Shown here one piece after another: positions 1 through 64,000 of a stretch of DNA of 64,000 nucleotides. Under the pieces are notes generated by a model, which was given only the letters and a program-made list of their open reading frames with translations, ran no database searches and was not told the DNA's origin. The translations under genes and the position numbers were made by a program. The number at the start of each line of letters is the position of its first letter. The first letter of the stretch is position 1. The DNA is from Symbiodinium sp. CCMP2592 (taxonomy: Eukaryota; Sar; Dinophyceae; Suessiales; Symbiodiniaceae): the NCBI GenBank assembly GCA_905221615.1, contig CAJNDT010003112.1:600001-664000 (forward strand), read 5' to 3'.

Positions 1-1
1 A

Positions 2-233
2 GCCTCACAGCGTGCTTTTGCTGCCATTCTGAGCGACGAATCGGTTGTGACCTGGGGTGATGCCGAGTACGGTGGTGACAGCACTGCCGTGACGGATCAG
101 CTGAAGCATGTGCAGCAGATCCAAGCCTCTGACGGCACTTTTGCTGCCATTCGTTGTGATGGATCCATTGTGACCTGGCCCCAACTCTGGTGATGATAGC
201 GATGCCGATGAGTATGAGCTAACAACCGTGTAG
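2..233 (+). pseudogene. RCC1-like repeat protein, 3' end, frameshifted
   Basis: The first codons continue from outside the window and read as RCC1-type repeat units (AFAAILSDESVVTWGDAEYG, then DGTFAAI). They are close copies of the units in the intact gene at 38863-40365. Relative to that gene there is a net +1 shift near 176-183: the original frame meets TGA at 191-193. The shifted frame (NSGDDSDADEYELTTV) matches the intact gene's C-terminus and ends in TAG at 231-233. The downstream flank (about 234-410) also resembles the flank of the intact gene, so a whole copy including 3' non-coding sequence was duplicated. Family knowledge: RCC1-like repeats form beta-propellers, often labelled HERC/UVR8-like in dinoflagellates; no specific function can be given. 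The frameshift could also be a sequencing error. Confidence 0.75.
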
Positions 234-832
234 CAGGTCTGTTTCGCAATCTTCAAGTCGTGACAAAAAGAGGCATGGCACGAACATTTGCCACGACACT
301 GCCGAAGCCCAGGTCACAGTAGCCCGGGCGTTTCATGGTGTTTAGCCTGTTTGTTGATGTAGGTGTTGTAGTTTTGACCAGCATGTTGATAAACAGTGAT
401 GACGTCAACAGTAACAAAACGCAATATCATACTGGAGGATGTATGCCAACGACACCTTGACCAGTGCAGAGGATTTTTCTGGAACAAGATCCGGTAGCTA
501 CGGGCTCCTTTGAAACATTATGTGTCACGAGACTCATGTGTCGACTTGCATGCACTGCATCTTCAAGCTTCATTTAAACAGATGCCTTTGACAGTCACAA
601 TCTCCCGTTAAGCTTTCAGAGGCGCGGCGCAATAATGACAGTGCATTTGTGCACCTGGCCCGTGGAAATACGACTCACTGCAGCCGAATGTACTGGCTGA
701 GCCTAGTTAAAATTGCAATGTGGCCCATGCGTTCTTATGTAGTGTTTTCGTTTACGGTGCTGGAGCAGTACTGATTTGATCTTCCCGGCTTTGGTGGATG
801 CAGGTGTCCTAATTCTGTCTTTGTGATTGATA
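234..832. other. Non-coding flank shared with the second RCC1-like locus
   Basis: About 234-410 is recognisably related to 40366-40540: both contain a CACTGCCGAAG block, then GGTCACAGTA, then TTGTTGATGTAGGTG or a close variant. I see no gene in the remainder. Confidence 0.5.
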
Positions 833-933
833 CTGTTGATGGACAACATCCTGCATGACCCTAAGGACTCTAAACTATGGGAACTGTTTTATATTCCTTA
901 TAATGGGCGATGCAGGATTTTGTCCATCAACAG
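833..933. mobile_element. Inverted-repeat element, family IR-C copy 1
   Basis: About 100 bp with ends CTGTTGATGGACA and TGTCCATCAACAG that pair with each other. The core CTAAACTATGGGAA is shared with copies at 1486, 9520, 47738 and 48139. There is no coding capacity. It is best described as a MITE-like palindromic element; no transposase source is visible. Confidence 0.75.
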
Positions 934-1021
934 TAAGGATGGTAGCCCAGTGGTCCCGCAACATCTTCCTCTCTCATGCCAAGCTTCAGTTGGATTTGGG
1001 AAAGGAAGATACCCAAGGCAA

Positions 1022-1117
1022 TTACCCATAGGCTCCATAGTAGTTCCTTTTTGGGGTTCATATTTAGAATCCTATAAGGTAACCTGAAAAAGGAACTACT
1101 GTGGAGCCTCTGGGTAA
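1022..1117. mobile_element. Inverted-repeat element, family IR-D copy 1
   Basis: Starts TTACCCATAGGCTCCATAG and ends in the complement (GTGGAGCCTCTGGGTAA). The inner arms AGTAGTTCCTTTTT / AAAAAGGAACTACT are shared with copies at 18539, 24103 and 61806. Confidence 0.75.
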
Positions 1118-1485
1118 ACCCTAGCCCAGACACGTTCGTAAACCATTTTTTGCAAGAAAAGACAGTACTATACTCCCGTGGGTTTCCCAAAAGCTCAACT
1201 AATTGCAGAATACAGCAAAACCTTCAAGCCCAAACCCCAAGCCCCGTAGTTTAAATTCTAAACCCCATGTGCCCGGGAGGTCGGTGATCTACTGTCGCAG
1301 CTCAAAGCACGCCGCGAACAGGCAGCGGCGTTAGGGTCAGTTTAGGGTTTGCGGCGGTAGGGTTTTTACTTTGGGGGTATCAGGATTTAGGGCTTTCGTG
1401 CATCAAGCAGCCAGAATTTGATTTGCTCGCGTCCCAAGCCCGCCAAGACCCTAAACCCCTATAAACCCCGAAACCCTGGAACTAC

Positions 1486-1584
1486 TGTTGATGATATAAA
1501 TCCTGCATTACCCATAATAAGGAATATACCATAATTCCCATAGTTTAGGGTCCGTAAGGTAATGCAGGATTTATATCATCAACC
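1486..1584. mobile_element. Inverted-repeat element, family IR-C copy 2 (opposite orientation)
   Basis: Ends TGTTGATGATATAAATCC and GGATTTATATCATCAAC pair perfectly over 17 bases. The core reads TTCCCATAGTTTAG, so it is inverted relative to copy 1. It lies in a telomere-repeat-rich spacer. Confidence 0.8.
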
Positions 1585-1931
1585 GTAGTTTATATGGGTT
1601 AAGCTGCGGACGACGTCGTTTCGGGCCCGGGACTCTGGGTGGTCATGCTTTTTACAAACTCTTAAGGAACGTCTCCCAAGTAAAGTGAACTAAATTAGTC
1701 CAAGCCTCGATTAAACAGCAAAGCAAAGACAAAACACTCGTTAAACTCTTGGTTCAAAAATGAAAGCTAACCCTCAGTTGCTCCTTTAGGAGAGTCTCCT
1801 GAACCCATGAAACCCAAAACCCTAAACTCAAGCCTCCTATACGCAGGTTATCAAACCCTAAACCGTAATGCCTGAACCCTAATCCTGAGTCTACTTTAGG
1901 CAGGTGACCAAACCTTAAACCCTAAACTCCA

Positions 1932-4900
1932 ATGTCCCTGAAGGCAGAAGAAGCAAGCCGGTGGCGCCAGCAAGAAGGAACAGAAAGCAAAAGACAACAT
2001 GGTGAAGCCTGGAAGAACAACAACAGGTTGTCGGAGGAACAGGCTCACGAGAACAACCTGGGCGAACTCGTCCAGTGGCTTGAGGGTCACCCGGAGGCCA
2101 CGAGCGGCATGTTGTGCCAAGTCTGGGCAGGATCGTGGGACTGCGGCAGCTCCGACAGCGAAGCAGAGGGCGGTTGCCATCGCACCAAAAATAGGTTGAA
2201 TCTTCCATCCAAGGAGAACATATGGAAGATCGTCTCCAGCTTCAGCGGCGAGCTGTCGCTCTGGATGCAAAAGCTGCCCAAAAACATACACAACCAAGGG
2301 CGAACTGGGGAACATATTGCCCCTGCTGCGCTACCTCAAGGATCGTTGGCTTCGCCAGGTGATCAAACCCTAAACCCTGAACATAAACCCTAAACCCTAA
2401 ACTTAAGCCCTAAACCCTAAACTTAAACCCTAAACCCCAAACCCCCTAAATCCTAAACCTCATAAACCCTATAAACCTCAAACTCTAAATCCTATAAACC
2501 CTAAACCCTATAAATCCTAAACCTGAAAGCCTCTTAGAAGCAGGTGATCGAGTTGGTGCACTCCGGCGAGGGAGATCCCGCGGAGGTGCGGGAGCTGACC
2601 GAGGACGGGCTCGGTCTTTCCCGGAGTTCTAGGTTTTAGGGCGTTTTTTAAGTTTAGGGGGTTTAGGGTTTAGGGGTTTTAGGGTTTAGGGGTTTTGGGG
2701 TTTAGGGGTTTTGGGGGTTTATGGTTTTGGGTTTTATGGTTTTGTGTTTAGGGTTTAGGGGTTTTAGGTTTTGGGGTTTGGGGTTTAGGGGATTTAGGTT
2801 TAGGGCTTGTGGGTTTAGGAGGCGACAAAGACTTCCATGAAAGGACGGTTGGGGTTTAGGGTTTGCTTTTGGGCTTAACTTTAGGGTTCAGAGTGTGTGT
2901 CATGTGCAATATGTTGCGTATTTCGAGATTGTGTTTAGGGCTTATTGTGAGTTTAGGGTTTATAGCGGGGGTTCAGGGTTCGAGATTGTGGCGTCAGTTG
3001 CTAGGTTGTGGGATGTGGGATGTAGGAGGTAGCCAGTGGGAGAGCACCACACTTGTTGGGTTTATATCCGTTTTGGTTCCTCTGCCCTAACTCCCGAACA
3101 CCCTGAAAAGCATAGACCCAGAAGCCCTTTTGTTAGGTTTACCTGTTGAGGGAGAGAGGTTTTATCTAAGAGCCGAATTGTTGCAAAGGAACCAGCAAGG
3201 GGTAGCTCGAAGAAGGGTACCCTGCTGTTTCGGGGTTTAGGGTTTAAGCAGGATGCAGGATTCCTCCTCCGCAAGGAGGGTTTAGGGTTTGAGGGTGTCG
3301 TGTTTCTCACTGGTCAGTCTGTGGGATTTAGTCGGGCATTTGTCCAGCCTGTTCTTAACCCCGACAACACCACAACTTCCCCAAAGCCGAAATCCCACGT
3401 AGCAACAGCTACCCAAGCCCCAAGACCAATGACATGAACCCCTAGAGAACCCTAAGCCTTAAAGCCCAAGCTTAAAATGGAGGAGATCGAGCAACTCGAA
3501 GCCGTCGCGGGAGGTGGCAGCGCAGATCAGGTGCCGCCAAGCCTGTACTGTACACCCTACACCCTAGGTTTGAGCCCGACACTTAACCTGTATACTAAAC
3601 CCTAGAGCCTATGAGCCTTGAACCTAGATCCAAAACCCTATGAGCCGCTAGCTAAACCCTAAAGCCTATGATCCTAAAGTTGAGCCCTAAGTCAGTTGAT
3701 CAGAGTACTTGGCACAAGGTTCTGGGGTATATTATCCTATACTGTTAGAATCAAAAAGCTCTGCTACTTGTCAAGCCTCCTATATTTCCTAGGCTCTCCA
3801 ATTACCTTTACAAAGCTCGTTCTCAGCTGGGGATGCGTGTTTCTGGCTTTTAAGTGCAGGGTTGCAGTTTCGGGGTGTCCTCCTAGGCTTTTCCCTGGTT
3901 CTTGCTGCTAACCTTGAGAGGGTTACAGAGCTCATCTAGATGGTTTTTAGCCAGCAGAATTTGCGACTTATGGCTTCAGGCTTTGGGGTTTGGGGCTTGG
4001 GGCATTTGGGTTTGGGGACAGCACCCAGGCACAAGCTACCCGGATAACATCGGGATCTAAATTAGTGCTAGCTTGCCTTTAGGTTCCTTACCTCATTAAG
4101 TTATATCGTTTCCCGAACGCTGTTCCCACTACATTCAAGCTTTTAAACTCTATGAACTTTTTGTGGAAACGCGAAGAGGAGCCCTTGAAGCTTATGGGAA
4201 CCCTTGAAGCATATGGGAACCCTTGAAGCTTATGGGGTTTCGGGGGTCCAACCTGGTCAGGAAATCATTGACGCGCATGGATACATCCGGGCCACTGATC
4301 GGCAGGGGCATGAGAATTCTTTGGGCTGCGCTCGTAAAGGGAACTCCAGAAAGTTGGAATATGGTTTCAGGGTAGGATACCCTATAATTTCCCATAGAAG
4401 GGTTAGGATAATCATATTCCAGCTTTCTGGCTTTTACCTTATAGAATTCGCGTGAGGAATTCCGTTAACCGTAATATTTTTTAAGACTTCGCGGTGTGGG
4501 TTGCGAGTTTCGGGCATTTGGGCTTTCGGGCTCGGGGCTTTTCCAAGGAGACGTCTCAGACTGCTACTCGTTTAGGTTCCTTTCAGGAGTACTTATAGGC
4601 TTCCTTCAAGGGCTCCCGTTCAGGGGTTCCGTTTATATGGGTTTGCATTTAGATAGGGTCTAGGGTTTGGTGCTCTCTGGGGGCCCTATGAACCCCGAAG
4701 CCCCAAACCCTCAACCCTACGTGAACCGAAGGGCTCTAGAATAAGGTCAGCCCAGAACACCCAACCGTCTTGCAGAAACCCTGAACATTGAACCCAGCGC
4801 CCCAAGCCCAGATGCCCCTCACAGCCAACAACAAGCCTGCAAAGCAACCACAACATGTGTAGTCCAAATATATTTATAGATATAGATACATAGAAATGAA

Positions 4901-6837
4901 CATTTTGTATATACATATATATATATATATATATGTGTGTGGTTATATTTCGTTGCAGGAATGTGTGTGCATCTAAGTAGGTGTGTGTAATATGGTTACG
5001 TATAGATACCGCCTACGTGCATGCTGCGCCCCAGGCTATTTTGGGCCTCTCTGGTCACACTCTTACCGTGGGCTCTCTTGCTTGGCAGGAGAGTTTTTTT
5101 CAGGGCGGGATTGACGTTGTTGTTTTGGGGTTTATTGGGGATTTCGGGGGTTTAGGGTTTAGAGGTATTTGTGGTTTAGGCTTAGGGTTTAGCGCCCATA
5201 GGGTCGTGGCGAGAATCCTCCGTTCATGCGCAACATAGGACCCCTCCATAATTTCTCGCAGGATTCGTTGGGTTCCTGATTACACATACATTACAATATC
5301 CACCCAAACCCAATTCTATCCTAAACCCTAGCCCAATACTGTCCTAATCTCAGGATCAAGGCGGCCGGATCCAGGCAACCCCGCAAACTTGCTAAGAGGA
5401 CCCTAATAAATATGGTACCCTAAATAGTAGGATCCATATCATAAGGACCCCCAAAATAACGGACGCCGAATTTTCGGAAACTCTTAGAGCCCTTTAAGGT
5501 ACCCTTATAGTACCCCCTTATAGGAACCCTTTGCTAGTGGTCACTCCAGAGTCCAAACCCCTAAATCTAAACTTCAAGGCCTTAGTTCGAAACACCCTGC
5601 CCAAAGCCACCACATCCCCGTTCACCCTATACCCCCTTTATCCAGACATCCCAAAACCCCTTAATTAAGGAATATACCTTAGATCATATTGAGGATCCTA
5701 CTATAATTTAAGGTATATTCCGTAATTAAGGGATTTTGGAAGGTCTGGGCATTAACCATCGAATGTCAACCGACAAATGAACCGCAAAGGACCTGTGAGC
5801 CTCATACCCCGAACCCTGAACCCTAAACGGTTTAGGGTTTAGGGTTTAGGGTTTCCGAACCCTGAACCCTAAACTGGAAAGAAAGTCAGAGGGTCCAGAA
5901 ACACTACTATTATGGAACCCCCAAAACCATAATAGGGATGGTTGTTTAGGGCCTAATTCCATAATAGTAGGTATATGGACCCTCTGGGAAAGTCTCCCTA
6001 AACCCCAAAGCAAAAAACACTAGCGCAGGACGCGGGCAACGGCCAGCATCGGCTGGTATCCGCTGGCCAGGATTGCCCTGGCGCGGTGTCGCAAAGGGTT
6101 CGTAGGATTCTGGGTGTTGGGTTTTGGGGTTTACGGTTTAAGGTTTGGGGGCCTTAAGTCAGAATTTCAACAAGGTTTGACAAAGCTTGTGCCAAAAAGG
6201 CTTTGGAAAGCTCGGTTCTATACGTTTTCGTATGCAGAGGCCTTATAATGATTAGAGTAGGGTTTTGGTTCCGGAAGCCTTGAAGCTGCAAAGGGGCTGT
6301 ATACTTGTGCTACAAGGGTGGGGGCTTCGGGTTCGGAAGGGACCAACAGGGTCCGCAGGTTTGAAAGCAGCACCATGTACGCCGATTGCGATCAGCAGTT
6401 TATGTCGTGGTGCTGTTTTTGGCTATTAGTTGCGGTTGGTTCCAGCATGAATGATTAAGGGTTTCAGAGGATCACGGGTGAGGGTTTCTGGGGCTTTAGG
6501 ACTTTATGGCTTGAGCGAAATCCGTAGTCCCTTGAGGATTCGGGCCGTGGGGCTTTAAGCAAGCCCTTCAGGGCAGTCGAATGGTTCTATTGAAAAACCT
6601 CTGGCACCCTCAAACCCGCACACCCTAGCCCTAGCATCTTAAATCCAGAATTTCTACAGCACTGACAGCACTGCGAGTGCGCATGCTGACCTAGAAGCCT
6701 AAGCTGGAAGACTTGAAGCCGTAAAATCCGGAAGCAGACAAGAGTCGCAGGATGAGTGTGTCAACCTGTACGAGTTCACCAACGACACCGTCATGTCGGG
6801 TCTCACTCAAATGAGCCGCCAATGCTCCGCCCACTGA
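1932..6837 (+). CDS. Gene A: multi-exon gene of unknown function
   Basis: Not recognised. Exon-like blocks, in order: 1932-2358, 2544-2613, 2819-2847, 3171-about 3278 (the frame stays open to TGA at 3435), 3471-3530, 4261-4339, 5006-5088, 5202-5261, 5361-5396, 6029-6096 and 6738-6837 (stop TGA 6835-6837). Short readings are ENIWKIVSSFSGELSLW, VIELVHSGEGDPAEV, EEIEQLEAVAGGG, IIDAHGYIRATDRQG, GGDKDFHERT and the last exon ECVNLYEFTNDTVMSGLTQM. Most acceptors are AG|G. Phases agree for exons 1 to 2 to 3 and for 5202 to 5361. The first intron is almost pure CCCTAAA repeat and is bounded by the same CAGGTGATC on both sides. The first exon changes frame once at an A5 run (2280-2284). The 5' end, the internal joins and unity as one gene are inferred. 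Confidence 0.45.
2365..2540. repeat. CCCTAAA telomere-like repeats filling an intron
   Basis: Near-continuous degenerate CCCTAAA / CCCTATAAA units between the exons ending at 2358 and starting at 2544. Interstitial, not a chromosome end: coding sequence lies on both sides. Confidence 0.85.
2630..2818. repeat. TTTAGGG telomere-like repeats, opposite orientation
   Basis: Degenerate TTTAGGG / TTTTGGGG units running opposite to the block at 2365-2540, ending at the TTTAG acceptor of the exon at 2819. Confidence 0.85.
4182..4236. repeat. Three 18-bp tandem units
   Basis: The unit CCCTTGAAGCTTATGGGAA is repeated three times with one base change, just upstream of the exon at 4261. Confidence 0.7.
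4336..4436. mobile_element. Inverted-repeat element, family IR-E copy 1, abutting an exon end
   Basis: Starts AAAGGGAACTCCAGAAAG and ends CTTTCTGGCTTTTA. The arm CCAGAAAGTTGGAATATG is shared with copies at 18415, 31526, 41037 and 46824. It starts at the last codons of the exon-like block 4261-4339. Confidence 0.8.
4911..4936. repeat. TA microsatellite
   Basis: Alternating TA run followed by TGTGTG. Confidence 0.8.
5396..5483. mobile_element. Inverted-repeat element, family IR-B, degenerate, at an exon end
   Basis: Opposite orientation to the other IR-B copies: GAGGACCCTAATA at one end and TTTTCGGAAACTC at the other, with the GTACCCTAAATAGTAGGATC core. It begins at the end of the exon-like block 5361-5396. 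Confidence 0.65.
5643..5749. mobile_element. Inverted-repeat element, family IR-G copy 1
   Basis: Arms CCCTTAATTAAGGAATATAC and its complement around AGGATCCTACTATAA. Outer parts CAGACATCCCAAAA / TTTTGGAAGGTCTGG also pair. Related copies lie at 29399, 42949 and 45698. Confidence 0.8.
5811..5878. repeat. Head-to-head telomere-like repeats
   Basis: CCCTAAACGG is followed at once by GGTTTAGGG units, then CCCTGAACCC again. The two orientations meet with no spacer. Confidence 0.8.
5888..5988. mobile_element. Inverted-repeat element, single copy in window (IR-M)
   Basis: Outer arms CAGAGGGTCCA / TGGACCCTCTG and inner arms CTACTATTATGGAA / TTCCATAATAGTAG. The architecture is like the other families, but no second copy is seen here. 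Confidence 0.7.
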
Positions 6838-7061
6838 GGCTCTTGATGCAAGCTGGCTGGGGTTTCGGATTTTGGGCTTTGAGGGTTCAGGAGATCATCC
6901 CTCCTCTCCCCGGGTATAGTTTAGGGAAGGCGGTAATATTTTTTTCGGGCGAAAGTGAAAGGACACCCTTATCGCAGAGGGGGCCATTGAGGAGCTTAGG
7001 TTTTGTGTTGAGGGCACGCATCCTAAACTTTCCAGCAGGATTCTTCAGCCCTTGTAGACCT

Positions 7062-7168
7062 GAGGGGCCTAAATTACCAAGACTATTTGGGGGGGGGGGG
7101 GGGGGGTCCTTATCATATGTATCGCATAATATGCCCACCAAACCCCATCCTAATTGTTTATGGCCCTT
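7062..7168. mobile_element. Inverted-repeat element, family IR-A
   Basis: GAGGGGCCTAAATTACC at one end and TAATTGTTTATGGCCC at the other, with a G20 run inside (7088-7107), TCCTTATCATA and the AAACCCCATCC segment. IR-A is the most abundant family here: GGGGCCTTAATAACTACC ends, ATACTATTTTGGGG, TCCTTATTATAA, and a terminus like TTCTAATTATTAAGGCCCC. Confidence 0.7.
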
Positions 7169-7770
7169 TGGTACAGGTAGATAGCCCTCGCAGCGAAAGG
7201 TCTCGAGGTTTTGACACGGATCCCACCAAGGCTCCGGTAGATACCTGATAAGAACAGCAATAGCAATACGAGACCGAAGAAAGCTGATCATAGCAGTAAG
7301 AGTAATCATAGTAACAGCAAGACTGCTAATACAACAATAATACGAATATTATGTTTAATGTTCTGCTTAATACTTCTGAGAACAAGGGTAACATAATAGC
7401 GATAATGGCATTAGCAATGACCATAGCTGCAATTCTACGTAGTAGCCAATTTGAACAGTAACAACGTTAACATATGTTGGTTTAGAGGTTAGGGCCTTGC
7501 ATGGGGTCCCAGATGAAGGGTGTGGGGAGTAGACGCTTTACCGGCTCCTGCGGACTTGGGCGAAGATGGGTTAAATTGTCGCACGGTAGTTCTGAAGCCC
7601 CGAAACCCCTAAACCCTAAACTCCCAAACCCTAAACCTTAAACCGTAATATGAGATCTCGAGTTTTCTTTAAACCTCAATATGAGACCTCGAGATTTTAC
7701 AAGCTCGGCAGAGCCCACGAAGCCTTGGCTTACGTGCATCAACCATGCAGGCCACTGGGATAGTTTACTA

Positions 7771-7879
7771 TAGGGGCTGCAAAAAATACTATACTATTTT
7801 TTTTTGGGGGGGGGCTCCTTTACACGGGTCCTTTAGGGGTTACTATAAGGGATCTTCAAGGGTAGTATAATATAGGGGC
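7771..7879. mobile_element. Inverted-repeat element, family IR-A, partial
   Basis: TAGGGGCTGC, ATACTATTTTTTTTTGGGG and CTCCTTTACA can be seen. The right end is replaced by the start of the next copy at 7873. Confidence 0.5.
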
Positions 7880-7980
7880 CTTGATAATTAGCTATACTAT
7901 TTGTTTTTTTTTTCGGGGGATCCTTATTATAAGTGTAGTATAATTTGCTCAAATCCCTATTCTAGTTATGAAAGCCCCTC
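7873..7980. mobile_element. Inverted-repeat element, family IR-A
   Basis: TAGGGGCCTTGATAATTAGC, then ATACTATTTG, TCCTTATTATAAGTG, CCCTATTCTAGTTATGAAAG and GCCCCT. It follows a broken copy directly. Confidence 0.75.
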
Positions 7981-8239
7981 CACTACGTGTTCTTTCGATG
8001 AGCTTATGAAGATCCGATTTCCCCCTTTCTTCAGAGGCTTCACGCTTACATTCAAGCTTAAACCTGTAAACCCAGACCTCGGTTCAAATTTCTTCAACTC
8101 TGTCGAAGACCAAAGGTAGGTAACATTTACTTACCGTCAATGTGCAGTTGTACGATAAGAGTATACTACCCCAGAACTTCATTTCAAGTACGGAGGCCCC
8201 TGTATGAGTTGCCTGAAACCTGCTTTTTCAGAGCCTCAG

Positions 8240-8293
8240 ATGGCTGCAGATGTTGCCAGCGCTTGCGGCGAGCGGTCGCGCGTGTATCTCTAA
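8240..8293 (+). CDS. Candidate terminal exon, unknown gene
   Basis: After a CCTCAG acceptor the frame reads MAADVASACGERSRVYL and stops (TAA 8291-8293). Third positions are mostly G or C. It could be internal methionine plus stop of a last exon, or a tiny ORF; the partner exons are not identified. Confidence 0.3.
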   Translation: MAADVASACGERSRVYL

Positions 8294-8479
8294 AGTCTGA
8301 GCCTGACGATCTTAATTCCCTCCACCCAAAGGCTTACGGGACTTAAAGATTGACACTCTACACTTCAAGTCACCGTCCCCTAACCCCTAATTAGGCCCCA
8401 ACCAAAGAATCCTCTGAGCCTAAAGCCCCTAAACTCGTGTCGCCACAAGCCCCAGCCGTTCCCAAAACCTCAAAGACCC

Positions 8480-8583
8480 CTAAGGGTCCATGTACTCATA
8501 TAGTATATACATTGGCCTTAATGTAGTCCCTATATAGATACTTTGGGGCCTATGTATCTCTATATGGGTACATGGACCCTTAG
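8480..8583. mobile_element. Inverted-repeat element, family IR-F copy 1
   Basis: CTAAGGGTCCATGTACTCA and its complement TGGGTACATGGACCCTTAG, with inner ATATAGTATATACATTGGCC. Copies or relatives lie at 10620, 27413, 36935 and 46188. Confidence 0.8.
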
Positions 8584-8850
8584 GCGACCTAACTCCACAA
8601 TTTCGTCCTCATGGAAACCACGCTTAAAGTCTCTACCCTTCAATGCTCAATACCTCAACATGCCTTTGATGCAAAGGCACTGTAGCTCGGTCACCGCAGG
8701 TTCGGAGACCACCACTAGGCTTTAGGATTTCTGGGTTTAGGCTTTGGGTTTAGGGTTGCGCGGCTTCGGGTTTAGGTTCTTGTGTGGAGACAGATGCAGG
8801 GCTCTGTTGACTTAGCCAGCCTCCCCAGCCCCATCATCCCAGGTTCCTTT

Positions 8851-8943
8851 TTCAGAGTTCAGATACGGAGTTTAGCCGCCAAACTTGCTAGAAGAACACA
8901 CCATGCTTCCAGTGCCCAAGACGTCAAGCTTGAAATGGCGTAG
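8851..8943 (+). CDS. Candidate terminal exon, unknown gene
   Basis: Frame FRVQIRSLAAKLARRTHHAS continues to QDVKLEMA and TAG at 8941-8943. A TTTTTCAG acceptor precedes it. The amino-acid mix is natural, but the family is not recognised. Confidence 0.35.
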   Translation, partial: FRVQIRSLAAKLARRTHHASSAQDVKLEMA

Positions 8944-9025
8944 ACCCAGACAGCCTAACCCCAAAAAGCCCTAACCCAAAATTGCACGGTTTAGAGTGTA
9001 GGGGTCAGGATATATGGATTAGGTT

Positions 9026-9283
9026 TTAGGGTTCGGGTTCTCTTATTCCTTTAGCGGTGGTCTCTGGGTGCTGTGGGGGCATCCGAACCTGCTCTTTCGT
9101 TCGCCACTTGCGGACAAATGAAGTGCACTTGGGTGTTGAGGTCGTCAATTTTAAGACAGGGATTATGGAGGAGGGACCTTTACAAACAGACTTGACATGA
9201 TTGGCAAGTCTCAAGCCACACCGAGCTGAGTTGTCCCGGATGTTCATCAGCATTCCCATTCGATACTTTCTGGACTCCAACAT
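9026..9283 (-). CDS. Minus-strand ORF, 85 aa, possible gene fragment
   Basis: Begins with ATG at 9283 and reads MLESRKYRMGMLMNIRDNSA and later LKLTTSTPKCTSFVRKWRT. The last codons run into telomere-like sequence (EPEP), so the C-terminus is not a normal protein end. Codon use looks protein-like. It could be a decayed fragment of a larger gene; not recognised. Confidence 0.3.
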   Translation of the reverse strand: MLESRKYRMGMLMNIRDNSARCGLRLANHVKSVCKGPSSIIPVLKLTTSTPKCTSFVRKWRTKEQVRMPPQHPETTAKGIREPEP

Positions 9284-9519
9284 CTAGCTACAGTTCTCCC
9301 ATCCGCCACCTGTGAATGTGTTGGATTCTGTTAATCAGGTGATTAGTTTTCCAACAGTGCACCCTTTCCTCTTCTATTCCGGGGGTGTGAGGGGGCCCTA
9401 AACCCTATAAACCTCGAAGCCACATTTAACGGCTGAAGTTACCGTTATTGTAGTTTTAGTATTCTAGTATCATTATAGTATAGGGTATCTTTATCGTACC
9501 ATTGTAGTCTCAAATGATG

Positions 9520-9618
9520 CTGTTGATGGACAAAATCCTGCATGACCTTAAGGACCCTAAATTATGGGAATTATTGTATATTCCTTACAATGAGTAATGC
9601 AGCATTTCGACACTCCAC
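9520..9618. mobile_element. Inverted-repeat element, family IR-C copy 3
   Basis: TGTTGATGGACAAAATCCTG start, then CCTAAATTATGGGAATTATTG and GAGTAATGCAGCATTT. The right arm has diverged (TTTCGACACTCCACC), so it is degenerate. Confidence 0.65.
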
Positions 9619-10491
9619 CAACCCGGGGTTAACCCCTGTACTCGGCAGTCCTCAACTCAACCACCATGCAAGTATTCGCGGCAAACCCTAACCTCTGAAC
9701 CCTTAACCCAGACCCTAAGCCTTAAGCCCTACCTTCTAGGATGCGAGCTGGTCCCTGGAAAAAGGAGCTTAAACAAAACTACCTGCAGTCAACCTGCCCT
9801 TCAGATGATGATGTTACTTCTGATGATTTCTATTGCTTTGATTTCCAGGTCTCTCAGTGGCTTTTTTGCCTTGTCTGTGGTTTTAGGATCCAAACCTCAA
9901 GGGAGCCCTTCCAGCCAAACTTGACCTCTAGAAACATAATCTAGGGGTCGGAATCGTGTGGCTTTGTACTAATAAACTGATAGCAATGGTATTCCTTCAG
10001 GCTCCTGAATATGTAAGTATACATTGATATCCCCCAATACGACTATTCTGATTATTATACCCCTTGTCAATCCGTTGTCAGAACCCGAAGCACTCTGTCC
10101 CATGGAGAGAGGCGCAGCGGATTTTTCGGGTTGGCAATATAGTGCCCTAAATCATTCCCACTATTTGGTGACTTGTTAAGGTAATGTGGACGTCTGCTGA
10201 GGAATCAAAAACCGCTCATGCATGCAATACAGGGAGAGATGAAGCAGGTCTAATATGGTGGTCGGAAGAACGAGTTATAGTATCCCTTCGGATTCCTGAA
10301 ATTCTAACGATACGAAAACATATCCTGATATGCTTCAAACCTCAATCTAATCACCCTAAAGCCTATAAACCCTAAGTTCTGATTAGCTGGACCATCTTTA
10401 GAAGGTTCCTCCTTTGCCTTGGATTGCACACGACGCTCCGACGGCTCTCCCCAAGGTTCCAAGTCTGAGCCCAGGCCGCTCAACTGTACTC

Positions 10492-10590
10492 TAGGGGCCT
10501 CATTAATTACCTGTACTATTCTGGGGGTTCCTTATGATAACTAGAGTATAATGTACCCCCAAACCTTCTTCTAATTATGACGGCCCCTAT
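10492..10590. mobile_element. Inverted-repeat element, family IR-A
   Basis: TAGGGGCCTCATTAATTACC, TACTATTCTGGGGGTTCC and TTCTAATTATGACGGCCCCT. Nearly full length with paired ends. Confidence 0.75.
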
Positions 10591-10619
10591 ATCAGTGCCT
10601 CTTCAGTAGTTTCAATACC

Positions 10620-10729
10620 CTAAGGGTCCATGTGCCCAAGTAGTATGTTTTTTGGCCTTAAAGCAATTACTCCCTATATAGGTACATTGGGCCCAAACCA
10701 TATAACTATTTGGGTAGATGGACCCTTAA
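10620..10729. mobile_element. Inverted-repeat element, family IR-F copy 2
   Basis: CTAAGGGTCCATGTGCCCA and TGGGTAGATGGACCCTTAA ends with CCCTATATAGGTACATTGG inside. Confidence 0.75.
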
Positions 10730-11309
10730 GCATATTGGGCTTTGAGAGTCTAATGTGGAGCCCATTTCCCGAAGCCTAAATCATCACCCTCCCCCCGCTG
10801 GGATAAAGGACAACAAGTCCAAGTAGAGGCTTTAGGATTATGATGTAGATGCGAACCTACAATAATGGGACATGCCACTACTTGCCAAAACCCAAAGGCC
10901 CGTGTTATTCTGTCCTTTTTACCCTGAGGGAAAGGACAGTCAAGAGGATCCGAGCCCTGATGTTAATCTATGTTGGTGTTTAGGGCCTAGCCTGGTTTAT
11001 GTCAGGCTTGCCCCTTACTCCGTATGCTAAGGGTGGGTACATTGGTCTAGTCAGCAGTTACCCACTGAGGCAAATAATTCATCTTCTTCCGCTGTTTTTG
11101 TACGTACTGCGAGACTATCTTTGAACTTATATGTCGTACTACTACTTTTTATGCCACAGTGAAGCTGTCACCTTACCTATACTATATACCTATGCATAGC
11201 TACGAAAAGAATGCTCGAGCCCTTATGGGATCCATCAAATTTCTGTAAGAGCTTGTGTAGAACCGCGTAGAAAGTGCCCAGAAGCCCTGAACAAGCCTAA
11301 TAGAAACAG

Positions 11310-11570
11310 ATGCAGCCAGCTTGGAGCCTTCGGCTGGATCCAAAGCCCACCTTCATTCCGCAAATGAACTTCCCAACTGTCTGCGTCTTAGCAGAACAGA
11401 CCGGCTTTAGTACAAGAAAAGGCGTGCGCTTGGCGTTCGGGGGCAGGGTTGTGGGGCAAATGGAAGTGCACATAGGGATTCTAGATACACATCGCCCTTC
11501 TGTTGACTCCAGCCCAGTCACCTGTAAGCGAAATCTGCTTACCACAAGTTCTACACAACATAAACATTAA
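11310..11570 (+). CDS. ORF of 86 aa, hypothetical
   Basis: ATG at 11310 and TAA at 11568-11570. It reads MQPAWSLRLDPKPTFIPQMN, then FSTRKGVRLAFGGRVVGQM and EVHIGILDTHRPSVDSS. Composition and codons look protein-like over the whole length, but the minus strand is also open (11297-11545). No family recognised; it may be an exon rather than a whole gene. Confidence 0.35.
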   Translation: MQPAWSLRLDPKPTFIPQMNFPTVCVLAEQTGFSTRKGVRLAFGGRVVGQMEVHIGILDTHRPSVDSSPVTCKRNLLTTSSTQHKH

Positions 11571-11739
11571 CAGCCTTACACCATGTCCTAAAACCCATGC
11601 TTGTATCCCAGCATGCGTAACATATCAGTATGATTACTAGTACTTTTCCACCATGATTTAAGAGCGCCAGTAGAATCACGGGCTTCTGACAACATGTTTT
11701 CCTACATGACGCCCTTTCGTTGTATTGTAGCAGTCGGAG

Positions 11740-11964
11740 CTACCATGGAAAATTAGGTAGGCCAGGCTGTAGGCAACTAGGTGTTGTGCATGTCCCTCGT
11801 TGGGGTTGAGACGATTCTGTGTAAGAGTTGTTCAGAGGCTCGAAGAGCCAAGCCGGGCAAGAGTATGCACTCTCACCTACCCTCCCTCCCAAAATGCCGC
11901 CGAGCGCAGAAACCGCAATCGCTGAACCGTTTAGCCCTAATCCATTAGCAAGCCCTAAACCCAA
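11740..11964 (-). CDS. Minus-strand ORF, hypothetical
   Basis: Begins in telomere-like sequence (MGLGLANGLGLN), then reads AVSALGGILGGRVGESAYSC and LFEPLNNSYTESSQPQRG. The later part could be an exon; the start is not credible as a true N-terminus. Confidence 0.2.
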   Translation of the reverse strand: MGLGLANGLGLNGSAIAVSALGGILGGRVGESAYSCPAWLFEPLNNSYTESSQPQRGTCTTPSCLQPGLPNFPW

Positions 11965-12303
11965 GGGGCCCGAACATGAATGCCTTGATGCCTAAACCCG
12001 CTGCAGCTGCGCTGTGACTGAATCTCTGCAGGAAACATAATCTAGGGCGTTTCGGGTTTAGGATTTAGAGGTTTAGGAAGGGGCCTGAATAAAGCCAAGA
12101 CCTATTCCTTCTAAAGTAAATGGGCATTGCAGACTAAGCGCTTCACTTTCTACAGCCTCAGCAGACTTTGCTGACTTCCATAGATGTATAACTTCTACCG
12201 GGTATATAAGTCATATTCTATACCCGGCTGGCCGACTCCAGGCACACCTTCGGTAAGGTCCTCGTGATTCCTCATAAAGGCCCGAGAGCTAGGATCATGA
12301 ATT

Positions 12304-12410
12304 ATAGGGGATTTAATAATAAGAACAGGGTTGTAAGGGTCATTATCCTAAACTTATATTAAGAAAACCACCCTAAGATGGTATTCGTAATTATATTTGG
12401 GCCCCTATAT
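12304..12410. mobile_element. Degenerate inverted-repeat element, IR-A-like
   Basis: ATAGGGGATTTAATAATAAG at one end and TTCGTAATTATATTTGGGC then CCCTATA at the other. Orientation is opposite to most IR-A copies, and the ends pair only partly. Confidence 0.5.
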
Positions 12411-12424
12411 TATGTTTATATGTA

Positions 12425-12640
12425 GTGTTCTCACACCTTGTGAACCGCGAACCCGAGAGCCCTGAACCTAAGCTGGACGCGTCCAAGGATGACGGTTCAG
12501 GGTTTAGTTTTGATCGGAGCTTCAGCAATCTACGTATTTGGCTTCATACTTTCCAAGAGTACAATACAGCAGTTGGCCAAGAGCGATCGCCATCAGTGAC
12601 TAAATCCGTTTTAATGAATCCTAAACCGGCTTACATATAT
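12425..12640 (+). CDS. Exon-like block, unknown
   Basis: The frame reads KLDASKDDGSGFSFDRSFSN and LRIWLHTFQEYNTAVGQERS. It becomes low-complexity (CT and TA repeats) after about 12640, so the exon must end before that. Partner exons unproven; 12833-12914 is the nearest. Confidence 0.35.
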
Positions 12641-12657
12641 GTATATATACATATAAC

Positions 12658-12780
12658 TTTCTCTCTCTCTCTCTCTCTCTCTCCCTCTCTCTTTCTTCCT
12701 ATCTATCTATCTATATCTATCTATCCATATACGTACATACGTACCTACCTATCTATATCTATCTATCTATATACACACAT
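12658..12780. repeat. CT and TATC/TACG microsatellites
   Basis: A (CT)n run followed by TATCTATC and TACGTACATACG type repeats. Confidence 0.85.
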
Positions 12781-12832
12781 GCATACGTGCAAACATGCCG
12801 ACACACACACACAGAGACAAACACACGCCAAG

Positions 12833-12914
12833 GCCGGCAAAGGAGCGCTGCGTCTTCAGCTTCGTGATGATGTCGGTGGCCTGCATGGAGAACTGCGGTC
12901 ACGCTGCGGCCTCG
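12833..12914 (+). CDS. Exon with CxxxC loop, possible HMA-like metal-binding domain
   Basis: Acceptor CCAAG|G and donor CTCG|GTGATT. The frame PAKERCVFSFVMMSVACMEN then CGHAAASV has almost only G or C in third positions, typical of real exons here. Hydrophobic strand plus CMENC plus small residues resembles the strand-loop-helix start of heavy-metal-associated domains, which normally have GMxCxxC. The loop has one extra residue, so the family call is tentative; the exon itself is better supported. Confidence 0.4.
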
Positions 12915-13437
12915 GTGATTTGGGTTTAGGGTATACGGTTTCGGGTCACCTAAATCTGGGAACACAAGATTCTTAACGTTACATACATGCGTATATATGT
13001 ATTCATACATAACATAGGTACCATGTAAAGCCAAACCTCTCTGACATCCCTATGCCTGAAGCCCCGAAAGGCCTTAGGGTGTCGGCCATTTTAGGGTGTA
13101 GGGTTTCCTGGAACTCAAGGTCAATCCTACAAGCCGGAGCCGGTTAAGCCTCATGAAACAAGGAATCTAAGCTAAGCCCGGTTGAACCCTACGCCCTAAT
13201 TTCTCAAAAGGGCGCCAAGTACTCATATAGCAGAATGTAGGGTTTCTATATTGGGTTGGAGGAGGTGTTGGTTTTCCAGGTCCTGGAAACAAGCGATCCC
13301 ATGGGCGGCACTTACTGTTGCTTGCTGATTTCGAGGAAAATTATGTAACAGTGGCTGCATGGTGATCCAACTTGGACGGCAGTTTGAAACTGCATTCTGC
13401 AATTGCGCCTTGGAGCCTTGATTTTACACCGCTGAAG

Positions 13438-13685
13438 ACCCTGTTTGGACCATGTGCTCTGCCGGTTGCGCAGATGGTCTCAGCCACTGGGACCTACGCT
13501 CGAGGCTCTGTAAGGTCTTTGCCCAACAGCCCTCGAACGTGCTTCCTCAAATCCTTCCATACGGTGTCGAGAATATCTTGCAACGAGCTCTTGGAGCGTC
13601 TGCAGCTCTCTATGAGGAAGGCTTGTTGATGCGGTGTATGTACGAACGTATCCGGGCTCTATGGGTCTATTCTATGGCTCGTAAG
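13438..13685 (+). CDS. Internal exon of unknown gene, 82 codons
   Basis: Opens after CTGAAG| and ends at CGTAAG|GCCACT, a GC donor as in the MORN gene. Readings are CADGLSHWDLRSRLCKVFAQ and VENILQRALGASAALYEEGL, then MYERIRALWVYSMARK. Likely helical; no transmembrane segment. Family not recognised. Another frame is also open (13372-13629) but has poorer third-position use. Confidence 0.45.
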
Positions 13686-14664
13686 GCCACTGTAAGGAGA
13701 TTTTCAGTTCAGGGTGCGGGGTAGGGCGTCCGGAGAATCGGATAAGCGATGGCAGCATCCGAAGGGTCCAGGTACCCAGATAAAGTTGAAGCCACCCAAA
13801 GCCTGCATACTCTGAAGCCCTAAAGCAGCCCAGCTTCGCAAAGACCGCCATACGAAACCTAAGCCCGGCATCCTAAGCCCTAAGCCCAAGCCCACAACCC
13901 TCATAGCGCCCTAAAGGCCCTTTTGTCCTCAATGGAGGCAAAGCCCCGTGCTGGGAACCCAACGCCCTACATTCTAAATCCTAAACCGGAAACCGTCAAT
14001 CCTAAATCTTAAACTTTAAACCATATATCCTAATCCTACACCCTAAACCCTAAGAGCCCAATCGGAGCGAATGCTCCTTTTGAGGTGGAGGTCGTGGTCA
14101 CTCGCAGTGGGCTCCTACACTTCCCGGCGAGCATTGCTTTCAGGATGCAGGGGTTCTCCAAGACTTCTCTATAGAGGTGCCAAAAAGGGTTTCAAGTACT
14201 GGGTTTTACTACAGGGGCTTCATTAAGGGGCGTTCTATGGCGGCTTAGGCGGAGTTTAGGCTGCTAGAGGTCTTGAGTTCTAAGTAGTCAGGGCCTGTGG
14301 GTGTTGCTTTTTTATGGGAGATTCCGCACTAAGGTTGTTGATGGTTACTGGTTCTTCGAACTAAGGTTTTCGGGTGCGGTTCTGGTCGCAGTTTGTGCAT
14401 CCATGGATATTTGCACTTCATTCCGAAAGCTTGCTCGTTTGAGAGGGGATTGGATTGCAGTTGTTGGATTTGTTTCTGCGGGGCTTACACGTCAAATCAG
14501 AGCATACCGCAAATCAGGACATACCGCAGGTCACATTTCTATGAAGCATGAAGCAAGTGCAAACAGGATGCGTTATTCGGCTGTGCAGTTGACACGTGAG
14601 GGATTAGCCAATACTTCCATCAACATCACACAAAGAACACCGACTTAATGGAACCCTATACTTA

Positions 14665-14762
14665 AGCCTTTAGACCCTAAACCCCCAAACCCCTGAACCC
14701 TAAACCCTAAACCCCCCCCAAACCCCTAAACCCTAAACCCCCAAACCCCTAAACCCTGAACC
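14665..14762. repeat. CCCTAAA telomere-like repeats
   Basis: Degenerate CCCTAAA and CCCCAAA units immediately upstream of the exon-like block at 14787. Confidence 0.85.
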
Positions 14763-14786
14763 GCAATGCGACAAACAGGACGAAAG

Positions 14787-14860
14787 ATGGCACAGCAACG
14801 TCCCACGAAGACTTCGTGCCGATTGAGGGTCGTCTCAGCTCGCTGCCCAGTTTGGGCCAG
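14787..14860 (+). CDS. Exon-like block, unknown
   Basis: Reads DGTATSHEDFVPIEGRLSSL, then PSLGQ, followed by GGGGCTCC. Good third-position GC. The following 100 bases hold two tandem CATCATCGCTTTNCT(A/G)AGG units (about 14868 and 14930). Confidence 0.35.
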
Positions 14861-15726
14861 GGGGCTCCATCATCGCTTTACTAAGGAATCTTCCTTATAT
14901 AACCTATAACTTTTCCTTAGGGGTTTACATCATCGCTTTCCTGAGGAGTCTTCCTCAGGCTGTATTGTTGTTTAGGGAATTAGGGTTTAGGGTTGTTTAG
15001 GTTTTGGATGTAGGAATACTCTTGGTTTTCATGCAGGGATGTTGCTGTACCGAGCGGCTTGGACGCGGGGTGTTGGTTTCGGAGCTTTTGATTTGCGGTT
15101 CGGTATGCTGGTTTCTAGTACATTGTGGATTCAGGGTTTGCCGTTTTCGGGTATGGGCACGGTGTAGGGTTTCCCTAGCGGATGAAATAATTGCGCTGAA
15201 GGTTTCGGGGGTTCTTGACAAGGGTGAGGCTAGATGGGGTGGGAAATGGGAGCAATGCCGCAGTCGTCGCATAGGAGATTGTTATTGTTGCTGCTCTTTG
15301 TTTAGAGGTCCCATCTGGGGAAAAAGCGGGAAATACAAGGCCAGACATAAATACCTTCACAAAGGTATACCTATAGGTTCTATCCCTACGTAGCAGAGCC
15401 CTCGTCACTACCAGGGCAATTACGAGGTCGTTGGGGGGCAGCATCGACACTTAACCTATCCAAAGCCCAAGTGCCTGAAAATTGGGGTGCTTTTGACCCC
15501 CTTTAAGGCTTGATAATAAAGGAGTTATCACGATAGGGCCTCTCTACAGCCCTTGTGCAAAACCCTTGGTTGTTCTACCATCACCCCCAAAACGCTTCCA
15601 AAAAGCCCCTCAAGCCAGCTCACCCCGAAACCCTTCCAATAAAGCCCCTCGAACCTTCTTCCCTCAACCCTAAACTCTCACCCCGAAACCCTCCAAAACA
15701 ATCCAAGCATGCTACGGCTCACCGAG

Positions 15727-15761
15727 GCTTCCAAGCCGACGAAGTCGAGAAATCCTTCCAG
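15727..15761 (+). CDS. Short exon, unknown gene
   Basis: Acceptor ACCGAG|GC, donor TTCCAG|GTGGAC, reading FQADEVEKSFQ. Small but cleanly bounded. Confidence 0.35.
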
Positions 15762-16412
15762 GTGGACCACTGGGTTTGAGGTTTAGGGTTCAGGGCGCCA
15801 GGGTTTAGGGTTCAGGAGTGTAGGGGTTGGGGGTGGGGTTTGGGTTTAGGAGTTTAAGGGTTTATCGGGTTTACCGTTGAGGGTCTGTTAGGTGGCCTCA
15901 TTTTGGGAGGTTAAGCTCTAGGGCTATGGCTTGGCATGTTTTGCAGAGTTTGTTTCGAAGGACCTAGGACTTAGTTGAGCTCGGGGGGTGTAAAGGTTTA
16001 AGGTTTAGGGCTCCGGGTTTAGAGTTTAGGGCTATAGGATTTCAGCTTTTTTGGAAGGGCTGGGTTTCCGGCTTTCGACGGAGATTTTAGCGTTTAGGTT
16101 CGGGCTTTCTACTAGGAAAAGAAAATTGATGCGAATATCTCGGATCCTCGAAAGCTACAAAGAAGCTGTGTTTCCAGTGCCGCAGAGCTGTGCCAAGGCC
16201 ACGTTCGTTCCGTTCTTCGTTCCTCTTGTGAGACAGTATGGCCATGATGGAAAATAGGATTTATTATTTTTGTATTATTCAATGTATTTATTTTTCCATA
16301 ATTTATTATGCTTATAACTATTATCGACAATTCGGATGTCTTCCAGATCGTGTTCGCGTTATGTGTGAGCTCAGCTCCGAAAGGTCCTACGTCGCACGCT
16401 CTAATCCACTAA

Positions 16413-16526
16413 TGGGTGGCTGTCAAAATTAGGCCAAAGTTAGGGTCCCGTTTTGGGTCCTTATTATAATTCGGCACCAAATATTTAGAGTACCCAAAAA
16501 GGAACCCTAGTTTTGACAACTACCCA
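16413..16526. mobile_element. Inverted-repeat element, family IR-I copy 1
   Basis: TGGGTGGCTGTCAAAATTAG and TAGTTTTGACAACTACCCA ends, with TTAGGGTCCCGTTTTGGGTC inside. The second copy is at 27648. Confidence 0.8.
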
Positions 16527-16535
16527 AATATGGAA

Positions 16536-16613
16536 AAGCTGAACAAGCTTGCATGTGAAGATTGCTTAACGCTGGGTTCCACGATGCCCGTCAGAGGGAC
16601 ACGCATTCAATAA
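16536..16613 (+). CDS. Candidate terminal exon, unknown gene
   Basis: KLNKLACEDCLTLGSTMPVR then GTRIQ and TAA (16611-16613). It starts about 10 bp after an IR-I element, but no clear AG acceptor is seen. Confidence 0.3.
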   Translation, partial: KLNKLACEDCLTLGSTMPVRGTRIQ

Positions 16614-16781
16614 GCTTACTTGGCCAATCGGTGAACTTCAAACACCCTCAACCCTAAGCCCTCTAAACCCTAAACCCCGCAAGCCCTAAACCGTAGGCAG
16701 GTTCCTGGAGTTTCGGAGTGAAAGGAGCCAGTACACTTTGAAACACAAAGCCCTAAGCCGTGTCCTATCTTCGACTTGCAG

Positions 16782-16862
16782 GGGAGTTTCCGAAAATTAG
16801 GGGTACCTTATTATTTGCTATTTAGGGTACTATATTAGGGTCCCCTGTTTTCGGAAACCTCC
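16782..16862. mobile_element. Inverted-repeat element, family IR-B copy 1 (short)
   Basis: GGGAGTTTCCGAAAATTAGG and CCCTGTTTTCGGAAACCTCC pair. The middle is about 20 bp shorter than in the copies at 34927 and 47569. CTTGCAG precedes it directly. Confidence 0.8.
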
Positions 16863-17333
16863 ATGGGACCAAGGCAGCGATGAAAAGTGTGTGCAAGCTT
16901 GAGACTCACCCTAAGCCAAGAGCCTGAAACCAGCGAAGCTGCTGAGAATCCGTCCAAACCCTAAACCCTAATGAAGGGGCCTCAATGAGTAGAAGAGGGT
17001 TTGGAGCTATGTTACGTCCAGGTTGAGATTGTTGACGACGACCGTGCTGAGGATCAGGAGGAGTCGGCGGCTTATGTTTGCAAGTTTCTCTTGGGCTTGA
17101 CGGCTGGTGTTGGGTTTAGGGTTTGGGGTTTCGAATTATGGGTCAGCTTTTTGCGGGTTTAGGCTGGGTATTGTTGCTCATCTTGTGGCATCAGACGCAG
17201 ACTCTGTCTAAGAGGGCCCGTGTTCGGGCTCTAGGCTGCCAAGCAGGTCCATCTGTACAGTAATTACTGCCAGTAGAGCATAGGGACTGAAAGACTCAGA
17301 CTATCCACATATTCCATAATCTTGGAACCGCTG

Positions 17334-17530
17334 CTAATCAAGAACAGGCTGTAGATGGGCTCCTTGGTTGTATGATGAAAGTGTGCCGCTTGATCTCCCG
17401 GTGCATTGGGGCAAGTATGTCTGCAATGTAAAGGTGTTCGCATATAGCTCATAGAGAAAATTGATGATTGTACCATACTGGTGCAGCAAGATGGCAGCTG
17501 GAGGATCGTCGGCATGCATTCCATGGCCTT
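17334..17530 (-). CDS. Minus-strand coding-like fragment
   Basis: Reads MHADDPPAAILLHQYGTIIN, then FLYELYANTFTLQTYLP and SSYNQGAHLQPVLD, stop TAG at the low-coordinate end. Very protein-like. It overlaps a plus-strand frame that is also convincing (17448-17708), so strand is unresolved. The neighbouring minus ORF at 17759-18091 favours minus. Confidence 0.35.
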
Positions 17531-17708
17531 CATCGCCTTGGGTCCCTTTGTGGAATCAGCCATGCCTCATGACGAGGCGAACGACGAGCTAGTTATAGAT
17601 GATGGAGTTTCAGTCGGTGACTTGCGACCGAATGCTGGCTTCCTAAACATACCGTTTCTTTTGGAGACCGAGATACCAAACAATACCCAAGAAATATGGT
17701 TTATATAA
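17448..17708 (+). CDS. Plus-strand coding-like fragment overlapping the minus one
   Basis: After CATATAG| the frame reads LIEKIDDCTILVQQDGSWRI and ANDELVIDDGVSVGDLRPNA, then FLNIPFLLETEIPN, ending TAA at about 17706-17708. Either this or the opposite strand is real, or both are remnants. Confidence 0.3.
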   Translation, partial: LIEKIDDCTILVQQDGSWRIVGMHSMAFIALGPFVESAMPHDEANDELVIDDGVSVGDLRPNAGFLNIPFLLETEIPNNTQEIWFI

Positions 17709-17758
17709 GTGTATATAAAGTCGTCCAGAAGCAAGAGAGACCGAAACCCTAAACCAAC

Positions 17759-18091
17759 CTACCTACACGGCCCATGAACCCTCGAAGGCACGCCAATATC
17801 CCCAACGGCCCCGAATGTAATCCCTAACCAAACGGGCCAAAGCCAATCAACACCTGTCACATCACCCCGATCGTCCGGCCACACTGTCATCATTATGCTA
17901 ACCCGTATCACAAGTTCGCCTACAGTGCCCTTTTCGCATGTCTCCTGTGATCTACCAGGGTAGTTTCGGAGCCTGACTAGATTGGCAATGCTTTTGATTT
18001 TCGCAGACTTCTTAACTTCGCTGCGCACAAAACACCACACAAACTCAATCCTAATGATTCTGGGTCCACATGAATCATTCCGTTCTCCCAA
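17759..18091 (-). CDS. Minus-strand ORF of 110 aa, hypothetical
   Basis: ATG at 18091, stop TAG at the low end. Readings are MGERNDSCGPRIIRIEFVWC and SIANLVRLRNYPGRSQETCE, then DWLWPVWLGITFGAVGDIGV. Codon and residue use look natural throughout, and the C-terminal part is hydrophobic. It may be a single exon or a short gene; no family recognised. Confidence 0.35.
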   Translation of the reverse strand: MGERNDSCGPRIIRIEFVWCFVRSEVKKSAKIKSIANLVRLRNYPGRSQETCEKGTVGELVIRVSIMMTVWPDDRGDVTGVDWLWPVWLGITFGAVGDIGVPSRVHGPCR

Positions 18092-18183
18092 GGCCCAAAA
18101 CCCAAACTCTGACAGTTACAGAACGCATATTGTGCCCGTTTTGGACCCTTATCATAGATCCTAAATCCTAAACCCCGTTAACA

Positions 18184-18279
18184 GAGGGGCCTAAAGAACT
18201 ACCTTTTTCTTCCATAGAGTTGCTGACTATGACGAAGGTAGGATAAACCCCGAAACCTATTCTGACTATCAAGGCCCCT
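18184..18279. mobile_element. Inverted-repeat element, family IR-A
   Basis: AGGGGCCTAAAGAACTACC and ACCTATTCTGACTATCAAGG then CCCCT. The middle has diverged. Confidence 0.6.
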
Positions 18280-18414
18280 GCATCCCTCAAAACCTAAACC
18301 GTCAACACTGAACCCTAAACTCCTAACCCTAAACCCAACGGTAGAGCCTCATGGTTCCCCTGAAACAGCAAAATGACAAAGCTCCTTCACCCCTAAACCC
18401 TGAACCCTAAAGTA

Positions 18415-18513
18415 AAAGCCAGAAAGTTGGAATATGATTATCCTAAACCCTTTATGGTAAATTATAGGCTATCCTACCCTGAAACCATATTCCAACTTTC
18501 TGGAGTTCCCTTT
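18415..18513. mobile_element. Inverted-repeat element, family IR-E copy 2
   Basis: AAAGCCAGAAAGTTGGAATA to TTCCAACTTTCTGGAGTTCC then CTTT, with the full internal palindrome. One of the best preserved copies. Confidence 0.85.
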
Positions 18514-18538
18514 AAACTTCAAAAACCCTAAACCCCTT

Positions 18539-18633
18539 AACCCAGGGGCTCCAAAGTAGTTCCTTCTTGGGGTTACCTTATAGGATTCTAAATTTGGCCC
18601 CCAAAAAGGAACTACTATGGAGCCTATGGGTAA
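18539..18633. mobile_element. Inverted-repeat element, family IR-D copy 2
   Basis: AACCCAGGGGCTCCAAAGTA and TATGGAGCCTATGGGTAA ends around ATAGGATTCTAAATTTGG. Lies 40 bp upstream of the Calx gene's first recognised exon. Confidence 0.8.
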
Positions 18634-18672
18634 AACCTAAACCCCTAAACCTTAAGCCCTTCACGCTTTGAG

Positions 18673-19674
18673 GTTCACCTGCGAGCTCTTCGATCCTCAG
18701 GTCGATGGCAACGCTCTTTGCCAAGGCCTGGACGCCCACAAAAACCGCTGGAATTGCAGGGATCAAGGTTTAGGGTTTAGGGATACAGGGTTTGGGGGTT
18801 AGAGTTGTTGAGGGCTACATCGGTACATGTTTTGCATGAGACTTTGTCTGGGCCTTGTATTTGTTAAGTGCTTTGTAGGATTATTAGCGGTCGTTCACGG
18901 GTTGTATAGGCTGTTGCCGGTCTTGTCGGTTTAGCGGGGTTACATGTGACTCCAACTGAGAGGATGTAGGGTCGATAAAGTATAGAGCTTTAGGGTTCGA
19001 TCTCCGGGTTTCCTGACATCAGGAATGACGCTCCCTGACCCTTTTGTGAGTTCCGGAAGTCGCTGCAGGGAATTCAACCTTTAGTGTTTTGGGGGTAGGG
19101 GTGCAGGGTTTAAGGTCTAGGGGCTTCGGGTTTTGGATCACGCTGGGTCTTGAATTTGGGATCGTCTCGAGCTTACCAAACTTTTCAATCCATTGTGTTC
19201 TTTTTGAAAACAATCAGGGGTTCAGGACTGAGGCTGCACTCAACCCCAAACCCTTAACTCTTAACAGCCCTGAGTCGGGGTTCAGGGCAAACTGACAGGG
19301 TTCAGGGGTCCAGGGCAGAACCAGTCCAGGTTCTTCGGTAATACATTTGTGACCATCTATGCCGGGTTTTGCCCAACGTCATAAAAGGTACCCTTGCTGA
19401 ATCAGTATCACCAGCAATATTCCTTGGGGTTCCTGATGACATCAAAAACGACAATATACCCTCCAAAATACAAAAATGTGTCGGTTTCTGGGAACTGTGA
19501 GTACATCCACAAGCCAAACGGCTGAGGAGTCTCATGCTAGCGAGGTGCTAGCTTCCTTCTTGGAATACGTTTGTGGGCTGTGACGGTGCGAGCCCAGCAA
19601 ACATTTAGCTTAAGCCGTCCAAACCACTAAACCTTAAAGCCTGGGTCTAGCTCGAGGTTGACAGCAAGCAAGAA

Positions 19675-19729
<55 letters not shown>

Positions 19730-22700
19730 GAGAAGACAGAGACAGAGACAGACCGTGAGTCCGCGAGGTGCCTTGGGAGATGTTCCTGTCACCACCATCA
19801 AGATCATTGACAAAGACATGCCCCGTCCTCATCTATCTCTGTTTACCTTCTTTCGAGAGTGAGGAGGTGCTTTGACGTCCGGAGAACCCACTTAAAACTA
19901 GAAACACCCTACGTGGATCGTTCAGTGGGATGATCCTCATACAGGCCGCGCCATGTTAATCGGGCACTCCCTCATAATCAAGTATATAAACCTAGCTCAC
20001 ATTAGAAGCAACAGCGCAAACTCGAGCTCCGAACCTTTCGAATCCCAAAGGCTGAAGACTTGAATATGGCAATTAGACCCGAAAGGCAACAACTGCCGAA
20101 AACCATTCCGCTTGGGTGCCCAAAACCCCCAAAATCAAGACTCCTGCATAGGTTGAGGCTTTAAGGCAGTCTAAGGGCTCGGGTGCATCTGCTCGGAGGA
20201 TCGTGATACTTACAACTGTAGTTCGTAGCTGAAACACAAGCCCCGCGACGGTGAGAATTAGGTTGTCTCATTTCGGGAACCAAGTGGCTAGCTGAATCGT
20301 TCTGCCCATAACTCAAGTGCCCATGGTACATGTTTGACAAGCCCTGCATTACCGGACCTATGAAAAGTATATACAGCGCAGTCCTTCTGGCCGTGTTTAG
20401 TGCCGGATGTTGTACATCTACACCAGCCGACTAGCCTCGCACTTCCCAAATCCGAAACCCCACACTCTCCTCAGAGGAACTGGATCCACAACCATATAAG
20501 GGTCCAAGCACGTAGCTGCTTTCACAATGATTACCTGATTACCTGATTATGTACTTGAGAGACTGGGGTTCAGGATTTGGGTCCATGCCCTGAGTAGTTT
20601 ATCAACTCTCCAAAATGCCAAACTAAACCCGAAACCCCAAACCCGAACCCCCAAATTAACCCTAACCCCTATCCTAAACCCTCCCAAACCCTAAAACCCC
20701 AAGCTCTCTGGACCTCGGTGCAGAAAAAGGCGTTCAACAAAAAAAACTAATCCCTAAACAATAAAGAGCAAGCCACAAGCCAGAACCCACCGACTGAGTC
20801 CTGGCGTTTTGGCTTTCGACCATGAGAACGACTCCCTCGATGTGAAAGCCAATGTGGACTCCGATGTTACGGTGAGTCGGCCCAGGGGCTTTAGTAGGGT
20901 TTAGTTAGGGTTTAGGGTGTTCTTAGGGATTAGGATTCTGTGTTTCGGTTGAAGACTTCAAGGTTTAGGCGGTTTAGGGCTCAAGATTTAGAGCGTTACT
21001 GTAGGGTTTAGGACGTCGGTTTCATTTTTGGGGATCTACTGTAGGGCTTGGGGCTTAGGATGTCGGGTTCGGGATCTAGAGCTCATAGAAGTGAGGGGCG
21101 GTTCCACCGTGGATCCTCTCCAGATGGTTGAGGAATCTCCACAAGGAGGCTTTCTGCTGTTTGGCTTTTGGCGATAGAGCTTTTGGCCATTGTCGGCAGA
21201 GGGTTTATCGTAGTCCGATGTAGGGGCTTAGAGGTTCAGGAGCTTATGTCTAGGGACTTGGTGTGTTAAGAGTTTAGGGATCTGCATTGGTTCAACTTAC
21301 ATATGTTCATGTAGCCCTCATGAAAGAACCTGTTTGCAACTTAAGGCGGGATCCTGAATTGTGAAAATTTGGAGTCTCTGGCTGTGGGTGCTTTCGGGCT
21401 TCGGACTTTTGTCAGGACATCTGCTTTCTCCGTCCGTAGAGCGATCCCATAGTATACCGCGACTACAACGTTCTAATTTTTAGGGCCATCATGCTGTATC
21501 CTTGGTTAGGGATGCGGATCTGTGAGCTTTGTGGTGGGCAACTGCGGTTTTCAGACAACGAATCGGAACTTGAGCTTTTGGCTTTGGAAGTGTTTAGGAT
21601 ATATAATATATACACTCAATTAGTTTAGGGTTCAGGGTTTAAGGTGGAGGGTTCAGGGTTTAAGTATGGCTGCCTAGGTCCCTTGTTTTCAAGACCCGAT
21701 ACACCCGAACCCCAAACTCGTCCCTGAACCCGCAAGTCTCTAAACCCCCATCCCCGAAACCCCAAATCCCTCGATCCTTATCCCTATCCCCCAAGCCCTC
21801 AGGAAACGCAACCCGCAACCGCTCACTCCTGCACCAAAAGCCGCAACAGCAACAGCAGCCACGACCACCACGACCACAATCTCCACCCGCACCACCACCC
21901 CCACCACGCTAAACCCTGAACACATAAACCCTAACACCACCACCACTCCTGCTTAGGTCGAAGCTTTGATCAAGCGGATGGAGGGCGCCTCCGGACAGGC
22001 CCGGCAGTTGCAGCTTGTGGTGTCTAGCAGGGGGAGGGGGCGCGGCTGATGTAATTCAGGGGCCTCAAGAAACACCTATACTATGTTGGGGGTTCCTTAC
22101 TACATATTTATCGTATTTCATGGGCCCCCAAACCCTATTCTAATTATTAAGGCCCTTACATTAAGTGTTTGGGGTAGGCGGTGAGGACGGGCGCATCGTC
22201 GGAGTGTGGGGTTTGGCATTTCTAGCCTAGGCTTTGGGGCTTGTGGGGGCATCTTCTCCGGGGTTCGGTGGTTTTTGTAATATAGGAGTTTCCTAGAATT
22301 AGGGGTACCTGATTTTGGGGTCCTTATAATAAGGATCCTGCTATTTAGGGTACTAGATTAGGGTCCCCTATTTTCGGAAACTCACATATAGGGGCCTAGA
22401 TAATCACCAATACTATCGTGGGTGGTTCCTTGTTATTGTAACCATAGTATAATATGGCCCAAAACCCTATTTTCAGTATTAAGGCCCCTATTTTAGTTTG
22501 AAGGCGGGTTCCCGTTCTTTGAGTCTTGAGTTTAGGGTTGGGTGCTTACGGCTTAGGGTCTGGGCTGCAGGGGAAGGGAGCGCTTTGTGCGCAACATGAG
22601 CTACAGACAAACCTAGAGAACACTGATCTTGCACTGTGAAACAGTTTTCATGTCCGTGCATCGTGCTGTTTAGAGCACATAACTTCAATAGCCGCAGAAA

Positions 22701-25700
22701 CGCTCAAGCCTCAGAATTATTGTTTGTGAGGGGGAAGCCAATCTTCGGAATAGCCGGAGAATCGCCTCATCAAGGAGGACCTAAGACTATATAAGGACAG
22801 ATCACGTTCTGATCCCTACGAGGGTCCTGATCGATTACAGTTTACAGTTTAAAGTGTAGGTCTAGGTATCGGGCTCTGGGACCCAGCAGTTATCCCTTTG
22901 AGCCATTAGCCCGATTTGCAGTTTCGTGATACTCCAAGCCCTCAACCCACCCTAAACGTTAAATCCTGAACCCTAAACCCCTAAACCCTAAACCCTAAAA
23001 GCAAGCCCCCCTACTGTGGAAACTCAGATTGCTAAGATGAAGTGGAGGGTGTTTCGGGCTTCGGGGGCTGTAGGGCTTTACGTTTCAGGGTTTGAGGTTT
23101 TCGGGTTTGGGGTTGGATCCTAAAGACCCTAAACCTCTGTAGGGATCGCACTTGGGTGCCAGGTCTCTTGCAAGTACCGCACTGAAGCGGCCACTGCGCA
23201 GGCTCGCATGTGCTCCAGTTTGCGGTTTTTTTCGCGTTTGGAGCTTACCTAGACCCCCCAACTACCCTCTAATGTACTCCAAATACCACTATTGAGGGCT
23301 ATAAGGATTCTATTTAAGGGTGCTTGGGGGGTTCTGGTAGGGATCAGGATTTCGGTTTAGGGTTGAAGGTGTAAGTGTAGGGGTTTGGAACTTCGATGCC
23401 GAGCGGACAGCTTCACAGGCCATGATCAGAACCTTAAGCCCCTAGCCGAACGAATAGAAATACTATTCTCCAGAGTGCCTCGTTAACTTACAGTTTACAC
23501 CGAACTTTTCTATTGAAACTACACCGGCTCCTGTATGAAACTCTGATAGTAAACCTTAGAGGGGAATTGAAAGGAACCCCTTAAAAGAACCCGATTCACG
23601 CATCAACAGGCCCCTATATTGCCACCAAGGCCTCTAGACTTGAGTAGTGAATAATGCTATTCCTTCGGGGATCCTTCATGTACTCACAGCATAGTATACC
23701 TCAAAACACGTATTCTAGTTATTATTGGCCCTAAACCCTAAAACCGTAAACCCTGAACCTATATCAACACTGCAGCCAGTAAAATCTCCACTCAAGGATC
23801 CTACTGTCAATCTGGAAGGGGGAGTCAGGTTGCGCTTTCGGATTTTGGGCTTCTGGCTTTCAGGGTTTGGGATTTCTGGCTTGGGTGGGGCCTCTTGGGG
23901 CTTTAGGGCTCTGGGGGGCTGCCTGGGGTCATGGCTATGTGGGTTTCGTGCTTTCGGGACTCCTGGCATTTGGATTCGGGTCTCTTGTGTTCTCGGGGAT
24001 TAAGAGGGAGCTCAGTGAGAGTAAGTAACGGCCAACCTCCAGATAGGGGCGACGAGGGTGTGTGGTATCGCAGCATTTAATTAGGGCTTGGAAGTGTGTA
24101 TTATTACCCATAGGCCCCAAAGTAGTTCCTTGTGGGGATTACACCATAGGGTTCTGTATACGAACCCCCAAAAGGAACTACTTTGGGGCCTCTGGGTATT
24201 ACTGCTAGAAGTCGGCTTCAGTCCGAACATGCTTACGTACGTGTTAGGGTGCTGCAGCCGAAGCTTCCCAGAAGTCGATGAGGCATACTTTAAGGGCCGA
24301 AATAAGTTCCAACACTATTTTTGTTGGGGGGGGAGTTCCCTTACTGTAGGTATAGTAGAATATGCCTAAAGCAATATTCAAGTCTATTTATAAGGCCCCT
24401 ACATAACATTAGGACGAACTTAGAGGCTGCTTCAATCTCGCAGAGGTCTGTTGACTTGTGACAGTAAGTAGTCGCCCCGCGAAAGGTGTGAGTGTTCAAC
24501 GCCCAACACTACCTGGACCCCAAAAGTTTGTAGAATAATAGCCTTTTATAGGTTTTGGGCCATTATTTTACCTATTTTTGGGGGTCTAGGTACTCCCTTA
24601 AATTTAGACTCCCTGAAGCCTCTTCTTCAACTCCCTAAGCCCGCTGTCAATCCCTAAGCCCTCAACCCTGAACCCTAAACCCTGAACCCTAGACCCCGAA
24701 CCCTGAATCCTAAACCCTAAGCCCTAAACCCTAAACCCTAAAACCCTAAACCCTAAACCCCTAAACTCTAAGACTCTAAACCCTAAACCCTAAGACTCTA
24801 AACCCCAAACCCTAAACCCTAAACTAAACTAAACCTGAACCAAGAGACCCTAAACCTGACGCATTTCAGCACCGCAGTGCCCCGGCTTCGCTTCCTTTGC
24901 CAGGCCGGTGAAGACTTTGAGCCGGTGGAGGGAACCTTGGAGTGCGCCGGGCTTCTTTTGCTTAGCGGTTTAGGGTTTAGAGATTAGGGTTTAGGGCTTA
25001 GGGGTTTAGGGGTTTAGGGTTTAGGGGTTTAGGGTTTAGGGATTAGGGTTTATGACTGGTGGGCTTCTCTTTTGAATATAGGGGGTTTGGAGGGGTTTGG
25101 GGATTTAGGGTTTAGGGTTCAATTGGGTTGAGGTTTGGTGGCTTTTTTTGTATACTGGGGCCTTATTTTTTTGGCTAGGGTTCGGGTGATAATGTACTGT
25201 AATTATGATAATAAGCCCACCAAAACCCTTCTCTAATTATTAAGGCCCCTACGTTATCCGGGCTTGTTGATTTTGGGGGTTGCGGGGTTTATAGGGTTTA
25301 CGGCGGCGGGGGTGTAATGCTTGGGGTGCCTTCAATGATTTGTTGGGGCTATTGATTTGTTTTGGGGGTTGGGGGGTCAGGGCGGTAAGGAGTTTCATTT
25401 TGGTGTGTTCGGATTTCGGGGTTGTTGGGGCTGCTGGTGCTTTTTGATTCTTGGGGGGTTACAGGTTTTGGTGTAGTTGTTGATTTTGGGGGTGCGCTTT
25501 TGGTGATGTTTGGCTTTGGGTTGTTTATGGCGTTAGGCTTTTTGAGGTTGGTGGTTAGGGTTTGGGGCTTCTTGACCTGATACGAGCCTCTAGTTTCTCA
25601 GCTTCCTTCAACTGCCTTCGAATGTTCAAGGAAGTTCCGTGGCTGCAGCGGTAGGTCGCCTGCATAGATCTAGCGGCGTTAGCGGAGGAAGTCACTTTCA

Positions 25701-26375
25701 ACTTTTCGGGAAACTATATTATAGCATAAATTATAGCCTCTATTTCATCTCAACGTTAACCCTTGTCTATGAACTTGGAAAATCCCACGAAACCTCAAAC
25801 CGTGAACCCCAAACCCAAACTTCAAGCCGTAAGCACATCACCAAAACACGACTGCAGACGTGACATCTTGCTGCCAGGTTCCTCCACGGAGAGTCCTGGC
25901 CTCAGATGGGTACCCTTGCGACTAAGCAGTCTAAAAAAGAGGCCTTAATAACTACCTAGACTATTGTGGTGGGTTCCTTATTATAACTATATAGTGTAAT
26001 CTACGCCAAAGCCCTATTCTAATTATTAAGGCCCCTACAGTGCCCGAAACACTTCAAGGCTCGACGACCTGAAATTCGACAGTCACATCGCACAGAGCTT
26101 CAATCCTTGCAGCTGAACCCCTAAACCTCAACTCCCGGCCCAGAACCCGACACCCACGAAGCCCGGATTTTCCTTAGCTCCAAGAGGAGAAAGTCGGTGC
26201 TGGATTTTGAAGGTAAAGCTCACAATGCCCGCACCCTCGAAGGGGCTGTCAATTTTTGGGACTCAGGGTCTAGATTCTTCAGGAAAACCCTCTTTGAAAA
26301 CCTCGCACGTATCAAACACGCACATGCACACAGACGCCTCGAGGTGCGAGAAGAAGATCGAGCTGACGATCAAAG
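18673..26375 (+). CDS. Calx-beta domain protein, partial multi-exon gene
   Basis: Exons: 18673-18767, 19023-19068, 19768-about 19829, about 20799-20871, 21957-21998, 23163-23201, 24904-24950, 26344-26375. They read in turn CELFDPQVDGNALCQG; MTLPDPFVSSGSRC; VPVTTIKIIDKDMP; GVLAFDHENDSLDVK...SDVT; VEALIKRMEGASGQ; VSCKYRTEAATAQ; AGEDFEPVEGTLEC; CEKKIELTIK. Exons 3 to 8 follow the Calx-beta consensus: end strand IIDxD, start GVLxF, V-I-R-xx-GASG, VxxxYRT-xx-TA, AGEDFxPxxGTL, KxIxLxI. Phases agree at the 4/5, 5/6, 6/7 and 7/8 joins; donors of 5-8 are GC, of 1 and 4 GT. Known: Calx-beta domains bind Ca2+ in Na+/Ca2+ exchangers, integrin beta-4 and large extracellular proteins; which of these this is cannot be told. 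The first methionine and the 3' end were not found. Exons 1-2 join in phase but their domain is unknown. Confidence 0.6.
19678..19760. repeat. GA microsatellite
   Basis: (GA)n run, 19678 to about 19735, then GACAGA units, ending just before the Calx exon at 19768. The SLSLSL minus-strand frames here are artefacts. Confidence 0.9.
21091..21177 (+). CDS. Orphan exon-like frame inside a Calx-gene intron
   Basis: Reads GSTVDPLQMVEESPQGGFLL then FGFWR and TAG. It does not fit between Calx exons 4 and 5, which join in phase without it. It may be spurious or an alternative exon. Confidence 0.2.
   Translation: MRGGSTVDPLQMVEESPQGGFLLFGFWR
21512..21596 (+). CDS. Orphan exon-like frame with CxxC
   Basis: MRICELCGGQLRFSDNESEL then ELLALEVFR, followed by |GATATA (GA donor possible). 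One CELC pair could be half of a zinc ribbon. Lies in an intron of the Calx model; may belong to another transcript. Confidence 0.25.
22058..22159. mobile_element. Inverted-repeat element, family IR-A
   Basis: CAGGGGCCTCAAGAAACACC, ATACTATGTTGGGGGTTCC and TTCTAATTATTAAGGCCC. It lies about 60 bp after the GC donor of the Calx exon ending at 21998. Confidence 0.75.
22283..22387. mobile_element. Inverted-repeat element, family IR-B copy 2
   Basis: TAGGAGTTTCCTAGAATTAG to CCCCTATTTTCGGAAACTC, with GGTCCTTATAATAAGGATCC inside. Confidence 0.8.
22389..22490. mobile_element. Inverted-repeat element, family IR-A, back to back with IR-B
   Basis: TAGGGGCCTAGATAATCACC to TCAGTATTAAGGCCCCTA. It starts within two bases of the IR-B end, so one element probably inserted next to the other. 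Confidence 0.75.
22965..22998. repeat. CCCTAAA units
   Basis: Four units before the small exon-like frame SPPTVETQIAKMKWR (about 23003-23047). Confidence 0.75.
23628..23731. mobile_element. Degenerate inverted-repeat element, IR-A-like
   Basis: AAGGCCTCTAGACTTG, CTATTCCTTCGGGGATCC and TATTCTAGTTATTATTGGCC are recognisable, though the arms pair poorly. Confidence 0.5.
24103..24199. mobile_element. Inverted-repeat element, family IR-D copy 3
   Basis: TTACCCATAGGCCCCAAAGT and ACTTTGGGGCCTCTGGGTA, inner TAGTTCCTTGTGGGG / CCCCCAAAAGGAACTA. Confidence 0.8.
24293..24401. mobile_element. Inverted-repeat element, family IR-A, diverged
   Basis: AAGGGCCGAAATAAGTTCC, CACTATTTTTGTTGGGG and TCTATTTATAAGGCCCCTA. 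Confidence 0.6.
24514..24590. mobile_element. Inverted-repeat element, family IR-L copy 1
   Basis: CTGGACCCCAAAAGTTTGTA start and CCTATTTTTGGGGGTCTAG end, with CCTTTTATAGGTTTTGGGCC inside. The second copy is at 59402. Confidence 0.7.
24657..24840. repeat. CCCTAAA telomere-like block
   Basis: About 25 degenerate units running up to the Calx exon region at 24857-24950; the opposite orientation resumes at 24963. Confidence 0.9.
24963..25115. repeat. TTTAGGG telomere-like block
   Basis: Units in opposite orientation to 24657-24840; the short Calx exon lies between the two arms. Confidence 0.9.
25157..25251. mobile_element. Inverted-repeat element, family IR-A, left half diverged
   Basis: TGGGGCCTTATTTTTTTGG to TTCTCTAATTATTAAGGCCC. 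Confidence 0.6.
25939..26037. mobile_element. Inverted-repeat element, family IR-A
   Basis: GAGGCCTTAATAACTACCTA, TCCTTATTATAACTATATAG and TTCTAATTATTAAGGCCCCT; well preserved. Confidence 0.8.
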
Positions 26376-27412
26376 GCCGAAAGAGGTGCACCAGAGTTCA
26401 GGGCTCCTTGAAGGGACCCTTTTTCGGGTGTAGGATTTTGGTTGGGTACGGCCCTCACTCATTAATAGTTGAATAATGTTCATAATATAGATATAGTAGG
26501 ACCTTAATAGTAGCCCGATTATAGACTCTTACTGTATGGGGGCCGTACCTACGATTTTTGTTTTTAAATTTCGGTGCTCCATGTCTCCAGATCTGGGCTC
26601 CTTTAACGGAGCCCTACAAGTAGAGAACTCTTGAGAGTGTTTCCGAGGCGCGGGATTTAGGGAAGGGTTGAAGATGTTTTTAGCTTTGGGGTTTAGGGTG
26701 TAGGCCCCATCTATCGGGGTGTAGAGTTTACAGGGTTTGAAAAGGCCGCAAGAGGTGCCCCGCAATGGCACTGTAGCATATAGTTATAGCTGTTATGATG
26801 AGCCTAATGCCCCAAACCCCAGGTAAGATTATCTAGGAGTTTTGTTCTTTAGAAAGAGTTCTGGCATCCTTATGCGCAGGGCCTTGGACTTAGGACCTAG
26901 GGTTTAGGGTCCATCGCACGTCGAATCTAAAATGGTTTGGGTTTTACTATTTCTAGGTCGTGGTTGAGGAGTTGTGATTTACTTGAGCCCCGGGTTTGAA
27001 GAGTTTGCAAGTTGCGGTACGGTTGTTTGTTGAACTTCGGGTTTCTCCTCATGTAGACTTCAGTTTAGGCCGACTTAGGCCCCTAGCCTTCCAAGACTGA
27101 GGAGCAGAGTTGACGTGGAGGTGCGGTGTACTTAACAGCCAAGGTCATTGCATCTATAACCCAGGTATAGGTGTTGTGAGATAAGCAGGTCAGAAGTCAA
27201 ACTTCCTAAACCCTTACAGAACCCTTAAGTTGCGGAACCTTAAACCCAGATACCTCAGGTACGAAGCCACACAGATGCTTGGATCTCGGTCCGGCTTGAG
27301 GTTTTGTGTTGATACGCTTGGTGAGGCATAGCTTTCAGTGTTTGTCGCCTGATACTGCACTGTCTTGGATTCGGGGAGGGGGTTTCGATTATGCCATGAT
27401 GCTCTAGGCTAT

Positions 27413-27527
27413 AACCCTATGGGTCCAAGTACCTAATAATCTTATACTCTCCAAAATCCTAACCTACATGCATAACTACTATCCTAAAACCGAGTACCTA
27501 ATTATTGGGTCCTTTGGACCCTTAGGG
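27413..27527. mobile_element. Inverted-repeat element, IR-F-like
   Basis: AACCCTATGGGTCCAAGTAC and GGGTCCTTTGGACCCTTAGG ends, with inner AGTACCTAATAAT / ATTATTGGG arms. It shares the GGGTCCA-tgAC terminal type with IR-F but has a different core. Confidence 0.6.
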
Positions 27528-27647
27528 TAAGGGTTCTTCTAAACGCCTACACCACTGACTATACCCATCCAAACTTCAAGCCCCTACGACCTCAGAGCCC
27601 TGAGCACTAAGACCTTGAGCAAGCCTTTCATGAACCCTTGTACTATA

Positions 27648-27751
27648 TGGGTGGTTCTCAAAATTAGGATTCCTTTTTGGGTCTTTATTATACTACGGCA
27701 CCTAATATTTAGGGTACCCCAAAGGGGACCCTAATTTTGACAACTGCTCAT
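27648..27751. mobile_element. Inverted-repeat element, family IR-I copy 2
   Basis: ATGGGTGGTTCTCAAAATTA and CTAATTTTGACAACTGCTCA, with TATTTAGGGTACCCCAAAG inside. Confidence 0.8.
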
Positions 27752-27832
27752 AGAGAACCTTGATAGAGCACTTGCAGTCAAGAACCCCAGAACTCGTGGA
27801 GTTGCGGTCCCGGGGTTCCGGGGCTTAACGGA

Positions 27833-27890
27833 AGTTTAGGGTTTAGGGTTTAGGGTTTAGGGTTTAGGGTTTAGGGACCCTAAACACCGA
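27833..27890. repeat. Six clean TTTAGGG units then inverted CCCTAAA
   Basis: Uninterrupted TTTAGGG units ending GGGACCCTAAACACC, i.e. a head-to-head junction. Confidence 0.85.
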
Positions 27891-27914
27891 TGCGTAAGGC
27901 AGGGTTGAACGGGC

Positions 27915-28079
27915 ATGGCCCAGGAGGCACAAGCATGTCGGCCATACACTGCTGAGGACCTGCAAAGTGGTACCCCGAACACGGATTCGTTTGGCATGTG
28001 GAGTCGGAAGCAGCGAAACCACTTGATGAGGTCTTTTGAGCTGCGTTTCGGGGCTCATGCGTGTCTGCAGGTTGCCTAG
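27915..28079 (+). CDS. Exon-like ORF, unknown
   Basis: MAQEAQACRPYTAEDLQSGT, then FGMWSRKQRNHLMRSFELRF, ending in TAG at 28077-28079. A CTGCAG|GTTGCC donor at 28070 would avoid the stop. Family not recognised. Confidence 0.35.
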   Translation: MAQEAQACRPYTAEDLQSGTPNTDSFGMWSRKQRNHLMRSFELRFGAHACLQVA

Positions 28080-28691
28080 CCCTAGTGCCGTGAGCCCTAG
28101 AGGACCGTCACTGCTGTTTTGGGCTCAGCTTCTTTTTGGCTTGTGCTTGCTGTCACGGCCAGGATAACACGACATAGGCCACCGCAAACCCCAACCGAGC
28201 CCCAGCCGTCGATAAAAACACGACATCAACAGAGACTGAGAGCTGAATGCAGCCAGAGAAGCAAAAGCGGATCCACCAACAACTACGCCAAACGCCAAGC
28301 ACAGAAGGTGTCAAAGCTGATTGGGTCGAGGGTTGAAGGATTTAGGATAAGGGTTCAGGGTCGAGTTTGCGAAGATTCGGGTGTTCATCCTTTCTGGTCA
28401 TCAGAAGGAAACTACAGGTAGAAATAGTAGAATGTATTGCAGTGAAGTACAATATAAACACCCTTAGCTCTCTTCACCATCAAGCCCGCACCTACATAAC
28501 CCCAGACCCCAAACCCTCAATCCACACTGCACCCCAAGCCAAGCCCATGTGTCAATCTCATGGTCTGCCGACTACATGCCGGCTTGGCGGCAGCCGGGTG
28601 CTAGGCATCGGCCGAGGGGAGTCTGGACTAAGGCAGAATTCCAATCGCAGGTTCCTTTTGCTGATCAGTATCAGAAGGACTCCTTGCACCT

Positions 28692-28752
28692 CTACCCAAC
28701 AGCTTGTTGACCCTAAACCCTAAACCCTAAACCCTACCCAACAGCTTGTTGA
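28692..28752. repeat. Telomere-like insert flanked by a perfect 19-bp direct repeat
   Basis: CTACCCAACAGCTTGTTGA occurs at 28692-28710 and again at 28734-28752. Between them lie 23 bases of CCCTAAA repeat. The total added length is 42 bases. Read through, it puts a TAA in the frame that continues as the exon at 28736-28828. Confidence 0.9.
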
Positions 28753-28828
28753 ATCCTTGTTGCAGTGGCAAAAAAAACAACGGAGTTGCTGCATGGAGAC
28801 GCAATCTGGGCAAGTGCCTTGGGACCTG
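28736..28828 (+). CDS. Exon-like block, unknown
   Basis: TQQLVESLLQWQKKQRSCCM then ETQSGQVPWDL, donor CCTG|GTGTTT. The same TQQLV reading exists upstream of the telomere-like insert, so the exon seems to have been split. IR-J starts 6 bases after the donor. Confidence 0.4.
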
Positions 28829-28834
28829 GTGTTT

Positions 28835-28925
28835 GAACTTAGGGGTACTTAGATTTTTTTAATTTTTGGTTATTATAGTCCCTAAGAAACAGCTAAAATT
28901 GTAATTTTTGCTAGGGTTATAAGTT
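28835..28925. mobile_element. Inverted-repeat element, family IR-J copy 1, at an intron start
   Basis: GAACTTAGGGGTACTTAGA to GCTAGGGTTATAAGTTC, inner TTTGGTTATTATAGTCCCTA. Ends GAACTTA / TAAGTTC pair. The second copy is at 34388. Confidence 0.7.
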
Positions 28926-29398
28926 CAGTATAGTGAAGATCGTTAGCCGTTTTGCTGCACCCAGGACAAGACACTTCATGAAGGTATCTGAAGCCTTATT
29001 CGAAACTTATAGTATAGCTCCTGGTCCATTCCTAAGTCAAAGCGTTTCGGTGTTCCTTGTCTGCTAGTTTATCCTGCTGCCTGAAAGCCCTGAGGCCGAA
29101 GTCCTGAACCTGAAGTGGCCATAAGCCCGTGACCCTACTCAATAAGTCAAAAAGCATGCCTGTTAAACCCTGAATCCTAGTTAAACCTTCACCGTCAAGT
29201 CTTCCATGAACCATTCTAAACCCCAGCAAGGGCCCTTCGACGGCACCTTTATGCTGTCTTCTAGCGCGGTCTGGTTATGAAGCCTGACTTCCCTCCGCGA
29301 TCATCAAGAACCCACTGTTCAAGGGGATACTACCACAAAATGCAAATCCCAAACCCAACTGTAGCCCTAGCCATTGTTGAGGGTACAATGGCTGAAAC

Positions 29399-29476
29399 CA
29401 CTTAATTAAGGAATATTCCCGACAGTAAACCATGTTAGGGGTCCTACTGTACCATTCAGGAAGATTCCTTAATCAA
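29399..29476. mobile_element. Degenerate inverted-repeat element, IR-G-like
   Basis: CTTAATTAAGGAATATTCC and GGAAGATTCCTTAATCAACC around a TAGGGGTCCTA centre. It ends 11 bases before the acceptor of the exon at 29488. Confidence 0.6.
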
Positions 29477-29487
29477 CCTCCTTGCAG

Positions 29488-29557
29488 GCCCTCCAGATGG
29501 GAAGTGCTTCCAGTCAGACGACCGGCTTCTGCGAGTGCAGGCACAGACGATCTGCAG
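29488..29557 (+). CDS. Exon with MITE-like element at its donor
   Basis: CTTGCAG|GC acceptor. PPDGKCFQSDDRLLRVQAQT then IC. Donor TCTGCAG|GTAATA. The IR-A element at 29565 begins 7 bases into the intron. Family not recognised. Confidence 0.45.
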
Positions 29558-29564
29558 GTAATAT

Positions 29565-29652
29565 TGGGGCCTGAATAACTACCAATACTACTTTGGGGGG
29601 TTCCTTATTACAAGTGTAGTATACGCCCTTTTTGTTAATATTAATGCCCCTA
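29565..29652. mobile_element. Inverted-repeat element, family IR-A, at an intron start
   Basis: TTGGGGCCTGAATAACTACC, ATACTACTTTGGGGGGTTCC and TTAATATTAATGCCCCTAA. Confidence 0.75.
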
Positions 29653-29823
29653 AAGTAGTGGAGGCAACAGCAATTAGGAGTCTTAGAAAAGCGACTACGA
29701 CCATGTCAATACCGTCGTCTTCGGCGGCGTCGTAGTAGTAATTCGTAGTAGTTACAGAAGGAGGAAGACGAGGAAGACGAGACGAGGAGGACCAGCAGCA
29801 GAAGCTCTGTGAGGTTCTTAATA

Positions 29824-29928
29824 TCGGAGCCTTAATAACTACCTATACTATTTTGGAGGTTTCTCACTATAATATTTATTGTTCAATGGGCCCGAGAAGC
29901 CTTTTCTAATTATTATTAAGGCCCCTAT
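29824..29928. mobile_element. Inverted-repeat element, family IR-A
   Basis: CGGAGCCTTAATAACTACCT to TCTAATTATTATTAAGGCCC then CT. Confidence 0.75.
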
Positions 29929-30030
29929 ATTACCTTCACAGTGTTCTACCCAAGCAGGGGAGGAGGGATATTTTTCAGGGATGGGGCGCAGTGGTGCAGG
30001 TGTTGCGCTCACGTCCTATTCTTTGCACAG

Positions 30031-30084
30031 GATTCGTGCGACCGCATCCCCAAGAAAGCCAGAGTTGCACGGAGTCATTTCTAG
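30031..30084 (+). CDS. Candidate terminal exon, unknown
   Basis: TTTGCACAG|GATTCG; reads DSCDRIPKKARVARSHF and TAG (30082-30084). Confidence 0.35.
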   Translation, partial: DSCDRIPKKARVARSHF

Positions 30085-30440
30085 GTAGGCCTTTGGGACA
30101 TGTTCTATTTTCCTTTTGTAGGCTTAGGAGGATACTATTTACGACAATTTTTCAGAGGCTTTAAAGGGCCAGCCAGGCCAAAGCAATCCCTAAACCCGAA
30201 ACCATGAACCGAAGAGACCTCCCCAGCTGGTGCATATTTCCTCCTCAACGCGTCCAGCCTTACGACGGCCCGTGTTCGAGATGCTTGCGTGAACTCATTT
30301 AAATTCTATACCACCTATACCACATGTATACGGCCTACATCCTCAGTCCCCTCATCCCCAAAATCCAGCGCGTGAACCCAACCCCTACATGTGCTACACA
30401 GTGGTACAGCCCCGCCAGTAAGAGGTCTTGGGATTCCTAG

Positions 30441-30514
30441 GTAAAAACCAAACCGTTTTGACCGCCAGGGATGTCGTCAACAAGATCCTCACTGCCTCGG
30501 TCCCAGCTTACGAG
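30441..30514 (+). CDS. Internal exon, unknown
   Basis: CCTAG|GT acceptor, GAG|GTTCAG donor, reading KNQTVLTARDVVNKILTASV then PAYE. Downstream it dissolves into TTTAGGG-type repeats, supporting the donor. Confidence 0.45.
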
Positions 30515-31191
30515 GTTCAGGGTTTGGGGTTTAGGATTAACAGTTTAGTATTCGGCCTTGAGGGTTTGAGGTTGAGGGTTTGGGGTTTAGGGTTTGGGGG
30601 TTTAGGTTTGGGGGTTTGGGGTTCGGGGCTGATGTAGGCACAAAGGACTTGGTGACTAGGGCTGTAGGATTTGTATTCCGCGGCTTGGGCCAAAGGTCAT
30701 TATGAAGGTCTTTTGTGTACTGTGACCCTAAGGGTTCACGTGCGTTTCATGTGCATTGCCATAACATACTCCCCAACCCCAAGCACTAACTTACAACAAT
30801 TATACTCTGCTGAACCCAAGCACCGAATGACAGGGTAGCCCTGCAGACCCTTCCTTGTTCGGGTTCCTGAATATAAGTTTAGTACATTCAATACACCCTT
30901 TTGGTTGGCTAGGCCCTAATCCCAAGCCCGTGTTCGACGTCGCAATGCCAAATCCCACAAAATGTCCCTTGCACAATCTGTCATTGATACTTATTCAGGA
31001 CCCCTCATATTACCGACTATCTTGAAGCTTGCGCCTTTTTATGTCGCAGTGTGTGTGTGTGTGGGGCTTCAAACCTGGGCATAGATGTGTTGTTGACTTT
31101 GAAGAACTTGGGAAGCGACGTTTAGTTGAGTATATGGTTCGGCTATGCTTCTGCAACACTGTCAGTGACCCTGGCACTTCATGCATAACAG

Positions 31192-31251
31192 AAGGCCGAT
31201 GCCACCGATGATTGCGCGATGCAGATGGTGGCTGGTACAGACGAGATGGAG
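31192..31251 (+). CDS. Internal or terminal exon, unknown
   Basis: ATAACAG|AAG acceptor; KADATDDCAMQMVAGTDEME; then |GCTTAG, either a GC donor or Ala-stop. Confidence 0.4.
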
Positions 31252-31525
31252 GCTTAGGGAACTCGGGTTGGAGGGTTTTCATTGTTTTTGGTGTTTTAGG
31301 GTCTTAGGGTTAAGGGTTTAGTGCTTCAGGCTTTTCGAAACTCAATCAAGAAGGGAGCAACCATAATATGCTGTACTTGAGCTCGGTTCTCGAATGCACA
31401 TTGAGCTTGGCACAGTCTCATGCCTCGCAATAGGTACTATCTGAAAGTTTGACCGTTCGAACTCCTGCTTTGGTCTGAGGGAAGTAAGGAACAAGCCGAT
31501 TTGTGTCGATGCCTAACCCTACAGT

Positions 31526-31624
31526 AGAAGCCAGAAAGTTGGAATATCATTATCGTAACCCCTTTAAGGTAAATTATAGGGGATCCTACCATTGATCCAT
31601 ATTCCAACTTTCTGGAGTTCCCTT
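31526..31624. mobile_element. Inverted-repeat element, family IR-E copy 3
   Basis: AGAAGCCAGAAAGTTGGAAT to TTCCAACTTTCTGGAGTTCC; ends immediately upstream of the frame that starts at 31629/31671. Confidence 0.85.
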
Positions 31625-31670
31625 TACCTTGGCCTTACGTCTAGATATTTCTCTCGGTTCCCTTGGTCCC

Positions 31671-32453
31671 ATGAGTTCGAAGGATCCAAATCAGACGATT
31701 TGTGATCCCGAAGAGCCAAGACTAGACTTGAGGGTGCGGGTAAGCCATGGCAAACCTCTAATATCCAGACCCGGACTTCGATCATTTCCGGCAAACCAAC
31801 AGTTGCAGAAGCTATTGTCTCCGCAGCAGAACGCTAAACCTGCGTCCGGAAAGTCAACACCCCCTGCACCCCTTTTGTACCCCACTGCGGTGCACTCAAG
31901 TGTTTGTCATGTGGGAACTCTGGTGGACAATCTGGCTCAGTGGACCCTGCGAGACCTTGACGGGCCAGCTTTCACGGTACCTGGCAGTAAGCCGAAGGGG
32001 GCCTCTGCGAATTCATGCGGGAACCAGCGCGACATGCTGCTGGGTCTTCAAGCCTCCATGTTGAAGAACTGTGGATATCGTGTGGCGGCAATCTTTAGCA
32101 GAGCAGGGCAGAATCATTAGCATCGATGGCGACGATCACGGTGTTGCGGGAACTGCGGGTCCTCATTTCCACCGACTGGGCTGATTTCGGAACCCTGGCA
32201 GTTTCAGCCGGGAGCCGGCAACACAGGGCTCATGGTTCTACTCCAGGCGTACAGAGGGCATCCTTTAACACTTGCCCTAAGCACCCAGTTGCAGACTTCG
32301 TTGCGTTTTGCGGTTGTGTTTGGTACGGCTTATGGGGGTGCTAAAGGAGCAGTAGCCTTCCCAAAAACTTGCTGGGCTCTTCGGCTAATTGTATTTTATA
32401 GCCCCAAAAACTCAACTCTCTATATGGGGCTCCAGACTTACTTTTTCCTGTAA
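31671..32453 (+). CDS. Long open frame interrupted by one TAG, hypothetical
   Basis: From ATG 31671 the frame reads MSSKDPNQTICDPEEPRLDL, VGTLVDNLAQWTLRDLDGPA and MLLGLQASMLKNCGYRVAAI to TAG at 32118-32120. The same frame is open again to 32453, with a hydrophobic part GLMVLLQAYRGHPLTLALST then LRFAVVFGTAYGGAKGA. Between 32126 and about 32220 another frame (MATITVLRELRVLISTDWAD) has better codon use. So either there is an intron or frame change, or the gene is broken, or two genes abut. Complete upstream part: 149 codons. Not recognised. Confidence 0.45.
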
Positions 32454-32459
32454 CTAGCA

Positions 32460-33272
32460 ACTCGCAAAGTCAAAACCTGGCAATCCTAGCCCTAAGCCAT
32501 CCTAAACCTTGAACCCCTAAACCACTAAACCCTAAACCTCGACTGTGAATGGTCTCGAAGAACCGTTTAATACAGGGGCCTCAATAGTTACACGTACGAG
32601 ATTGCGGGCGGGGGGGGGGTGCATATTTATAGTTATAATAATCAAATTTTGATTTTAATGGGCACAAAACCCTATTCTACTTATTTATTCAGGTTCATGT
32701 ATTAGAACTCATGAAACGTGGTTGCAGAAGATGTCTACAAATTCCTAAACCTAATGCCAAGTCTCGACAATCGGTCAGGCCAAGCCGTTCGACGATGTTT
32801 GCAAGGCTGGTAGGGGAGATTTAGGGTGTTGAACATTCTTGGGTTAACACGGCATTTATAGGATTCCTTTTAGGCTGGGATTGGGCGCCACTGCATTGCA
32901 ACCCCTAACTTACCGGTGCTTCAGAGCGGAGAGCCCAATCAAGCGGCTGGAACAGACATGTTCGTGCTATATCAACCGGATGTCAAATGAGACCTAAACC
33001 TCCAAAGCCTCAGACCTGAATGTTAGACCCGAAATCTTATTTACGTGCAAGGAATTCTGCCACAAGGAGCCTAAATAGTTAGCGATACTTTTCCCTAGGA
33101 TTCCTTTCTCTCATGAACAATACAAATAGGCAGAACATACATATGTCAGACAGTACATAGTATAGTCATCTACATCCTCAAAAATAGTTTCTCAAAACCC
33201 TGGTCCAGCTATTTCTGAATTTACAAATTGTATCCTGGGCATTGTACCACCTTATGTTAAAGCAAAAAAAGC
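32460..33272. other. Spacer upstream of the MORN gene
   Basis: Contains a degenerate IR-A copy (32573), a small exon-like frame STIGQAKPFDDVCKAG around 32767-32813, and a diverged IR-A piece around 33056-33120. No supported promoter motif. Confidence 0.4.
32573..32700. mobile_element. Degenerate inverted-repeat element, IR-A
   Basis: CAGGGGCCTCAATAGTTACA, a G-run, TTATAGTTATAATAA, CCCTATTCTACTTATTTATT. The right terminus is lost. Confidence 0.55.
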
Positions 33273-33950
33273 ATGTCCAGCCAGGCCGTGAAGGTCGCGC
33301 CCACGACCGCCACAGCTCCTCCAAAGAAGCAAAAGATCCAGGTGCTAGGGTTTAGGGCTTACCTGAAGCCCCCGACCCTATATTTTGAAGTCCTAAACAT
33401 GATGTCCTCAGATTCCTTAAGTGCGCTTTTGAAACGGTTCTGAACCCTCAACCACCCTGAACACAAAAATGAACAAGAAACGGAAAGGTCAACCTACAAA
33501 AGGACGCAATAAAGCAAGCACGTACCAGCCAACCGTCCCACGCATCCGCCCACCTACCAACCAACGAACAAGCAACACAACAACCATACAAGCAAACGCA
33601 AATCAAACACGGTGATAGTTGTCGTCCTAGTAACAGTAGCAGGAGGAGTGGGAGTAACAATCGTATTTATGATGACGACAATACAGCGCTGGAGTACTAA
33701 TATAGGGACCTACAGTGCCACCAGGCTCGTTCGACTCGCTTCTCTGACCGACAGATGCCCGTGACCTAAAAAAGTTACCAATACTATTTTGGGGATTCCT
33801 TATACTATAGGTATAGTATAATGGGCCCCAAAACCCTATTAGAATTGTTAAGGCCCCCATGTGACCTGTGGAGGCGCGGCCGAAGGTCGAGGATAAAGAC
33901 GGCGGCAGCTACCAAGGGGAATGGCTCGGCGACTGGGAATCAGAGCCCTA

Positions 33951-34004
<54 letters not shown>

Positions 34005-37000
34005 AAGGGTGGTTTTGAAGCACCGTAGGATTTCAGAAGGGGTTGGTAGGGTGCTAGAAGGGTTTTGCAGTATTCTGTGTTTGCAGGCTGTGGCTTCTTT
34101 TGACCTCGAAGGGCTTCGAAGTGTTGAGTTAAGTTAGGGTGGAGGGCGTTTTGCGGTTTAGGGTTCCAATCTTCATGTGTGTAAGGCTTTTCGGCCGGGG
34201 GGTCTGGGATTGCCAAGTGCCTAGGGTTTTAGAGGTCTGGACAAAGGAGATTCCTTACAAGGGGCCCCCACCCCGAAATAGTGACTATAAGGATTATATT
34301 CGGTCCCTATTATATTCCTATTATACCACTAATCCTCAAACCTCGTTTTTTTGAGTTATTCGTAGAGTTTGTAGAGTTCCTTTTTTTCTTAGGGGTACTT
34401 AGAAATAATGTTTAACATTTGGTTATTATAATCCCTCAGAAACAGATAAAATTATAATTGTTGCTAGGGTTCTAAGTTCAGTATAGTTTGGGGTTACAAG
34501 TGCGAGCACTAAAGCCCCCAAAGGCCGAAGTAGCTGTCATGTCTCCCGGACTTATGATCTGAGGGTACAGCTTATAGTCTATATGGTACAGCTTATAGTC
34601 TATAGGGTTTAGGGTTTGGGGTTTAGGGTTTAGGGTTTTGGGTTTAGGTATAGTATTTGGGGCGATAAGATGAGATACCTATTGCTAGCTGTTCAGACCT
34701 CTTCCTTCCACAACAGCTTCACAGCTGCTAAGCCCTCGAGGCCATCAACTCTCCGAACCTGAAACCTTGCAAGCACCGAACCGACAGTTCCCGAATTCTA
34801 TGCCCTGACACCGAACCCTACACCCTCGGCCAATTTCGGCACAGAGACGCCTCGACAAGAACTGAGGCTGCTGGCGGCATGGCAAAGGCATCCAGGCAAG
34901 TTCAGGGCTCCGGCTGGGGGATAATATATGGGAGTTGCCGAAAATTAGGGCTACCTATTTTGGGGGCCTATAATAAGGATCCTACTATTAGGGTACTATA
35001 TTAGGGTCCCCTATTTTCGGAAACTCCCATATTGGAAGACTAGGGTTGAGGGTTCAGGATGGACCGGGCCTTTTTCTGTTTCGGAAGAAGGGGGAATGCA
35101 GGGTTTAGGTTAAGGCCAGCTGCTGCAGCGCCAGCAGGTCTGGTCGGACGGTGCGAGATACGTGGGGCAATGGTACCACGACGTGCCGCACGGCCACTGT
35201 TCTGAAATCCTTTAGCAGTGAGTTCTCGTCTTATTTGTTCTTCACAGTGTTTGTGAGGGTGCTGGGTGGTTTGTTTCATTTCACGGCATTAATTTTCACT
35301 CCAATCTCGGGACTGTAGCGTTCAGGGTTAGGCGAAGCTTCCATTCCTGCAGGTTGACCCGCAATCTATAAGCCCTACACCAACCTACCGCAGAACCGAT
35401 TTTTCTTCGAGCCCGAACTTCAATCTCTTGAGGTTTGCAGTGAACATCCTGCCACAGGGCAGGTGCTGCTAGGCGAACCAGATTATGGAACTCACAATGA
35501 TGGGCGGTGTCGTTCATGGCATAGTTCAGTTCCAGAAGTGCATATGGATCCGCTTAGTAGGTTCCATTCCCGAACCGACCAAGCCCTAAACTCCAATCCC
35601 GCCCCCTCAAGCATAGGCCGCTAAACCCTGAAAGCCTAAACCCCTAAGTAGACCTATGTAGAATCCGTGCAATATCCTAAAGGTCAGCCCTAAATCCCAT
35701 GAAGCCCTGCCACTGCATCTGAAACCCTTGCACAAGTGCAATATATTCCTGCACGCCCACAACTGCTCTGAATCACCTCCGGATCCCAGGACAGGGACGC
35801 CTTGAGCAGGCCGGGCCTGTTTGTTTGTCACTTAGGGTTTAGGGGTTCAGGGTTTGCAGGGTTTAGGGTTCAGGTTTAGGGTCAAGGGTTTATTACAGTT
35901 CTTACTCTTGAAAACGGTTTTCAACGGTTTGCGCTTGCAAGGTTTGTTATTGGGTTGAGAACAGCCTCTTCTGGAGTTGTATAGGGCCTTTGGCTCTGTA
36001 GTAGGCTCTAGAGAGCTTTGAATGCGCTTGGAAGGGGTTTTGTCGGGATTGGTAAGAGTTTTACATGGGTCTGGAGGGCTCTATTCTACCGGCTTGATAA
36101 CGGTCTTGGGGTTTTGCAGGGGCTTGGTTGGAGTTCATGTTGCGGTGCAGGCGCTTTTAGGGTTTTGCAGGGGTTGTGAAGCGTTTTATTTATTTACAGG
36201 GTTTCACATGGCCACACGGCCCTGCACCTGTTTTGAGCCCTACGATAGGTAACTGTTAAGGTTCAGGGTTCAGGGCATAGAGAGTTGTTTGAGTGTTTTG
36301 CTAGAGTCCATTCACCCTTCGACTAAACCCTAAACCCCAAAACCCTAAACCCCTAAACCCTAAACCCCTAAACCCCTAAACCCGTGCTACAGGGCGATGT
36401 CTACGACGGCCAGTGGAAGAACGGGAAGGCACCAGCGAATCGAATCTCAAAGTTTGGGTTGTTGCTTTTCGTGTGTTATAGGGCTTGGGGCTGCGTGGGC
36501 TGAGCCCCAGGTCCCGGAGGGGACATCCCAGACTGACTAGCCCTACTTGAACCTACTACCTGTAGGACCATTCTTTTGGGGAGCGGATAGGGTCTTCGGT
36601 CTTCAACTGAGTATGGGCCCTAGTTCAGCGATGGGGACATAGTAAGCAAAAGGGAAGGCCGAGAACCCTGAAAACCTGAAGTCAAAGACACTTTGCCTTA
36701 GAAGCTGCCCCCACCCTGTAATAGTGACTATAAGGATTATATGAGGGCCCGGTTATATTCCTATTATAGCACTATTACAGGGTGGGGGCCCCTTCTAACT
36801 TTGCCTGCCATCACCAACCTTTTTTGCAATGCCCCTGGGCCCCCTTCTGGGCATCTTTAGATCCTACAAGCCGGCTGCCAGCTCTTGTGGATTCCAGTTT
36901 CGTTGCACAGGGAGGTCAGTATTCCATAATTCAGAGGGTCCAAGTACTCCCTATTATAGGACTTTAGCGTTTTTGTAGGTACCAAAAACCATAAATAGGA

Positions 37001-40000
37001 ACTACTTGGACCCTTAAGTAATTCAACTCACACTTGTGAGCAGTACTTGTAGTTGAGGGGTGTCGGGCGCTCGAGATAGTAATTAATCAATCTAGTCTCG
37101 GTTCGGGAGGGTCCTCGTTCAAGGCCCACGGACGTGGAGTGCACGTCTCCACCAACCATGTGAGGCGGGCCGTTGCCATACTGGATTGAAGCTTCAAAGT
37201 TTCGAGCTTTGGTTCAGGGTTGAGGGTTTAGGGTTAGGGTTTAGGATATGTGGAGATGGTCATGGGTCATGCGTTTAAGAACTTGGACTTGCCGTTTACG
37301 AAGACCCAGGCTGCCGCTGCCTTAGCCCTCCAAGCATGTGTGCCGCTCTTTAGCATCGCCGAGGTACGAGGGCGAATGGCGGAACGACTACAAGCATGGT
37401 CAGGGGGAGGAGCGAGCTTAAGCTCTTGTCGGGCCTGCTTGTGGGAGTAGCGTGGATTTCCGCGCGATCCCTAGAGCCTCGAGCATCGTGCATCTCGGCC
37501 TCGGTCCCAACAACCTCGGACGGAGTAGAGCCCAGAAAGACAAAAAGACCCCGACCCTAAACCCTAAACCTAAGATCCCTAACCCCAAACCCCAAAGCGT
37601 ACCCACAAGCCGAATGAGTACCGAGGATTGAGTCACTACACTAGGCCTCTATAGTAATCGCATAACTACCCTCCTAGAGGGCCCCAATCCTCGTTTTAAG
37701 CAATAATGTAGGGGCCTTACTAATTAGAATAGGTTTTTTTTTTTGGGGGGGGGTCCTTATTATGAGTATAGTATCATCTACCCCCAAACCCTATTCTAAT
37801 CATTAGTTAGCGAGGCCCCTATATTACGGCCGCTCCGAAGCCAAAGCCCTGCAGCTGCCGGCCTTGTGACAAAGAGAGGAGTTCTACTCTGATGGAGGCC
37901 GCTACACCGGAGGCAGATCATCAGTCGGCTTTATGGTTTTAGGGGTTTAGGGTAACATAGAATCCGTCCTGCTTATAATTGTGAGCTTATATGCACCGCA
38001 AAACCTGTTGCAATGAGTAAGGCCCTTGCAATTACCCCCTTGTCGCTTTGGGATGTTGTGTTTTTGAGTTTGGGGTTTGTGGTGTCGGATGAGCAATGCA
38101 AGGCTCAGGGTTTAAGGTTTTGGAGGTTGGAGAAAGGTTGGAGATCGTGTGCTTCACGACCGAACCATGCAACGTTTAGTTTGGTTCGTTGTAGACAGTC
38201 GTTTTGTTCGAAGAGGGTATTTGGCCCCATCCATGTTGGTTGCTGATGCTGTGAAGTTCATGATTTGAGGGTTTTGGGGGGTTTAGGGGTTCAGGATTTA
38301 GGGTTGAGTGCTTCGGGGGTTTAGAGTTTAAAAGTTTAGGGTTGGGCAATTAAAGGCGGGTTGTCACGGGTTGTTGGTGTTTCTAGTGCTAGGCCTATCC
38401 CAATGAAATTATCGAAATTCTTTTCAAGTCAATATAGCCTGAGGATAGGGCCGGGGGTTTGGGTCTAGAGTTTCCGACCCTACGTTAATGGCCTCAGGGC
38501 GTTACAGGCGTCACAGGGTTTGGGGCTCGGCTTGGTTGAGGATGCAGGGATGGATCCTTCTGCTGGCCGCTCATCCTTCATGAAACCATCCTTGCTGTCA
38601 AGCTTCAATCTGGCCACAAGAGCAGTGCCCACAAAACTCCCAGTCTTTTCATTGCACTTTGTGCTGATTGGATTTTGTTTCCTGATTAATTATACGGGTG
38701 ATCCTGCCCATCGACTTGCCTAACACAACAGGTATCGGGAAGGAGCCACACTCGTACTCCATCAAGCCCTTTCCGACAGCTGCTGTTGAGTTTCAAGCCC
38801 CGAACTGTTTCAGCTTCAATGTCACATCAGAGCAAACATAAACCCGTCGGACGGCCTGCAACATGTCGACTACAGTGGAGGTCGGACTGCTCAGTGGCAA
38901 AACGACTACTGTGCAAGTGGATTTGGATGAAGCTGTGAATATGCTGAGACAACGGGCACAGGTCGCACTCGGAGTCGGGAGAGGGCTCCTGCTAGCCTCC
39001 TGCGGAGACATTCTGGATGGATCTGCAACCATTCGCGAAGCCAGAATTCAGAATGGTGATTTGTTGATGCTTCAGCTGAAACGACTACAAGTCCAAGGAG
39101 CATATGATTCTTTTGCTGCAGTTCTTGGCGATGGATCTGCGGTGAGCTGGGGTAACACTACCGCTGGTGGCGACAGTCGTGCTGTGCAGGGTCTGCTGAA
39201 GAACGTGCAGCAGCTCAAGGCCTCTGACGGTGCGTTTGCTGCCATTCTTGACGATGGATCCGTTGTGTCCTGGGGTGGTGCGTTTGCTGCCATTCTTGGA
39301 GATGGTTCCGTTGTGACTTGGGGTGGTTCTGTTACAGGTGGAGACTCTGATGCTGTGCAGCATCAGCTGAAGAATGTTCTGCAGATCCAAGCTTCTAGAG
39401 GTGCTTTTGCTGCCATTCTGAGTGATGGATCCGTTGTGACTTGGGGGAAAGATATCAGCGGTGGCGACAGCAGTGCAGTGCAGGGTCAGCTGCAGAATGT
39501 GCAGCAGGTCCAATCCTCTTTCGGCGCTTTTGCTGCCATTCTTGGCGATGGATCGGTTGTGACCTGGGGTAGAGACATCGGTGGCGGCGATAGCAGTGCT
39601 GTGCAGGGTCAGCTGCAGAATGTGCAGCAGATTCAAGCCTCTTTCGGCGCTTTTGCTGCCATTCTGGAAGAAGGATCCGTCGTTACCTGGGGCAAGCCTG
39701 AGTATGGTGGTGACAGCAGCGCTGTGCAGGGCCAGCTGAAGACAGTGCAGCAGATCCAAGCCTCTGAGTGCGCATTTGCCGCCATTCTTGACGATGGATC
39801 GGTTGTGACCTGGGGTGATGCTGAGTGTGGTGGCGACAGCAGGGCTGTGCAGGGTCAGCTGAAAACTGTGCAGCAGATCCAAGCCTCTGGCTATGCTTTT
39901 GCTGCCATTCTTGACGATGGATCCGTTGTGTCCTGGGGTGATGCTGACGTCGGTGGCGACAGCAGTGCTGTGCAGGGTCAGCTGCAGAATGTGCAGCAGA

Positions 40001-43000
40001 TTCAAGCCTCTTTCGGCGCTTTTGCTGCCATTCTGAGTGACGAATCGGTTGTGACGTGGGGTGATGCTGGGCATGGTGGTGACAGCAGTGCAGTGCAGAA
40101 TCAGCTGAAGAATGTGCAGCAGATCCAAGCCACACACCGTGCTTTTGCTGCCATTCTGAGCGACGAATCGGTTGTGGCCTGGGGTGATGCTGGGTATGGT
40201 GGTGACAGCAGTGCAGTGCAGAATCAGCTGAAGACTGTGCAGCAGATCCAAGCCACACACCGTGCTTTTGCTGCCCTTCTGAGCGACGAAACGGTTGTGG
40301 CCTGGGGTGATGCTGAGTACGGTGGCGACAGCAATGCCGTTGAGTATGAGCTGGCGACTTTGTAGCAGCCGCTTCGGAATCTTCAGGGCCCGGCTAACAG
40401 AACACAGCAAAGGAATTTGCCAAGACACTGCCGAAGTCCTGGTCACAGTACCCCGACAACACCACTTCATGGCTTTTGGCCTGCTTGTTGATATAGGTGT
40501 TGTATTCATCAGCGTTTTGGTGAGCAAAAGTGACAGTAGAAAGCAAACTACCCCCCCAAATAATAAAATAACTTTCTGAGCTTTTTTGGGGGAAGGGGTG
40601 GTGGTGTGGGTGGTGTGGGGGGGGGGGCCTTTAACTTAAGGGGGAAGGGCTCATGTCGGCCCTCGTCTTGGTACAGCATACTGAGCGAGACTCCCTCTTG
40701 GAGATATCTGAGGTAGGTACATTGATGTAGGGGGTTGTCTTTGGAGATACTAGACCCTAAATCCTAAACCCAACAAACCCAACAAAATCTGAAGCGTAGG
40801 TCAAGACAAGACTGTTGAAACTGGAGCCTCCCCGAGCCCGGGTCAGAATCCTAATACCTTCTGGATCCGAAACCTAGCATCCACATCTTATTGGGTAAGG
40901 TTTACTTTCGGATGTAACGTTTACGGGTAAGGGCTTAGCATGGTGATGGTGATTGTTGCAATGCGTATGATAAGAACATAAGTCTTATTATTATTATTGA
41001 GATGATGCCTGTTATTATGGGTATCATAGCATTAAAGTAAAAGCCAGAAAGTTGGAATATGATTATCCTAAGCCCTTTATGGTAAATTATAAGGTATCCT
41101 ACCCTGAAACCATATTCCAACTTGCTGGAGTTCCCTTTACCTGGTTGAGGGTTGTTTTTGCAGCCTCGCTCCTTGCTTTGGAGCTTCGGTCAGGCTGGGC
41201 CGATGGGAAGAAGTCCGGGGAGGGCACTTTCCGCTGGCTGGACGGCTCTGAGTACAAGGCCCCCAAGTGGGAGTTTCCGAAAATTAGAGGGACCTTATTT
41301 ACGATAATATATTAGGGTCCCCTAGTTACAATTCCAAGTGCCCTCTTTTTGCTTGGCAAAGTTGTCGTAGTAGCTCTGGTGGTTTATAGAGCTGCTTATG
41401 CTAAGATAAGCCGGCTCTGGTTGTTTATCGCAACGTCTTACGCAGGTTCATTGGGGTCTTACGAGGTTTGCCTTGTGAGGGAGTCGGAGTTCGGTCGGCT
41501 TCCTTTTACTGTAGTGTTTTCTCAATAAAGAGCTTTCGGGGCTTGGATTTTGAGGATCCAGGCATTGGTGTATACCTTACACCACCAACCCCGATTTTGT
41601 TGCATGACACCGAACACATCCCTATTCAACAGCGCGGTAAGACCCAGGAGCCCACAACAAAAGCAGGCCAGTATGGTAATTTAGGGTTCAGGTATATAGC
41701 AGCTTAATGGAGGGTTTAGGTTTGAGGGCTATCTTTGATGCAGGGTTTTGGGGATTGTGGAGTTAAGGCTCTGCCCCTGCCTTCGAAACTGGGTGTAGGA
41801 TTCTCGACAGGGTTGCCATGTCCTTGTTAGAGATCCTCGCCCCAAGAGCAGACACGACTAAGAAAGGCTGGGACATAAACTTGAACATGCCCCGTGCCTA
41901 AACTCGACCATGCAAATCCCGAAGCCCTTCATCCTTTTCATCCTCCTCCTGCAGCCCCAGGTAAGAATTACCTATACTATTTTTTTGGGGGGTGTTCTTA
42001 TTATAGTTTTAGTACAACGGGCCCCGAAACCCTATTCTAATTATTGTGGCCCCTACATTAGCGCGTTCAACTTCAAAAGCAAAGAACCTAAAGTTGTAGT
42101 CAGTACGACTGAGCCTGGAATCAGAAAACGTAGAACACCTATAGATCAACTACTGGAATCCTGAAGATAGAACTCTAAACCTCACTTGTTTAGTATGGTG
42201 TATCCCTGAACCCTCGAACCCTCCTCCCTCCAAATCTAAACACTTATAATAAATAAACCCCAAAACCCTAAATCCCGTAAACCCTAAAATCCTAAACCCG
42301 TAACCTAAGTCCCATAGACGTCCCTTAAAAAAACCAAACCCCAACACTCTCTTCAGCGCAGGGCGCCTTCCATGACGACCTCTTCCATGGCCAGGGAAAG
42401 CAGAGATGGGCCGATGGTCGCGTCTACGAGGGCCAGTGGGAGGCCACCCGAGAAAGTTCTCAGGGTTCCTTAAAAGGTTTTAGGGTTTAGGGTTCCCAAA
42501 GGGTTGTTTTAGGGTTTAGGGTTTCTCGGAGTTTAGGGCTTGGGGTGTAGGGTATAGGGTCTTAAGGTTCAGGGTTCATTGTTGTAAGAGTTCCGTTAAG
42601 GGGTGGTGTAAGGGATCGCGTCCTGGGTAGTCTAAGAAGTGATGCAATACGAGTGCCTCAAAGGAGCACTACGAGGCTGTTTTTTCCAGAAGGGTAACCT
42701 GTGAGCGTGCCGTGGGGATGTAAGACCAGGTTTCAAGGTGTGTTACTACTGAGGAGTTTAGAGGTTCAAGTCTCCCTTAGAATCCTAGAAACCTGAAACC
42801 CCCAAGCCTCCCAAACCCGAGAACCCTGTCAGCTCTGCAAGAGACCCTCCCAAGCATCCCAATAGCATCCTGCACCGCCCTTGGCCCTAACATCTTGGGA
42901 CCCTAAACCCTAAAACCCTATAGACCCTAAAACCCCAAGACCCAAAGCCCTAAATTAAGGAATATACCTTAAATTATAGTAGGATCCTTAATATGATTTA

Positions 43001-46000
43001 AGGTCTATTCCTTAATTGAGGGGTCTTGGAATGTCTGGGAACCCCAAGACCCAAAGCCCTAAACCCCCAACCCTAAACCCTGCCGAAGGCCAATCAGATA
43101 CATGGTTCCGGCCGCTTCAAATGGCCGGATGGCCGTACCTACCAGGGCCAATACGTCCAGGGACTGAGGCTCAAGAGTGGAGGGTATGGTACGTTTCTGT
43201 AGCATCCATAGAGGTTCATAAGGAGTTCGTGAAAGTGTCGGAGATTACGAGTCGGGGCCCCGAGGTTTTTAAACCGGATTGCGAAGGACTTTCTGGGTTA
43301 GGCCTTAAAAAATCAGAAATGTAGGGACATGGTAGGGTTCTGTTGGGGTGTAGAGTTTGGGGTACGAGAGGGTGGGGATACTGTAGATTCCGGAGTTTTG
43401 GAACTAGGGCTCAGAGTGTGGGGTTTAAGGGTTTCGGGCTGAAGCCCAGCGTGTTGAAGGGTCCAGGTGTTTACGTGGCATTAGTCCCTGTCCCTTAATA
43501 TTAAATGGGACGGGGGGGGACACTATTAAAAACTCGGAAAGTGTTTTTGTTATTGGGGCATGTGTTTATCTCTACTGTCACTTTTGACGGGTCTTGCTCT
43601 TGCTGCGGCATGGGCTTTTGCTCATGCTATTGCTACGTATGTTGCTCTCGCTCCTGTGCCTGCTCTTGCTCTTGCTCCTGCTCTTCCTGCTGGTTTTGCT
43701 CTTGCTCTTGCTTCTGCTCTTACTGTATTAATAGTTGTTGGGCTTCGGGTAAGCCTGCTTGAAACTTGCTGTTGTGATCCGACCGTAGATCCGTCACATC
43801 CTCCGTAGCTGAGTTGAGGGCTTGGGGCATTTTCCAGGGGTGGGGGTTCTTTTTGGGTATTTTTTATGTTTTTTTTTGTATTTTTACGGTTTTCGGTTCG
43901 GCGGACGCAGGACTCAGTCAGTCAGTCAGTCAACGAGCCAACCGAGCGGTCAGTCAGTCAGTCAGTCAGTCGGTCAATCAGCCAACCAAGCGGTCAGTCA
44001 GTCAGTCGGTCAGCCAACCGCGCGGTCAGTCAGTCAGCCAACCAGCCAGTCAGTCAGCCAGTCAGTCCGTCTGCCAACCGCGCGGTCAGTCAGCCAGTCA
44101 GTCCGTCTGCCAACCGCGCGGTCAGTCAGTCAGTCAGTCGGTCGTCCAGCGGTGAGTCGGTCAGCCAGTCAGCCCGTCTGCCAACCGAGACGTCAATCGG
44201 TCTGGCTGTCTGTCAATCAGTCTGTCAGTCCGTCAATCCTCTAGTCAGTCGGGCTGTTGATCGGGCGTTGCACCTGCAACCACTGAGCATGGGGTACCGG
44301 AGACTCGGAATCGCCAAAAGAGGGGGCGCGTTTAAGATATATGATGAACCGGAACCGCCGAATTCAGGGGGCGTGTTTAAGATAGATGACGAGCCGTTAT
44401 CGCCAAAAGAGGGGGCGTGTTAAAGACATATGTTGAAACGGAGCCGCCAAAAGAGGGGGCGTGTTCAAGATATTTAGTGAACGGTTATCGCCGAATGCGG
44501 GCGCGTGTTAAAGATATCTGGTGAACCGGAATCGCCGAATGAGGGAGCGTGTTGAAGATATGATGAGCCGTTATCACCAAAAGAGGGGCCGTGTTTAAGA
44601 TATATGGTGAACGGTCATCGCCGACTGAGGGGCCGTATTAAAGATATATGGTTAACCGGAAAGGGGTGTGTCTAAGATTTTTTGCATAATCTATGGTGAA
44701 CCGGAATCGACGAATGAGCGCGCTTGCTTAGGATGTGATGAACCGCCGGTCCTCTTGCAAGTGTGTTTGCAATTGGGGGGGGGGGGTGCGCCGCCCTCCA
44801 GACCCCCCCCACCGCTTTCTCAAGCCCTGTTTGTCTATAGCGAACTTCGTACCATCAAGAACGCTATGGCCATTTGCGATGGTCGCAGCAAGTCAAGCGC
44901 ATAACTAATTATTCTGAGACTTTTCAAATCCCGTCCCAGGGGCCCAACCCCCCTCGCTGTATATTTGGGCCACGCAAGCTAAGATATATGGTGAACGGTT
45001 TTCGCCGTATATGGTGAAGCGAAATTGCCAAACAAGGGGTGTGCTTCATATATATATATATATATATACATACATATGGTGAACCGGAATCGCCAAATGA
45101 GCGGGGTTGTTTAACACATATCATGAACCGTTATCGCCAAATGAGGGGGCGCGTTTATCATGTATGTTGAACCGTTATCGCCAATTAAGCAGCCTGGAAA
45201 AGCGTACAAGTTTTATAGAAGCTAAGCCCGAAAACCAGAAAAAATGCCAAACAAAAAACCCAAAGCCAGGCTCTTTCTCGTGACTCTTGCAGGTTTTTTA
45301 GCATTCCAGCACCGAAAACCATTAAAACATGCAAAAAAAAACATAAAAAATACCAAAAAAAAGCTTGGACCCATTTTCCAGTGACCCTGCCTGAGCCTCA
45401 GACCCTATAAACGCTGATCAAGTTCACAAGTCCCTTGTTTAGGAATCTATGGAACTGGGGCCTTTGAAAGACTTATTTGCCCACCATAAATCCCAATGTT
45501 TGGGTTGAGGGTGTGGGGATTTGGGTCTAGGGATACTCCCTAAACAAAGTACCTTAGAGACCCCCAAGGCCCAAGGCCTACCCGGCCCCACCCACCCTCG
45601 CCCACCCTCCGAAACAATGTTGCAGGCACGGCCAGGGTAAGTTCAAGTGGACCAATGGCCGAGTCTACGAAGGCCCTCATTGAAGGTTGAGGGCTCCCAG
45701 ACCTTCCAAAACCCCTTAATTAAGGAATATACCTTAAATTATAGTAGGATCCTTAATATGATTTAAGGTATATTCCTTAATTAAGGGATTTTGGAAGGTC
45801 TGGGCTGTTTGATTGACATCTCGGCCCAAGGCCCATCTCTGGAGGCGTAGGGGGATTGTAATTTTCAATCCACATCAAGCGTAGACTCAGGAACGGAGAA
45901 GCCATGTAGATGTACGTATAAGCACTGGGGTGGGACTTCCCGATTCCCGTTATGGGGAGGCTTGGAAAAATCAAGACTAGCGTAACTGCAAAGAACCGCA

Positions 46001-46718
46001 TGCGTTAAATTTACTCCTAGCTTGTACTGCCGGGGCTTGCTGAACCTGAAATTTTAGGGTTTAGGGTTTAGACAGAAGTTGAGTCGAACTTTTAATAGAA
46101 CAGGTGGGGTCTCGATGTAGGCTGAGGCGCCAAGCCCCAAGCCCTCCAACACTTCGCGGTCGGGTCCGTTTTGGGGTTCTTGCTTACCCAAAGGCTCCAT
46201 GTAGCCATATAGCATACACTTAGGCCTTAAAGTACCTATATAGGAACCCCTTTAAGGCCTAAGTATCTACTATATGGCTACATGGAGCCTTAGGGTTACA
46301 TACTACTGTTGAAGCGAGCCCGGTTTTCTGAAGAACGCGCAACCCAGAGCCCCAACAGTCAACATCCCGAGTCCTCGACCCGTAACCTTGAACTCTGAAC
46401 CATGAACCGTACCCTAGAAGTACTCTGCAGCCAAAGCCCTCAACCTTACACCCTGGACTGGCTTGTTCAACAGGAGAACTTGGAACTTTTTGATGTGCAT
46501 GCGCTGCTCTTGATAAATTTTAGAGCTTGCTTCTGCATGTTAATTGAAGTTGTTCCCTGTGTCCTTGCAGGTGAGTGGCAGCTCGGCAAACAGCATGGCC
46601 AAGGACAGCTCCAGTTGCGCATAGGGACAACAGTCAGAAGAAGGTCTCAGGAGGAGCAGCAGGACAATGGCAGTGGTGGTCGTAGCAATGACAGTGGTAG
46701 CAGTAGCAGTAGCAAGAG

Positions 46719-46761
<43 letters not shown>

Positions 46762-47264
46762 CGTGGTGGTGGTGGTGGTGGTGGTGGTGGTGGTGGTGGT
46801 GGTGGTAGTGGTAGTGGTAGTGGTAGAAGCCAGAAAGTTGGAACATCAGTATCCTCATCTCCTTAATAGCTACAAGTATATAAGGGATCCTAGCACTAAT
46901 CCTCCTAAAGCCATGTTCCAACTTTCCGGTTTCTACTATAATGGTAGTGGTAGTAGTAATTGTTGATATTGGTAGTCTGGTAGTCCTGGTGTTGGTGTGG
47001 ATGTGGGTGTGGGCGTGGGTGTTGCCGTGGCTGTGGGTGTTGGTGTTGGTTTTGGTACTGTTGGTGGTGGTGGTGGTGGCAGTGGCGTTGGTGGCAGTGG
47101 CGGTGGTGGTGGTGCCTGCTGTTGTAATTGGTAATCCCAGCGGAAGCAGCACTCTTGTGTCTCGTCTTTAGATCCTCTCCGAGTTGCAGTTCCACGCAGG
47201 AGCCCTCACCGTGGAGGGGAAGGTCACCAAAGGTGAGTGGAAGTCTGGCGTACGAGTAAACTAA
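33273..47264 (+). CDS. MORN-repeat protein, 15 exons over 14 kb
   Basis: Exons 33273-33341, 33886-33928, 34867-34895, 35138-35192, 35790-35809, 36393-36428, 37124-37164, 37364-37409, 37879-37912, 41194-41258, 42362-42442, 43089-43168, 45626-45672, 46571-46605, 47178-47264 (edges of exons 8, 9, 14, 15 uncertain by a few bases). Start MSSQAVKVAPTTATAPPKKQ; stop TAA 47262-47264; about 256 aa. The spliced frame gives about ten MORN units with constant spacing, e.g. YQGEWLGCWRHGKG, YVGQWYHDVPHGQG, YEGEWRNDYKHGQG, YTGGWADGKKSGEG, YQGQYVQGLRHGQG, YEGEWQLGKQHGQG, each followed by 7 residues such as KFKWTNG. MORN proteins bind membranes or scaffold the cytoskeleton and basal apparatus in alveolates; the exact role is unknown. 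No catalytic domain. Most donors (11 of 14) are GC, one is GT, acceptors AG|G. The 9th intron holds the RCC1-like gene. Confidence 0.85.
33765..33859. mobile_element. Inverted-repeat element, family IR-A, in MORN intron 1
   Basis: CCTAAAAAAGTTACCAATAC, ATAGTATAATGGGCCCC and TAGAATTGTTAAGGCCCCC. It ends 26 bases before exon 2. Confidence 0.75.
33953..34008. repeat. TA microsatellite
   Basis: About 28 TA units in MORN intron 2. Confidence 0.9.
34262..34335. mobile_element. Inverted-repeat element, family IR-K copy 1
   Basis: GGGCCCCCACCCCGAAATAG, GTGACTATAAGGATTATAT, TATTCCTATTATACCACTA; right end diverged compared with 36707. Confidence 0.65.
34388..34479. mobile_element. Inverted-repeat element, family IR-J copy 2
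   Basis: CTTAGGGGTACTTAGAAATA to GCTAGGGTTCTAAGTTCAG, in MORN intron 2. Confidence 0.7.
34598..34650. repeat. TTTAGGG units
   Basis: Telomere-like units after two tandem TACAGCTTATAGTCTATA copies (34566-34601). Confidence 0.75.
34927..35031. mobile_element. Inverted-repeat element, family IR-B copy 3, fills most of MORN intron 3
   Basis: ATGGGAGTTGCCGAAAATTA to TATTTTCGGAAACTCCCAT. It starts 32 bases after the donor at 34895; the intron is only 242 bp. Confidence 0.85.
36325..36388. repeat. CCCTAAA telomere-like block before MORN exon 6
   Basis: Units run to within about 5 bases of the ACAG|GGC acceptor at 36393. Confidence 0.85.
36707..36792. mobile_element. Inverted-repeat element, family IR-K copy 2
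   Basis: GCCCCCACCCTGTAATAGTG and CACTATTACAGGGTGGGGGC pair perfectly over 19-20 bases. Confidence 0.85.
36935..37016. mobile_element. Inverted-repeat element, IR-F-like
   Basis: AGAGGGTCCAAGTACTCCCT and ATAGGAACTACTTGGACCCT, in MORN intron 6. Confidence 0.65.
37709..37821. mobile_element. Inverted-repeat element, family IR-A, in MORN intron 8
   Basis: TAGGGGCCTTACTAATTAG, T11G9 tract, TCCTTATTATGAGTATAGTA, TTCTAATCATTAG and GAGGCCCCT. Confidence 0.75.
38863..40365 (+). CDS. RCC1-like repeat protein with ubiquitin-like N-terminus, 500 aa
   Basis: Uninterrupted ATG-to-TAG frame. Residues about 1-75 (MSTTVEVGLLSGKTTTVQVD ... VNMLRQRAQVALGVGRGLLL ... NGDLLMLQLK) have the length and hydrophobic pattern of a ubiquitin-like fold, which is an inference. 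Residues about 83-495 are roughly ten copies of a 41-residue RCC1-type unit, GAFAAILGDGSVVTWG then GGDSSAVQGQLQNVQQIQAS; the DNA is a 123-bp tandem array. RCC1 propellers are protein-interaction scaffolds, and in HERC/UVR8-like proteins they act in ubiquitin or chromatin pathways; here only the repeat is sure. Unlike its surroundings it has no introns and lies on the same strand inside MORN intron 9. A second copy ends at 233. An intronless, duplicated, nested gene suggests retroposition. Confidence 0.9.
   Translation: MSTTVEVGLLSGKTTTVQVDLDEAVNMLRQRAQVALGVGRGLLLASCGDILDGSATIREARIQNGDLLMLQLKRLQVQGAYDSFAAVLGDGSAVSWGNTTAGGDSRAVQGLLKNVQQLKASDGAFAAILDDGSVVSWGGAFAAILGDGSVVTWGGSVTGGDSDAVQHQLKNVLQIQASRGAFAAILSDGSVVTWGKDISGGDSSAVQGQLQNVQQVQSSFGAFAAILGDGSVVTWGRDIGGGDSSAVQGQLQNVQQIQASFGAFAAILEEGSVVTWGKPEYGGDSSAVQGQLKTVQQIQASECAFAAILDDGSVVTWGDAECGGDSRAVQGQLKTVQQIQASGYAFAAILDDGSVVSWGDADVGGDSSAVQGQLQNVQQIQASFGAFAAILSDESVVTWGDAGHGGDSSAVQNQLKNVQQIQATHRAFAAILSDESVVAWGDAGYGGDSSAVQNQLKTVQQIQATHRAFAALLSDETVVAWGDAEYGGDSNAVEYELATL
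41037..41139. mobile_element. Inverted-repeat element, family IR-E copy 4
   Basis: AAAAGCCAGAAAGTTGGAAT to TTCCAACTTGCTGGAGTTCC then CTTTA, in MORN intron 9, 55 bases before exon 10. Confidence 0.85.
41268..41328. mobile_element. Inverted-repeat element, family IR-B copy 4, truncated, at an intron start
   Basis: TGGGAGTTTCCGAAAATTAG and TATATTAGGGTCCCCTAGTT. It starts 10 bases after the GC donor of MORN exon 10. The right arm is incomplete. Confidence 0.7.
41955..42056. mobile_element. Inverted-repeat element, family IR-A, left end reads CAG|GTAAGA
   Basis: CCCCAGGTAAGAATTACCTA, ATACTATTTTTTTGGGG, TTCTAATTATTGTGGCCCCT. The first bases are a perfect splice-donor consensus, although this copy lies deep in MORN intron 10. 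Confidence 0.7.
42949..43039. mobile_element. Inverted-repeat element, family IR-G copy 2
   Basis: CCTAAATTAAGGAATATACC to TATTCCTTAATTGAGGGGTC; outer GGAATGTCTGGG seen on the right only. 50 bases before MORN exon 12. Confidence 0.75.
43596..43735. repeat. TTGCTC/CTGCTC hexamer-like repeat
   Basis: Low-complexity pyrimidine-rich TTGCTCT / CTCTTGCTCC units in MORN intron 12. The overlapping frames are compositional. Confidence 0.8.
43912..44250. repeat. (TCAG)n with interspersed GCCAACCGCGCGG units
   Basis: Tandem tetranucleotide TCAG broken by CAGCCAACCGAGCGG-type inserts, about 340 bp. All three plus frames stay open (SQSVSQ-type products), which is expected for a 4-bp repeat lacking stops. 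Inside MORN intron 12. Confidence 0.9.
44308..44730. repeat. About 44-bp minisatellite, first block
   Basis: Unit approx. CGCCAAAAGAGGGGGCGTGT plus TTAAGATATATGGTGAACCG, 9-10 diverged copies directly after the TCAG array. Confidence 0.85.
44981..45187. repeat. About 44-bp minisatellite, second block
   Basis: The same unit resumes (AAGATATATGGTGAACGG) with 4-5 copies and a TA tract at 45047-45068, after about 250 bp of unrelated sequence. Confidence 0.8.
45698..45804. mobile_element. Inverted-repeat element, family IR-G copy 3, at an intron start
   Basis: CCAGACCTTCCAAAACCCCT to GGATTTTGGAAGGTCTGG, perfect long arms. It starts 26 bases after the GC donor of MORN exon 13. Confidence 0.9.
46188..46295. 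mobile_element. Inverted-repeat element, family IR-F copy
   Basis: CCAAAGGCTCCATGTAGCCA and TGGCTACATGGAGCCTTAGG around CCTATATAGGAACCCCTTT. Confidence 0.8.
46708..46823. repeat. AGT then GGT trinucleotide repeats
   Basis: (AGT)n followed by (GGT)n in MORN intron 14. Poly-Ser, poly-Gly and poly-Val frames here are repeat artefacts. The repeat resumes after the IR-E element. Confidence 0.9.
46824..46937. mobile_element. Inverted-repeat element, family IR-E copy 5, inserted in a trinucleotide repeat
   Basis: GTAGAAGCCAGAAAGTTGGA and TTCCAACTTTCCGGTTTCTA. GGTAGTGGTAG lies on the left and ATGGTAGTGGTAGTAG on the right, so the edges of the element are clear. Confidence 0.85.
46938..47125. repeat. 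GGT/GTT-rich low-complexity tract
   Basis: Diverged continuation of the trinucleotide repeat (GTTGGTGTTGG, GTGGTGGTGGTGG) before the last MORN exon. Confidence 0.8.
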
Positions 47265-47568
47265 GAGCCGCGGTTTCGACACAAAGTGAGCTTGCATAGC
47301 CAGGTTTCGACTTACCGACATCGGTCAAGATAGGAACTTTTGCCCCATCTGGTGATTCCAAGAGCATGAATTTCCGCACAAACCTTGAGTTTTAGAGGGA
47401 ATTGGATGAGAGGTGATAGTGACTTCTGGCATGATCCAAGAACGGATAATGATCCAAGAACGGATAGACCGAGTCGGCAACCGTGGCTCAATTCAAAGTA
47501 GTCTAGGCCAATGCAAAAGGCATGTCCTGCATTGAGGTGCTGTTTCACTTTTCTCCCTGTGGAGCGAT

Positions 47569-47674
47569 ATGGGAGTTTCCGAAAATTAGGGGTACCTTAT
47601 TTTGGGGTCCTTATAATAAGAATCCTACTATTTAGGGTACTATATTAGGGCCCCCTATTTTCGGAAACCCCCTA
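47569..47674. mobile_element. Inverted-repeat element, family IR-B copy 5
   Basis: TATGGGAGTTTCCGAAAATT to CCCCCTATTTTCGGAAACC, centre CCTTATAATAAGAATCC. Confidence 0.85.
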
Positions 47675-47737
47675 TGGAGGCTAATGGGGGCCATGCAGGC
47701 GCTTGGTAAATCCTAAACCTTAAAACCCCAAGCCAAA

Positions 47738-47838
47738 CGGTTGATGATATAAATCCTGGATTAGTTTAAGGACCCTAAACTATGGGAATTATGGTATATT
47801 CCTCATTATGAGTAATGCAGGATTTATGTCATCAACCG
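47738..47838. mobile_element. Inverted-repeat element, family IR-C copy 4
   Basis: CGGTTGATGATATAAATCCT to GGATTTATGTCATCAACCG. Confidence 0.85.
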
Positions 47839-47921
47839 AAGTACCAAAGCTCTAAAGCCCGTGGAATTTCCTACTCCTCCAGACATCCCAAATGCTGCAG
47901 TGTCCCTGAAGCATTTTCTCC

Positions 47922-48050
47922 AAGGGTAAATAAGGAGGAACCCTTAATAAGGACCCCTAGGTATATACCCTTAATATAGCTATTATATACCCATCATATA
48001 GCCCACCTGAGGGTAGAGGTCTCCATTAAGGGTCCCTCCTTTTCCCCTTT
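47922..48050. mobile_element. Inverted-repeat element, family IR-H copy 1
   Basis: GGTAAATAAGGAGGAACCCT to AGGGTCCCTCCTTTTCCCCT, with ATATACCCTTAATATAGC inside. The second copy is at 60481. Confidence 0.8.
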
Positions 48051-48138
48051 GATTTTCGGTGGCCCGACAGCCTAAGCTCCGAAGCCTGACTCCCCAGTCG
48101 AGGTTGCGAGCTTCGACATTTCGGGGCTTGCGCTGCGT

Positions 48139-48239
48139 CGGTTGATGATATAGATCCTGCATTACCCTAAGGACCCTAAACTATGGGAATTATGGTATAT
48201 TCCTTATTATCGATAGTGCGGGATTTATGTCATCAACCG
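48139..48239. mobile_element. Inverted-repeat element, family IR-C copy 5
   Basis: TCGGTTGATGATATAGATCC to GGGATTTATGTCATCAACCG. Confidence 0.85.
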
Positions 48240-48404
48240 TTGCTCCAGAAACGAACTTGCTAATGCAAAACACTCAGGAGTTGACCTTCTCCAACCTCAA
48301 ACCCCAACTCTAGACCCAAAGCCTAAAGCTCAAAATGAAAAGGACTAAACCCTGAACTCTAAACCCTAACGCCAAAACTGCATAAACTCTAAACCCTAAT
48401 TAAC

Positions 48405-48650
48405 ACAGAAACCATAGCAACTCTGAAACCCTAAACACCGAAACCATACAAACTCAAGAAGCCCTAAACACTGAAACCATATAAACTCTAAAATACCCTA
48501 AGCACCGAAACCATATAAATTCAGAAAGCCCTAAACACCGAAACCATGTAAACTCTAAAATACCCTAAACACCGAAACCATATAAATTCAGAAAGCCCTA
48601 AAACCCTAAACCCTAAACCCTAATAAACACCGAAACCATGTAAACCCAGG
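48405..48650. repeat. About 34-bp tandem repeat derived from telomere-like units
   Basis: Unit CCCTAAACACCGAAACCATA plus TAAACTCTAAAATA, about six copies, some shortened. It grades into plain CCCTAAA at the end. Confidence 0.8.
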
Positions 48651-48774
48651 GCCCCCGAGCCTGCGAGCCCCTGGCAGAACCCGTGCGAAGCTGCCTCTCC
48701 AGAGCGAGCAGATTTTGGGCGTAGGGTTTAGGGTCTAAGCTTCGGGTTTAGGGTTTAGGGTTTTAGGGTTTAGG

Positions 48775-49007
48775 TGATGAATCCTTCTGCCTGCTGTGAA
48801 ATGTAAAGTGTGCATGCTTTCGAAGGCCTTGATGGCCCGAATCACTGAAGCTAGAAGACTCAACGTTAGTGCTAAGCACAGCACAGTCCTAGCATAGCAA
48901 CGAGTATCAGGTTGCGCTTTCGGTGAAAACATTTCCAATTCGCTGTGTGGTGCCATGTTGCCGTCTACTGAGCATGCTGGAGAGTCAGGAAGTGCCTCGC
49001 ATCATGA
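48775..49007 (+). repeat. 5' LTR
   Basis: Begins TGATGAATCCTTCTGCCTGC and ends GCCTCGCATCATGA. By eye identical to the 3' LTR. The gag start codon (48955) lies inside it. GGGTATGAGCCCA follows directly and could be the primer-binding site, since it resembles the TGGTATCAGAGC site used by plant copia elements, but with mismatches. Confidence 0.9.
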
Positions 49008-52000
49008 GGGTATGAGCCCAACGTTACCTGGTGAAGATGCCGCTCCTGATTACGGGGCAATGACGTCGGAGCCTCTGCGTCCGAATGTAGATGCTGCACT
49101 TCCTGTTCCGGTGAGGACCATGCCTAATGGGGTTTTGAATGAATCCGTGATGGAGCGAGCTTCGGGGGCTCGTATTTCTGACCCGGCTGGACCTTGCAGT
49201 GGTGCTAACGGTGTTATGGCTGCACAAGAGATGACACGTCAGATTCCTGGTGATGGAACAGTGTCACATGAAGGACAGACGACGACCTCGCCGCCATCAC
49301 TTCCGCCTGGGGGCGTTGTTCTTCCCCTGTTTCCTCAGTTTCATCCTTCACCTCTACCAGGTCAATCTCCACTGACTCATCGAGAAGGTGAAGGTCGATC
49401 TGGTTCGTGGTTTACAAGGTTGGGGGATTATATCCAGAAGAGGGTTGAGGTTACGGCATGGTCTTCGCCACCGGCCTCGGCTACCCATCAGGCGAGTGTG
49501 TGGCATAATCAGAGTCGCGTTCAGACCATGGTCGTATCTTCGCCAACTGATGCTGAAAGGAGACCCGAGTCGAATTCGAGCGGTTCGGCAGGGATTCCTC
49601 AGGAGATGGTTCAAGCAGAAGTCGCGCGTCAGTTAGACAACGCTATGGTTGAAGTGATGAATCGCTTGCAAGCGGAAAGGTCAAGAACAGAACAAGCCAC
49701 CCAGGAAGCACGTCAGCTTCGAGAGCAGTTGGAGTTCTACGAAATGAAGGCTCGGCAGGCACCCCCGCCCGGAATCTCACCGCCTCCTGGAGGCGATCAT
49801 GGAGCTTCCATCGGAGTTTCTGCGAATCATCCTCTACCTGGTCTGATGTCGGAGCAATTTGCTCTTCCAGGGCTAGACCGTCGGATTCAAGGGGAACCGG
49901 AGCCTAGACAAAGGAATGATCAAGTTGTGGAAACCCCTAGCCTACCTCGTGGTGATCGGGCTTATGAGGCTACAAGTGATCCGGTACCAGGAAGCTTCAG
50001 CCTACCTAGTGGTGATCGGGCTTATGGGGCTACAAATGAACCTGTACCAGGAAGCCTTAGCCTACCTCGTGGTGATCGGGCTTATGGGGCTACAAATGAA
50101 CCTGTACCAGGAAGTCTTAGCCTACCTCGTGGTGATCGGGCTTATGAGGCTACAAGCGGTCCTGTATCAGGGAGTCCTAGCCTACCTCGTGGTGATCGGG
50201 CTTATGGGGCTATTAGTGATTACGTACCAGGAAGTTCTAACCTACCTCGTGGTGATCGAGTGGATGGAGCTGTTGGTGATATGGTCTATGGAGCTTCTAG
50301 ATTACCACCTGGCAACCAATTGGGTACAGCCCCTTTTATCAGTGATCCTGGAGCTTCCATCGGAGTTTCGGCGAATCATCCTCTACCTGGTCCTTCTGAA
50401 GAATATGGGCATAGGACGCGTACCAGATCTCAGTCGCCAAGTGGTCCCCGTGCTTTCTTTCAGGGCTTGTTTGGTCGAGGAACAGCAGTTCGTCAGGAAG
50501 CACAGCCATGTGACCAGTCAAGTACAGCTGTGCCGCGGTTGTCACAAGCGACTTTCATTCCACCTCCACTTCAACCTCCCTTACCTCCACCTCCACTACC
50601 ACCTGTTTCCCCAGGCATTGCGGCACCGGCTGGCCGAGGTGATGACGTTCTGGCCACACTGGCTCGGGGCATTATTGAGGCCTTGCTGCAGCAACAACAG
50701 CAGGGGCCGCGTCCGGATCGTCCGGAAACCGTTAAGCCAGGCATATCTGAGCTTCCGCATCTCCCGGAGTACCAGCCGTCTACGGGGTCGATAGACCTAC
50801 TACATTGGTTGACGCACATAGCGCCTATGATGGAGGACTTGTCAGATACCAGTTTGCTTTGGTGGCAACAGACGGTTAAGGATGCTTTGACCTGGTATGC
50901 TCGCTACTCCTCGTCTCCGCCCCTGGCCAGGTTGCAACTTCGTCCTCAGCCTAGCAGTGAACTTCGCCCTGAGTGGGCGCGGGTTGAGCGCCGGGCCACG
51001 GCGATGATGCTCAGTGCCATTCCGAAGGCGATCCGAGAGGAGATCATAGCGCATGGCCAGATGTCAACGTTGGATGTGCTTTGCAAGTTATACTCGGTGT
51101 ATCAGCCAGGGAACCTGCAAGAGAAGACCTTAGTCCTGAGAATGCTGGAGCAGCCGGAGGAGTGCGTCACGGCGCTTCAGGCAGTTGAAGGATTGCGGCG
51201 ATGGAGCTTGTGGAGGAGACGGGCGGCTTCACTTGGAATGGCAGAGCCGGACGCGTCAGTTCTTGTGAGAGGACTGGACAAGATAACGGCTCCGATAATC
51301 AAGGGGAGCGGTGAGCTGGCGTTCCGGGTGAGCTTGATCAGGAGTACCTTGCAGGTGGATGTGAGTCCTTCTTCGGCCACGGTGACTACGTTCTTGCAGC
51401 ACCTCCAGGCTGAGATGGAACAGCAGGCCCGTCTTGGGGTTGCCAAGGGAGCATCTGAGAACCAAACTGCGCTTCGGGCTATCAACACCACTACTACCAC
51501 TGACCCTTCACCTTCCCTACAACCATCAACTACTACAACTCCACCTTCACCCTCGAACAAGCAGCAAGGAGCCTTGTGCCGTTTCTTTGCTTCGGACAAA
51601 GGATGCCGTCGTGGAAATGGATGTCGGTTTCCACATACGTGGGCGCTGCTTGAGAAAGGGAGCAGGCAGCGGAAGTGCCTGTGCTGTGGGTCTACGCAAC
51701 ATAAGGTTAAGGACTGCAAGGCGCCGGGTGGAGGCCAAACAAGGGCTACTTCATCGAGGACGGAGGCGGCGGGTCCAGGTGAGACGGGATCTACTTCGCC
51801 TACGGCGTCTGTGGCAGATTCACCCGCACGAAAGGTGAAGTTTGACGGTGAGCAAGTGCAAGCCAAGGTTTGTAAGATCCTGCAGGATGTGAAGAATATG
51901 CCCCTGTTCCGGTCGGTGATTGATGCAGTGAATCGGTGGGCTCATCAACCTGAGCCACCATCCCCCCGGGCGCGATCGGCGCTGTTGGACTCTGGGGCCA

Positions 52001-52992
52001 CGCATGTTCTACGGGGACCGCAGGATGAACGTGAATGGCGCCAGGCTACGGATGTAAAGGTCCAGTTGGCTGGGGATGCATACGCCTCTATGCGTCAGAC
52101 CTCTTCGGGAACGATTCTCAATGAGGACCAGATGGCTCAGGTGATAGTGCCGCTGGGCAAGGTGATTGTGAATCTGGGCTACAAATTGCATTGGACCTCG
52201 GAGGAGTGTTACTTGTACCACGAAAATGGAGAGGTCATACACTTAGATGTGGTCCGGGGTTGCCCGGAGGTGAGCGAGGAGGTGGCGAAGAAGTTAATCT
52301 TCCGTTTGGAACAGACACAGCTCCCAGAGCTCAAGGACACCACGGAGGCGTCGATCAAGGCCCTGAACTTTGTGAAGTCGAGTTGGTGGGTGTGCCTTAT
52401 GGAGTATGTGATGACTGGCAGCGTCGATGCTGCAAGGACTGCTATTGCCAAGGCTCCTTTCTTGCTGTACAAGGATGTGATTACGACTACTTTGGCTACC
52501 TCCAGACCGAGGACGGGAATATGGGATCTGTTGAAGTCCATTAAGATCAACAGGCGAACTCGCAAACGCCTCATGAATTCATCCTCCTGGGTGATTCGCT
52601 GGGATCCACCCACCGTGGACCGACCCCGAGACCTCTTGAAGCACCTTGGGATGGCCAAGGAGACTATGTATGTGAACCTGAACACATTGCTTCTTGAGAA
52701 CGAGTTCGATGATGTTTGGAAGGTTGTTCTTTGGGGTGCAATGGAAGGAAAGATTAGCACTGTGGTGGCTAAGGATTGCTGCAGGTCCCCTCTGGACCAA
52801 GTGGTCGCTGCACCGCACCGGAGTAAGGTGCACTACTTGCATGCGTTGGCAAGCGCAGGCCGTACTGCTCGCGGTCAAGATGCTGTGAGGTTGCTGGTTG
52901 AGGACTTGGATCGTGTTCAACGAGATCAGCGAGAGGCTCGGACATTATGTGGCCGGCGTGGTCTATGTGTAAGGAGGCCCAGGAGTATATGA
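48955..52992 (+). CDS. Copia ORF1: gag, nucleocapsid zinc fingers, aspartic protease
   Basis: 1345 codons. Residues 1-17 are encoded by the LTR. About 1-280 is Pro/Ser-rich; a coiled-coil-like stretch (QAERSRTEQATQEARQLREQ) lies near 240-265. About 329-448 is six 20-residue repeats (LPRGDRAYGATNEPVPGSLS), flanked by two copies of GASIGVSANHPLPG. The capsid-like region is about 590-860. Zinc fingers: CCCH from C875 (CRFFASDKGCRRGNGCRFPH) and CCHC knuckle from C908 (CLCCGSTQHKVKDC). Protease: LLDSGATHV with catalytic D1012. The frame ends just after the upstream part of the integrase region, and ORF2 takes over in the -1 frame with a 46-base overlap. The product makes the virus-like particle and processes the polyprotein (family knowledge). 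Confidence 0.9.
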   Translation: MLPSTEHAGESGSASHHEGMSPTLPGEDAAPDYGAMTSEPLRPNVDAALPVPVRTMPNGVLNESVMERASGARISDPAGPCSGANGVMAAQEMTRQIPGDGTVSHEGQTTTSPPSLPPGGVVLPLFPQFHPSPLPGQSPLTHREGEGRSGSWFTRLGDYIQKRVEVTAWSSPPASATHQASVWHNQSRVQTMVVSSPTDAERRPESNSSGSAGIPQEMVQAEVARQLDNAMVEVMNRLQAERSRTEQATQEARQLREQLEFYEMKARQAPPPGISPPPGGDHGASIGVSANHPLPGLMSEQFALPGLDRRIQGEPEPRQRNDQVVETPSLPRGDRAYEATSDPVPGSFSLPSGDRAYGATNEPVPGSLSLPRGDRAYGATNEPVPGSLSLPRGDRAYEATSGPVSGSPSLPRGDRAYGAISDYVPGSSNLPRGDRVDGAVGDMVYGASRLPPGNQLGTAPFISDPGASIGVSANHPLPGPSEEYGHRTRTRSQSPSGPRAFFQGLFGRGTAVRQEAQPCDQSSTAVPRLSQATFIPPPLQPPLPPPPLPPVSPGIAAPAGRGDDVLATLARGIIEALLQQQQQGPRPDRPETVKPGISELPHLPEYQPSTGSIDLLHWLTHIAPMMEDLSDTSLLWWQQTVKDALTWYARYSSSPPLARLQLRPQPSSELRPEWARVERRATAMMLSAIPKAIREEIIAHGQMSTLDVLCKLYSVYQPGNLQEKTLVLRMLEQPEECVTALQAVEGLRRWSLWRRRAASLGMAEPDASVLVRGLDKITAPIIKGSGELAFRVSLIRSTLQVDVSPSSATVTTFLQHLQAEMEQQARLGVAKGASENQTALRAINTTTTTDPSPSLQPSTTTTPPSPSNKQQGALCRFFASDKGCRRGNGCRFPHTWALLEKGSRQRKCLCCGSTQHKVKDCKAPGGGQTRATSSRTEAAGPGETGSTSPTASVADSPARKVKFDGEQVQAKVCKILQDVKNMPLFRSVIDAVNRWAHQPEPPSPRARSALLDSGATHVLRGPQDEREWRQATDVKVQLAGDAYASMRQTSSGTILNEDQMAQVIVPLGKVIVNLGYKLHWTSEECYLYHENGEVIHLDVVRGCPEVSEEVAKKLIFRLEQTQLPELKDTTEASIKALNFVKSSWWVCLMEYVMTGSVDAARTAIAKAPFLLYKDVITTTLATSRPRTGIWDLLKSIKINRRTRKRLMNSSSWVIRWDPPTVDRPRDLLKHLGMAKETMYVNLNTLLLENEFDDVWKVVLWGAMEGKISTVVAKDCCRSPLDQVVAAPHRSKVHYLHALASAGRTARGQDAVRLLVEDLDRVQRDQREARTLCGRRGLCVRRPRSI
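49939..50298 (+). repeat. Six 60-bp tandem units inside gag
   Basis: AGCCTACCTCGTGGTGATCG begins each unit at 60-bp steps (49939, 49999, 50059, 50119, 50179, 50239). A 43-bp block from GGAGCTTCCATCGGAGTTTC occurs on both sides (49801 and 50350). Other frames stay open here but are shadows. Confidence 0.9.
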
Positions 52993-55900
52993 ACGAGATG
53001 GGAATTGTTGATGTCTCAATCTCTGAGTTTACGGGCGAGAACTATGTAAGGGTTGCTCGTATGGACGGGGATGCTGCCTGGCGGCTACATGTTATGCGAG
53101 GGCGTCAGCCATTTCGGCGAGATTGCTCGGTGTGCGTACGCAACAGTGCCACGGGCAAGCAGCACAGAGCTACCATGCATCCAATGGCCTACACGTTGAG
53201 TGTGGATGTGGTTGGGCCGCTGAAGGAGTACGGAAAGTCCCCTGATGGTAAGTTCTTCAAGTACTTTGTGATAGGTGCTATGAGGATCCCAAAAGTTGAT
53301 GGCGGTGAAGGACATCCAGAAGTTCATGGTCACCCAATTCCTCCTGATGGTCTTGGCGACGAGGAGGAGGAGGAGATCTTGTCCGAGGAGGAGCGGGACG
53401 AGGATGAGCCTGCCCCTGAACGTGACTATTGTGACCCCGCCGAGATTGAGAAGGAAAATGAAAGATGGAAGGAGTTGAAGGCGTCGTTCAAAGAGCCGAT
53501 ATCAACTACCACCTTGTACTTTGCGGTTCCAGTGAACAACAAGAAGGCAGCTACGATGCTTCCGGCTGTGCAAAAGATTGTCCTGGATGTGAAGGCCCTG
53601 GGCTACCCTATCACCAGGCTTCATAGTGATCGTGGTGGTGAATTCCGAGGCCACCTGGTGAGAAGATGGGCTTTATCTCAGGGTATGTGGCCTACGACAA
53701 CCTCCGGGTCGGAACCGGCGGCTAATGGTGTCGCTGAGTCTGGAGTTCGGTACTTGAAGCGGCGGGCGCGAGTGCTGCTGGACAGCTCAGGTGTGGGTCG
53801 ACAACATTGGCCTACGGCAGTTCAGCATGCGGCGGCGCAGCAGCGATGTGATCAACTTGGAGTTCTACCAGCCTTGCCAGTCGCCTACGGCACGAAGGTG
53901 TATGTGAAGACCAAGAAGTACAAGACTGGGGCGGTCGAAGATTTTGGCCCGCACTGGACCCGTGGACGATATGCTGGGCCGTCCACTGATATTCGAGGCG
54001 GACATGTGATTCTGAAGGACACCGGCACCTTTGTTCAGACCACGCATGTGAGGATCACCAGGGAGCCACCTCCCTTGGATACCATAGCCCCGACGGTTCT
54101 AGTGGACCCAGAAGGTGCTGACGAATCACCTCCCGCCGAAGAGGAACCTCCTTTACCACCACCGGTACTACCTCCACCTGATAAAAGGCTCCGGAGAAAG
54201 ACCCCCAGAGCTGCCAAACTTGATGAGCTTTATGAACCTTGTGTTGAGCTGTCGGATGCTACTCATGGTGTGAAAAGTTCATTTGAGGAGGAGCCCGAGA
54301 TGAAGTACCTGAGAATGGAAGAGGTTGAGTACCTAGAGGGAGTCGCTCGTGGTTTGTATGAGAACCAGAAATTCAGTAAGTCTGACAGCCACCGCCTATT
54401 GAGTTTGTTTGCTGGAACATGCGGCAATTTGAAGGTTCCCCGCGCTCCGGAAGGTCAAGGCTTGGTGCTTGGAGCTTTCGTTCATGGAGGTTCATTTGGA
54501 GTGACCCGTTATGGACGTGATCTTCCGTGGGTTACCAAGTACTTCAACACCTACTTGTACGAGAAGATCAGGGCCCAATGGCCGCACGCTCGACCTACCT
54601 GGACTACCCTGGCTGTGCAATGTGCCGAAAATGTCCCTCGCCATCGTGATGTTCATAATGAGCGAGCTACCTTCAACTATGTGATTGAGTTGAAGGCGGA
54701 GGACGTTGGTGGTTTGTGGGTTGAGGATAAAGGCTTCGAGCGTTGTGTTGTTGGAGGAGAGCGACCACAAGATTTTCAGTACGAAGCCGAGAGTGGCGTT
54801 GTGTATGACGGGTGCATGGTTGATATTTCGGAGCGGCCGGCGGCTTTCAGCCCAACAACCCCGCACGCATATGTGACCGCCGACCATAGACGATGGTTCT
54901 TGAGCGCTTACACTCCTCAAGGGTTCTCTCGGCTGAGTCTTGGTGATCAGCGATACCTGCGAGGCTTGGCGTTTCCTCTCTGTCAAGAAGATGAAGATTA
55001 CCACGGAACGCTGGAGAATGCTCCCGCGTTAAGGGCTGCAGACTTGCCTACTGGGGCTACATTGAGTGGATCTCATGTGAACCAGGGAGATGTGGAAGTA
55101 GCTACCGTGGGAGATTGTGAGGAAAGTCTCAGTGAATGGGCAATCTATGTTGAGGACTACGTTGAGGAAGAGACCGAACTTGGAGTTTGTGAGCAGGTCA
55201 GGTGTTTGAAGAAGATTGGTTCTTCTGATGATCCCGGAGATGAACTTTGGTCTTTGGTGGAGGCCTCGGAACTTCTGTCTGAGGAGGAGGTTGGCCCTGC
55301 TGTTGTTGAGAGCTTCGGGGAAAGGCTAGAGGACTGGAGCACTATGGGGACTTTGGATGTTCCAAGGATCGCAAAGGTTGAGCCGGAGTATACCCCCGAC
55401 ATCGAGGACATCATCGGCAAGGCTATCTCGGATCGGTGCCCTTTACGTCACACCTACAATGTAAGCCCTCAGGAGGCTAAGGCCGTGATCGAGAAGTGGC
55501 GGTCTGCAATCACCAAAGAGGTGGGTGTTGTAGAGAAGGGTTTCAAGAGGATCCATGTTGATGAGGTCCAGGAGATGAAAAAGAGGTGTTCCGTTCAGGA
55601 GCTGCCTTCCAAGTTGGTTTACACAGTGAAGCCGCCGAGCACGACATCTACTACCATTACTGATGAAGAGGATGAAACCATGTACTGTCGTCGTAAGGCT
55701 AGGGTGGTATGCTGTGGCAACTTCGCCGACGAGGAGGGCTCTGACCTTTTCGCCGGGGGCATTGCGGCGGAAAGTATGAGATGTGTACTGGTGTACACAG
55801 CCGACCAAGGCTGGATGGTGGGAATAGTTGATGTCACTGGAGCGTTTATGCTCACTCCGCTTCCGCAATTGCAAGGGCAAGTTCGTTACATCATAAGACC

Positions 55901-57800
55901 ACCAGCAGCTTTGATAGCCCTTGGATTGGCAGACAGGAATGAAAGGTGGCTATTAACGCATGGAATGTATGGCTTACGCCAGTCACCTAGGTTATGGTCG
56001 GAGTATCGTGACTCTGAGCTGAAGCAGGTTACTGTTGAGTATGAAGATAAGGTCTATGCGCTGAAGCAGGGCGTGGCGGAGCCGAACATGTGGCTTGTGT
56101 ATGAAGTGGGCGCGCCAGTGGATCAACCTCCTGACGGTCTCATCCTGGTGTACGTGGACGACATCATGTTATGTGGGCCAAGAGGTTTGGTGTGCGCTGT
56201 AGCTGCTAAGATTTCCCAACTTTGGAAGACTTCGGAGTTGGAACTGCTGACGGCGGAGCACGATCTTAGGTTTTTGGGCTGTGAGATATCAACCGAAGAG
56301 GGTGAGAACGTCTTCTACTTGCACCAGCGGCCCTACATAGATGAGATCCTACGCCATCATGGTATAGCAGCGAGTACCTTGTCTCAAATACAGGCCCCAC
56401 GCGACATGGTGACCTTTGAGGCTTTTGAGGGAGAGACCCCGGGAACCCCCGAGGAGATCAAGGCCGCGCAACGTTTGTGCGGCGAACTACTTTGGCTGGC
56501 CCAGCGATCAAGGCCAGATATTTGTTACGTTGTGAGTGCTATGGGCTCCCTGTTGTCAAGGGCAGCGGTTCGCTGCGCTGCCATTGGCATGAGGTTGCTG
56601 GCCTACTTGCAGCAGACCAGAAGCCTGGCGCTGACTATGAAGGCCACTTCGAGTGACCTCATTGCCTACTCGGACAGTTCGTTTGCTCCCCAAGGAAGTC
56701 GAAGCTTTACGGGAGTTGTTCTGAGTTGGAAGGGTGCGCCAGTGTCATGGAGGGCGGCAAAACAGCCGTTCACCTGCTTGAGTACAGCTGAGTGCGAGTT
56801 GGTGGCTTCCATTGAGGCATTGACGATGGCCAAGTCTTTGGAGGCTATCATCCATCAATTGGACCCTATGCCCAGGCCTATCATTTTGGGGATTGACAAC
56901 CAGGCGACGATTGCGATCGCTCAGCCTTCTACGACGGCTTCTTGGCGTACACGACACCTACGAGTACGTGCTTCGTACATTCATGAGCAGGTGGAGTCGA
57001 GGCAGGTGAAGATCCAATATATTCCGGGCAAAGACCAGTGGGCGGATCTGCTAACAAAGAGTTTTCCCAGGCAGAGGCTTTGCGAGCTTACGAAGCTTTG
57101 GGGTTTTGTGGATCGTATTCATGAAGCGTCCAAGAAGGCTGTCATGAAGGCAATGCTGATGTGTATGGTGGTTCAAACTTCCCGGGCGCAGGAGATTAAC
57201 GAGCCCCTTGCAATCAACACCTCCGTCGAGCTCTACGTTATGATCTTGGTGTTGGGTATTGCCGTGGTTGGGCTTTGGGAGTTCTTATGGCTCTGTGTTG
57301 ATCGGTGCTGCACGAGACCTGAGGAGACTCGCTCGGCTAAGAAAATGAGGAGGCTACGTGAGTTGGTTCAGAAGGAACTGGAGACACAGATTAATGAGGT
57401 TTCTGCAAGCTCATCGTCGGCGCCTTCCGCACCGACGCCTGCTCCAGCTCCACCGACGACTCCGCCAAGAACTATGAGAAGTTCCATGTCTATGCCCTCA
57501 CCCCCGCGACCGACAAGTGCGTTGGATATGCCCACACCTCGTTGTACCAGGCTTTCAGATGCCACTACTCAGACCCCGATTACCGAAGACTATGTACCAA
57601 TTGTGGAATATCTGGATCGTGATGTTCCTGTTGTGGTGCGAGAGTGGCATCCGGGCCCAGTATACGTGAGTCAGCATGGAGACACGTTTCATACCCATGA
57701 GCGATGCTGGGGACTACGGAACACAAGGGCGAGGCCCCTGCGATTCTGCCAGTGCTGTCGGGACAACGAAGGGCGATCACTTCGTGACCGAGGCGGCTAA
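52947..57800 (+). CDS. Copia ORF2: integrase, dioxygenase-like domain, RT, RNase H, TM tail
   Basis: 1617 codons; the first ATG may not be used if ORF1 continues by frameshift. Integrase: zinc part RDCSVCVRNSATGKQHR (about 53-70); catalytic D87, D228, E264 (second and third 35 apart); an acidic insert (DEEEEEILSEEERDEDEPAP, from 138) lies between the first two. About 480-665 is a 2OG/Fe(II) dioxygenase-like domain: H566-x-D568 in RHRDVHN, GGLWVE 588-593, H640 in TPHAY, R648/R649 in RRWF. RT: VDVTGAFM D962 and YVDD 1069-1072. RNase H: D1243, E1282, D1317, D1367. The tail has a hydrophobic helix about 1427-1451 (VELYVMILVLGIAVVGLWEF), a Ser/Pro-rich stretch and a HTHERC...CQCC cluster. Apparently functional; no internal stops. 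Confidence 0.92.
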   Translation: MWPAWSMCKEAQEYMNEMGIVDVSISEFTGENYVRVARMDGDAAWRLHVMRGRQPFRRDCSVCVRNSATGKQHRATMHPMAYTLSVDVVGPLKEYGKSPDGKFFKYFVIGAMRIPKVDGGEGHPEVHGHPIPPDGLGDEEEEEILSEEERDEDEPAPERDYCDPAEIEKENERWKELKASFKEPISTTTLYFAVPVNNKKAATMLPAVQKIVLDVKALGYPITRLHSDRGGEFRGHLVRRWALSQGMWPTTTSGSEPAANGVAESGVRYLKRRARVLLDSSGVGRQHWPTAVQHAAAQQRCDQLGVLPALPVAYGTKVYVKTKKYKTGAVEDFGPHWTRGRYAGPSTDIRGGHVILKDTGTFVQTTHVRITREPPPLDTIAPTVLVDPEGADESPPAEEEPPLPPPVLPPPDKRLRRKTPRAAKLDELYEPCVELSDATHGVKSSFEEEPEMKYLRMEEVEYLEGVARGLYENQKFSKSDSHRLLSLFAGTCGNLKVPRAPEGQGLVLGAFVHGGSFGVTRYGRDLPWVTKYFNTYLYEKIRAQWPHARPTWTTLAVQCAENVPRHRDVHNERATFNYVIELKAEDVGGLWVEDKGFERCVVGGERPQDFQYEAESGVVYDGCMVDISERPAAFSPTTPHAYVTADHRRWFLSAYTPQGFSRLSLGDQRYLRGLAFPLCQEDEDYHGTLENAPALRAADLPTGATLSGSHVNQGDVEVATVGDCEESLSEWAIYVEDYVEEETELGVCEQVRCLKKIGSSDDPGDELWSLVEASELLSEEEVGPAVVESFGERLEDWSTMGTLDVPRIAKVEPEYTPDIEDIIGKAISDRCPLRHTYNVSPQEAKAVIEKWRSAITKEVGVVEKGFKRIHVDEVQEMKKRCSVQELPSKLVYTVKPPSTTSTTITDEEDETMYCRRKARVVCCGNFADEEGSDLFAGGIAAESMRCVLVYTADQGWMVGIVDVTGAFMLTPLPQLQGQVRYIIRPPAALIALGLADRNERWLLTHGMYGLRQSPRLWSEYRDSELKQVTVEYEDKVYALKQGVAEPNMWLVYEVGAPVDQPPDGLILVYVDDIMLCGPRGLVCAVAAKISQLWKTSELELLTAEHDLRFLGCEISTEEGENVFYLHQRPYIDEILRHHGIAASTLSQIQAPRDMVTFEAFEGETPGTPEEIKAAQRLCGELLWLAQRSRPDICYVVSAMGSLLSRAAVRCAAIGMRLLAYLQQTRSLALTMKATSSDLIAYSDSSFAPQGSRSFTGVVLSWKGAPVSWRAAKQPFTCLSTAECELVASIEALTMAKSLEAIIHQLDPMPRPIILGIDNQATIAIAQPSTTASWRTRHLRVRASYIHEQVESRQVKIQYIPGKDQWADLLTKSFPRQRLCELTKLWGFVDRIHEASKKAVMKAMLMCMVVQTSRAQEINEPLAINTSVELYVMILVLGIAVVGLWEFLWLCVDRCCTRPEETRSAKKMRRLRELVQKELETQINEVSASSSSAPSAPTPAPAPPTTPPRTMRSSMSMPSPPRPTSALDMPTPRCTRLSDATTQTPITEDYVPIVEYLDRDVPVVVREWHPGPVYVSQHGDTFHTHERCWGLRNTRARPLRFCQCCRDNEGRSLRDRGG

Positions 57801-57850
57801 AGTCTGGCAGGCGACAATGTGGAGTGTTTGATCTCCCTTGCAGGTTCGAT

Positions 57851-57860
57851 AAAGGAGGAG
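57851..57860 (+). other. Polypurine tract
   Basis: AAAGGAGGAG lies directly before the 3' LTR, the normal position for plus-strand priming. Confidence 0.75.
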
Positions 57861-58093
57861 TGATGAATCCTTCTGCCTGCTGTGAAATGTAAAGTGTGCA
57901 TGCTTTCGAAGGCCTTGATGGCCCGAATCACTGAAGCTAGAAGACTCAACGTTAGTGCTAAGCACAGCACAGTCCTAGCATAGCAACGAGTATCAGGTTG
58001 CGCTTTCGGTGAAAACATTTCCAATTCGCTGTGTGGTGCCATGTTGCCGTCTACTGAGCATGCTGGAGAGTCAGGAAGTGCCTCGCATCATGA
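57861..58093 (+). repeat. 3' LTR
   Basis: Same 233 bases as the 5' LTR. The gag start codon copy here runs 18 codons, then meets TAG in the flanking TTAGGG repeat. Confidence 0.92.
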
Positions 58094-58200
58094 TTAGGGT
58101 TTAGGGTTTAGGGTTTTAGGGTTTAGGGTTTAGGGTCTAAGCTTCGGGTTTGGGGTTTAGGGCTTGGGGGGGGGGGGGGGTTAGGGTTTAGGGTGTAGGC
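58094..58200. repeat. TTTAGGG telomere-like block at the insertion site
   Basis: Contains TTTAGGGTCTAAGCTTCGGG, which also occurs upstream of the 5' LTR at about 48727-48746. A G16 tract lies near 58167-58182. Confidence 0.8.
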
Positions 58201-58414
58201 AGTGTAAGTAAGTTTTTCTTAGGGTATGGAGTTGAGGGAGTTATCGATCCTTATGGCGGTGCTGGGCTCGAGGAGAGCATGGTTTAAAGGCGGGGTACGA
58301 TAGAAGATCTCCAAGCCCAGATCTTGGGGTTTCCTTCTGCTGTGCCGTCCCGAACTTGAACATTGAACTGTTACATCAGGCTCATTCGCAAGGCACTCAA
58401 TCCCGTAGATCGCA

Positions 58415-58600
58415 ATGCCACAGCATCCCATGCTGTCCCGCTCGAATTTGGATGGAGGTGATATTCACACGGGAGCGCTTCAGGAGCAGTTTACATTGGC
58501 CGCTGTCAAAGCATCTCAACAAGGCTACACACGTTCCCCTGAAACGTTTACGTTAACTCATCCGAAGGGTTCAGGGATAGAAGCCCCAGAAATGGTTTAA
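58415..58600 (+). CDS. ORF or exon, 61 aa, hypothetical
   Basis: MPQHPMLSRSNLDGGDIHTG, then ALQEQFTLAAVKASQQGYTR and THPKGSGIEAPEMV, TAA at 58598-58600. Natural codon use over its length. Not recognised. Confidence 0.35.
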   Translation: MPQHPMLSRSNLDGGDIHTGALQEQFTLAAVKASQQGYTRSPETFTLTHPKGSGIEAPEMV

Positions 58601-58770
58601 GACTGGCTTAAGCAGAACGAAGCATCAGCTCTGCCCCACATCTTCGCCGTTTCAGGGATTGGGCTCCAGATTCGGCAAAGGATCTTGGGTTTCCGGTTGC
58701 AGGTCTCACGGCTGATGACCTTACAGTAGGGTCGTCGGTTTAGGATTTCGGGCTCAGGGTTAGAGAGTGT

Positions 58771-59073
58771 ATGGGTGGGAGGTCTACTGGTTCAGGGTTT
58801 GTCAGCAGTTTCCAGGATCTAGAGAGTATCCTTCCCGAACCCGTCCAGTGGGTTCTCCATTTGACTATGGGGTTTCAGGTGAAGTTTGGCATCCTTCTGA
58901 CAGCATTTCCTTTATTCCCTGTAGCGTCAGTGAGAAGAACGCTAGTGTACAGCTTGCATGCAGTACGTGCCGAACCAATAGATGCACAGTTGTATAGCTG
59001 CTTTGTAGATACACCGAAGCCAGAGATAGGGTTGGCGCCATCCCGTGGAAAAACCGAAGAGACAAATCTTTGA
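58771..59073 (+). CDS. ORF or exon, up to 100 aa, one hydrophobic segment
   Basis: FVSSFQDLESILPEPVQWVL, HLTMGFQVKFGILLTAFPLF (possible membrane helix) and AEPIDAQLYSCFVDTPKPEI; TGA at 59071-59073. The first dozen codons sit in repeat-like sequence, so the true start is probably an acceptor near 58803. A second frame overlaps from 59045 (RQIFDDGPHDCKWIRPAGET) and may be the next exon. Confidence 0.35.
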   Translation: MGGRSTGSGFVSSFQDLESILPEPVQWVLHLTMGFQVKFGILLTAFPLFPVASVRRTLVYSLHAVRAEPIDAQLYSCFVDTPKPEIGLAPSRGKTEETNL

Positions 59074-59327
59074 CGACGGCCCACACGACTGCAAATGGAT
59101 ACGTCCGGCAGGCGAGACGACGGGCCAAAGTCCTTACGTAGGAGCTCAGATAGCTTCGGCCCCCCCCACTCATGTGAACCCTGTGGGGTTTAGAGCTGGT
59201 TTGGGCGTAATTTTGCAATCTTTGTCCTGGAGCGGTGCAATCCTGAGTCTTCCAGTAGCTGTTTCAACACACCTGTGGTCCAGTTTAGGTGAGCCAACAG
59301 TAACAGTGTAGCTTCTTTTCAATGCAG

Positions 59328-59419
59328 GATGGCCTTTGGGGGAAGTCAAGAAGCGCATTCCATATGGCCTCCTTACAAAAGAGGACCTCTGGCAGAGACC
59401 CCTACCGGGATCCCAAAAG
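59328..59419 (+). CDS. Internal exon, unknown gene
   Basis: AATGCAG|GA acceptor; WPLGEVKKRIPYGLLTKEDL then WQRPLPGSQK; AAG|GTATGT donor. One of the clearest orphan exons. The last bases overlap the left end of the IR-L element. Confidence 0.5.
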
Positions 59420-59496
59420 GTATGTAGAAGACTAGCCTTTTATAGGTATTGGGCCAAGATTTACCTACTTTTTTTTTTGGGGGGGGGGTTTAGGTA
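59402..59496. mobile_element. Inverted-repeat element, family IR-L copy 2, spanning an exon end
   Basis: ACCGGGATCCCAAAAGGTAT, CCTTTTATAGGTATTGGGCC and a T10G10 stretch to GGTTTAGGT. Its left terminus CCCAAAAGGTATGT contains the donor of the preceding exon. Confidence 0.65.
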
Positions 59497-59499
59497 AAC

Positions 59500-60381
59500 C
59501 CTAAACCCTAAACCCTTAAAAAAAAACAAAAAACGCCCTACTTGCTTTTGGGGGGGTTAGGTAAACCCTCACCCCCCAGATCCGAATCCTCAGGCCCCTC
59601 AGATGATGACATGAAAGTCTGACTCGTTCCAAATACTGCTCCTTAGGCTTCTTATGCTTAAATCCTTAGAGATTGAGATACCCCACCACCGTATTCTTTT
59701 AGAAATCCCCCCCCAATTACTAAACCTTCTGGGACCCTTCGAGTTCGAGGAATAGTAGACTTCGGGCTGGCAAGGGTCACTCTTTTCTCGAGACGAAAAA
59801 CCTGAGCCGTAAGGCCCTGGGGTTGAGGTACTTCTTTCATTAAGGCTTTGGGGTTTGGGGAATTCAGTCGTCGACTCTAACGCAGAGAGACGCCACACAT
59901 TGAATTTTGGAATTGAGGATGGGTATTTCTTTACAAGATGTTATTATATAACGTCGATCTTTTGTCTAGTGTCTCTTGTCGAAAGCATTGCAGAACTGAC
60001 CTTCAAGTCCTCAGGGCTTACATATTTTCCCGTCAGTTAAAGAATCTTACATAACTCACTGGTGAAAAGGGAGTTCTGGGTTCTTCGGCCGAGTCTCAGT
60101 GCCGCAGGATTCGTTTCGTGGCAGCTTGATGTGCGTTAGGTCCGGCTTAGGGTTTAGGGATTCATAGGTAGTATTATTGGGGAGACCCCTTAAAGGGCAC
60201 CCCTTCTGAACCCTACTTCTGGCTCTCTTAAAAGGGGCCTTATTGAGAGGGTCTCTATCCCCAAGGGTCCCCCTAATCCTGACTCCCAATTCAGGGTGTG
60301 ATCTCGTAAGGGTTTAGTCTTGAGGGTTTTGGGACCTAGGACTGAGGCTTAGGTTGCTTCTGACGGGTGCCGGCATATCAG
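59500..60381. other. Stretch without a supported gene
   Basis: Telomere-like units around 59495-59520, one small palindromic element at 60178; the rest is unassigned. Confidence 0.4.
60178..60264. mobile_element. Inverted-repeat element, single copy (IR-O)
   Basis: TGGGGAGACCCCTTAAAGGG and GGGTCTCTATCCCC ends pair with one gap; inner AAAGGGCACC / AAAAGGGGCC. Confidence 0.55.
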
Positions 60382-60480
60382 GCCGTCCGAGAATACTGAT
60401 GCATGCAGATGTAGATCGAGCTTCCCCACGAGATCTGGTGTTTGCAGTTCAGACATTCGGGCTCAATGGTCAGTCCAACG
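60382..60480 (+). CDS. Internal exon directly followed by an IR-H element
   Basis: ATATCAG|GC acceptor; RPRILMHADVDRASPRDLVF then AVQTFGLNGQSN; donor AACG|GTAAAA. The intron's first base is the first base of the IR-H element, so the element supplies the splice donor. Confidence 0.45.
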
Positions 60481-60606
60481 GTAAAAGGAGGGACCCTTAA
60501 TAAGGACCCCTGGCTCTATACCCTTAATGTAGCGATTATATACCCATTCTATAGCCCATTATAGGGTAGGGGTCCCCATTAAGGGTCCCTCCTTTTCCCC
60601 TTTGAG
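60481..60606. mobile_element. Inverted-repeat element, family IR-H copy 2, starting GTAAAA and ending TTTGAG
   Basis: GTAAAAGGAGGGACCCTTAA to TAAGGGTCCCTCCTTTTCCC then CTTTGAG. If excised as an intron it would be GT...AG, 126 bp, almost all palindrome. Confidence 0.8.
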
Positions 60607-60689
60607 TCAGAATCTCACCGAAAAGTCAAGCCCCCAACCCTGGACTGCATGGTGACCTCCTGGACGCTACATCCCCACACAACCGAACC

Positions 60690-61007
60690 CTAAACCCAAC
60701 GCCCCAATTTAAGCCCAGAACCCTCTGGGGTGTACGGTGTAGCATTTTCTTCGATATGCGAACCTCGACACTGAAAATAGAGCTCTTTATATCCCTCTCT
60801 ATGGGACTCCGTAGGAATATTGGTGAGTGTAGACTTGCGTGTCAGACTGGGCAGACTGGTAATTGCTAAGGATTCTACATCATCCCTGCCATTGGCTGGC
60901 GCCATTATTTTGAAATGTCCCTTCTGGGTCCGAACTAGTACAACCGCAGAGTCTGGATATTGAATGCTGAACCCGAACCCGGTGTGGGGAAGCAGCAAGA
61001 CACCCAT
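60690..61007 (-). CDS. Minus-strand ORF, 105 aa, coding-like
   Basis: FSIQYPDSAVVLVRTQKGHF, KIMAPANGRDDVESLAITSL and STLTNIPTESHREGYKELYF have natural composition. It ends in repeat-like GLKLGRWV. It may be an exon or gene remnant on the opposite strand to its neighbours; not recognised. Confidence 0.35.
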   Translation of the reverse strand: MGVLLLPHTGFGFSIQYPDSAVVLVRTQKGHFKIMAPANGRDDVESLAITSLPSLTRKSTLTNIPTESHREGYKELYFQCRGSHIEENATPYTPEGSGLKLGRWV

Positions 61008-61115
61008 TGACTCCGATATCCCTGATGCACCTAAGCTCTGAACCCCTAGACCCTAAAGCCTAAACGCCTCACCGCTAAACCCCGACTACCGGATGGTTGG
61101 GTGCCTCGGTAAGAG

Positions 61116-61203
61116 GTACCAGGTCAGGAATATTGGGGTCGCCAGACATGCCAGCAAGGCCATCGAATGCCTGATGCAAGGAGAAAGCCTCGCTCACTTG
61201 CTG
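61116..61203 (+). CDS. Exon, unknown gene
   Basis: TAAGAG|G acceptor; YQVRNIGVARHASKAIECLM then QGESLAHLL, before telomere-like NPEP. Helical; not recognised. Confidence 0.4.
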
Positions 61204-61346
61204 AACCCTGAACCAACCGCCCAAAAAACGCAGAATCCCAAGCTCGACGCAGATGTGATCCAAAGGGCTCAGGGTTTAGATTAGGATTTCCCGCACTTCG
61301 GGGTCATGTGGCTTAAGACCGGAATTTGCTTGGTTTTGTTTGGCAG

Positions 61347-61556
61347 CATGCATACTTCTTACGACGGCTGACGGGCAACACAGGCACGACGCAAACTGAG
61401 GATTCTGTGTTCTCTTTCTGTACCGGCTTCTTGAGTCAGATTCCAAACCGGCCCTGGTTTTGGGTAGAGTCATGCTCTAAAGAATCAAGTCTGCACGACG
61501 CTCCAACTCGAAGCCCAGCCTGCCCTGAGTATTATGGCGCTTGCACAAAACCCAGG
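61347..61556 (+). CDS. Exon, unknown gene
   Basis: TGGCAG|CAT; HAYFLRRLTGNTGTTQTEDS, VFSFCTGFLSQIPNRPWFWV and DAPTRSPACPEYYGACTKPR. It ends at a 14-base TTTAGGGTTTAGGG insert that separates it from the next block. Confidence 0.4.
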
Positions 61557-61570
61557 TTTAGGGTTTAGGG

Positions 61571-61700
61571 ATATCCTCCAGACGACCCTGTGATGACTTA
61601 CATGCGGTGCTCTCGCCAGCGCCCCGCAGCTATGTCAAAGGCTCTGCCTGCGCTTACCGTTCTCTGTGAGCTCAGTTTCCGTGTCGGGTGCAGAAAGAAG
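61571..61700 (+). CDS. Exon, unknown gene
   Basis: YPPDDPVMTYMRCSRQRPAA and LPALTVLCELSFRVGCRKK, donor AAG|GCGCCC (GC). High third-position GC. Confidence 0.4.
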
Positions 61701-61805
61701 GCGCCCCCGACAAATATACCAACATATATAGCTCGGATGTACACAAGCATACACTAGTGTACCCCAAAACCTTTACCCAAAGTACACGGGCCTGTACATT
61801 AATCA

Positions 61806-61921
61806 TTACCTATAGTCTCCATTGTAGTTCCTTTTGTTGGTTAACCAAAACCTCTATTATGGGATCCTAACCATAAAATTGGTTAACCAAAAAAAGGAAC
61901 TACACTGGAGACTATAGGTAA
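61806..61921. mobile_element. Inverted-repeat element, family IR-D copy 4 with a different core
   Basis: TTACCTATAGTCTCCATTGT and ACACTGGAGACTATAGGTAA ends as in IR-D, but the centre carries GGTTAACCAAAACC / TTGGTTAACC instead of the usual ATAGGATTC. Confidence 0.8.
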
Positions 61922-61996
61922 GCTCCAAGCACGAATCCCCCAAAGCATTAACACCCCCTTTCACGGATACTCCATACACTCCGTGGGTGCATTTGC

Positions 61997-62152
61997 AGAC
62001 CTAAAGCCTTATAAACCCCAAACCCTAAACCCTAAACCCTGAACCCTAAACCCTAAACCCTGAACCCTAAACCCCAAGCCCTAAACCCTAAACCCTAAAC
62101 CCAAAGCCCGAAACCCTAAGCCCAAAACCCTAAACCCTAAACCCCGCAAAGT
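61997..62152. repeat. CCCTAAA telomere-like block
   Basis: About 20 units, mostly CCCTAAA with CCCTGAA and CCCAAA variants. Confidence 0.9.
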
Positions 62153-62470
62153 TGAGAGACTCTAGGGTATGCATGCGAAGCTCCCAGATCTGATAATGAA
62201 GTGAGCCCCGATCACCAACATGCCTCAACATAGCCCCTACGAGTCATGCATAGGGCTCAGGGCTGTAGAGTTTAGGCTTTGGGGTATGCCCTAAACTCCT
62301 AAACCGCTGAACGGAAAGCCCCTACTTCCTGAGCCCTGAACCCTGCAGTGTGGCACTGTTGCCCAACAGCCCTGACAATATCCGATGTTTAAGACCCCAC
62401 GGGCAGTCGAAGATACCCAGACACTCGCAATCGCTCCATTATGATGGTATATGCTCCTTTCCAGCCATAG

Positions 62471-62602
62471 CAAGAAACCCTACCCGATTCAACAGTTACG
62501 GGATTTCGGGCTCCTCGTGGGTTATACAGCCGACAGGCTCATGGCGTCGAAGGATGGCTTCGCCAAGGAATCCTCTGGCTATACCTACGGAACCTTGCTT
62601 GG
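62471..62602 (+). CDS. Exon, unknown gene
   Basis: CCATAG| acceptor; KKPYPIQQLRDFGLLVGYTA, DRLMASKDGFAKESSGYTYG. The end is unclear because the frame runs into TTTGGG-rich sequence. Confidence 0.4.
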
Positions 62603-62609
62603 GGTGCGC

Positions 62610-63247
62610 GGGGTTTTGGGTTTGCTGGGTTTCAGGGTAAAGGATTCACAAGTTTAAGCTGATTTCGGTGCAGGCATTGGGAGTGGGTTCGGGGTTTTAG
62701 TAGGAATTTTCTGTTTTGGGTCTTTGCTGATTCTTAACCCGAGACCGCCCAGACCCCAACAAATTTGGAGTCTAGGATGCCTGATGCTATAGAAAGCCTT
62801 TCTTTGCGAGATCATGACATGCTGGTGGTCCGTTGATCAAAACACCAAGCCGCCTTTCTTCAATGGCATTCTCTTCCTTTATGAAAATAAAAGGGCTCAG
62901 TCCGACCACAGTAATTTCAATTCTGTTTCGGCTCGATGGGTTGAGATCGCCGCTTGGAGCTATCTATGGGTTTAGGGCTCACGTTTTCGTGTAGCGCTGC
63001 TTGGGTTCAGCCCAATCTTGTGGCAATAAGCAACCCAGATGGTCCGTTACTACTGCCACTGTCGAAATTGGTTCCTGAGCCTCATGATGTATAGACTGTA
63101 TAGAGGTTTGGAGAACAAAAAGGATGTCGGCGTATAGTCTTTAACATTACCTCAAGATGCCAGTCGCAGCTCACAAATGCAGCCCCGATCCTACTGACCC
63201 CCCTACGTCCCTAAAACCTAAACCCCAGCCCTAATGACTCCCTGAAG
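62610..63247. other. Stretch without a supported gene
   Basis: I see no exon with proper boundaries; probably intron of the 61-64 kb gene. Confidence 0.35.
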
Positions 63248-63337
63248 GTCCGCTATAAAAAGGACACCGGCGTCAAACAGCTCTTCTACTCTGCACTCAT
63301 TGCGCTCGGCCTGACCGTCGTCCGCAACCTGCTTCCA
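63248..63337 (+). CDS. Exon with a probable membrane helix
   Basis: CTGAAG|GTC acceptor; VRYKKDTGVKQLFYSALIAL then GLTVVRNLLP; donor CCA|GCACCC (GC). Basic residues before a hydrophobic stretch suggest a membrane segment. Protein not recognised. Confidence 0.5.
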
Positions 63338-63524
63338 GCACCCAAAGCCCAAAACCCTGACACCCTAAACCCCTAACTATGAAGGGCCCTGTAGGTTTAG
63401 GGCTTCCAATTTGGCTTAGGGTTCAGGAGCGTGGCTTAAATCGTGGTTGGGAGCTTGACAAGCTGCAAGATTCATTGTTCAGTTAACGGTCTTTGTGTCC
63501 TCTCGGAATGCGGAGCCAGATGTG

Positions 63525-63526
<2 letters not shown>

Positions 63527-63562
<36 letters not shown>
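63527..63562. repeat. TA microsatellite followed by C/G homopolymers
   Basis: (TA)n, then C14 and similar runs to about 63650. The YIYIYI frames are artefacts. Confidence 0.85.
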
Positions 63563-63565
<3 letters not shown>

Positions 63566-63941
63566 TCACGCGCTCCGCAGCCCCCCCCCCCCTCCCCCCC
63601 CAAAGGTCAATGGTCCGGATATAGGGTGGGGCCCCCCCCTCCCCTGTGGTGTGGGGTGTGGGGTTCCTTTTCCTCCTGTGGGGTGGTTGTGGGGTTTTGG
63701 GGTTTCGGGTTTAGCTTAAGCTTTTGAGTTTTGGGTTTACGGCTACAAGGTATAAGGCTTCGAGTCGACAAGGGCTTAGGGAGGATTTGCGGTGTATGCT
63801 CTGCTTTAGGCTTAGAGCCTGCGGTTAGGTGGGGTTTAGGGTTGGGTGTAGCGTTTTAAGTACAAGTTAAGGTTGCTCAAAACCGGGGCACGCGCTGCGT
63901 CATAGGGTTTACGGCTTGCTTGCGAAGGGCTTGCGCGTGAG

Positions 63942-64000
63942 CCCTGGCCGCCAGCACCGCCCCACCATCCAGCGGCAGCTCGAACGGCCCCGACCCTTTC
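63942..64000 (+). CDS. Exon running off the window end
   Basis: CGTGAG| acceptor; ALAASTAPPSSGSSNGPDPF with G/C third positions. Truncated by the window edge. Confidence 0.4.

Follow-up and report, generated by a model that had tools for sequence, protein, structure and literature searches.

An LTR retrotransposon of 9,320 nt was located at positions 48774-58093 of the window (the whole stretch of 64,000 nt from Symbiodinium sp. CCMP2592 that was analysed), and its parts are given in Table 1. The identity of both 234-nt LTRs suggests a recent insertion. TTAGG occurs at 48770-48774 (including the first base of the LTR repeat) and again at 58094-58098 as a possible 5-bp target duplication, which is ambiguous because the element sits within TTTAGGG-type repeats; telomere-like repeats of the TTTAGGG/AAACCCT type flank it on both sides (48382-48774 and 58094-58162). 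The element has LTRs, an integrase ahead of the reverse transcriptase and an RVT_2 domain, and was assigned to the Ty1/copia type on the basis of the latter two. LTRs and the Gag-PR-IN-RT-RH order are common to it and to Ty1/copia retrotransposons, from which it is set apart by the additional dioxygenase domain that separates IN from RT, and by a C-terminal tail. CpG observed/expected ratios, recorded for this single copy, were 0.91 in the domain (54300-54980) and 0.76 for the element as a whole, against 0.61 for the remainder of the window. Elsewhere in the window, a 500-aa ORF (38863-40365) contains RCC1 repeats (PF13540, E 2e-32), and a long antisense ORF with no Pfam match (39085-40527) lies opposite to it.

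ORF1 contains a CCCH-type finger at residues 874-894, which scored below the Pfam cut-off, and a DSGATH motif at residue 1012, which we take to be the protease motif; a 60-nt tandem repeat (5.3 copies, 49939-50258) lies within the gag ORF. The integrase region of ORF2 was recognised by CxxC, SDRGGEF and NGVAE, which are regarded here as integrase motifs, and by a PDB sequence search with 7z0h ('Integrase', E 0.0026), presumably the Ty1 integrase, as its top match; against Pfam rve the region reached E 0.1, below the cut-off. TAEC and ADLLTK were read by us as RNase H motifs. The tail after the RNase H is composed of a hydrophobic segment (VELYVMILVLGIAVVGLWEFLWLCV), a low-complexity stretch and then HT...CWGLRN...CxxC, and the latter was present in 13 of the 16 aligned sequences (one as CWGLRH; the count includes the window as well as P0001, its database copy). 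No Pfam match above the cut-off was obtained for the tail, which is possibly a membrane anchor plus a zinc site.

ORF1 and ORF2 overlap at 52902-52992 of the window in different frames. Both sides of this junction lie within one predicted protein in 52 of the 64 related proteins described below (a count taken from gene models, in which P0001, the window copy, is joined by its gene model and the two sides in P0034 are far apart), and an assembly error or the change of a single base therefore seems likelier here than a programmed frameshift. With the frames of gag and pol differing here, and the two joined in those 52 proteins, the window copy may be inactive irrespective of any activity of the family.

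Table 1. Parts of the LTR retrotransposon and predicted functional residues of its dioxygenase domain (window positions).
Feature	Position	Strand	Evidence or remark
5' LTR	48774..49007	+	234-nt direct repeat, 100% identical to 57860-58093
ORF1, Gag + protease, 1345 aa	48955..52992	+	open frame
ORF2, Pol, 1617 aa	52947..57800	+	frame open from 52902, differs from ORF1 frame
Integrase region	53067..54116	+	motifs CxxC, SDRGGEF, NGVAE; PDB 7z0h match
TET/JBP-like 2OG/Fe(II) dioxygenase domain, ORF2 452-678	54300..54980	+	AlphaFold2 model, fold matches, conserved family
H566-R-D568-V-H-N571, predicted first two metal ligands and D+3 Asn	54642..54659	+	H566 57/58, D568 58/58, N571 58/58
H640, predicted third metal ligand	54864..54866	+	56/56 rows; first residue of model strand
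R649, predicted 2-oxoglutarate-binding basic residue	54891..54893	+	K 42, R 13 of 55 rows
Reverse transcriptase RVT_2, ORF2 905-1141	55659..56369	+	Pfam E 9.9e-13
RNase H motifs	56784..57059	+	TAEC and ADLLTK
C-terminal tail, ORF2 1401-1617	57147..57797	+	hydrophobic segment, HT...CWGLRN...CxxC motif
3' LTR	57860..58093	+	100% identical to 5' LTR

A sequence-only reading of the same DNA had claimed that this copia element carries a TET/JBP-like 2OG/Fe(II) dioxygenase, and the claim is supported by the fold matches and the conserved residues. Its coordinates proved exact, 54384-54941 being translated into ORF2 residues 480-665, and the motifs that it had named are present there, within PRHRDVHNE (564-572), GGLWVE (588-593) and PTTPHAYVTADHRRWF (from 636). 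The placement between integrase and reverse transcriptase was also right, with the integrase motifs and the 7z0h match before the domain and RVT_2 (905-1141) after it. The extent of about 480-665 corresponds to a real stretch, but the natural domain is wider (about 452-678), and of the claimed pair R648/R649 only the latter is conserved, as K or R, whereas 648 is variable.

The structure was predicted as that reading had proposed, and two AlphaFold2 models were obtained, for the window domain and for the diverged member P0064 (pLDDT 85.0 and 86.6). Both predicted models matched 2OG oxygenase folds and contained a double-stranded beta-helix. In the window model the first His ends strand 112-115 and the distal His begins strand 189-192 (model numbering), and these positions together with the conservation would put the HxD...H triad at the canonical strands; the basic residue 649 begins model strand 198-204, as predicted for a 2OG-binding residue of the last core strand. 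Naegleria TET1 and human TET2 were among the nearest solved folds, with 12-15% identity over the aligned residues, and the closest solved folds of P0064, the most diverged member, were TET/JBP enzymes as judged from its model.

No Pfam match to Tet_JBP or 2OG-FeII_Oxy was obtained at E ≤ 10; this was recorded with Tet_JBP for the window domain and for the 20 or 15 members of the two family alignments, and with 2OG-FeII_Oxy for the window domain and the members of both alignments. The window domain had no match to any Pfam profile at E ≤ 10, none in NCBIfam and a single one in PHROGs (E 0.44), and the Pfam search on all members of both alignments returned three unrelated families each (best E 0.07). 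Because of the missing Tet_JBP match, the domain was filed as TET/JBP-like by fold and not as a member by sequence. PDB matches of the domain by sequence and profile had E 0.17 or worse and were taken as chance. No viral or prokaryote relative was found in the viral contigs searched with both family alignments or in the genome contigs searched with one. The search of phages with the window domain gave no match, and that with P0064 gave 10 records at E 0.3 or worse, of which the two examined were rejected as chance matches: a Caulobacter phage C1 protein aligned over 158 columns without HxD and had no Pfam match, and a Pseudomonas phage match ran antisense to annotated genes.

The search for the domain in related elements, likewise proposed earlier, was done by three protein searches (38, 9 and 20 matches), which gave 64 distinct proteins including the window copy; all 64 matched the domain profile, having been collected through the domain itself. 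P0001, which came first among the database matches and showed no difference in the region searched, is from Symbiodinium sp. CCMP2592 and represents the same copy as the window. All the 41 proteins with an organism name belong to Symbiodinium (the other 23 are without one), and other dinoflagellates were absent from the organism-named matches of these word-seeded searches. RVT_2 was precomputed for 26 of the 38, none of the 9 (from the search limited by length to short proteins) and 16 of the 20 matches, respectively. When only those rows of the 64 proteins without a gap at the position were counted, residue 566 was His in 57 of 58 (Asn in the remaining one), 568 was Asp and 571 was Asn in 58 of 58, 640 was His in 56 of 56, and the 55 rows at 649 had Lys 42 times and Arg 13 times; these counts are not independent events, because the rows are related, several are near-duplicates and P0001 is the window copy.

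Segment identities to the window were compared for 34 proteins of at least 1500 aa among 47, one of the 34 being the window copy. The domain was more similar than every comparable flanking linker in 32 of the 33 others (two of them without a second linker), and in P0038 it tied with one linker (domain 43%, linkers 29% and 43%). Its identity was usually below that of RT, as in P0006 (domain 61%, RT 64%, linkers 50% and 49%). Distances were calculated for 32 sequences covering at least 80% of domain, RT and integrase, with the window included and P0001 and P0064 left out. Domain distances correlated with those of RT (r 0.889) and integrase (r 0.910), neither value being reached in any of 999 permutations, and the mean distance was 0.447 for the domain, the fastest of the three, 0.369 for RT and 0.299 for integrase, which fits one old acquisition followed by joint descent under a constraint weaker than that on RT.

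HRDxHN is common to the TET2 PDB chain (HRDLHN) and the window domain, which reads HRDVHN and later ...TPHAYVTADHRRWFLSAYTPQG. The earlier statement that order and spacing are those of TET/JBP held for the order but not for the exact spacing, since D568 and H640 are separated by 72 residues, against 149 positions between D258 and H407 in TET2 5d9y, an engineered construct whose numbering was taken from the printed alignment. The K/R after the distal His is at +9 in the window and at +15 in the TET2 construct, and K or R at the co-substrate position sets the domain apart from Naegleria TET1 and human TET2. Six residues after the co-substrate residue there is a Tyr in TET2 and in 53 of the 55 family rows (C and F in one each); eight residues after it TET2 has His but the window has Pro. 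The D+3 position is the invariant Asn571 here and is Asn in TET2 too, where this residue contacts the base. Asn at D+3 and an aromatic residue at +6 are also present in some prolyl hydroxylases, and Asn571 and the +6 Tyr therefore support a TET/JBP assignment without proving it. In the Coprinopsis TET, 6mA recognition is facilitated by two residues, one of them Gly331, which stands three positions after Asp328, a metal ligand; Asp337 makes up for the lost 5mC-stabilising contact of conventional TETs (PMC12730594).

The domain almost certainly folds as a 2OG/Fe(II) oxygenase whose active site is preserved, and it is probably TET/JBP-like; that it oxidises a DNA base is rather likely. An AlkB/ALKBH5-type RNA or DNA demethylase, removing N-methyl marks (e.g. 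m6A) from the element RNA as in the orchid Gypsy, is an unlikely identity for it. ALKBH5, FTO and AlkB were 1.1 to 1.5 Z units behind NgTET1 for the window model (VIA-align), the AlkB-compatible HxD...H is present and is common to the whole 2OG superfamily, and the orchid Gypsy is a precedent for the capture of an AlkB-like domain, one shown to demethylate m6A (PMC9289625); the AlkB co-substrate motif RxxxxxR, as defined in that paper, is absent here, K/R649 being followed at +6 by Y, C or F in all 55 rows. A protein hydroxylase of the prolyl or aspartyl type, with Gag, integrase or a host protein as its substrate, is improbable as well. Lys, which stands at the co-substrate position in 42 of the 55 rows, is usual there in P4H, and Foldseek placed P. 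putida P4H 4iw3 first for the window model (E 1.9e-5) and also listed PHD2 several times; for P0064, however, the first P4H row came only at Foldseek rank 29 (E 7e-3), and 2OG-FeII_Oxy gave no Pfam match. Prolyl hydroxylases were not named among the 50 VIA-align matches listed for either model, which does not exclude them.

It is very unlikely that the fold has lost catalysis and now acts within Pol as a structural or nucleic-acid-binding module. Such a loss would agree with the faster divergence of the domain than of integrase and RT and with the N for H566 in one row, but few positions are kept as well as the metal ligands and the basic residue (57/58, 58/58, 56/56 and 55/55), which are preserved also in a member at 31-35% identity. 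The different frames of gag and pol in the window copy could point to a decayed or misassembled region with chance motif matches; against the 38, 9 and 20 protein matches, the confident models, the identical LTRs and the residue conservation, this has hardly any probability.

The preferred reading, held with moderate confidence, is that a Symbiodinium copia lineage took up a TET/JBP-like dioxygenase, which was fixed in Pol and oxidises the C5-methyl of a DNA base. The acquisition by the Ty1/copia lineage would have preceded the divergence of the subfamilies compared, with the dioxygenase being fixed between integrase and reverse transcriptase. Fe(II) would be bound via H566, D568 and H640 and 2-oxoglutarate via K/R649, and the C5-methyl of a DNA base would be hydroxylated by the domain. 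Because the enzyme is made within Pol, it would be enclosed together with RNA and cDNA and travel with the integration complex, and the nucleic acid that it meets would be the RNA/cDNA of the element itself and the site of integration. Conversion of thymine to 5-hydroxymethyluracil is slightly favoured, because new cDNA has thymine and no 5-methylcytosine, and would give the incoming cDNA a modification typical of host DNA. 5-Hydroxymethyluracil (5-hmU) occurs in dinoflagellate DNA, and we know of no enzyme identified as making it there. It is doubtful that Symbiodinium copia thymine hydroxylases put 5-hmU into their own cDNA and thereby contribute to or gave rise to genomic 5-hmU; if true, copia retrotransposons would be a source of this dinoflagellate base modification. 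Nearly as likely as thymine oxidation is an oxidation of 5mC, either in the target or in the copy once integrated, by which silencing would be countered; in Symbiodinium, CG methylation is about 70% and CH methylation is enriched on transposons (PMC5890265).

Fungal DNA transposons with TET/JBP genes (Kyakuja and others; PMC12730594) resemble the present element as mobile elements bringing their own TET/JBP-like base oxygenase, but theirs are in DNA transposons and some Helitrons, whereas here the domain is fused in Pol of a dinoflagellate LTR retrotransposon; no retrotransposon encoding TET/JBP was found in that 2025 survey of fungi, according to its authors. The ALKBH5-like m6A demethylase of the orchid Gypsy (PMC9289625) is a further case in which an LTR retrotransposon has captured a 2OG/Fe(II) oxygenase; the enzyme belongs to the AlkB family with RxxxxxR and is encoded by a separate ORF of a Gypsy element in a plant host, in contrast to the window domain, which is without RxxxxxR, inside Pol of a copia element and TET-like by fold. 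SymbioLINE-Dnmt, SymbioDIRS-Dnmt3 and KnitGypsy-Dnmt3 (PMC5890265) are also retrotransposons whose proteins include an epigenetic enzyme, and part of them occur in the same group of hosts, but their enzymes are methyltransferases and the present one is an oxygenase. Symbiodinium Copia was stated there to lack any DNMT domain, and the words TET, JBP and dioxygenase do not occur in its main text. Among the listed matches of searches over openly licensed full texts, no report was found of TET/JBP or another dioxygenase in dinoflagellate or copia retrotransposons, and the combination of a TET-like domain, in Pol, in copia is new.

Few mobile elements carry epigenetic enzymes, and each of them hints at the means of silencing in its host. 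The retrotransposons with methyltransferases known from related algae (PMC5890265) would gain an oxidising counterpart in an LTR retrotransposon whose Pol includes a TET/JBP-like oxygenase. For base oxidation in dinoflagellates, the domain is a concrete candidate enzyme that can be expressed, with which the gain to a retrotransposon from oxidising nucleic acid becomes a directly testable question, and it points to a retrotransposon of a coral-symbiont alga that may rewrite epigenetic marks while moving.
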